Source: a virus
Length of the DNA stretch: 29,472 nucleotides
Reading direction: 5' to 3' (one strand)
IMG/VR virus record: IMGVR_UViG_3300021168_000504
Coordinates: 1-29,472 of that record
The notes under the pieces: model-generated
What the model was told of the DNA's origin: nothing
The model's database searches: none
The model's input: only the letters and a program-made list of their open reading frames with translations
In this document: piece after piece, positions 1 to 29,472 of the stretch
How the letters are laid out: every line of letters starts with the position of its first letter
Numbering within the stretch: position 1 is the first letter of the stretch
Translations under genes and position numbers: made by a program

Positions 1-1044
1 GCCCCCGAACATCTTGATGGCGAGCAGCGCACCCACGCCGGCAATCGCCGCGTTAGGAATATTTACTCCGCCGATGGTGGTACTTGCCCCCAGCCAGGCC
101 ATGATGCCGCTGCCCGACGGCGCAGCGCCCGGAGGATAGCAATTGCCGGTTGAAGGATCTTGCGTGTAGCCCGTGGGGCAAGTGTTGGCGGAGACCGTCG
201 GCGAAGGTTGTGGTGAGCCTTGATCCGGAGGAAGATACAGCGGCGACGGATGACTCCAGTCCGCCGTGCAGTTCCCGGCAGCATCGCGATATTGCCCCGT
301 CGGGCATCCCGACGCGGTAATCGGCGCCGGCTGTGGCGTGACCGGCGGAGGGGGTTGAGTCACGACTGGCGACGGCTGAGGACCACCGTCCACATAGCGA
401 ATCGGAGGCGGACCGCAGCCCCAGGCCGGACATGCTCGGGGCGGCCAGCGGTCAATCGGAATCATTGGCTCACGAATCGGACCAGGGTAGGGAATTGGCC
501 CGCCAGGAGTGCGCATCACCGTCCCCGGCAGTAAACCGCGCACAATGGGATTGTCGACGAGCGCGCCGAGCCCGCGATAATTTCCCGGCGCGACCGCATA
601 GCCAGCGCTGCGTCGGGTTTGCACCGCGCGCACCGTATTCGCTCCGCCGCTCGCATTCGGCCGCGGCCGCATCTCCGCCGGTCCGCGGTAGACGTAATCG
701 GAAACCGTCTCGCCTTCGTTCAGTGGAATTCCGCCCCAGTTGTCATCCCATCCGTGCCAGGGCATGCCGCCGAGTCCCGCGGGATTGTCTACCGGACGCA
801 TGATCTCGTCATGCCCCGCCGGCCAGCCCGCGCCGAAAGAATCATCCGGCCCGATGTAGCCGTGATATTGTCCGCCGATCGGTCCGCCCGGAATCCGGTA
901 GCGCCACCCCGACCAGGCGTTAAATGGCGCCGTGGTGTAACCCTCAAGGCCAGCAGTACCGGGCGGAACTTTCTCCGCATCTTCGTGTGCGCACATCGGA
1001 TGCTCCTCGAGAAAAGCGTCCCAGGCCTTGGCGCACGTTCTCAT
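1..1044 (-). CDS. Proline-rich protein with hydrophobic C-terminal segment (partial, runs off left edge)
   Basis: Open minus-strand frame of 348 codons with no stop before the window edge. It starts at an ATG (1044-1042) that overlaps the TGA of the upstream transglutaminase gene, so the two are probably translationally coupled. The N-terminal half is rich in Gly, Trp and Pro. The middle (about residues 215-310) is a proline-rich linker carrying two similar short Cys repeats, CPTGQYRDAAGNC and CPTGYTQDPSTGNC. The visible end is hydrophobic (AIAGVGALLAIKMFGG), resembling the C-terminal anchors of the transglutaminase and transglycosylase of this element. No known family was recognised. A virion or cell-surface protein anchored in a membrane is an inference. 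Confidence 0.7.
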   Translation of the reverse strand, partial: MRTCAKAWDAFLEEHPMCAHEDAEKVPPGTAGLEGYTTAPFNAWSGWRYRIPGGPIGGQYHGYIGPDDSFGAGWPAGHDEIMRPVDNPAGLGGMPWHGWDDNWGGIPLNEGETVSDYVYRGPAEMRPRPNASGGANTVRAVQTRRSAGYAVAPGNYRGLGALVDNPIVRGLLPGTVMRTPGGPIPYPGPIREPMIPIDRWPPRACPAWGCGPPPIRYVDGGPQPSPVVTQPPPPVTPQPAPITASGCPTGQYRDAAGNCTADWSHPSPLYLPPDQGSPQPSPTVSANTCPTGYTQDPSTGNCYPPGAAPSGSGIMAWLGASTTIGGVNIPNAAIAGVGALLAIKMFGG

Positions 1045-1940
1045 GAGCGGCCCCGCATGGCGAAGATCAGCAAGCCGCCAACGAGCAAGAGGGGAAGCAT
1101 TCCGCCCATGCTCATGCCGAATCCGGGCTCCGCGAAAGGCGAGGAATACCCCGCCGGCGGGATTCCGTAACCGGGGGTGTATGAAGTTTGAAATGAGCCG
1201 TAAGGATTCGTGGTGCGCACCGGCGTGCCCTTGGCAGCAGCAACAATCGTGGGCACTTCCGCCACTCCCTGCTGAATGATCTGACTCCAGTCGATCCCGT
1301 CCTGCCCGAGGCCAACATAGCCATTCAGGAAATTCGGCCAGCGCTGTTTGTGTCCGCTCAGATCCGTGTAGCCGTCGTCGGTGAGAGACCAGGCGCGTTT
1401 ACGGGAGTAGTGCGGAGGTTCCGCGCCGAATTCAGAATCAAGCCGCGCCGCATCAAGCGGAACCCAGTTGCCCGAGCCCGCCGGCGCTTCGGCTTCGACG
1501 TACACGTGCGAAAACTCTTCCGGACTCTGCGCGTTCGCCGAAACCGTGATCAACCGCGCCGGGTAACCGATGGCGATCGCGAGCGCTCCCAGCAGCATCG
1601 AGATGTCGTCACAGTCTCCCGCGCGAATCTTCAGCAACTCAGTCGGTGGATACAACTTCTCCTTCGTGACGGGGTCTTTGGTGTACCGGATGTGTCCCTT
1701 AACCCACCGATAAAGGGCATGTAACTCCCCTAAATCGTCAAAAGCGGCCACTCCGCGCACTATTTCAATGGCTTGCCGTACGAATTGCGCATCATTCAGC
1801 GCTTCGTCAACCAGTTTGCGCATGAGCGCGACGGTTTGCGCTGTGCCTTGTTCGCCATTCAGGAGGGGAACCCGGTAGCCGAGGCCGGGAGTGGAGGACC
1901 GCTGCGAGCTCGATTGAGGTCCAATGAAAATTGGCGACAC
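1041..1940 (-). CDS. Transglutaminase-like cysteine protease with C-terminal membrane anchor
   Basis: Predicted 299-aa protein. The core matches the transglutaminase-like superfamily: Cys in RAGDCDD (C110), His in FSHVYVEA (H145) and Asp in VPLDAA (D163), in the order of a Cys-His-Asp triad. The family includes proteases, amidases and cross-linking enzymes, so the substrate is unknown. A Gly/Pro-rich linker leads to a C-terminal hydrophobic helix (GGMLPLLLVGGLLIFAM) with a short basic tail, which would tether the enzyme to a membrane. The frame is open farther upstream, but GTG at 1940 is preferred: it has GGAG five bases upstream, and the extra upstream residues look non-coding and overlap the control region. 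Confidence 0.82.
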   Translation of the reverse strand: MSPIFIGPQSSSQRSSTPGLGYRVPLLNGEQGTAQTVALMRKLVDEALNDAQFVRQAIEIVRGVAAFDDLGELHALYRWVKGHIRYTKDPVTKEKLYPPTELLKIRAGDCDDISMLLGALAIAIGYPARLITVSANAQSPEEFSHVYVEAEAPAGSGNWVPLDAARLDSEFGAEPPHYSRKRAWSLTDDGYTDLSGHKQRWPNFLNGYVGLGQDGIDWSQIIQQGVAEVPTIVAAAKGTPVRTTNPYGSFQTSYTPGYGIPPAGYSSPFAEPGFGMSMGGMLPLLLVGGLLIFAMRGRS

Positions 1941-1997
1941 GCGCGCTCCAAGGACAACGAACCAACCAAAAAGAGGGGGAGAAAGGGGAGAAGAACA

Positions 1998-2032
1998 GAC
2001 CCGGTGCTGCGTCCGTGTGCAAACACCGGGTC
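1998..2032 (-). promoter_or_regulatory. Leader hairpin in 5' region of the leftward operon
   Basis: Perfect 9-bp inverted repeat GACCCGGTG/CACCGGGTC with a 17-nt loop, lying between the predicted leftward promoter and the GTG of the transglutaminase gene. On the minus strand it is followed by a pyrimidine-rich run containing TTCTTCTCCCC and CTCTTTTTGG. This could be an attenuator or an mRNA-stabilising leader. It is not a canonical terminator, because the T-run is interrupted. Confidence 0.45.
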
Positions 2033-2095
2033 GGGCTGAACTTCCCCCGATACGAAGGCGAGAATCCCACCCCGCACGGGGAAAGCGCAACCAAT

Positions 2096-2141
2096 TTGGT
2101 GTTACACCAAGGGCTGACACTAGTGTCAACACTCGAGTGTT
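2096..2141. promoter_or_regulatory. Cluster of three perfect palindromes, probable operators
   Basis: Three consecutive palindromes: TTGGTGTTACACCAA (2096-2110), TGACACTAGTGTCA (2115-2128) and AACACTCGAGTGTT (2128-2141). All contain GTGT/ACAC half-sites. A further partial pair, ACAC-6-GTGT, lies at about 2171-2184 beside the rightward promoter. The cluster sits in the divergent region and covers both elements of the predicted leftward promoter, as expected for a repressor operator. The cognate regulator is not known. Confidence 0.65.
2101..2129 (-). promoter_or_regulatory. Leftward sigma70-type promoter
   Basis: On the minus strand TTGACA (2129-2124) is followed after 17 nt by TGTAAC (2106-2101). 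The -35 is perfect and the -10 matches 4 of 6. Both elements are embedded in the palindromes, so binding there would block transcription toward the transglutaminase gene. Confidence 0.55.
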
Positions 2142-2176
2142 CCCGACTCACACCAGCCAACACCACGAAAACACCA

Positions 2177-2205
2177 TTGAGTGTCTGTGGAAAACCTGCT
2201 ATAAA
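2177..2205 (+). promoter_or_regulatory. Rightward sigma70-type promoter
   Basis: TTGAGT (2177-2182), a 17-nt spacer and TATAAA (2200-2205), placed about 60 nt upstream of the GTG of the first rightward gene. The palindrome cluster lies directly upstream and a GTGT half-site overlaps the -35. Confidence 0.6.
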
Positions 2206-2266
2206 CCTTGCGACAATCAAAACATAGGCGCGCCATCCGTGTGGTGAGCCGGAAAACAGGTAAGCC

Positions 2267-3604
2267 GTGAAGCCTGCAACCGAGCCAACACCGGGTGAAA
2301 TCGTAGAAACCCGCACCACCCGCCGCGTAGTTCCTCTCAGCGACCCAGAAAACGGAAAAACTCCCGAACTTTGGCCCTATTTAGCGGCAATTGCGCCCCA
2401 CGATTGGTCCCGTCACATCGTTTATGGGTACAGAACCGAACCGGCGCCCAAGGTCCCCATTTTCAAGTGCAGCGAAACCCACCTGCAGATGCCCAACGGG
2501 CAACGCGTGCCGATCGCCGACGAACAAGAGCTCGAGTTTGCCCTCTTGCACAATTTTGGCGGAGGTACGTTCCGCATTCTCGTGAAGCGCGGCCCACAGA
2601 TCATCACCGCCGGCAGCATCTCGATCAACGCACCCGCGCGGCCGATCACAATTTCGCCGGATAATGCACAGCCCACAGGCGCTACCGTGACGCCGATCGG
2701 CGATTCGTCAACCGCCACCGTCGCCGGTCGCGCATTTGATGCGCTCAGTAATCAGGAACGGCAGTCCGCCGCCATCGGATTCGAAGCGATGCGCACCACG
2801 GTCGACCTGAATGCAAAACTCGCCGACACCATCAGCCGACTGAACGGGCCAAGCACACCGCCACCGCCCTCCGAAACCGATCAGTTTCTCAAAATGATGC
2901 AGCTGAAGATGTTCGAGAAAATGCTCGACCGCATGGACGCGCCACAGCCCACGGGTTTCCCCGGCTTAAACGGCGACATGGTTGGCCGATTCTTCTCGAC
3001 CGTGATCGAGCGCGGACTCAATCCGCCCGTCGCTACCAACGGAAATTCCGTCTCAGGCGTCGCCGCCATCGCAGGCGTCCTGCCCCAGGTGTTGAGTTAC
3101 GGAGCGCAAATCGCCGCCGAGGTCCGCATGAAAGCGGAAGCCGAGCGCGACACGGTGATCGCCGCGCGCAGCCCGCAACCACCCCAGCAGCAAGTGCAGC
3201 CACCTCAGCCGCGCCCCCAGGTTCTGCCACCATCGACGCCAACACCTGCACCCAATCCCAACGGAGCGAACAACATGGGCGCCCCATCTATTGAATTCAT
3301 CGAAACGCGCATTATTCAAATCCTGCAGCAGCCCATCTCCGCCGACGAAGCCGCCGACGCAGTGCTGATGTATCTGCACACCACCGATGGGCCAGAAGTA
3401 AAAAAGGGCGACGGCTCTGTCGAGCAACTTGCGAAGCTAGGCGAAAACGGCCTTGTACAACTCTTCCAGTTTCGTCCGAAACTCAAGCCCGCGACCGGCA
3501 ACATGCCGCGCTTGCTCGAATTTATCCGCGCATTCTTAAAGCTTTACGCCGAAGATCAGGAAGGCGAGCAGCAACCGCCGACGGCACCACCGCTCGCGAA
3601 CTGA
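2267..3604 (+). CDS. Large unknown protein heading the rightward operon
   Basis: 445-aa protein from a GTG start. No family was recognised. Residues about 35-125 look like a folded alpha/beta domain (ELWPYLAAIAPHDW, later FGGGTFRILVKRGPQ). A Thr/Pro-rich stretch is followed by a helical region with FLKMMQLKMFEKMLDRM. A Pro/Gln-rich linker (about 300-335) separates this from a C-terminal helical domain ending in an acidic, Pro-rich tail. It is the first gene after the divergent control region, so it is probably made early or constitutively. A regulatory, replication or assembly role cannot be distinguished. Confidence 0.8.
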   Translation: MKPATEPTPGEIVETRTTRRVVPLSDPENGKTPELWPYLAAIAPHDWSRHIVYGYRTEPAPKVPIFKCSETHLQMPNGQRVPIADEQELEFALLHNFGGGTFRILVKRGPQIITAGSISINAPARPITISPDNAQPTGATVTPIGDSSTATVAGRAFDALSNQERQSAAIGFEAMRTTVDLNAKLADTISRLNGPSTPPPPSETDQFLKMMQLKMFEKMLDRMDAPQPTGFPGLNGDMVGRFFSTVIERGLNPPVATNGNSVSGVAAIAGVLPQVLSYGAQIAAEVRMKAEAERDTVIAARSPQPPQQQVQPPQPRPQVLPPSTPTPAPNPNGANNMGAPSIEFIETRIIQILQQPISADEAADAVLMYLHTTDGPEVKKGDGSVEQLAKLGENGLVQLFQFRPKLKPATGNMPRLLEFIRAFLKLYAEDQEGEQQPPTAPPLAN

Positions 3605-3609
3605 TCTTT

Positions 3610-3807
3610 ATGAAGTTCGATCACATTCTCGATGGAAAACTCGAGGTGCTTCGCCTCGATTTCGATTTGGAGCCGCTTCAAGATCGGCGATGTTCGAACT
3701 GTGGAAGTACCGTCTTTTACGCAGTAAAGGTTTTTGCAGTCGAACCACGCAACAGCAAGTTTCGCGCCATGTGTGAAGGATGCAAGCGCATCGTGGAGTT
3801 GCAGTGA
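3610..3807 (+). CDS. Small zinc-ribbon-like protein (copy 1)
   Basis: 65 aa with two Cys pairs, CSNCGS and MCEGCKR, spaced as in a small zinc ribbon. It is a paralogue of the 74-aa protein at 13266-13490: both begin MKFDHI, continue through an L(D)FD/DLDFG stretch and end CEGCK-x(2)-xELQ. Binding to nucleic acid or protein is possible, but no catalytic motif is present. It begins six bases after the preceding stop, and a tiny membrane-peptide gene overlaps its end. Confidence 0.75.
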   Translation: MKFDHILDGKLEVLRLDFDLEPLQDRRCSNCGSTVFYAVKVFAVEPRNSKFRAMCEGCKRIVELQ

Positions 3808-3890
3808 TTTGCTTGCTTGCCTTGCTGATCGGGCTGGCAATTGGAACACTGTACGGAGTTTCGATTGGACGAAAGTTGCCTCCGAACTGA
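3804..3890 (+). CDS. Tiny single-helix membrane peptide
   Basis: 28-aa ORF from a GTG that overlaps the previous TGA (GTGA). The sequence is almost entirely one hydrophobic helix (ICLLALLIGLAIGTLYGVSI) with a short basic tail, GRKLPPN. It fits the pattern of coupled micro-genes in this cluster. The function is unknown. Confidence 0.5.
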   Translation: MICLLALLIGLAIGTLYGVSIGRKLPPN

Positions 3891-3924
3891 GTTAACAGTG
3901 AGAAGATGAGCACGTGAGAATGTC

Positions 3925-4137
3925 ATGGCCACCGCGCGCCGCATCGACGTCGCCGCCCGACCCAGCGAAGAGATTCGCTTGGCGCAGGAATTGCTGCGCT
4001 CTGTGCTGCTCGCCGAGGATCTGCGCGATGATCCGCTGATGCTCGAGGCCGTCACCGTCCGGCTTGGCGAGCTCGAGATGGAGATGGGCGAGTTGGCCGG
4101 ACGGCAGCAGATGTTTGAAGCGTGGACCAAATCTTAA
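3925..4137 (+). CDS. Small helical hypothetical protein
   Basis: 70 aa, ATG start. The sequence is strongly helical and rich in Leu and Glu (LAQELLRSVLLAEDL, then VRLGELEMEMGELAGRQQ), with a likely short amphipathic or coiled-coil segment at residues 40-62. No motif was recognised. Confidence 0.6.
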   Translation: MATARRIDVAARPSEEIRLAQELLRSVLLAEDLRDDPLMLEAVTVRLGELEMEMGELAGRQQMFEAWTKS

Positions 4138-4177
4138 GAAAGGAGTTGTCGTAGCGGGAGATAAGACCAGAGCAGGG

Positions 4178-4203
4178 AAGAGCCCCGCCGAAGCGAGGCT
4201 CTT
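4178..4203 (+). other. Intergenic hairpin
   Basis: AAGAGCC and GGCTCTT enclose a C.A mismatch, a CGC/GCG stem and a CGAA loop. It lies in the 114-nt gap between the helical protein and the next membrane protein. No T-run follows, so it is more likely an RNA-processing or stability element than an efficient intrinsic terminator. Confidence 0.4.
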
Positions 4204-4251
4204 GGGGCACAAAGTCGATTATCGAGTCACGGAAAGTGGAGCCAGTCTAGC

Positions 4252-4452
4252 ATGAAAGAACCGCGCATGATCTTCGGCTTTATTCTGCTGGTTCTGCTGG
4301 CGGTGTTGGCAGCGGTCGTGGCAATTGGCAAGGTGCATCAGGACTCAAGCTACGGCTTGGACTACATTCTTGGATCGCTGGCCACGCTGTCCGGGGGATT
4401 CGCACAGTGGGCCTTTGGCAAGCCGGCCGAGAAACCGGACAAGCAGGATTGA
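4252..4452 (+). CDS. Small membrane protein
   Basis: 66 aa with one clear N-terminal transmembrane helix (IFGFILLVLLAVLAAVVAIG). A moderately hydrophobic second segment (YILGSLATLSGGFAQWAFG) precedes a charged tail, KPAEKPDKQD. The architecture would allow a holin-like role, but nothing proves it. The stop is immediately followed by the ATG of the next gene. Confidence 0.65.
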   Translation: MKEPRMIFGFILLVLLAVLAAVVAIGKVHQDSSYGLDYILGSLATLSGGFAQWAFGKPAEKPDKQD

Positions 4453-4662
4453 ATGGAGCAGTTTTCCGCACTGCGAATTATGGCCGCAGATGAAGCGCTC
4501 GACGTACGCAATCGGGACTCTGTCCTGACGCTGGACCGCTGTCGCACATGCGGCCGTGAGTTCATAACCCGCCTGATCATTCCGCACCAGGACAGCTGCG
4601 ATATGCCGAAACCGAAGGCACAGAGGATAAGGCTGCCGTGGTGGAAGCGGCTGCTATGGTAG
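4453..4662 (+). CDS. Small zinc-finger-like protein
   Basis: 69 aa. It contains CRTCGREF followed by HQDSC, a C-x2-C-x12-H-x3-C arrangement typical of a single treble-clef or C2HC finger, and ends in the basic, Trp-rich tail LPWWKRLLW. It starts directly after the upstream TGA. A DNA-binding or protein-binding role is inferred. Confidence 0.62.
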   Translation: MEQFSALRIMAADEALDVRNRDSVLTLDRCRTCGREFITRLIIPHQDSCDMPKPKAQRIRLPWWKRLLW

Positions 4663-4859
4663 ACGATGGCCCGATCAAAGTTTTGCAGCTAGAGCAGGTA
4701 CAGTGGCGATGTCCTGAAAACTGCGTCACAAAACCGCGAATTGTGCGTAAAGGCGGCAGTTTTCATGTGGATCTTGTGCATCGTTGCTTGCTTCGAAAAG
4801 GGCATGACGGTCGCTGTCATCTACCGTGCGACGACGACCAGCCATGGTCTGAACCGTGA
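4656..4859 (+). CDS. Small Cys/His-rich protein
   Basis: 67 aa when started at ATG 4656, which overlaps the TAG of the previous gene (ATGGTAG). GTG starts six and five codons upstream are alternatives. Several Cys and His residues (CPENC, HRCLLRKGHDGRCHLPC) suggest metal binding. The segment C-x4-KGHDGRCH resembles motifs in small phage proteins of unknown function. Confidence 0.6.
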   Translation: MVDDGPIKVLQLEQVQWRCPENCVTKPRIVRKGGSFHVDLVHRCLLRKGHDGRCHLPCDDDQPWSEP

Positions 4860-4923
4860 CTTTAGTAATCAAGGGACTACCCGATTGTGCCCTTGCGCAC
4901 GGTACGATACATCTGTATGCACT

Positions 4924-5085
4924 ATGACGAAAAACTCCCCCAACCCGCTGCACTCCCTCTCCAATCCCGTATGGACCCGTGGCATCGATCGATTCATTGA
5001 GCGCGTGAGCCGTATTGCGGACGCGCACATGAAGCGCAGACCGCGGCGCAGGATCGATCACAAAGCGCTCCCCAAATCCGCCTAG
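4924..5085 (+). CDS. Small basic hypothetical protein
   Basis: 53 aa from ATG 4924. The C-terminal half is basic (MKRRPRRRIDHKALPKSA), suggesting nucleic-acid binding. A 64-nt gap without clear signals precedes it. A second ATG six bases upstream opens a different short frame, so the call is moderate. Confidence 0.45.
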   Translation: MTKNSPNPLHSLSNPVWTRGIDRFIERVSRIADAHMKRRPRRRIDHKALPKSA

Positions 5086-5177
5086 TTGTGGACGCGCCGC
5101 GCTTCTGTGGAAATGCCACTCCGGACCACCCGTAAATCACTGAAGGCAAAAGCCGTCTAAAATTACAAAAAGTACCC

Positions 5178-5206
5178 TTGACACAAGTCCGGCCATGCCC
5201 TACATT
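5178..5206 (+). promoter_or_regulatory. Sigma70-type promoter giving a near-leaderless mRNA
   Basis: TTGACA (5178-5183), a 17-nt spacer and TACATT (5201-5206). Transcription would begin at about 5212-5214, essentially at the ATG of the RHH gene (5214). No ribosome-binding site fits between. Confidence 0.65.
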
Positions 5207-5213
5207 GCCCCGC

Positions 5214-5381
5214 ATGGCAATTCCGACCAAAAAAGGCAATGCGGTCAAGATCAGCATCCGCCCCACCCCGGAAGATCAGAAGCTAGTCGGCCTGCTTCAT
5301 AAGAAGCTGGGCGTCGACACGGCGCAGATTTTCCGGCTCGCCATTCGTGCACTCGCCGTCAAGGAGGGTGTTACAGCCTGA
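5214..5381 (+). CDS. Ribbon-helix-helix DNA-binding protein
   Basis: 55 aa. A short basic strand (AVKISIRPTPEDQK) is followed by two helices (KLVGLLHKKLG and DTAQIFRLAIRALAVKEG), the fold pattern of MetJ/Arc-type ribbon-helix-helix regulators, which bind DNA as dimers. ATG 5214 is chosen because the frame upstream is occupied by the promoter. The message is probably leaderless. It is a candidate ligand for operators in the element, such as the 2.1-kb palindromes. The next gene overlaps by TGATG. Confidence 0.78.
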   Translation: MAIPTKKGNAVKISIRPTPEDQKLVGLLHKKLGVDTAQIFRLAIRALAVKEGVTA

Positions 5382-5851
5382 TGTCACACCTGTCACATCC
5401 TGAGCCAGTGTCCGATAAGAAGCAGATTGACGAACTCAATCGCCTTCCCGGATACCTACGCCACCATGTAGCCGTTCAACCGAACGGTTGCTGGCTTTGG
5501 ATGGGCCCTCAGTTCTCGCGCACTGGTTATGGCCGCATTTGGGATGGCAGGAAGAACTGGAAGGCTCACCGCCTAGTCTGGACACTCACCAAAGGGCCAA
5601 TTCCTGAAGGCGTCGACGTTCTGCACCACTGCGACACCCCGCTCTGCGTCAACTACGAAAAATGCCTCTTTCTCGGCACCGACAAAGACAACCACCAGGA
5701 CAAGGCCGCGAAGGGGCGCCACTGGCAGCAGAAGAAAACCCACTGCCCCAAGGGCCACGCATACACCCCCGAGAACACCTACATTCCGCCAAGTGGTGGA
5801 CGGCACTGCTGCATTTGTAAGGGGATGCCGCCGCGGAAGGTGGTTGCATGA
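5381..5851 (+). CDS. HNH endonuclease
   Basis: 156 aa. It has the layout of the phage HNH type that begins with GCWLWMG and GYGRI, followed by AHRLVWTLTKGPIPEG and a His-His/Cys core (VLHHCDTPLCVNYEKCLFLG, then DNHQDKAAKGRH). A C-terminal second metal site (HCPKGHAYTPENT, HCCICKG) follows. Such enzymes nick or cut DNA and are often mobile or packaging-associated. It starts by TGATG overlap with the RHH gene, so the two are co-translated. Confidence 0.88.
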   Translation: MSHLSHPEPVSDKKQIDELNRLPGYLRHHVAVQPNGCWLWMGPQFSRTGYGRIWDGRKNWKAHRLVWTLTKGPIPEGVDVLHHCDTPLCVNYEKCLFLGTDKDNHQDKAAKGRHWQQKKTHCPKGHAYTPENTYIPPSGGRHCCICKGMPPRKVVA

Positions 5852-6513
5852 ACTGCCTTCTGGTGCGTCTCATCCTCTGGCTTGTCGTGTCCGCGCTTTT
5901 TCCGCTTTCCGTAACAGGAACCGTTCTTTCATTCAAGCTTGAGGTTCTCCGGGTTACAACTCCTCCCGCGCTTCCCCCGGAGCGCCACTTGGATCTGGCC
6001 GAGCGCGTACTCGCCCGCCTCGAAGCGGCCGAGCAGAAAGAATCCGACCTGTGGCTGCGCGATGACATCCGCATTGCGTGGATCACAGTGCTTTACGCCT
6101 CCCGCGGAAATCCCCAGCCGCACATCGACGCCACCTACCAAGTTCTAGGCATTCATCCCGATAAAGTTTGGCCCGCGATCTGCGCTCGACGCGCGGCACT
6201 GCTAGGGCCTGAATCTATACCACTTACCCCACAAACAAAAAAACAGCCCATGGCTGCGAATCGCGAAGGTAATGCTCCCCAAAAGACGTGCGCATATGGG
6301 GCTCAGGAATCGAAACTGGCTGGCCAGAAGCGTAGAGACCTGACCGGGACAAGCTGCAGTACGGTGACCAAGCGCGAGGCACGACGGATTCGCACATCGG
6401 AGTTTGGGCTAAATGATGCACCACCCGCGGGAGTTGCAGCGCCCGCGGTTATCACTCCCCCGAAAAAGCAAAGTAAGTCTGTGCGAAATCTCGCACAAGA
6501 GGGAGTCGCATGA
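5848..6513 (+). CDS. Exported or membrane-anchored hypothetical protein
   Basis: 221 aa with an N-terminal hydrophobic segment (LLVRLILWLVVSALFPLSV) that is a signal peptide or anchor. A helical stretch follows (LDLAERVLARLEAAEQKESD), then a basic, low-complexity C-terminal half ending in PPKKQSKSVRNLAQ. No family was recognised. It has an ATGA overlap with the upstream HNH gene and with the downstream exported protein. Confidence 0.65.
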   Translation: MNCLLVRLILWLVVSALFPLSVTGTVLSFKLEVLRVTTPPALPPERHLDLAERVLARLEAAEQKESDLWLRDDIRIAWITVLYASRGNPQPHIDATYQVLGIHPDKVWPAICARRAALLGPESIPLTPQTKKQPMAANREGNAPQKTCAYGAQESKLAGQKRRDLTGTSCSTVTKREARRIRTSEFGLNDAPPAGVAAPAVITPPKKQSKSVRNLAQEGVA

Positions 6514-6923
6514 AAACCATAACCGCACTTCTATTCATCATCACGGCATCACTTTGCTGGGGGCAGGATGCCACCAAGACCGACCGCGCTTTGCTGGCGA
6601 TCGATGGCGCCGCCAAAGCTGCTGATTTCTACTTCACCACCCACAACGCCGCATTCCAGACGGTCTGCAAAACGAACACACCGTGGGGCAGCTACTGCTA
6701 TTCCGGAAGCGGGGGAGAATCAAACCCCATCGCCCGCCCGTTTGTAACGCACGGTCGACCGCTCGCCGTCGGATACTTCGCCGGGTGCTTTGTTCTCGAC
6801 GCCGTGCTGTCACACGAATTGCGCAAGCACGGCCATTCCAAGATGGCGCGCGCCGTTCTGATGTTTGGAATTGCTGACAATGGCATCGCCGCCGCGATAT
6901 CCGCGCATGGACGTGTCCAATGA
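6510..6923 (+). CDS. Small exported hypothetical protein
   Basis: 137 aa with a classical signal peptide (MKTITALLFIITASLCWGQ, cleavage probably after WG or GQ). The mature part has a Cys pair (VCKTNTPWGSYCYSG) and two moderately hydrophobic helices toward the C-terminus (LAVGYFAGCFVLDAVL and AVLMFGIADNGIAAAI). The function is unknown. It sits between exported or membrane genes in a coupled cluster that includes a TadE-like gene, so an envelope role is likely. Confidence 0.65.
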   Translation: MKTITALLFIITASLCWGQDATKTDRALLAIDGAAKAADFYFTTHNAAFQTVCKTNTPWGSYCYSGSGGESNPIARPFVTHGRPLAVGYFAGCFVLDAVLSHELRKHGHSKMARAVLMFGIADNGIAAAISAHGRVQ

Positions 6924-7534
6924 CCGCCGCCGAAATCCGCAAGATATGCAGCCTTGGCCCGCGTAAGTGGTGGCATTCGTTTGGCCTAGCTGGCCGCATG
7001 CAAGCGTTTTGTTTGATGGAAATCGCCGCGCAACTCGCCGAGCTGAACGAGCGCCTCAGGCCCGGAAATTTAGACGTGAACATTTTCGACTGTTCGTTCG
7101 AAGGCGGCAAGCGAGCGGGAGGACCAAGCACTATGGACAAACGCGGCCGCGGTTTCAACTCGGAATCCGGTCAAGCCATTGCAGAATTCGCCGTTCTGCT
7201 TCCCATTTTCGTTTTAGTCGGCTTCGGCATCGTCGATATCCAGTGGATGACCCGGGATGCCCAGGCCATCGAATACATCACAACCGAGTCCGCACGCTGC
7301 GAAGCGATCAAAGCACCGGCATGCGCGAACGAATCCCAGACCGCAGCCTTTGCGTTGCAGCTTGCGCAGAACGTGCACCTGCCCGTCACTAAGGATCAAA
7401 TATCGACGCCGGCGTGTAGCGCTTTGACCTGTAGCGTGGTTGTGAATTTCCCCTTCAAGCCTCTGGGAGTGTGGTTTCCCAGCATCACCATCAATCGAAC
7501 CGGACAGGCCGCGGTACCGGCCGGGAGCAATTGA
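6920..7534 (+). CDS. TadE-like protein with an in-frame N-terminal extension
   Basis: The open frame encodes 204 aa. The C-terminal 133 aa, from ATG 7133, carry a TadE-type signature: ESGQAIAEFAVLLPIF then VLVGFGIVDIQWM, a hydrophobic pseudopilin-like helix followed by an extracytoplasmic domain with Cys residues. GGGAGGA at 7117-7123 is ideally placed for the ATG at 7133, so this is probably a separately translated product. The first 71 codons resemble the next gene (same MTA(A/E)EIR start and IAAQLAEL block) and look like a duplicated small gene that lost its stop codon. TadE proteins are minor pilins. What one does here is unclear; a surface fibre is possible. Confidence 0.72.
   Translation: MTAAEIRKICSLGPRKWWHSFGLAGRMQAFCLMEIAAQLAELNERLRPGNLDVNIFDCSFEGGKRAGGPSTMDKRGRGFNSESGQAIAEFAVLLPIFVLVGFGIVDIQWMTRDAQAIEYITTESARCEAIKAPACANESQTAAFALQLAQNVHLPVTKDQISTPACSALTCSVVVNFPFKPLGVWFPSITINRTGQAAVPAGSN
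7019..7041 (+). repeat. 23-bp repeat, copy 1 (IAAQLAEL block)
   Basis: Identical to 7627-7649. The two copies encode the same residues in the N-terminal extension of the TadE-like ORF and in the following small gene, marking a local gene duplication on either side of the TadE domain. Confidence 0.8.
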
Positions 7535-7704
7535 TGACCGCTGAAGAAATCCGCACAAAAGGAAAGGCGGTTCACGAAGATGCAGAAATTCCTCCGCGGG
7601 ATCTCATCTGGATTGAAAGCTTGATTGAAATCGCCGCGCAACTCGCCGAACTAACCGAACTCTATCGCAGTGAACTCCGCAACCACTACAGAGACAACGT
7701 ATGA
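7534..7704 (+). CDS. Small hypothetical protein, paralogue of the TadE N-terminal extension
   Basis: 56 aa from an ATG that overlaps the TGA of the TadE-like gene. It begins MTAEEIR and contains IEIAAQLAELTEL, matching the module at 6920-7132. It is helical and charged, with no known motif. The next gene starts by ATGA overlap. Confidence 0.6.
   Translation: MTAEEIRTKGKAVHEDAEIPPRDLIWIESLIEIAAQLAELTELYRSELRNHYRDNV
7627..7649 (+). repeat. 23-bp repeat, copy 2 (IAAQLAEL block)
   Basis: Identical to 7019-7041 and in the same reading frame of a paralogous module. Confidence 0.8.
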
Positions 7705-8189
7705 GCGAGCCCACTTACACCATCACTCTCACCGAATCCGAGCGCACCGCCATGGCAGCTGCGCTTGGCACGTTTGTCAGCAAGTTGACGAATTGTCGCG
7801 TGCAACTCGAAGCGCCCACAGGTGGCACCCACACCGCCCGTGCGCTTCTTTCGCCGTCGACAGCGCCCCCGGCGGCCGCGCCTGCTGCATCCCCCATCGA
7901 GCAGCGCGACCGCTGGGCAAGGGACAGGAAGGGCAACGAAGTTCCATGGCCCCCCGGCTGCCAGGAGCGCGAAGTTTCCATCTGGAAAACGGAGCAGACG
8001 CCGAAATTCCTCCGCGTGACATGGCAGGCAGCCGGCCCGAATGCGAACGGCTACATCGATGCCAATTGCTTCGACTCGCAGCTATGGCCGTGGATCCTTG
8101 TCCGCGCGAAGGCTAAGCAACAAATCACGCTCTATGTCGCGCCGGCGAAGGAAGGCAAGTATTTGAACGTCGTGGGGGTGCGCGCGTGA
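7701..8189 (+). CDS. Hypothetical protein with beta-rich C-terminal domain
   Basis: 162 aa. The N-terminus is helical (TLTESERTAMAAALG). A Pro/Ala-rich linker (SPSTAPPAAAPAAS) leads to a beta-rich domain with several Trp residues (KFLRVTWQAAG, LWPWILVRAKAKQQITLY). A small OB-like or single-strand-binding fold is possible but not demonstrated. It is coupled by overlap to both neighbours. Confidence 0.6.
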   Translation: MSEPTYTITLTESERTAMAAALGTFVSKLTNCRVQLEAPTGGTHTARALLSPSTAPPAAAPAASPIEQRDRWARDRKGNEVPWPPGCQEREVSIWKTEQTPKFLRVTWQAAGPNANGYIDANCFDSQLWPWILVRAKAKQQITLYVAPAKEGKYLNVVGVRA

Positions 8190-8332
8190 CCGCCTTGTTG
8201 GTGTGTTTCGTGGCGCTAGGGATAGTTTTCTGCGTCCTGACTGCGGCCTGCATCTCTCGTTTTCCGGAGGGAAAACAGGACAACTGGTGGTGCCCAATCT
8301 GTCTCGCGAGTCGCTGGAGGAAGCCGCAATGA
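8186..8332 (+). CDS. Small membrane protein with C-terminal zinc knuckle
   Basis: 48 aa from a GTG overlapping the upstream TGA. One transmembrane helix (LLVCFVALGIVFCVLTAAC) is followed by a cytoplasmic-type tail with WWCPICLASRWRK, a CxxC knuckle with basic residues. The stop overlaps the next ATG (ATGA). The function is unknown. Confidence 0.55.
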   Translation: MTALLVCFVALGIVFCVLTAACISRFPEGKQDNWWCPICLASRWRKPQ

Positions 8333-8433
8333 TTGAAAAAGCCGGAAAAATCGCCTTCGTTATCGCACTGGGATTCATCACCGGAGCTTTCTGCTTTGTC
8401 CTGTGGGCTGTCCTTGAGCACGGAGTGCAATAA
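8329..8433 (+). CDS. Tiny single-helix membrane protein
   Basis: 34 aa consisting of a charged start (MIEKAGK), one hydrophobic helix (IAFVIALGFITGAFCFVLWA) and a short tail. ATG 8329 overlaps the previous stop, which argues for this start rather than one inside the upstream gene. Confidence 0.55.
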   Translation: MIEKAGKIAFVIALGFITGAFCFVLWAVLEHGVQ

Positions 8434-8460
8434 ACAAACTTTCGCGTAGGAGACTTTCCG

Positions 8461-8682
8461 TTGAGCCGACTACTTACTGAACTAGAAATCGACGCTGCCT
8501 GCTGGGAGTTTCTTGCCACCCGCATCGTGCAGCTGGGCGGAGCCCGACCACCACAGCCTATCGTGCAGATCCTCGACGCACCGCCCGACCCGGAAGAGGA
8601 TCCGGACTGGGACGAACTGACCGCGCGCGGGGAAACAATTATCGAGCGAACGACGCGCGTGCTCGCCAGGATGGGGCTGTAG
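8461..8682 (+). CDS. Small acidic hypothetical protein
   Basis: 73 aa from a TTG start supported by AGGAG eight bases upstream. It is helical at both ends with an acidic centre (DAPPDPEEDPDWDEL). No family was recognised. Confidence 0.6.
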   Translation: MSRLLTELEIDAACWEFLATRIVQLGGARPPQPIVQILDAPPDPEEDPDWDELTARGETIIERTTRVLARMGL

Positions 8683-8684
8683 TC

Positions 8685-9314
8685 ATGGCGAAGTTTGGAG
8701 CACTCGACACCACCGTCGCTGGCAGCCACACCGAACGAGAGTGGCTTGACCTCTTAGAGCAGTGGAATTGGCTGTGCTTCTACTGTGCAGAGCCGATAAA
8801 AAGAGGCTCTTCTGATCCAGATCACGAAGCGACCAAGGACCATATGGTCCCGATTTCCAGAGGCGGTGTCGATCACATCGCAAACATTGCGCCCGCCTGC
8901 CTTCGCTGCAACCAACTGAAAGGAAATAAGACTGTCGATGAATTCCGGGCAGAACGGGCTTGGGTCATCGCCGCAAAATCAACAGGTATTACTAGGTGCG
9001 AATCGCGGCCAAGCGATTCACACCGTGATTCGGACGTAACACTTGTGCCAACCGTGGAAATTGCAGCGATGTGGAAACGAGTCCTAGAGAGCATGCCGAA
9101 GAAAAACTTTCCCGACAATCACACCGACGAGTGGTACGTGCAGCGTAAGGCGATGCTGAAAGCGCAAGCGCAATCAATAGCACGCCGCCGCTTAGAGACC
9201 GCTGGCCAGTTAACGCTTCCCATCTTCGGCGACGGATCAGCCCGCAAGCTAGCACAGAGCGAGGAATCATCTATGCCGTTCAAAGGGATGGATGTTCAGG
9301 AGAAACAGGCATGA
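8685..9314 (+). CDS. HNH endonuclease with C-terminal extension
   Basis: 209 aa. A textbook HNH core lies at about residues 28-82: CFYC, then KDHMVPISRGG, IANIAPACLRCN and QLKGNKT. The remaining ~125 residues are helical and basic and may give DNA specificity. The family cleaves DNA using a beta-beta-alpha metal fold. It is the second HNH enzyme in the rightward operon and sits directly upstream of a small HTH protein gene, which it overlaps by ATGA. Confidence 0.9.
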   Translation: MAKFGALDTTVAGSHTEREWLDLLEQWNWLCFYCAEPIKRGSSDPDHEATKDHMVPISRGGVDHIANIAPACLRCNQLKGNKTVDEFRAERAWVIAAKSTGITRCESRPSDSHRDSDVTLVPTVEIAAMWKRVLESMPKKNFPDNHTDEWYVQRKAMLKAQAQSIARRRLETAGQLTLPIFGDGSARKLAQSEESSMPFKGMDVQEKQA

Positions 9315-9613
9315 GCGACAGGCTACTCACCACTCGCGAAGTCTGCCGACGCTTGGGAATCTCCATCAGGACGCTGCAGGTCTTGCGTAGTAACCGCAAG
9401 ATTGCCTATCTCCGTTTCGGGCACCGCTCGATCCGCTTCCGCGAGCAAGCTATCGAAGAATTCCTGCAGCGCCGGGAGAAAGCCGTGAATTTCGCCGGAC
9501 AGACACAGAAGACACAGACAGTGCAGCAAGCGGATGAGGACCGCAAAGTGCATCTCGCTCAGGCGCACGGCTGTAGAACAAGTGGGCCCATAGCGCCCAA
9601 GGAGAAGCAATGA
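9311..9613 (+). CDS. Excisionase/MerR-type helix-turn-helix protein
   Basis: 100 aa. The N-terminal 55 residues match the HTH_17 DNA-binding domain: LLTTREVCRRLGISIRTLQ, then the wing YLRFGHRSIRFREQAIEEFL. Small proteins of this type act as excisionases or as transcriptional regulators. With a serine recombinase 4.7 kb downstream, either role is possible. The C-terminal tail is polar and probably disordered. Confidence 0.8.
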   Translation: MSDRLLTTREVCRRLGISIRTLQVLRSNRKIAYLRFGHRSIRFREQAIEEFLQRREKAVNFAGQTQKTQTVQQADEDRKVHLAQAHGCRTSGPIAPKEKQ

Positions 9614-10410
9614 GCCGTCCCAAAACCCCCGTCCCACTCGTCGACAAGATCACCCAGGCCTTCAAAGCCGTGGGCAAACTGCAGCGCGCCGGCACCAACA
9701 CCAAGCGCCACTACAAGTGGACCCGTGCCACCGACGTATTCGAAGCCGTGCGCCTCGAATTCTTTAACCGCGGAGTGCTGGTAATCCACGACGAAGGCAC
9801 GCCGGAATATGTCGCCGTCGCGCAATCGAACGGCGGCGAACAGATCACCGAATGCCGCCTGCCCGTAAAGTACTCATTCAAAGACGCAACCAGCGAAATC
9901 GGACCTTTCACCGTGCACGGAGTTGGACGCGACATTGAGGATAAAAGTATTTATAAAGCCCAAACTGGCGCGCAGAAAGCACTCCTGAAGCGCTTTGGAC
10001 TCATGGCCGAAGAAGTGGACGACCCGGAATGGGATGGCAGCCAGGCACCCGCCGGTGAAACCTTGGACGACGCCGCGCCCATGCGCACCCCGCGGAAAGA
10101 GCAGCCACTCGCCGCCTACCAGATAGAGAACATCCGCGAAGCCATGCAAAATACTGGCAAGACCGATGCCCAGTTATCGCAAGCCGTTGCCAGCATTGGG
10201 CATGCCGCGCAGCTCGAAGACACCAAAAAGAAGTACTTCAAGGAATTGTTTCGCTGGGCATCGGACGGCCGCGGAACCGTCGCGCCCCCAAAACCCCAGG
10301 CCGTCTCAGCCCAGCCAGCGCTCCCGCTGCGGGCGGCCCCGCCCGTGGAGATGCGCATCGGGAACCAGACCGTGGAGTTTCAGCCGAAGGATAAGCCGTA
10401 CGCGATATGA
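9610..10410 (+). CDS. ERF-family single-strand DNA annealing protein
   Basis: 266 aa. The N-terminal ~150 residues fit the ERF recombinase family of phages: a Y-K-W region near residue 35, VHGVGRDIEDKSIYKAQTG, then QKALLKRFGLMAEEVDDPEWD, which corresponds to the family's helix and acidic end. ERF proteins anneal single strands and support recombination-dependent replication or genome circularisation. The C-terminal half is a linker plus helices and a Pro-rich tail. It overlaps both the HTH and methyltransferase genes by ATGA. Confidence 0.82.
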   Translation: MSRPKTPVPLVDKITQAFKAVGKLQRAGTNTKRHYKWTRATDVFEAVRLEFFNRGVLVIHDEGTPEYVAVAQSNGGEQITECRLPVKYSFKDATSEIGPFTVHGVGRDIEDKSIYKAQTGAQKALLKRFGLMAEEVDDPEWDGSQAPAGETLDDAAPMRTPRKEQPLAAYQIENIREAMQNTGKTDAQLSQAVASIGHAAQLEDTKKKYFKELFRWASDGRGTVAPPKPQAVSAQPALPLRAAPPVEMRIGNQTVEFQPKDKPYAI

Positions 10411-11030
10411 GAATGATTGACCTCTTTGCCGGCCGGCTCGGATGGGTGAAAGCTTTTCTCGCCCGCAGATGGCAGTGCGTCGCCATCGATCTAGTTGCCC
10501 CGCCGGAAATTCCGGACGGCGTGCAGTTCGTTCGCGCGGATGTGCGAAATGTCACCGTCCACAATGGCGATTTTTGGGTGACCGACCTCGACGGAGTGAC
10601 GCAGTGCTTAGGTCGCTTCGATTTTGGCTGTGGTTCTTCCCCGTGCGAAAAGTTCGCTGTCTTTGGCATGGCGATGTTTCATCCGGATCCGGAATACCCG
10701 TTCGAAGGCATTGAGCTATTCAACCATGCGCGCGCACTTTTTGAGCGCGCCGGCATTCTGTACGTTCTCGAGAATGTGCGCCCGGCGTGGAAATTCGTAG
10801 GCCCGGAGGCGAACCGCTGCGGACCTTATGCACTTTGGGGTAAAGGAGTGCCCCCCCTCATGCCGCAGGGGATAACGAAAGGGTTTGGCGCATGGAATCG
10901 CGAACAGATCCTGCAGACCGGCTCGAGCAAATCCAGGCGCCGGATTGAAACACAGAAGGCGAAGTCGGCCGTGATTCCGCCGGAATTGTCGCACTGCGTC
11001 GCGGAGTACGCCGAAAGACTTTTGAAGTAA
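10407..11030 (+). CDS. Short C5-cytosine DNA methyltransferase
   Basis: 207 aa. Motif I is MIDLFAGRLGW, the PC catalytic loop is GSSPCEKFAVFG, motif VI is LENVRPAW, and a C-terminal AVIPPELSHCVAEYA segment corresponds to motif X. It is shorter than typical Dcm-like enzymes (over 300 aa) and has little room for a target-recognition domain. Leu replaces the usual second Gly of motif I. It probably marks viral DNA against host restriction. The ERF gene overlaps its start. Confidence 0.82.
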   Translation: MRMIDLFAGRLGWVKAFLARRWQCVAIDLVAPPEIPDGVQFVRADVRNVTVHNGDFWVTDLDGVTQCLGRFDFGCGSSPCEKFAVFGMAMFHPDPEYPFEGIELFNHARALFERAGILYVLENVRPAWKFVGPEANRCGPYALWGKGVPPLMPQGITKGFGAWNREQILQTGSSKSRRRIETQKAKSAVIPPELSHCVAEYAERLLK

Positions 11031-11034
11031 CGAG

Positions 11035-11139
11035 TTTCCGGGGGTGGGGCAGTTAGCCACTATTCAGGATTGCCGTTTTGATTTCTCGCGAAGCGATTGA
11101 AGCGGCACGGTGACACGGGCAACAAGCCCCACCCGGAAA
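11035..11139 (+). ncRNA. Possible structured RNA or leader element
   Basis: The largest gap in this part of the operon (11031-11150) is bounded by TTTCCGGGGGTGGGG and CCCCACCCGGAAA, a 13-bp inverted repeat with a 2-nt bulge. Inside, TGCCG pairs with CGGCA, and within that TCGC-GAA-GCGA makes a small hairpin. The structure ends 11 nt before the ATG of the cysteine-cluster gene. It could be a leader regulating that gene or an independent RNA. Confidence 0.4.
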
Positions 11140-11150
11140 GTATAAAGCCG

Positions 11151-11456
11151 ATGAGTGAATTGATAGTGCTGCAAAAGCCGACGCAAGGCGAACCGTGCAA
11201 CCGGTGCGGAGTGTGCTGCACCCGCGAATTGTGCGCCGTGGCCATGTCCATCTTCCGGCCCGGCGCCGGCGAGTGGTTTCCGCAGTCGCCGGATTGGTCC
11301 GGACCCTGCCCCGCGCTCGAGCCGGCCGAAGATGGCCAGACCAGCTGCGGAGTGTTCGCACATCCTGAGCGCTATCTCATCGCAGACCAGGACACGATCG
11401 CCGCGCGGTTGACCATCGGCCGCGGATGCCTTGCACCCGACTGGAAAGGCCTATGA
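11151..11456 (+). CDS. YkgJ-type cysteine-cluster protein
   Basis: 101 aa. It has the signature CNRCGVCCTRELC followed by CPAL and CGVFAHPERY, the CxxCxxCC pattern of the YkgJ/UPF0153 family, thought to bind zinc or iron-sulfur. The biological role is unknown. ATG 11151 is preferred over a TTG at 11097 because the latter would read through the inverted-repeat structure. The next gene overlaps by ATGA. Confidence 0.78.
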   Translation: MSELIVLQKPTQGEPCNRCGVCCTRELCAVAMSIFRPGAGEWFPQSPDWSGPCPALEPAEDGQTSCGVFAHPERYLIADQDTIAARLTIGRGCLAPDWKGL

Positions 11457-11707
11457 GCACAGGCAAGCCACAGATGCACACCGAGGTGCTTTATCCGCTC
11501 GATCCAGAATTCGGCCAGCGCCACCGGATGCAGGAGTTTCGCGACCCCGGTTACACCGGCCCATGGTCCGGAGACCGCAAGTACCTCTACGACGAGCGTT
11601 GCCCCAAGTGCACCTATAACGCCGGCATTGAAGAATCTGCACAGTTGGTCGACGCCGCCGGATTGCCCATGCTCGCCGCTGAAATTCGAACGCTGCAATA
11701 CCTATGA
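11453..11707 (+). CDS. Small hypothetical protein with CxxC motif
   Basis: 84 aa. It contains DERCPKCTYNAG and several aromatic residues before it (GYTGPWSGDRKYLYD). The C-terminus is a helix. Single CxxC proteins of this size often bind zinc as dimers. The start overlaps the upstream stop and the stop overlaps the next start. Confidence 0.6.
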   Translation: MSTGKPQMHTEVLYPLDPEFGQRHRMQEFRDPGYTGPWSGDRKYLYDERCPKCTYNAGIEESAQLVDAAGLPMLAAEIRTLQYL

Positions 11708-11874
11708 ACTTCCCTACCCACCTCCGCGACGCCTTCCACCGGCACCTCGACCAGTGCGAGCAGTGCCGCGAGCATCCGTTTGCGCTGTGCAAAGAGGGAG
11801 ACATTTTGATCCGCGCCGCGGCCCGAGAGGCAGAAGCAGAACAGCGCAAGCAAGCGGAAGAGGCGCACCGATGA
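11704..11874 (+). CDS. Tiny Cys/His protein
   Basis: 56 aa. The motif CEQCREHPFALC (C-x2-C-x2-H-x4-C) is followed by a long charged helix of alternating Glu, Ala, Gln and Arg. It has an ATGA overlap on both sides. The function is unknown. Confidence 0.55.
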   Translation: MNFPTHLRDAFHRHLDQCEQCREHPFALCKEGDILIRAAAREAEAEQRKQAEEAHR

Positions 11875-12236
11875 AATTCAAGGATCCGCGCAGCCGCATA
11901 TTGTGGCGCACCGGACGAGTTCAACTCCGCGGCCAGGACAAGACCGACCTGCGCCGCGACGTCTACAACCGAGCAGGGGGACGCTGTGAAGAAATCCGAA
12001 ACGGAAAGCGCTGCAACCGATTCGCGGGATGGGATGGGCTCAAGCACGGAGAGCTCAGCCACAAAAAGCACGGAGCACATCGAGACGATACCGAAGACGG
12101 AGTTATTTGGAGTTGTCGGGCGTGTCATTCCGATCGCCACCGTGGTCCCCAGTTCGCCCCTCAGCGACGAAGAGCGCAAGAGACTGTTTCGGATCGCGCG
12201 CGACCGGGGGAACCGATTCATGGTGTCAGCAACTGA
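11871..12236 (+). CDS. HNH endonuclease-like protein
   Basis: 121 aa. It contains DLRRDVYNRAGGRCEE, GELSHKKHGAH and WSCRACHSDRH, matching the spacing of a compact HNH nuclease; the SHKKHG element is in place of the usual DH. The catalytic part ends at about 12135. The last ~33 codons overlap another coding frame (12142-12279) and are basic and poorly structured. Confidence 0.72.
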   Translation: MKFKDPRSRILWRTGRVQLRGQDKTDLRRDVYNRAGGRCEEIRNGKRCNRFAGWDGLKHGELSHKKHGAHRDDTEDGVIWSCRACHSDRHRGPQFAPQRRRAQETVSDRARPGEPIHGVSN

Positions 12237-12279
12237 TGTCGATTTTTTGTTGGATGTGATTGTGAGGTTGAGCCGATGA
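12142..12279 (+). CDS. Small helical protein overlapping the HNH gene
   Basis: 45 aa from GTG 12142 in the +1 frame relative to the HNH gene: SPLSDEERKRLFRIARDRG then FMVSATDVDFLLDVIVRLSR. The amphipathic pattern and strong coding character of the last 14 codons, plus the ATGA junction with the next gene, argue that this frame is used. No clear ribosome-binding site is visible, so coupling or the exact start is uncertain. Confidence 0.5.
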   Translation: MVPSSPLSDEERKRLFRIARDRGNRFMVSATDVDFLLDVIVRLSR

Positions 12280-12443
12280 AATTGGTCATCGAAATTGAAG
12301 CGCCGGAACTGGAAATTATAGGTGCCATCGCCAGCATTCCGCAGCACTGGCTCGACAAACCAGATAGTCCGATTCAATTGCTGGCCTGTGCGTTAAAAGC
12401 CGCATACGAGAAGCACCGGCTCACAGAGAGGCAACCGTCGTGA
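12276..12443 (+). CDS. Small hypothetical protein
   Basis: 55 aa from ATG overlapping the upstream TGA. A beta-strand-like start (MKLVIEIEAPELEI) is followed by helices. No motif was recognised. It ends in a GTGA overlap with the next gene. Confidence 0.5.
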   Translation: MKLVIEIEAPELEIIGAIASIPQHWLDKPDSPIQLLACALKAAYEKHRLTERQPS

Positions 12444-12616
12444 ATCTCCCCGCCCGCATCGCCGACTGGCCGAAAAAGTGGCGCGAACTCTACGAAGAGC
12501 GTGCCGCGCTGATCGAGTACCAAGCCAATCTTCTGCGCTCGACCGCCGAATTTCGCGCCGAAGTGGACACCCGCAGGCAAGCAGCGAACGAGAAACGAGA
12601 GGAGCGCACCGCATGA
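12440..12616 (+). CDS. Small helical protein
   Basis: 58 aa from GTG. It is a single long charged helix (WRELYEERAALIEYQANLL followed by Arg/Glu-rich sequence), possibly a coiled coil. It overlaps the metallopeptidase gene by ATGA, so the two may be co-translated partners. Confidence 0.5.
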   Translation: MNLPARIADWPKKWRELYEERAALIEYQANLLRSTAEFRAEVDTRRQAANEKREERTA

Positions 12617-13269
12617 AAGGCCTAAAACTGCCAAAGCCGAAAGCGATCAATTTCGAACTCATCCCGCCCATGGACGGCATCCACGAGCCCGAGCCGTACA
12701 AGATCCTCCGCGAGATGCGCGACAAGTATCACCCGGATCTGAATAAAGCGCGCATTGCACTCGCATGGCGCAAAAAGTTAAAGCGCGACCAGGACGGACA
12801 TCTGATTCTCGGAAGATGCGTCAAAGCCAGCGACCTACAGCGCGAACTCATCGACTGGGATTTTGTAATCCTTCTCAACCGCGAGGTGTGGCTCGATGAT
12901 GCATTCACCCCTGAGAAGAAGCGCGCGCTCGTGGACCACGAGCTCTGCCACGCAGACGCGGCGCGCGATAAAGACGGATTCCCCAAGCGCGACGAACGCG
13001 ACCGCTTTGTGTGGCGAATCCGCAAGCACGACATCGAAGAATTCCGCGACGTAGTGAAGCGCCACGGCTGCTATAAAGCCGATCTAGAGGAATTCGCCAA
13101 AGCGCTGATGGTGAAACGCTCTGCGCCGCTATTCGCGCAGCCAGCGGCCACGGATGCGCCCGTAGAGGCCAGTGCAGAAGAGAAGTCGCGCACTCGCAAG
13201 TCGAAAAACAAAATCACCGTCATCGTGAAAGAACGGCCCACGGACCCGCCGCCGGGGGTGCAGCCGTGA
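12613..13269 (+). CDS. Putative phage metallopeptidase
   Basis: 218 aa. An HExxH zinc site is seen in LVDHELCHADAA (about residues 113-124), preceded by FTPEKKRALV and followed by helices with further His residues (WRIRKHDIEEF, KRHGCYK). This fits the phage-encoded putative metallopeptidase family, whose target is unknown. The final ~50 residues are a disordered Ala/Lys-rich and Pro-rich tail. The downstream zinc-ribbon gene overlaps by GTGA. Confidence 0.75.
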   Translation: MKGLKLPKPKAINFELIPPMDGIHEPEPYKILREMRDKYHPDLNKARIALAWRKKLKRDQDGHLILGRCVKASDLQRELIDWDFVILLNREVWLDDAFTPEKKRALVDHELCHADAARDKDGFPKRDERDRFVWRIRKHDIEEFRDVVKRHGCYKADLEEFAKALMVKRSAPLFAQPAATDAPVEASAEEKSRTRKSKNKITVIVKERPTDPPPGVQP

Positions 13270-13490
13270 AATTCGATCACATCTCAGGCAGTCAAATCGA
13301 GTTGTGTGATTTAGATTTCGGCATGAACCCGACCAAGCTGTCGCAGCGCAGGTGCTCACGCTGTCAAAGCGAAGACTTCTATCTCTTGCGGGCAATGACG
13401 CACGACACGAAGCGCATCGAAGGAGGCGTCTACCAGACCAAGTATTTCTCCATGTGTGAAGGCTGCAAGATGCTCGCGGAGCTCCAGTGA
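13266..13490 (+). CDS. Small zinc-ribbon-like protein (copy 2)
   Basis: 74 aa from GTG. Cys pairs CSRCQS and MCEGCKM are spaced as in a zinc ribbon. It is a paralogue of the protein at 3610-3807, sharing the MKFDHI start and the CEGCK-x(2)-xELQ end, but with a longer middle (KRIEGGVYQTKYFS). The two copies are about 9.6 kb apart in the same operon direction, so they may be a functional pair. Confidence 0.75.
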   Translation: MKFDHISGSQIELCDLDFGMNPTKLSQRRCSRCQSEDFYLLRAMTHDTKRIEGGVYQTKYFSMCEGCKMLAELQ

Positions 13491-13636
13491 CCACCCGCCA
13501 GCGAAATCCGCGCGACGACTTGATCTTCGCCCTGCACGCCGAGATTGTGCGCAGCACGCACGAGCTATACGAACTGCGGGACCTATGCGAAACCAGCGAA
13601 GCGCGCAAAGAAAATGATCCCAAAACAAATGACTAA
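13487..13636 (+). CDS. Small charged hypothetical protein
   Basis: 49 aa from a GTG overlapping the preceding TGA. It is helical (DLIFALHAEIVRSTHELYEL) with a polar tail. No motif was recognised. Confidence 0.45.
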   Translation: MTTRQRNPRDDLIFALHAEIVRSTHELYELRDLCETSEARKENDPKTND

Positions 13637-13814
13637 AGAGGAAGAGCGTCAGTTAGTGGCCTACATCGCAGCCATCCTGCTCGCGCCCATAAACGCCTCC
13701 CGGCACGGACACGGAATTCTCGACGACGAGCGCTCGATTGCCGTGCGAGAGGCGCGCTACTTACTCGAGGAGATAGAGCGCCATTTTGCCAAGGAACCGG
13801 TGGTGCGCCCGTGA
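13614..13814 (+). CDS. Small helical hypothetical protein
   Basis: 66 aa from ATG 13614. ATG 13629 is an alternative giving 61 aa with a shorter overlap. It is two helices separated by a glycine-rich turn (NASRHGHGILDDERS), the second ending LLEEIERHFAKE. The function is unknown. Confidence 0.5.
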   Translation: MIPKQMTKEEERQLVAYIAAILLAPINASRHGHGILDDERSIAVREARYLLEEIERHFAKEPVVRP

Positions 13815-13993
13815 AAGCCTTTCTCTATGCTCGCTTCTGGCCATCGCATCTGTGCGGAGCGTACATATTGATTGCCTGTGTAGCTTCTTGGTGTTACTCG
13901 GAGCGCTGTAAGCCGTGGACGGTATCCGGAATGGCTTGGGCTGTCATGGGTGCACTTTTCGCCCTCCTTTTCATGGACTGGATTCGCCAATGA
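13811..13993 (+). CDS. Small membrane protein sharing its first eight residues with the recombinase
   Basis: 60 aa from GTG. It begins MKAFLYAR exactly as the serine recombinase does, then diverges into two hydrophobic helices (CGAYILIACVASWCY and AWAVMGALFALLFMDW). The shared start comes from a 22-bp perfect DNA repeat. The stop TGA overlaps the recombinase ATG. It may be an inserted membrane gene that captured the recombinase translation start, or the remnant of a duplication. Confidence 0.55.
   Translation: MKAFLYARFWPSHLCGAYILIACVASWCYSERCKPWTVSGMAWAVMGALFALLFMDWIRQ
13812..13833 (+). repeat. 22-bp direct repeat, copy 1
   Basis: Perfect match to 13991-14012, exactly 179 bp apart. It encodes the first residues of the small membrane protein. 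Confidence 0.9.
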
Positions 13994-14631
13994 AAGCCTT
14001 TCTCTATGCTCGAGTGTCGACCGGGGACCAGAACGAAGGCATGCAGGTGCGCGAGATGCGCGAACTTGCCGAGCGCCGCGGATGCGACATCGAGGTTTTT
14101 ATTGACGCCGGATTCTCTGGAGCAAAGACAAAGCGCCCCGAACTTGACCGGATGATGGGCTTAGTGCGCCGCGGAAAGTGCGATGTCGTTATCGTCTACC
14201 GCTTTGATCGCTTCGCCAGGTCGACGCAGCACCTTGTGAACGCGCTCGAGGAGTTCCGCGCGCTCGGGGTGGAGTTTATCTCCGTCCATGAAGCGATCGA
14301 CACCACCACGCCCATGGGAAGGTTCGCATTCGCTGTTTTCGCCGCCATCGCCGAGTTTGAGCGCGAACTGATCCGCGAGCGAGTCCGGAGCGGGATGGCT
14401 CATGCCAAGGCAAACGGCCAGCACATCGGGCGGCCCGCGCTCGGCTTGGACGCGGTTGCAATCACCCGCCTGCGCGAGCAGGGGCTGCCGTGGCGCGAAG
14501 TTGCGCACCGCGTGAAGGCAGATGAGTCCACTGTCCGAAAATTCATGCGACGGCATGCGGAAAAAGGTTCAGAAAACAGCGAAGCCGCCGACGTTGAAAA
14601 CAAAGCAGTTGCAAAAGCTGTGGAAAACTAG
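13990..14631 (+). CDS. Serine recombinase (resolvase/invertase family)
   Basis: 213 aa. The catalytic Ser lies in ARVSTGDQ (S10). Other resolvase landmarks are VFIDAGFSGAKTKRPELDRM, VYRFDRFARS and the long dimer helix AAIAEFERELIRERV. A C-terminal helix-turn-helix (LREQGLPWREVAHRV, then DESTVRKFMRRH) binds the crossover site. The size is that of a small resolvase or invertase rather than a large integrase, so it could resolve multimers, invert a segment or integrate the element. The start is ATG 13990. Confidence 0.92.
   Translation: MKAFLYARVSTGDQNEGMQVREMRELAERRGCDIEVFIDAGFSGAKTKRPELDRMMGLVRRGKCDVVIVYRFDRFARSTQHLVNALEEFRALGVEFISVHEAIDTTTPMGRFAFAVFAAIAEFERELIRERVRSGMAHAKANGQHIGRPALGLDAVAITRLREQGLPWREVAHRVKADESTVRKFMRRHAEKGSENSEAADVENKAVAKAVEN
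13991..14012 (+). repeat. 22-bp direct repeat, copy 2
   Basis: Second copy of the repeat at 13812-13833, covering the first codons of the serine recombinase. Confidence 0.9.
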
Positions 14632-14657
14632 GAAAGAGCAGGATTAAAGAAAACCTT

Positions 14658-14870
14658 ATGAGCGCCTGTGAGTGCTGCGATTGCTCGACCTGTCGAAAGA
14701 TGCAAGGGAAGCCAACGCTGGAGGAGGTCGTCGCCGCGCTTGGCGGTTTGGCATCCTGCATCGCAATTCCTGCGACTGATCGACCGGGAGCGCGACTCGC
14801 TAGAACCGATGCGGAAGTGCAAGCGCGATATCGTACCGCTCTTGAGATTCTGCGCAGGTGTCTCACGTGA
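14658..14870 (+). CDS. Small Cys-rich hypothetical protein
   Basis: 70 aa. The N-terminus is a dense cysteine cluster (ACECCDCSTCRKM), perhaps a metal site, followed by helices (TLEEVVAALGGLASC and YRTALEILRRCL). A short A-rich gap with AGGATTAA precedes it. It overlaps the adenine methyltransferase gene by GTGA. Confidence 0.6.
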   Translation: MSACECCDCSTCRKMQGKPTLEEVVAALGGLASCIAIPATDRPGARLARTDAEVQARYRTALEILRRCLT

Positions 14871-15784
14871 GCGCCCAAGCGCGACCAGTTCTCAGGTACC
14901 ACGGAGGCAAATTTCGACTCGCGCCCAAGTTGCTCACCATCTTCCCACCTCACCGCGTCTATACCGAGGTGTTCGGCGGAGGCGGAAGCGTCCTGATGAT
15001 GAAGCCCAGGACCTACAGCGAACTCTACAATGACCTCGATCGCGAAGTCGTGAACGTATTCCGCGTGCTGCAGAACCGGGTGAAGGCGAAACACCTCGAG
15101 GCGCTTCTGCGGGTGACTCCGTTCTCCCGAGAGGAATTCGATTTGAGTTATATGCCGGGCGCCACCGACGTCGAGCGAGCCCGCCGCACCATCATTCGCT
15201 CGTTCATGGGCTTCGGCTCTGATTCCATTTCGCGCCTGAAGGCGACCCGCGCCGGCTTTAACACGCGCATCTCGTCCACGATGTCGACCGGGTTTCGCTA
15301 CAACGCAAACCGATCCGGCACGACGGCCGCGACGGACTGGCGGAACTATCCAAACTACATTTCCACATTTGTCGATCGCCTGCAGGGTGTGACGATCGAA
15401 AATCGCAACGCACTCGAAATTTTGCCCAAGGTGGACCGGCACGACGCGCTGCATTACGTGGATCCACCGTATCCGATGAGCACCCGGCGAACCGGCAATG
15501 GATCCACACCGGAGCATCGGTACCGCTGGGAGATGAACGACGAGGACCACCGCCAGCTCGCAGAATGCCTGAAGAGTCTCGCCGGCATGGTGATCATTTC
15601 CAGCTACCCAAGCGAGCTATACGACGAACTCTTCCGCGGATGGCGCAAGATGTCGTGGACCGCCGGAAACCTGTGCAGCGCCAACACAAACGCGCAAACC
15701 CGCACAGAAGTCGTTTGGATGAATGCGCAGGCCTGCAAACACACCCCGCAGCGCCTATTTGAGCATGCGGAGATGTTCGCTTGA
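14867..15784 (+). CDS. Dam-type N6-adenine DNA methyltransferase
   Basis: 305 aa from GTG 14867, chosen because it overlaps the previous stop; GTG 14858 is an alternative. The hallmarks of the D12 class are present: LRYHGGKFRLAPKLLTIFP, TEVFGGGGSVLM (SAM binding), ELYNDLDREVVNVFRVL and the catalytic DPPY in HYVDPPYPM. It methylates adenine in a short target and probably protects viral DNA or affects replication or packaging. The TGA overlaps the TTG of the ATPase gene. Confidence 0.92.
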   Translation: MSAQARPVLRYHGGKFRLAPKLLTIFPPHRVYTEVFGGGGSVLMMKPRTYSELYNDLDREVVNVFRVLQNRVKAKHLEALLRVTPFSREEFDLSYMPGATDVERARRTIIRSFMGFGSDSISRLKATRAGFNTRISSTMSTGFRYNANRSGTTAATDWRNYPNYISTFVDRLQGVTIENRNALEILPKVDRHDALHYVDPPYPMSTRRTGNGSTPEHRYRWEMNDEDHRQLAECLKSLAGMVIISSYPSELYDELFRGWRKMSWTAGNLCSANTNAQTRTEVVWMNAQACKHTPQRLFEHAEMFA

Positions 15785-16854
15785 TTCACCTAGGTTTCGA
15801 ATCTGGTACCGGGAACCCCGTGCACCTCCCGGTGGGCCACATGGTAATAGTGGGCCAGACCCAGCGCGCCGGTAAAACCACCGCCCTCGAGGCCTGCGCC
15901 TCCCGCTCCGATTCGAAGTGCATCGCCTTCCTTACCAAGCGCGGCGAAGGATCCTTCCGCCTGTCGCGCGAGCTCCCGCCCTACTATGAGGACCATGTCG
16001 ACTGGCGCACGGTGCGGACCCTATGCGAAGCGCTCACCGAGGAACGGTGGGACAAGTTCCAGCGCCAGTGCCTGCGCAGCGTCTGCCGTGCCGGCCAGGC
16101 CGGGCGGCCCGGATCCAAGCTGTTTGCCGAATGGCCGCGGCCAGACACGCTCGAGGACGTTGTGAGGAATGTCAGCATCGCACTCGCGAAAGCTACGGGA
16201 CAGCGCGAAATGATCTTCGGTGAGATTCAGGACGATCTAAAGACCGCTATCGAAGAGCTCGCAAAACTGAAAACGAGTTCCGCTAAACCCGATCTGGAAT
16301 TCGGCTTGAACGTGATCGACCTCGAGCGCTACGAGTTCCACATCCAATCCCTCATTGTGCGATCCGTCATCCGATGGGTACACCAGCATAGTTTTCGCAC
16401 GATCGTGGCTATGCCCGAAGCTTGGCGTTTCGCACCGGCCCAACGCCGATCGCCCGTGCGCGACGCCGCGGAGGAGTTCATCCGCCAGGGGGCAGCGCTC
16501 GAGAATTTCCTATGGATTGATTCCCAGAATATTTCCGGCATCAGTGCTGTACTGCTGAGCCAGATTCGCGTTTGGCTTTTTGGGGTGCAGCGCCTGCGCT
16601 CGGAAATCGAAAAGACACTGGACGCCATCCCCGAAAATCTCTATCCGCGGCCGTCGCGCTCCGATATCGCGACGCTGGGCAAAGGCGAATTTATCGTCTG
16701 CTTTGATCAGGAGATGTTCAAAACCTACGTGTGGCCCGCGTGGATGCGCAGCGCGTTGCACGCGGAGGCAATAGCCCGCGGCGAGGAATCCGTGGACAGC
16801 GCCCGGGCGATCGTGCAAGAGTTTGATCGAGAGCGCGGAGAGGCGAAACCATGA
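15781..16854 (+). CDS. FtsK/HerA-type ATPase, candidate DNA-packaging motor
   Basis: 357 aa from a TTG coupled by TTGA overlap. The P-loop is IVGQTQRAGKTT (residues 23-34), with five rather than four residues between the first Gly and GKT. A Walker-B-like strand is TIVAMPEAWRF, with Glu213 preceded by Pro instead of Asp, and a sensor-like strand is LWIDSQNISGIS (Gln249). This pattern, with CIAFLTKRGEGSF after the P-loop, fits the FtsK/HerA superfamily, used for packaging by tailless jelly-roll viruses and for DNA transfer by plasmids. Without a terminase in view, packaging is the favoured role; conjugation is the alternative. Confidence 0.68.
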   Translation: MIHLGFESGTGNPVHLPVGHMVIVGQTQRAGKTTALEACASRSDSKCIAFLTKRGEGSFRLSRELPPYYEDHVDWRTVRTLCEALTEERWDKFQRQCLRSVCRAGQAGRPGSKLFAEWPRPDTLEDVVRNVSIALAKATGQREMIFGEIQDDLKTAIEELAKLKTSSAKPDLEFGLNVIDLERYEFHIQSLIVRSVIRWVHQHSFRTIVAMPEAWRFAPAQRRSPVRDAAEEFIRQGAALENFLWIDSQNISGISAVLLSQIRVWLFGVQRLRSEIEKTLDAIPENLYPRPSRSDIATLGKGEFIVCFDQEMFKTYVWPAWMRSALHAEAIARGEESVDSARAIVQEFDRERGEAKP

Positions 16855-17081
16855 GCATCCCCAACAAGTACCAGCCCGATGTAAACATCCCGATCCCCAT
16901 CCCCTGCTGCCCTCACTGCGGCAAGGAACTCCCGGCTGTCATCGCTTTTCAATGGCCCACACCTCACTCGATGACGTTCGCCGTGGCCTGTTCGCACGAG
17001 GAGTGCCGCAAGATTTTAACCATGCAGATTGTTTTCATTCCAGATGAGGTAGAAGCGCCGCGGATTCAGAGGGCACACTAG
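16851..17081 (+). CDS. Small zinc-ribbon protein at end of rightward operon
   Basis: 76 aa. CCPHCGKEL and ACSHEECRKI form a two-knuckle zinc ribbon with strand-forming segments between. ATG overlaps the ATPase stop (ATGA). The TAG stop shares the CTAG palindrome with the stop of the convergent minus-strand gene. Confidence 0.65.
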   Translation: MSIPNKYQPDVNIPIPIPCCPHCGKELPAVIAFQWPTPHSMTFAVACSHEECRKILTMQIVFIPDEVEAPRIQRAH

Positions 17082-18370
17082 GTCCCGACCACCACCAACC
17101 AATTGACGCTGTTGCAGTAGGCGAGCACGTGATGCGCTCCGCTGCCGACAACCGTCGCGCCATTCGTGGCCGAGGTTGCATCAGACACTGCTTCCATGCG
17201 TCCCTCCTGAGAAGCGTTGCACGTCGGAAGGCTTGAAAAGGTATGCACCGCCACCTGAACCCCACCACCCGCCACATAGATGCCATGGGAGTCAGGATTC
17301 TGCGCTCCTCCGACAGTTTGATCCTCCACGAAAAGCCCGTACTGATGCGTCGCCGTTCCGTTAACTCCGAAACTGGGGGAGCGCGCATAGAGTTCGGCGC
17401 TATTCGTCACAACTCCACCAGCGCCCGTGTTGATGCTCACGAAGCCTTCAACCGCCCGAAAGTTGGTGACTGTCGCTGTACCTGATCCGGTGTTCACCTG
17501 AAAATATCCGCCGCGCTCGTTCGTGACGTTGGCAACAAAAGGAGCTCTGGCCAGAGCGCTGACGCCGAAAATATTTGGCACCAAAGCCGTCTGTCCCGTG
17601 GAAGAGACCGAGCCAAGCCCTTGAATGTTGGCCCCAGTGATCGAGGAAACGGTGCCGCTTCCGTTGCCGCTCGATTGATCCGTAGCGGTCAGGTTCGCCC
17701 CGTTGATCGCACCCCCGGATGCGCCCGAATACTGCGGGAACGCGTTCACGGTGAACTCTGTAAGGCTAGAAGTAGCCGCAAATGTCGCCCCCAGAGTCCA
17801 TGTGCTCGAGGGAGAGGAGAAGGCATTAAGCGGGCTGCCCGTCGCGAAAGTAAGATCGGCACAGCCGAACGCGCCCGAATTGTCGTACTGCACCGAGGTG
17901 TTGGTGATGTTGCAGGGGTTTCCGGTACCCGTGCCGAAGTTTGCCGTCAGTGCCGTTGCAGCTGCGTGGAGCGTGGCCGAGATGTCTTGCGACGCTCCCG
18001 AAATGCTCACACCCGTCACCGTGAAACACTGGGATGCCTTGCCGAAAGAAGGCTGGACCGTGCCCGCGCCAGAGCAAACCGTGAAGGACCAGGTCGAACC
18101 CCCCGGCACAAGCACGCTGACATCCGCCAGGCGCATCGTGAATGTACCGGCAGAATTCAGTCCAACGGGCTGCTGGGGCGGCGTGTAAGCGAAGCCGTTC
18201 AGAGTTGGTGATCCGCTAGAGACGAGCGCCGGCGAGATGGTGCCGAAAGCATAGGGCAGCCCGTTCGGATCTGTGACGGTGCCGGTTACGGTGGTGAACT
18301 GCGCCGCAGCCGAGCCGAGCAGGGCAAGGATGCAGAACAAGCTTCGTGTTGCCGACTTGGAGTGAGACAT
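17078..18370 (-). CDS. Exported fibre-like protein, paralogue B
   Basis: 430 aa from ATG 18370, which overlaps the upstream TGA (TGATG). A signal peptide (SLFCILALLGSAAAQ) is followed by a ~110-residue domain starting FTTVTGTVTDPNGLPYA that is closely similar to paralogue A. The rest is a Ser/Thr/Gly-rich beta-type region. Its C-terminus (FSSLPTCNASQEGRMEAVSD, then HHVLAYCNSVNWLVV) resembles the ends of phage fibre-like proteins. A conserved N-terminus with a divergent C-terminus suggests attachment plus variable recognition. Export through Sec is unusual for a virion fibre. Confidence 0.75.
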   Translation of the reverse strand: MSHSKSATRSLFCILALLGSAAAQFTTVTGTVTDPNGLPYAFGTISPALVSSGSPTLNGFAYTPPQQPVGLNSAGTFTMRLADVSVLVPGGSTWSFTVCSGAGTVQPSFGKASQCFTVTGVSISGASQDISATLHAAATALTANFGTGTGNPCNITNTSVQYDNSGAFGCADLTFATGSPLNAFSSPSSTWTLGATFAATSSLTEFTVNAFPQYSGASGGAINGANLTATDQSSGNGSGTVSSITGANIQGLGSVSSTGQTALVPNIFGVSALARAPFVANVTNERGGYFQVNTGSGTATVTNFRAVEGFVSINTGAGGVVTNSAELYARSPSFGVNGTATHQYGLFVEDQTVGGAQNPDSHGIYVAGGGVQVAVHTFSSLPTCNASQEGRMEAVSDATSATNGATVVGSGAHHVLAYCNSVNWLVVVGT

Positions 18371-19686
18371 CAGTAGCCCGTACAACTGAAACTGATCACG
18401 TCGTTTGTGGCGACAGTCATCAGCAAACTCGCCGTCGTTGTGGTGTGTGCAGTCTGTCGGATTGCAACCGCAGGAACTGCTGTTTCATCATTGGCCTGAC
18501 ATGCCCAGCCATTAGGAGACGTAATGCCGCCGCCTATTGTGACGATGACCGTGCAAGCTGTGTTTTGGCCGACCTTAAAGTTTCCGGCTTCTGCTCCACC
18601 TACCAACGTGCTTTCTGTGCATCCGGCATTTGTGGTGAATTTAGTGCCGCCCGAAATGAAAGCTGCGGCTTCAACGAACGCTGACGTATCGGTGGGTGCG
18701 AACGTTCCTCGTCCGACTAAGAGACCTCCGGTCGTATTAAATAGGCATGGCTGACTGCCTCCTGCTCCGCCGAGGCATAGGCCGGAATAAGCGATGTTAC
18801 TGGCGTTGGTGTTGAACCCGTTCTGATCAAGTCCGCCGAACTGGAATTTTTCTTGAGTCGATCCGCCTATATTTGTTCCGTAGACATGAATCGAAGCCCC
18901 ACGATGGCCGGCAGAAAAAACTTCATCGGTGAAGCATCCTATGAAAGGTGAATGAATAGCGTCGTAGCTTGTTCCGTCGTATCCGGCGAAATTCATCTGC
19001 CCGCATAGGTTGGTTTCGAAGCCGATATGCCCAAGCGCGGTTGGTGCGGTTTGAGTGCCAGAGGAAGTAAGAAAGTTGATGATAGGTGACCGAAAACTAG
19101 TGCCGTTGTTGTGGGTGTAAATGTCTATGCCTTGCGCGAATGGCGAATGAATTTCTAAGGGCTGATTGCCGATGGCTTGAATATCTACAACTGGCGGTTG
19201 TGCTCCGATAGGATTTGTTGTCGTTGATGGCGCGCCGAAAACGATGCCAGGACCTAACCCTCCCCCGGTTACAGTTGACAACGGAAGCACCGCAGCCGTG
19301 AGTGTTGCGGTGATGCTCTGCGAGGCACCAGAGATCGTGAGCCCCGTCACTGAAAAACAAACCGGTCCCTTACCGCCTGCCGGCTGCACCGTGCCAAGCG
19401 CAGAGCACACCAGAAAATTCCACGTAGTTCCGCCCGGCAAAAGAACTGTGTTGTCTCCAAGGCGCATTGTGAAACTGCCCGCCGTACTCAGGCCCACAGG
19501 TTGCGTCGGTGGCGTGTAGGCGAAACCATTGAGTGTTGGAGAAGCGCTGCTGATCAGTGTGGCCGTAATCGTCCCATTGGCATACGGCAATCCATTCGGA
19601 TCTGTGACGGTCCCAGACACCGTGGTGAACTGCGCCCAGGCAGTCGCCGTCAAAAAAAGAAGAGCTAAGATTGAAAATCGTTTCAC
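18370..19686 (-). CDS. Exported fibre-like protein, paralogue A
   Basis: 438 aa from GTG 19686. The signal peptide is ILALLFLTATAWAQ. The N-terminal domain (FTTVSGTVTDPNGLPYANGT, through SITATL) is shared with paralogue B. The C-terminal ~270 residues differ, are rich in Gly, Asn and Thr with several Cys, and look beta-structured (for example IHVYGTNIGGSTQEKFQFGG). Receptor binding or surface display is inferred. It lies directly downstream of the transglycosylase and upstream of paralogue B in one transcription unit. Confidence 0.75.
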   Translation of the reverse strand: MKRFSILALLFLTATAWAQFTTVSGTVTDPNGLPYANGTITATLISSASPTLNGFAYTPPTQPVGLSTAGSFTMRLGDNTVLLPGGTTWNFLVCSALGTVQPAGGKGPVCFSVTGLTISGASQSITATLTAAVLPLSTVTGGGLGPGIVFGAPSTTTNPIGAQPPVVDIQAIGNQPLEIHSPFAQGIDIYTHNNGTSFRSPIINFLTSSGTQTAPTALGHIGFETNLCGQMNFAGYDGTSYDAIHSPFIGCFTDEVFSAGHRGASIHVYGTNIGGSTQEKFQFGGLDQNGFNTNASNIAYSGLCLGGAGGSQPCLFNTTGGLLVGRGTFAPTDTSAFVEAAAFISGGTKFTTNAGCTESTLVGGAEAGNFKVGQNTACTVIVTIGGGITSPNGWACQANDETAVPAVAIRQTAHTTTTASLLMTVATNDVISFSCTGY

Positions 19687-19690
19687 GTTC

Positions 19691-20161
19691 TCACCCGAAA
19701 TATTTCATGGCCAGCCAGAGCGCGAGCGCGCCCACGATGGCCATTCCCAGCATTCCCCCATCGCCCGGAACCGGTCCGCCGTCGCTCGCTGTCGTGTCCC
19801 CGGATGCCGCGCTGATGATTCCGTTCACCGTGTCGACGTGTGCCAGGTACGCCCCGTTTCCAAACGTGGACCATGGGCGGAAGGAATTGCCGGCCGAGCT
19901 GTACACCGCAAACGCCGCCGATGCATTCAATTGCGGGTCAAAGAGGTTCTGCCCTTTATATTCGGGATGCGCCTTGAGGTAGATCTGCCAGAGTCCAAAC
20001 GAGCCCGCGCCTTGCGGAGTGTTCGCTGCCCGCTCGGGATTGTAGGCGTTTGGGTCTCCGCCTGATTCGGCCAGCGCGATCGACACGGCCGTCGTGAGAT
20101 CGTCGCCGACAAAGCCAGCGCCCGCAGCCAGCGCGATCAGTTGCGGAATCTCGAGTTTCAT
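19691..20161 (-). CDS. Lytic transglycosylase/lysozyme-like enzyme with C-terminal membrane anchor
   Basis: 156 aa. The catalytic Glu is in IALAESGGDPNAYN (E32), followed by GSFGLWQIYLKAHPEY, LFDPQLNASAAFAVYSSAG and WSTFGNGAYL, the pattern of SLT-type transglycosylases. A Gly/Asp/Pro-rich linker leads to a C-terminal helix (MLGMAIVGALALWLAMKYFG). GGAGGAGG precedes the ATG. The enzyme cleaves peptidoglycan. Membrane anchoring resembles virion-associated wall enzymes such as PRD1 P7, suggesting a role in genome entry or lysis. Confidence 0.85.
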   Translation of the reverse strand: MKLEIPQLIALAAGAGFVGDDLTTAVSIALAESGGDPNAYNPERAANTPQGAGSFGLWQIYLKAHPEYKGQNLFDPQLNASAAFAVYSSAGNSFRPWSTFGNGAYLAHVDTVNGIISAASGDTTASDGGPVPGDGGMLGMAIVGALALWLAMKYFG

Positions 20162-20400
20162 GCGCCCTCCTCCTCTTCGAATTCGTAATCCTCCGCGGTG
20201 GGCAGTTCGCTCGCGTCGATTTCCTCAAGGTCCTCGATCGTCCGCCCCTCGCGCTCCGCGGTGCGGAAGTACTCGCAGCCGGATAAGTGCTCCCGCTTGT
20301 AGGTTTCGACTTCGCGCTCTGTGACCCCAAAGAACTGATGCACGACTTTTACCGTGTCATCCCCGCCGTCGATGATCGCCACCTCGAGAAGGAAGGCCAT
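20158..20400 (-). CDS. Small acidic hypothetical protein
   Basis: 80 aa. Beta-strand-like start (AFLLEVAIIDGG), a helix (VTEREVETYKREHL), and a strongly acidic end (EDYEFEEEEGA). Its stop overlaps the transglycosylase ATG. No family was recognised. Confidence 0.6.
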   Translation of the reverse strand: MAFLLEVAIIDGGDDTVKVVHQFFGVTEREVETYKREHLSGCEYFRTAEREGRTIEDLEEIDASELPTAEDYEFEEEEGA

Positions 20401-20616
20401 TTAGTAAACGAGCTCCACGTCCGCCGCGGTGCACGGCATCACTTTCTTGTTCATCCAGGTGTGCGGATGCACGATCAGTACATCCGTTTCCCCGTCGTCT
20501 TTCTGCGCCATAACTTCGATCACCGTCGCATTTGTTCCGACTTTGACTTCCGGATAGGCCGCAAACGCGACGATCGTGCGCACCTTCTGCCCGACTTTTG
20601 CCTCTCCCGGTTTCAC
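20401..20616 (-). CDS. Small beta-rich hypothetical protein
   Basis: 71 aa from GTG 20616 overlapping the upstream stop. The strand pattern (KVGQKVRTIVAFAAYPEVKV, TNATVIEVM, TDVLIVHPHTWM) suggests a compact SH3-like barrel. The function is unknown. Confidence 0.6.
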   Translation of the reverse strand: MKPGEAKVGQKVRTIVAFAAYPEVKVGTNATVIEVMAQKDDGETDVLIVHPHTWMNKKVMPCTAADVELVY

Positions 20617-20864
20617 AGCACGTCTTTCGGATCCACGCCTTTCATCACGAGTGCCGCGCTGCCCGCTAGAATTACGCGAGCCGTCTGCAGCCCGAGCACA
20701 TAGCCAGCCGTGAAATCCGGAGTCAGCCCGGAAGCGCCCGCCTTTTGCGCCCGTGCTGCGCCCAGGCTTGTCAATTCGCGCTTTTGGCTGTCCGCGATGA
20801 ATTGCGGAACATTTTTCAAATCGTCGATCGCGGATTCGATAAACATCACCGCAGGTGAAAGCAT
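20613..20864 (-). CDS. Hypothetical protein with hydrophobic C-terminal helix
   Basis: 83 aa from ATG 20864, supported by AAGGAG five bases upstream; a longer in-frame reading to 21002 lacks such a site and overlaps a real gene. It is polar and helical (FIADSQKRELTSLGAARAQ), then moderately hydrophobic (AGYVLGLQTARVILAGSAAL). No family was recognised. Confidence 0.6.
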   Translation of the reverse strand: MLSPAVMFIESAIDDLKNVPQFIADSQKRELTSLGAARAQKAGASGLTPDFTAGYVLGLQTARVILAGSAALVMKGVDPKDVL

Positions 20865-20874
20865 GCGACTCCTT

Positions 20875-21033
20875 TTAACGCCAGTGCGCCCCAAGCCCAG
20901 CGCTACCCAGCAACAAGCTGAGGAAGAAACAAGCCATCGCGGCCCATCCCAGCGACCAGCTAGGCGCGCCGATATTGCGAGCCGCGAGGCACGCCAGCAC
21001 AAACGCGAACACGAGCAGAATGATGGAGATCAT
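20875..21033 (-). CDS. Small two-helix membrane protein
   Basis: 52 aa. Two transmembrane helices (ISIILLVFAFVLACLAA and LGWAAMACFFLSLLLGSAG) are joined by a short loop. Two helices and small size next to a transglycosylase would suit a holin, but the same is true of several neighbours. ATG overlaps the preceding TGA. Confidence 0.6.
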   Translation of the reverse strand: MISIILLVFAFVLACLAARNIGAPSWSLGWAAMACFFLSLLLGSAGLGAHWR

Positions 21034-21182
21034 GGTTTCCTTTCCTTCTCTCGAATCTTTTCCAGGTCCCTTTCAAGCTCCGCAATCCGATGTTCGATCG
21101 CGCGACGGATTCCGGAATCTGTCTCCCCCGGAAGCAGTCCCGTTAGTCTGGCCAATTCCGCGCGGATGTTGTCCTCGTTCAT
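21030..21182 (-). CDS. Small coiled-coil protein
   Basis: 50 aa beginning MNEDNIRAELARLTG, with a long charged C-terminal helix (AIEHRIAELERDLEKIREKE) that fits a coiled coil. The second of two adjacent ATGs is used, because the first opens a different frame. Overlap with the neighbouring start suggests co-translation with the two-helix membrane protein. Confidence 0.55.
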   Translation of the reverse strand: MNEDNIRAELARLTGLLPGETDSGIRRAIEHRIAELERDLEKIREKERKP

Positions 21183-21377
21183 TCATGCCCTCATCCGCTC
21201 CGCGATCCGCCGCGCGCTCGCCAGTGCCCGGCGGCCCCAGGCGTCCGCATCCCGTTCGCAGATCCAGGCATCACATACCGGGCAGTAGAAGCACATCTTC
21301 GGCCGCGGATCCCCGTCGTTGTACCAGCAGACCGTGCAGGTCTGCATCTGCCAATCACTTCCCACGCAGTCGTGCAC
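21183..21377 (-). CDS. Small zinc-binding protein
   Basis: 64 aa from GTG 21377. Multiple Cys pairs (CTVCW, CFYCPVCDAWIC) form a likely zinc ribbon, followed by a basic helix (GRRALASARRIAERM). A DNA or protein contact is inferred. It starts two bases after the upstream stop. Confidence 0.6.
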   Translation of the reverse strand: MHDCVGSDWQMQTCTVCWYNDGDPRPKMCFYCPVCDAWICERDADAWGRRALASARRIAERMRA

Positions 21378-21378
21378 C

Positions 21379-21633
21379 TCAAGGTTTCGGTGTGTCCGGA
21401 GTAGCCGGCGCGAACGTCACCGACTGCTGAAAGCCGTTTGCCTTCATCCAGTCCGCGACCCGGGTAATCGTTTCTTGGTCCGCGGCCTGCGCCGAGGCGA
21501 TCGCGTTCGCAATGTTCTTCTTTTCGTCCGGGCCCAGGTTCAGCAGACCCTCGAGTTTTACGAACAACTCGACGCCCAGCGGACCAAGCTGCACAATCAG
21601 TGCGACAATTTCCTCGATCAATTGCGGTGTCAT
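21379..21633 (-). CDS. Small hypothetical protein, membrane-active helix at N-terminus
   Basis: 84 aa. The N-terminal helix (LIEEIVALIVQLGPLGVELF) is hydrophobic and amphipathic, followed by a charged helix (PDEKKNIANAIASAQ) and a Pro/Thr-rich tail. ATG overlaps the upstream stop. The function is unknown. Confidence 0.6.
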   Translation of the reverse strand: MTPQLIEEIVALIVQLGPLGVELFVKLEGLLNLGPDEKKNIANAIASAQAADQETITRVADWMKANGFQQSVTFAPATPDTPKP

Positions 21634-22094
21634 GGAGTACCCCCGACTGCCTGAAGCGCAGTGAGCACGGAATCCGCCAGCGTGCTGATGTTCGCCACAT
21701 CATTCTGAAAAAGCTGTGCAGATTTCGGATTTTTCAAGCCGAGCGACGATGGTGGAAGCGTAGTGATCGAACCCTTAACCACGTCGACCAACGCTTTCAC
21801 GCTCGCGATGTTGGGCTGCGTCGCCTGTCCCTGCGCCAAAATGGACGTGATCTGCTGATGCAGCATCGCAACCTCTCCCGTCCAGTTGATGATCGGCGCC
21901 ATCTCTTTCGGCGATGCGAGGCCCGAAGTTGCGACCGCTTCCGCGCCCTTCTCTACGGCGTTGTTCGCATCCGCGAGCGCCGCGTTGTAGGTGTGGACCT
22001 TTTCCCACGGAGTGACCGCCCCGCCCGTCTTGTGGATGCAACCTAAGGTGCCTAAGGTCGCCGCGACGACCACAAGCGCAATTCGTTTTCTCAT
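21630..22094 (-). CDS. Predicted lipoprotein
   Basis: 154 aa with a basic start, a hydrophobic segment (IALVVVAATLGTLGC) and Cys19 in a near-consensus lipobox (TLGC), indicating lipid modification and membrane anchoring. The mature part is helical (KVHTYNAALADANNAVEKGA and EVAMLHQQITSILAQGQ). Phage lipoproteins here could be spanins (o-spanin-like) or superinfection-exclusion factors. It has an ATGA overlap with the membrane-protein gene upstream. Confidence 0.7.
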   Translation of the reverse strand: MRKRIALVVVAATLGTLGCIHKTGGAVTPWEKVHTYNAALADANNAVEKGAEAVATSGLASPKEMAPIINWTGEVAMLHQQITSILAQGQATQPNIASVKALVDVVKGSITTLPPSSLGLKNPKSAQLFQNDVANISTLADSVLTALQAVGGTP

Positions 22095-22513
22095 GAGCGT
22101 GTCTCCGAAGGTGGTGGAGGTGTTGGAGGTGTTGGAGGTGTTGGAACCACTTGCGCGTTTGCCGGCGGTGCCAGGTCCTGCACTTCGACGCGCAGGAAGG
22201 GCAGCAAGCCGAAAGCCTGATAGAGCAGCGCATTCGCCGCGTAGCCGGCAATCCCGGCGATTGCATTCGATTCAAGGCCGAGGCCCGCCGTTCGAATCTT
22301 GGACGTGACCAGCTGCATGACCCAGCCAAACAGAATCGCGCAGAAAAAAACACGCGTCGCCAGGTTGACCGCCTGCAGCTTGAGCCAGCGCAGATAGCCG
22401 TCCCGGCCATTCAGCCCGTTCGCGGAAGAGCGCACGGAGTTGTAGGCCTGTGCGGCCACGAAGAGAATCCAGCCCGCGCTATAGATCAGAACGTGCACCA
22501 GGTCAGGTTTCAT
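22091..22513 (-). CDS. Membrane protein with proline-rich tail
   Basis: 140 aa with about three hydrophobic helices (VLIYSAGWILFVAAQAY, TRVFFCAILFGWVMQLV, SNAIAGIAGYAANALLY) and a C-terminal Pro/Thr-repeat tail encoded by a 9-bp tandem repeat. Its placement before a lipoprotein and upstream of a wall hydrolase makes it a holin or virion-membrane candidate. Confidence 0.65.
   Translation of the reverse strand: MKPDLVHVLIYSAGWILFVAAQAYNSVRSSANGLNGRDGYLRWLKLQAVNLATRVFFCAILFGWVMQLVTSKIRTAGLGLESNAIAGIAGYAANALLYQAFGLLPFLRVEVQDLAPPANAQVVPTPPTPPTPPPPSETRS
22115..22145 (-). repeat. 9-bp tandem repeat encoding a Pro/Thr tail
   Basis: About three tandem copies of a GGAGGTGTT-type unit on the plus strand, read on the minus strand as repeated Thr-Pro-Pro in the tail of the membrane protein. 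The number of units could vary by slippage without a frameshift. Confidence 0.7.
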
Positions 22514-22667
22514 GTTCTTCCAACCCCTCTTTGATCGTGTAGCCTTTTCGCTTCGCCCATTCCTTTAAGTGCTCGAGGAAGTCATCGTCTGTCGTGCTGA
22601 CCACCCCGACATTGTGCGAACCGTGCCAGATCGAAACCACCCGATTGACCGCTTTTTTGCGCGCCAT
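22503..22667 (-). CDS. Small basic hypothetical protein
   Basis: 54 aa beginning MARKKAVNRVVSIWHGS, followed by a strand/helix pattern ending LKEWAKRKGYTIKEGLEEH. It may bind nucleic acid. The end overlaps the start of the membrane-protein gene by 11 bases. Confidence 0.55.
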   Translation of the reverse strand: MARKKAVNRVVSIWHGSHNVGVVSTTDDDFLEHLKEWAKRKGYTIKEGLEEHET

Positions 22668-22681
22668 TCCATCCCACTAAC

Positions 22682-23503
22682 CTAAAAACTAATCTGCGCA
22701 AACGTTGCATCGATCAAGGTGGCAGCCGTTACCGTTGTGGTGGCGATGCACAAAGTCTGGCCAGCTGTCGTGCGAAATAAACCACCGGCAGGCCCGAGCA
22801 GGTGCACAATTTGCGGCGTACTCGCCGTGATGTTGAGCGTGTATAGAGCCGTTGGGGCGGTGCACGTCGCGCCTGTGCCTGAAACAAATTGCACCTGCCC
22901 TGTCGTCGTGGCTGCGTTGAAGCTCAGCGTAATCGAGCACACGATGATGCTTTCACCAGCAATTCCCGTGGCAATGCTTGTGCTCGTGGTGGCGGATGGG
23001 ACACTGCTAGGACCGATTCCCAAATCGCAGGCCATGGGCGCGCTTGGGCCAATCGTAGCCAGCGCAGATGGTACAGGTGCAGTCGGCCCACCGATGCCGG
23101 TATAAAACACGTTGGTCGATCCGGTCGAGAAGTTCTTGACTCGCGCCCGCACTGCTGGGTAATAACCGCCCGCCTGTAGAACGTGGCAACTGCTATCCGT
23201 TACGCCTGTTTGCCCGTAATTGGCCGAAACCAGCGTCACCGGCGAGGCGAACGTGCCATCGATGCTCGCCTCAAGACTCACCGTTGCATTGAGGGCGGTA
23301 TTGCAGACCGTAAGATAGTGCGATGACTGCCCGATATTCGAGAGCGTTGCGCTTGTCGCATTCGCAGCCTGCGCCGTGAAAACCGTTTGCGCCGTGCTCT
23401 GCGAAGAGATGTACCCGATAAACTGTGCTTCGCAGCGCAAGGCGCAGATCGCATAGACCGCGACAATCAGCAGCGCGCGTATAGACTTTCTTATGTCAAC
23501 CAT
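22682..23503 (-). CDS. Exported beta-rich hypothetical protein
   Basis: 273 aa with a signal peptide (ALLIVAVYAICALRCEAQ). The mature part is Thr/Ser/Ala-rich and strand-forming (for example SHYLTVCNTALNATVSLEA, TGQVQFVSGTGATC, and QTLCIATTTVTAATLIDA), like a repetitive surface or fibre protein. Paired Cys residues would suit disulfides outside the cytoplasm. It has a 13-bp overlap with the histidine-phosphatase gene. Confidence 0.7.
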   Translation of the reverse strand: MVDIRKSIRALLIVAVYAICALRCEAQFIGYISSQSTAQTVFTAQAANATSATLSNIGQSSHYLTVCNTALNATVSLEASIDGTFASPVTLVSANYGQTGVTDSSCHVLQAGGYYPAVRARVKNFSTGSTNVFYTGIGGPTAPVPSALATIGPSAPMACDLGIGPSSVPSATTSTSIATGIAGESIIVCSITLSFNAATTTGQVQFVSGTGATCTAPTALYTLNITASTPQIVHLLGPAGGLFRTTAGQTLCIATTTVTAATLIDATFAQISF

Positions 23504-24051
23504 TGCACATCCCCCGTGGGTACTCGCTCCGTGGTGCTCTCGATCAAACTCCAGTCGTCCTCATTCATCATCGCGGGCAGCGCGCGGAATGTGGACCCCT
23601 GCACCACTAGCACAATCGCGGAGTGCTTGTCTCCGTCGTCCTCGTTCAGGTAATCAAAGATCGCGTCCTGCTGTTTCTTGTACCAGTCGCCCACCGCATC
23701 GCCTTCCGGAAAAGGCACATCCGGATTGTGAAAGAACCAGTCGACCAGGTCCGCCACCTCTTTTACCGACTTGCCCGACAAAAGCCCGATGTTGATGGGT
23801 GCTAACCGTTCATCGATCAGGTGCACCGTTTTCCGATCCGCCGCGATAATGGCGCCTGTCTCGAAATCCCGCGGCATGGAATCGGACACCACCATGCGCA
23901 CGGGAAGCCCAATTTTGTGGGCTGCCTCAAGCGCTTCGCGTTGCCCTTGATCGTCGAGCGGAATGTCCAGGTTCCCCCGATACAATTCCGCTTCGCCGCC
24001 GCCCTTTGCCGCATTGAGTGCGGTATGCCCGTGTCTGATTGCCACGACCAT
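23491..24051 (-). CDS. Histidine-phosphatase-fold protein with a substituted second catalytic His
   Basis: 186 aa. The RHG motif of the phosphoglycerate mutase-like superfamily is clear (AIRHGHTALN, H7), as are SDSMPRDFETGAII and DERLAPINIGLLSGKSV. The second conserved His, normally in an SHG motif, is replaced by Gln (VLVVQGSTFRALPAM, Q151). The first His can still accept a phosphoryl group, but activity may be altered or lost. Such a gene inside a virion block is unexpected; it may modify a nucleotide, sugar or protein phosphate. Confidence 0.8.
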   Translation of the reverse strand: MVVAIRHGHTALNAAKGGGEAELYRGNLDIPLDDQGQREALEAAHKIGLPVRMVVSDSMPRDFETGAIIAADRKTVHLIDERLAPINIGLLSGKSVKEVADLVDWFFHNPDVPFPEGDAVGDWYKKQQDAIFDYLNEDDGDKHSAIVLVVQGSTFRALPAMMNEDDWSLIESTTERVPTGDVQWLT

Positions 24052-24057
24052 GCGCGC

Positions 24058-24714
24058 TCAGATCCACAGATCGTCGAGTTCCATATCGCGCGGGTAGAGA
24101 TGTCCCAGCACGCGCGCGCCCGCCCGCTGGCCGGCGACAACCACGCCGCCATTCGCACCCGCGGGATTGTTGAAAATGACGACCGTCAATGTCTGGTTTT
24201 CAAAAATACGGAAGCCGGAAATGCCAACCGGCTGCGCGGGCGAGCCAAGCGAGTCAACAATGTTGTCGTAGCTTGTTGCCCCAGGTGGAGGCGTACCGTC
24301 GATCAGGATGCGCCACACTACATCGCCCGTACCAGCCGTCCATCCGCCACCCACGAAGTTGCACGCGACTTTGTTAATCACGCCGTTGCGGCCGATCGGC
24401 ACCAGGTACGTGAGAATCGTCGCCGTCGATCCGATCGCCGGCAGAAGCGTATAGGCCAGCTGATCGATGTTTTCCCAGTTGCGCGGAGGGTAAAGCCAGA
24501 TCGGAAGATCGCGCGTTTCCTGCGGGCCAGCCTGCGAAGAATCGAATCTCCCCGTCGTGTCCACTTCCGACATGTTCACGGGCATGGGATAGGAATTCAC
24601 CACGTCTTTCACGGTGGGAGGCTGCCCCAGGCCTGCCATGGTGCGCGTGAGTCTGCGCTGATCTTTAGTGACCGGCCGCGGGAAGCGCGAAAACCGGGAT
24701 TGATAGAGAGTCAT
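24058..24714 (-). CDS. Beta-rich capsid-associated candidate
   Basis: 218 aa. A helical, Pro-containing N-terminus (residues 1-95) precedes a strand-rich domain with ILTYLVPIGRNGVINKV, DVVWRILIDGTPPPG and GFRIFENQTLTVVIFNNPAG, compatible with a small jelly-roll or similar barrel. It lies in a row of beta-rich genes beginning with the capsid candidate. The role (penton, spike or minor capsid) is inferred from position only. Confidence 0.6.
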   Translation of the reverse strand: MTLYQSRFSRFPRPVTKDQRRLTRTMAGLGQPPTVKDVVNSYPMPVNMSEVDTTGRFDSSQAGPQETRDLPIWLYPPRNWENIDQLAYTLLPAIGSTATILTYLVPIGRNGVINKVACNFVGGGWTAGTGDVVWRILIDGTPPPGATSYDNIVDSLGSPAQPVGISGFRIFENQTLTVVIFNNPAGANGGVVVAGQRAGARVLGHLYPRDMELDDLWI

Positions 24715-25283
24715 CGCACGCCCCTTAATTCGCCGAGATTCCAGTCGTAACCCGTGAATACTCCGCCCGGAAAATTCCGGCCGGCGGGCTCGTTGAACCG
24801 CAGCACTGAGCCGTAGAAAACAACCTGCACCGTGTTCGCGACACTCTCCAGATTCTGTACGTTGAGCAATAACTGCGAGTCGGGAAAATCGAAGCGGTAG
24901 GGCTCACGCAAAAATATGGGACTGCTGCTGCCCTGCACCGTGCCCGCGAAATTGGCCTGCGCCACACCGCGATCCGCGAATCGCAATCCCTTCTTTTTGT
25001 CGTACAGTTGCACGCGGAATCCGCCACTCACGCTCGAGGTTGAACTGCAAGAAATCGCGATCAGGGTAAAGTCGCGCTGTAAGTTGATGCGAGCCTGCAA
25101 GGTGCTGCGCGCATTGAGCGCCATCGTGACCGCTTCCCACATCGGCCCGTGACCATCGAGCGCCGATGGCGGAATACGCTCGCCCAGGCGGTACGCCTGA
25201 TCCTGATAGCGATGCAGGGGCAGCATGCGAGCGAGCGGATGCTGACTCACATATCGCAGCGTGTAGGGTTTAGCGCCGGCCAT
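24711..25283 (-). CDS. Jelly-roll-like minor capsid candidate, paralogue 2
   Basis: 190 aa. Closely related to the next protein: LDGHGPMWEAVTMAL, LQARINLQRDF, LREPYRFDFPDSQLLLNVQN, then VQVVFYGSVLRFNEP. The alternating strands and ~115-residue core look like a single beta barrel. Overlap with the paralogue's stop (14 bp) indicates tandem duplication. It could form a vertex or be one of two small capsid proteins, as in P23-77-type viruses. Confidence 0.65.
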   Translation of the reverse strand: MAGAKPYTLRYVSQHPLARMLPLHRYQDQAYRLGERIPPSALDGHGPMWEAVTMALNARSTLQARINLQRDFTLIAISCSSTSSVSGGFRVQLYDKKKGLRFADRGVAQANFAGTVQGSSSPIFLREPYRFDFPDSQLLLNVQNLESVANTVQVVFYGSVLRFNEPAGRNFPGGVFTGYDWNLGELRGVR

Positions 25284-25902
25284 TTTCGTCGCCTGCCTTC
25301 TCTTCCTCTATCGACAAGTGATGCTCTTCGGCTTTTGCGAACCAGGGGGGCCCAAGATTTGGATCCAAAAAGCGCCGCATGTACTGGTGGCCATGTCGTC
25401 CCTGCTTCCACGGTCGCGGGTCATTGAAGCGCAGCACGCAGCCATAAACCACGATTTGAATGGTGGCTGTAACTGAGTCAAGGTTCTGCACCATAACCAG
25501 AAGCTGTGAGTTTGGCTCATCGAAGCGGTACGGCCGGCGCAGCATGAACACCGACCCTTGCCCACCCAGCATGTTGAAGTGCCCGAAGGGTCGATCCGCG
25601 AAGCGCCGCTTTTTCTTGACGTCATAAAACGCCGCGCGGAAACCGTTCGGGCCCGTCGAGTTACCGATCTTGCCGAGGATGTGGAAATCGCGCTGCACGT
25701 TGATGCGCGCCTGTTTTGTTCCAAACGCCGGCAGGGTCATCGTGACGCATTCCCACATCGGCCCGTATCCATCCAGATCGCCGGACGGATGGCGGAAGCC
25801 GAGTTGATAACACTGCTGGTTCGTGCGCCGCAGAGGCACCAGGTTTGAGAGCTGGTTCTGTAGCACATGATCGAGCGAGTAGGGATGTGATCTCCCCGGC
25901 AT
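25270..25902 (-). CDS. Jelly-roll-like minor capsid candidate, paralogue 1
   Basis: 210 aa from ATG 25902 with GGAG upstream. It shares LDGYGPMWECVTMTL, KQARINVQRDF, LRRPYRFDEPNSQLLVMVQN and IQIVVYGCVLRFNDP with paralogue 2, and has an extra charged C-terminal tail. The strand pattern near its end (L-L-x-x-V-x-N, then V-Q-x-V-x-x-G-x-x-L) is also seen in exon 2 of the capsid candidate nine bases upstream, suggesting a small family of related barrels. Confidence 0.65.
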   Translation of the reverse strand: MPGRSHPYSLDHVLQNQLSNLVPLRRTNQQCYQLGFRHPSGDLDGYGPMWECVTMTLPAFGTKQARINVQRDFHILGKIGNSTGPNGFRAAFYDVKKKRRFADRPFGHFNMLGGQGSVFMLRRPYRFDEPNSQLLVMVQNLDSVTATIQIVVYGCVLRFNDPRPWKQGRHGHQYMRRFLDPNLGPPWFAKAEEHHLSIEEEKAGDENGRR

Positions 25903-25911
25903 GTATCTCCG

Positions 25912-26237
25912 TTAGCCGACCTTCGGCCGCGGCCAGAGTTTGAAGCCTGAAAACACCAGCTGTACCGTGTTCGTCGCGCCGCTCGTGTCTGTGAAAAGCA
26001 AAGTGTAGACACGCGTGGCGGGCATGATGTACGGCACCGCCAGCGGAAACGCCGCCGTAGCCAGCGCCGTGCCTGCCCAGTTGTCGATGAAAATACCGTT
26101 GAAGGTTGCCGGCCCGGACGATGCCGAAGCCGTGGTGCCGATGAAATCGCGGCCCGTGGCCTGCTCTTTCATCATCACCTTAAGGCGCGTATCCGTGCGC
26201 GACGCCAGTACCCACCACCATTCGAACCTGTTTGTTA
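25912..26237 (-). CDS. Capsid candidate, exon 2 (C-terminal barrel)
   Basis: Minus-strand reading of 108 codons plus stop. Coding character extends upstream of the only usual start (ATG cluster near 26178): the same frame reads TNRFEWWWVLASRTDTRLKV just before it, then hits a TAG inside the predicted intron. The domain ends with VYTLLFTDTSGATNTVQLVF and SGFKLWPRP, like the two downstream barrel proteins. Joined to the 5' exon, the first codon becomes T+TA. If the intron is not real, the fallback is an 88-aa protein from ATG 26178. Confidence 0.68.
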
Positions 26238-26970
26238 CGCACCCCTAAAGGGCGGGAGCGGTCATTTCTGCCGCTCTCTCATGGTTCGAATTCCCATGAG
26301 AGCAGACTGTCGCATCATCCTCGAGGGATGTTCTCTCGCTCAGTCGTTCACGGTGGCTTGTGGCCTTCCGCCTTGTTCCCATCGCAGGGTTCAAGTCAAT
26401 CAGAGAGAATTTACTGTCCCGCATCGCTGCAGGCAGGGACCTAGAATTGATCCGCATCAGACAAAATCTGGAGTTGGTTTGGGTCTTGCGTTGCGCTCCC
26501 CGGTACGGCACGATCGAGCACATAGCTAAAGAACTGCCGCTCGAATTGGTCGTCGAGTAACGGGTCCAAGGTGTTTCCCCTTTCTTGTGGTGGTGGTAAA
26601 CTTCCGCGTGCCCGTAAAGGCGCAATATCGAAAGAACCCCGCCAAGTGTAGGCGCACACCGCACGGCCGAGCGAATAAACAGAGCCGCACAGCGAAACGC
26701 CGCGCCCTTTTGCGGAATGGAGGCTCGCTCACCGACAAACAATGGCAAGCCAAACTGAGGCGCTATCGCCATCGCTGTGCCCGTTGTCGCCGTCGTCGGA
26801 AAATTGAACTCCATCACGTCATTCCTCTTATCGCTGGCGGTCCGAACGTAATCAGGAACGTGCTTCCGCTCTGCCATCCCTGCCACGTTCAAACACACCG
26901 CGAACTGCGAAAGAAATCTGCGCGTTGACTGCTCGCCGACGCGCGGCGGCCATCCATCCGGATGCGGTTT
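26238..26970 (-). other. Group I self-splicing intron interrupting the capsid candidate gene
   Basis: On the minus strand the group I core can be paired in the right order. P3 is TTCTCTC (26409-26403) with GAGAGAA (26337-26331). P4 is CTTG (26395-26392) with CAAG (26375-26372), flanked by AA on both sides (J4/5). P5 is CCC/GGG. P6 is CGG/CCG with an inner GGC/GCC. P7 is GACTG (26345-26341) with CAGTC (26309-26305). P8 is CATCC-loop-GGATG (26330-26316). P9 is a perfect 9-bp stem (26302-26276), and AGCGG/CCGCT (26275-26257) follows. P1: exon end TCTGT (26975-26971) pairs with GCAGA (26921-26917) with the expected U.G at the splice site. The intron end at 26238 is a G. Confidence 0.85.
26587..26928 (+). 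CDS. HNH homing-type endonuclease, antisense inside the intron
   Basis: 113 aa at most, from one of three adjacent GTG codons at 26587-26595; the exact start is uncertain. The N-terminal part is very basic. The HNH core is CARCRRRRKIELHHVIPLIA, then GGPNVIRN, VLPLCHPCH, with two CxxC knuckles and His-His. It lies entirely within the intron but on the opposite strand to it, between P1 and P3, so expression would need its own promoter. Such nucleases spread introns by cutting intron-less alleles. Its last codons overlap the intron's internal guide sequence. Confidence 0.85.
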   Translation: MVVVNFRVPVKAQYRKNPAKCRRTPHGRANKQSRTAKRRALLRNGGSLTDKQWQAKLRRYRHRCARCRRRRKIELHHVIPLIAGGPNVIRNVLPLCHPCHVQTHRELRKKSAR

Positions 26971-27754
26971 ACAGAATCGCGCGGGCCAGTACGCCCTCGA
27001 GATAGACATGAGCATTAATGCCCGTGCCGATGAACTGCGTCGCCGGCGCTGCCGCCAACGTGGTGAATGCAGCCACACCAGCAATCGTGGGATCAAGGAT
27101 CACAACGAAGTTCTGGTTTTGTTCGATCAGCTGCCCCATGATTGGTTCCATGGGATCCAGGCCCGGAATTTGCGGCATGGGATCCGTGATCGTGGCTACG
27201 TTCTGCGCACTCGGCCAGCCGTTCGCCGTCGCCACCACACTCGTGCCGCCAGCTACCAGCGTTTGCGTGTTGCCGAACGTTGCGAACGTTCCAGCGCCTG
27301 CCGGCACCTTCGAGAACAGGGATTGCCAGTAGGGTTTACCGGAAATGTCCAGTTCCACATAGGTGGTGCCGATGAAGCTGTTCGTGTCCTGAATTGCCGC
27401 ATCAGAACGCAACACACCTGCCACCGCCTTGATGAGCAGCTTTTTCGGAGCGTCCAGCATGCCAGCCTGTACCAGGTTGGTGTGATAGACGGTTTTCGAG
27501 AAGGCCGCGCCACCGGAAGGGGTGTAGGATTGCCCGATGGGGAGCGAGAACAGTGATTGTTTCGTCACCGCGGTGGCAACCGCGACGGCGTAAAAATCAT
27601 AGATCGGCTGAACTAGGTACTCCAACTGCCCCGCGACGATCGGGTTTTTGCGTAGCAGATGAGTTCTGGGACGTCCGACTTCCCGCTCCTCGATCTCCGT
27701 ACACCGCGCGAAACGCGAAGCATAGCGGGATGAGAATTTTTCTTTGTTGACCAT
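26971..27754 (-). CDS. Major capsid protein candidate, exon 1
   Basis: 261 codons plus one nucleotide. Unspliced, it would end in a TAA at 26971-26969 whose last two bases are intron. The protein has a basic N-terminus, then alternating strands (FSLPIGQSYTPSGGAAFSKT, TNSFIGTTYVELDISGKPYW, QNFVVILDPTIAG, INAHVYLEGVLARAIL). AAGGAGG lies eleven bases before the ATG, consistent with high expression. Splicing to 25912-26237 gives 369 aa, like double-jelly-roll capsid proteins. Capsid identity rests on position, size, beta content and neighbours, not on a recognised family signature. Confidence 0.65.
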
Positions 27755-27817
27755 GTTTGTATTCGCCTCCTTCCAGGTCAGAATCCTTTTGCCTTTCTCA
27801 CAGCAAACTTTCCAGTT

Positions 27818-27872
27818 CTAGCGCCAGCGCATCTCCCGCGGAACCGACCGCAGTGTCCGCGCTGAAGGCTAG
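27818..27872 (-). other. Long hairpin between the His/Arg-rich protein and the capsid candidate
   Basis: CTAGC and CAGCGC at the stop codon of the upstream gene pair with GCGCTG and GCTAG, forming an 11-bp two-part stem. Inside, GCGG pairs with CCGC. It lies in the 114-nt leader of the capsid gene. There is no T-run, so a role as partial terminator, processing site or mRNA stabiliser for high capsid expression is more likely. Confidence 0.45.
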
Positions 27873-28375
27873 TAGTTCCCTGCGTAACGTGACCGGAAGC
27901 GATGGAAGCCCATTCCGGCCACGCCCGCGGGAGGGAGCGCAGGAGCGCCGCCCGGACCCGGGAAGAAGATCGTTCCCGCGCCGCGACGATACGGTCCCAT
28001 GTTGGCCTGCGATGCCTGCAGGTACTGACTTGAAGCTGTGGGAACGCCGAACCAGCTCGGAGCGTACAGCCCGAGTCCGATCGACTTCGCAAAGCCCGCC
28101 TGATGCAGCGCCTTGATGATGGTGGCCGTGAGCCCGCCCTTGAGCAATTCTTCGGAGGCCGAAGCCCCGCCGACGAATTTGCCCGCGAACGATGCAGCGA
28201 CAGCCGCAGCACCCGTGACCGCTACGTCTGCCCATCCGCTCTGACCAACGAAGCCAGCCAGGAACAGAGAGCCGAGCGCACCAGCCGCGTTAAAAGCCGC
28301 GTCCTTCACAACGCCGCCAGACAATCCAAACGGATTGTGACGACGCCGACGATGGTGGTGACGATGTCTCGCCAT
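27869..28375 (-). CDS. His/Arg-rich N-terminus fused to membrane-like protein
   Basis: 168 aa from ATG 28375, which has GGGAGG nine bases upstream. The N-terminus is extremely basic (ARHRHHHRRRRHNPFGL), followed by Gly/Ala-rich hydrophobic segments (GALGSLFLAGFVG and VAVTGAAAVAASFAGKFVGG), then a Gly/Pro-rich C-terminus. A DNA-contacting, membrane-associated virion protein is inferred. The frame is open upstream to TTG 28462, which also has a GGAGG site, so a form with 29 extra residues may be made. Confidence 0.7.
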   Translation of the reverse strand: MARHRHHHRRRRHNPFGLSGGVVKDAAFNAAGALGSLFLAGFVGQSGWADVAVTGAAAVAASFAGKFVGGASASEELLKGGLTATIIKALHQAGFAKSIGLGLYAPSWFGVPTASSQYLQASQANMGPYRRGAGTIFFPGPGGAPALPPAGVAGMGFHRFRSRYAGNY

Positions 28376-28468
28376 TTTCGGTAACCTCCCTTCTCGCTCG
28401 CCTTCCGCGAAATAGCTTCGCGGCGTGTAGGCGGTCGGATTGAACACCCTTACTTCTGCCAAAGTCGT

Positions 28469-28579
28469 TTACCTCCGCCGTTTCCGTTTCCGGAATTGCC
28501 CCTTGCTATTCCGCGGGGGTGTCGGATTTCTTCGTCTGCGCCGCGCCGCTTTCTTCTTTCGGCGCCGTTTCGTTTTCAT
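28469..28579 (-). CDS. Very basic 36-residue peptide, candidate DNA-condensing virion protein
   Basis: 36 aa, with roughly 60 percent Lys or Arg (KTKRRRKKKAARRRRRNP at the start, GQFRKRKRRR at the end). ATG overlaps the TGA of the acidic protein upstream (ATGA). Its GGAGG-containing end serves as ribosome site for the next reading frame. Small arginine-rich proteins commonly neutralise packaged DNA. Confidence 0.65.
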   Translation of the reverse strand: MKTKRRRKKKAARRRRRNPTPPRNSKGQFRKRKRRR

Positions 28580-28836
28580 GGCTGCACGTCCTCCGCATCT
28601 TCCTCTGCCTCTTCGGCAGCCTCTCGCGCCTTCTCTTCCGCGGGAGTTTCTTCGCGCGCCGGCCGATCCTCAACCCTGCGATTACTTCCAGAAGGGGTCA
28701 CGGTTTTCGCCTGCTCCATTTCCGCCCGCACCGCATCGATGTGGTTGGTTACGATCGTCTCCGCGCGTTCCATCGATGCGTCATAGCGCGCCATCACAAA
28801 CGAAACCAAAGCGTCGAAATCTTGTGGACGTATCAC
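28576..28836 (-). CDS. Small protein with acidic C-terminal tail
   Basis: 86 aa. The N-terminal half is helical (FDALVSFVMARYDASMERAE, then IVTNHIDAVRAEMEQ). The C-terminal third is rich in Glu and Ala (EEKAREAAEEAEEDAED). It is coupled to the very basic peptide immediately downstream, so opposite charges may make them a complex or a chaperone/cargo pair. It might be a scaffold-like factor. Confidence 0.6.
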   Translation of the reverse strand: MIRPQDFDALVSFVMARYDASMERAETIVTNHIDAVRAEMEQAKTVTPSGSNRRVEDRPAREETPAEEKAREAAEEAEEDAEDVQP

Positions 28837-29472
28837 GAGAAAATTCCTCCAACCAAAAATCCGCGCATATCGTCATCGATCAAGAGCGCGGGTTTGATTT
28901 GGTCGATCTGATCAATACCCCCGCGAACGCGCATGAAATGACTGTGCCCGTCAGGCCCGAAAGCCACAATCGACAATTCCAGAATCGGGTGCAGGATGCC
29001 GAACACGTGCCCGTTGCGCGCCGTGATCTTGTGCTCAACCCGGCTGCCCACGACCGGACACTCGGTAAGCAGTTGCGGAATCCGCGGTGTAATGCACTGG
29101 GAGCATCCCCCATTCGGGCAGTTGCTGCTCGAGTGATCAGGCACCCAGCGCGGGTCCGGAATGTCAGGAAGTGCCGTCAGGCCTTGGGGCAGCAGCCAAT
29201 CTTTTTGATCACGGGTACGCGCGATGATCGGCCCGCGCTTGCCATCGAGCCAGTCGAGCGTGGTGGACGACCACAGCACCGCCTGCTTTTCAGAGAAGGG
29301 CTTTGCCGCGTCCGCTTGCTGCGCCGTCATCAGTCGTTTGGCGACTGCATCCGCCAGCATCTTCGGTTGATCGGGATGGCCGTACCGCGGCCGCGACTGG
29401 GAGTAGCCGGAGATGTTGCGCTGCGCTTCCCAGTGAATCGCCGTCAGGCGGCCCACGACGATATAGTCTTTT
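28833..29472 (-). CDS. Unknown protein, partial at the right edge
   Basis: At least 212 aa. The frame stays open to the window edge, and GTG at 29456 lacks a ribosome site, so the true start is probably outside. A Cys cluster (NCPNGGCSQC) is followed by beta-rich sequence (VEHKITARNGHVFGILHPIL, ELSIVAFGPDGHSHFMRV). No family was recognised. It leads the visible part of the structural block, and its end overlaps the acidic-protein gene. Confidence 0.6.
   Translation of the reverse strand, partial: KDYIVVGRLTAIHWEAQRNISGYSQSRPRYGHPDQPKMLADAVAKRLMTAQQADAAKPFSEKQAVLWSSTTLDWLDGKRGPIIARTRDQKDWLLPQGLTALPDIPDPRWVPDHSSSNCPNGGCSQCITPRIPQLLTECPVVGSRVEHKITARNGHVFGILHPILELSIVAFGPDGHSHFMRVRGGIDQIDQIKPALLIDDDMRGFLVGGIFS

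What the first reader, a model, noticed from the sequence alone, without database searches (positions are those of the whole stretch)
26238..26970. Group I intron in a viral capsid-region gene, not visible from ORFs alone
A complete set of group I pairings (P1, P3-P9) can be drawn on the minus strand in the correct order, including the A-rich J4/5 and a perfect 9-bp P9. The reading frame downstream of the intron has no proper start, while the one upstream ends at a stop made half of intron sequence. An ordinary annotation would report two genes with an HNH gene between them.
Basis: partly seen in the sequence, partly recalled or inferred. Interest (0 to 1): 0.9.

Follow-up and report, generated by a model that had tools for sequence, protein, structure and literature searches.

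The report
Missed self-splicing intron in phage gene

Summary
A group I intron is really there, but not the one described. The upstream gene (26969-27754, -) is complete: all 15 relatives found end it at the same '...RAIL*'. The interrupted gene is the next one: exon 1 26569-26450, intron 26449-26227 (223 nt, -), exon 2 26226-25912. The intron sits exactly between two codons (DAD|FEWWW); the joined exons match the 144-aa protein that intronless relatives encode unbroken. P1 (U·G at the 5' splice site), P2, P3-P9 and a terminal G are present. A covariance model built without this sequence finds it (144.8 bits, E 4e-33), finds none in intronless relatives, and also finds two mycobacteriophage introns whose splicing was shown by RT-PCR. 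Covariation in over 70 relatives, and the P7 pseudoknot, support the fold. Rfam RF00028 misses it, but scores those proven introns below its cut-off too. The HNH gene is antisense, intergenic and outside the intron. Intron and HNH occur together in only two distantly related lineages whose nearest kin have neither, which suggests collaborative homing (inferred). The intron belongs to a phage family found in more than 100 contigs, often in head genes. Kind known; member new. Splicing itself is untested.

The parts
26227..26449 (-). Group I intron, 223 nt, ORF-less
   Evidence: Insert against intronless relatives at an exact codon border; independent covariance model R2 144.8 bits, E 4e-33
26450..26569 (-). 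Exon 1, codons 1-40, TTG start, ends in GCGGAT (U pairs with G of the guide)
   Evidence: tblastn with the unbroken L004 protein
25912..26226 (-). Exon 2 with stop codon, starts TTCGAATGG (FEWWW)
   Evidence: tblastn with the unbroken L004 protein; ORF end
26577..26583 (-). Likely ribosome-binding site AAAGGGG before the TTG start
   Evidence: Read directly from the sequence; inference
26437..26440 (-). Internal guide sequence GUCC, pairs with exon GGAU (P1)
   Evidence: Fold, coordinates; L028 keeps GCGGAU/GUCCGC
26414..26436 (-). P2 hairpin CUGCCUGCA-GCGA-UGCGGGACAG, absent from L028
   Evidence: Fold, alignment, coordinates
26403..26409 (-). P3 5' strand UUCUCUC
26331..26337 (-). P3 3' strand GAGAGAA
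26353..26395 (-). P4-P5-P6 domain, AA in J4/5 and J5/4
26341..26345 (-). P7 5' strand GACUG (guanosine-binding site)
   Evidence: Pseudoknot not in the model, pairs in 100% of cells with covariation
26305..26309 (-). P7 3' strand CAGUC
26316..26330 (-). P8 hairpin
26276..26302 (-). P9 hairpin, 9 bp
26240..26274 (-). P9.1 and P9.2 hairpins
26587..26928 (+). HNH endonuclease ORF, 113 aa, antisense, intergenic, outside the intron
   Evidence: Pfam HNH 9.2e-9 over the whole domain; longer homolog at the same place in L028
26969..27754 (-). Complete upstream gene, 261 aa, not an exon
   Evidence: All 15 relatives found end at the same residue

Best explanation
A compact, ORF-less group I intron (26449-26227, -) interrupts a small gene of the virion-gene block. 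The transcribed RNA folds into P1-P9; guanosine bound in P7 attacks after the U of P1 at 26450; exon 1 then attacks after the terminal G at 26227, giving an mRNA for an unbroken 144-aa protein. Shown here: the fold, the borders and the exon homology. Inferred: splicing. The adjacent antisense HNH gene is outside the intron and probably helps both elements spread into intronless alleles (collaborative homing); this last step is inferred only from co-occurrence in two unrelated lineages (about 0.55 on its own).
For: Exact insert between two conserved codons, intronless in L001 and the other relatives. U·G P1 and terminal G in window and L028; same P1 in most checked family members. Independent model R2 finds the window at E 4e-33, none in intronless relatives. 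Strong covariation and P7 pairing outside the model. R1 and R2 find the BAKA and LittleE introns, spliced by RT-PCR (PMC3706429). For movement: window and L028 are not sisters (AU p 3e-36 and 6e-5); intron 86.5% and HNH gap 78% identical against 67.5% in exons; both have HNH plus intron.
Against: No splicing experiment. RF00028 gives no hit. P1 of the window is short (4-5 bp) and no convincing P10 was seen. For homing: exon 1 lies between HNH and intron but is no more alike than the rest (67.5%), so the two did not move as one recent block between these lineages; L028's HNH has an in-frame stop and the window's is shortened, so either may be inactive; most family contigs have no HNH or LAGLIDADG hit close to the intron.
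Confidence: 0.93

Rival explanations
1. One reading: a 733-nt group I intron (26238-26970) that contains the HNH gene joins the 261-aa gene to the downstream frame.
For: The HNH lies between the two frames and the pairings P3-P9 exist.
Against: All 15 relatives end the upstream gene at the same stop and carry the second gene separately with its own start; exon 1 of the second gene (26569-26450) would be thrown away; the P1 at 26450 fits the exact codon border.
Confidence: 0.02
2. The insert is a decayed, non-splicing intron and the gene is broken in this virus.
For: No expression data; P1 is short in the window.
Against: The core is intact, scoring among the best of the family; both exons keep open frames and high protein identity to L001; the identical copy in L016 and the same-site copy in L028 persist.
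Confidence: 0.05
3. Intron and HNH share the place only because the intergenic gap is an insertion hot spot; the HNH does not mobilise the intron.
For: L001 has an antisense LAGLIDADG-like ORF in the gap without an intron (Pfam 21.4 bits, just below the cut-off); L006 and L014 have other inserts there; exon 1 was not carried along; most family introns have no such gene nearby.
Against: HNH and intron are both present in window and L028 and both absent from the other compared relatives, although window and L028 are not sisters.
Confidence: 0.4

Closest known systems
Mycobacteriophage BAKA (tail gene) and LittleE (major capsid gene) group I introns, splicing shown by RT-PCR (PMC3706429)
   Same: Group I intron in a virion gene; both found by models R1 and R2; BAKA's is ORF-less and 265 nt; LittleE's carries an antisense endonuclease gene
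   Different: Distant in sequence; in LittleE the endonuclease gene is inside the intron, here it is outside
Cyanophage S-PM2 psbA intron with F-CphI, and the ICP1 terminase intron with an adjacent endonuclease gene: collaborative homing (PMC6083498, PMC10448857)
   Same: ORF-less intron or intron without its own nuclease, with a free-standing endonuclease gene next to the interrupted gene
   Different: HNH of another kind, antisense; no cleavage test here; other host gene
Phage MW202674 (Podoviridae sp. ctn9Y15), P22-like coat gene
   Same: Same intron family (R1 105.4 bits; 71.8% DNA identity); the coat gene is deposited as two CDS around it
   Different: Tailed phage, major coat gene; intron not annotated
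Rfam RF00028, group I catalytic intron
   Same: Group I fold
   Different: The model does not recognise this family: none of 20 family loci passes the gathering score; its incompleteness is noted in PMC11878797

Membership tests
Group I intron | 5' exon ends in U, paired with G of an internal guide (P1) | tested here: met
   GGAU/GUCC in window, GCGGAU/GUCCGC in L028; most family members alike
Group I intron | Intron ends in G | tested here: met
   26227 is G; border fixed by intronless relatives
Group I intron | Core helices P3-P6 and P8 in order, supported by covariation | tested here: met
   alignments are fitted to the model, but the R2 structure was automatic and excluded the window
Group I intron | P7 pseudoknot with G-C guanosine-binding pair | tested here: met
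   Not in the model; 100% of cells paired, four pairs covary, G-C and A-U invariant
Group I intron | Exact removal restores the host protein | tested here: met
   Joined exons align without gap to unbroken relatives
Group I intron | Guanosine-dependent self-splicing | not testable with these tools
   Bench test needed; related BAKA and LittleE introns splice (PMC3706429)
Rfam RF00028 | Score at or above the gathering cut-off (50 bits) | tested here: not met
   No hit; proven introns score 28.6 and 30.7 bits, so the failure says little about group I identity
Collaborative homing pair | Free-standing endonuclease gene next to an interrupted gene whose intron has no ORF | tested here: met
   HNH 26587-26928 (+) outside intron 26227-26449
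Collaborative homing pair | Endonuclease and intron occur together and move together | tested here: inconclusive
   Together in two unrelated lineages, but exon 1 between them did not move along
Collaborative homing pair | Endonuclease cuts the intronless insertion site and spares the intron-bearing one | not testable with these tools
   Biochemistry needed

The most novel reading that the evidence does not exclude
A collaborative-homing pair (ORF-less group I intron plus free-standing antisense HNH) operates in a virion-block gene of a tailless virus lineage. A nearly full relative has no recognisable terminase, portal, HK97 capsid or convincing tail gene, and the ATPase resembles HerA weakly. 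If so, this intron family, seen otherwise in tailed-phage head genes, has crossed into an unrelated virion-gene system.
Probability: 0.25. Interest if true: 0.65.

Novelty: new member of a known kind. Interest (0 to 1): 0.45.

Why it matters
It shows how short ORF-less group I introns hide as 'two small genes' in viral contigs, and that the standard Rfam model misses a whole phage family of them: more than 100 contigs carry the motif, and none of 20 checked loci passed the cut-off. Annotation of head genes is affected, as in MW202674, whose coat gene is deposited in two pieces. Near-identical pairs with and without the intron (window/L001, L028/L013), with an HNH gene beside the intron, make collaborative homing directly testable.

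Tried and rejected
RF00028 at gathering and at E<=10: no hit, kept as a negative but calibrated with BAKA and LittleE. The 733-nt reading: rejected on the relatives. Alternative 5' site 9 nt upstream (UUGUCU/GGACAG): would delete the conserved DAD codons, so rejected. Structure of the upstream protein: pLDDT 42, unusable. Fold search with the product of the intronless allele (all-beta, pLDDT 75): no PDB match below E 0.04 and one viral match at 2.5e-4 without a name. PDB sequence searches with the upstream, interrupted and neighbouring proteins: nothing. Phage-record searches with the upstream protein and the ATPase: nothing. ATPase profile against PDB: HerA only at E 0.21, not significant. 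Plasmid search for the intron: nothing. GTDB scan for the P7-P3-P8 core pattern: nothing. HNH relatives in the viral collection: only one distant locus returned.

Full report
What was checked first. The minus strand of 26238-26970 does carry group I pairings in order. A minimum-energy fold of 26475-26227 returns P1, P2, P3, P4, P5, P6, P8, P9, P9.1 and P9.2 by itself, and folds better than all 200 shuffles (z -3.08). Rfam RF00028 gives no match, at the gathering score or at E<=10.

Borders and host gene. The 261-aa upstream protein has 15 relatives in viral contigs. All end at the same '...RAIL*', so this gene is complete. The following gene in the relatives starts '(M)DP..DDQFERQFFSYVLDR' and runs unbroken. 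In the window its codons 1-40 lie at 26569-26450 and codons 41-142 at 26226-25921, split exactly at DAD|FEWWW. The insert is therefore 26449-26227, 223 nt, with an in-frame TAG at its seventh to ninth base. L001, 96% identical over 1.3 kb of the neighbouring DNA, lacks it. L016 carries the same insert in identical flanks; L028 has an insert at the same site.

Is it a group I intron. The 5' exon ends in U, paired with G of the guide sequence: window GGAU/GUCC, L028 GCGGAU/GUCCGC. The last intron base is G. A pattern from the P7-P3-P8 core found 14 viral contigs and no GTDB genome. Most checked members show the same U·G P1 about 3 nt before P3.

Models. R1, built from 11 cores including the window, finds 28 matches in 31 loci and 86 in 69 further loci. 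Covariation is strong: 87.8% of cells paired against 59.4% in shuffles, and 89.0% against 68.4% in 73 distinct new sequences. These alignments are fitted to the model, which favours its helices. P7 was not in the model; it pairs in 100% of cells, with four pairs changing on both sides and two never varying. R2, built without window and L028 from an automatic structure, finds the window at 144.8 bits, E 4e-33, and nothing in the intronless relatives.

Link to proven introns. R1 and R2 find the introns of mycobacteriophages BAKA (53.5 and 32.3 bits) and LittleE (35.8 and 23.9 bits), whose splicing was shown by RT-PCR (PMC3706429). RF00028 gives those only 28.6 and 30.7 bits, below its cut-off of 50, and none of 20 loci of this family passes. 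So the negative RF00028 result is a limit of that model. PMC11878797 makes the same point about the Rfam model and phage introns.

The HNH gene. It lies on the + strand at 26587-26928, between the two genes, 137 bp from the intron site and outside the intron. It matches Pfam HNH over the whole domain (9.2e-9). L028 has a longer form at the same place, with an in-frame TAG; the window's copy is an in-frame shortened form. Neither is proven active.

Spread. On trees of both neighbouring proteins the window is sister to intronless L001, while L028 groups with intronless L013 (and L008); joining window and L028 is rejected (AU p 3e-36 and 6e-5). Between window and L028 the intron is 86.5% identical, the HNH gap 78%, exons 67.5%, the upstream gene 62.7%. 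This fits lateral movement of both elements. Exon 1, which lies between them, was not carried along, so a single recent block transfer between these two lineages is unlikely. Window and L001 are about 98% alike upstream, fall to 77% at the edge of the gap and 70-78% in exon 1, and stay mostly lower and uneven downstream (68-95% in 60-nt windows). The locus thus sits at a recombination boundary, as described for phage nuclease genes (PMC10448857). Collaborative homing (PMC6083498, PMC3984707) is therefore my favoured but unproven reading, at about 0.55.

Family context. Other members interrupt or adjoin major head genes (L031, L038, L039), lie before a portal-like gene (L043) or next to a head maturation protease frame (L042, with the HNH inside the intron). 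In MW202674 a P22-like coat gene is deposited as two CDS around such an intron. In 45 checked records only a few have an HNH or LAGLIDADG hit close to the intron.

What virus. The window is an IMG/VR record of 29472 bases. A 38.8-kb relative (L008) has no PHROG or Pfam match to terminase, portal, HK97 capsid or, convincingly, tail genes among the ORFs scanned; the ATPase profile resembles HerA only weakly (E 0.21). A tailless virus is possible but not shown.

Verdict.

Noticed in passing
L001 5855-6292 (-): The nearest, intronless relative carries an antisense LAGLIDADG-like ORF (Pfam 21.4 bits, just below the cut-off of 23.1) in the same intergenic gap where the window has its HNH; L006 and L014 have other inserts there.
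   Followed up: partly
window 26569; L028 1083; L001 6346: Alleles with an endonuclease ORF in the gap have lost the ATG start of the following gene: TTG in window and L028, ATC in L001, where most relatives have ATG.
   Followed up: no
L032 6022-8636: One viral contig of 9.4 kb has six or more matches to the intron model in a few kilobases, with LAGLIDADG and HNH-like ORFs among them.
   Followed up: no
L038 3596-4062; L043 2331-2719: Two introns of the family lie only a few tens to about 120 bases apart in each of these contigs.
   Followed up: no
MW202674.1 16569-18084: P22-like coat gene deposited as two separate CDS with a hypothetical protein between them; the gap is an intron of this family.
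   Followed up: yes
window 15781-16854 against L047 and L048: The ATPase is 98-99% identical among viruses whose virion-block genes differ by up to a third, so these genomes are mosaic.
   Followed up: no
window 5381-5851 (+), 8685-9314 (+): Two further HNH endonuclease genes in the same genome.
   Followed up: no
L004 5001-5783: The upstream gene of this relative contains one in-frame stop codon; sequencing error or broken gene.
   Followed up: no
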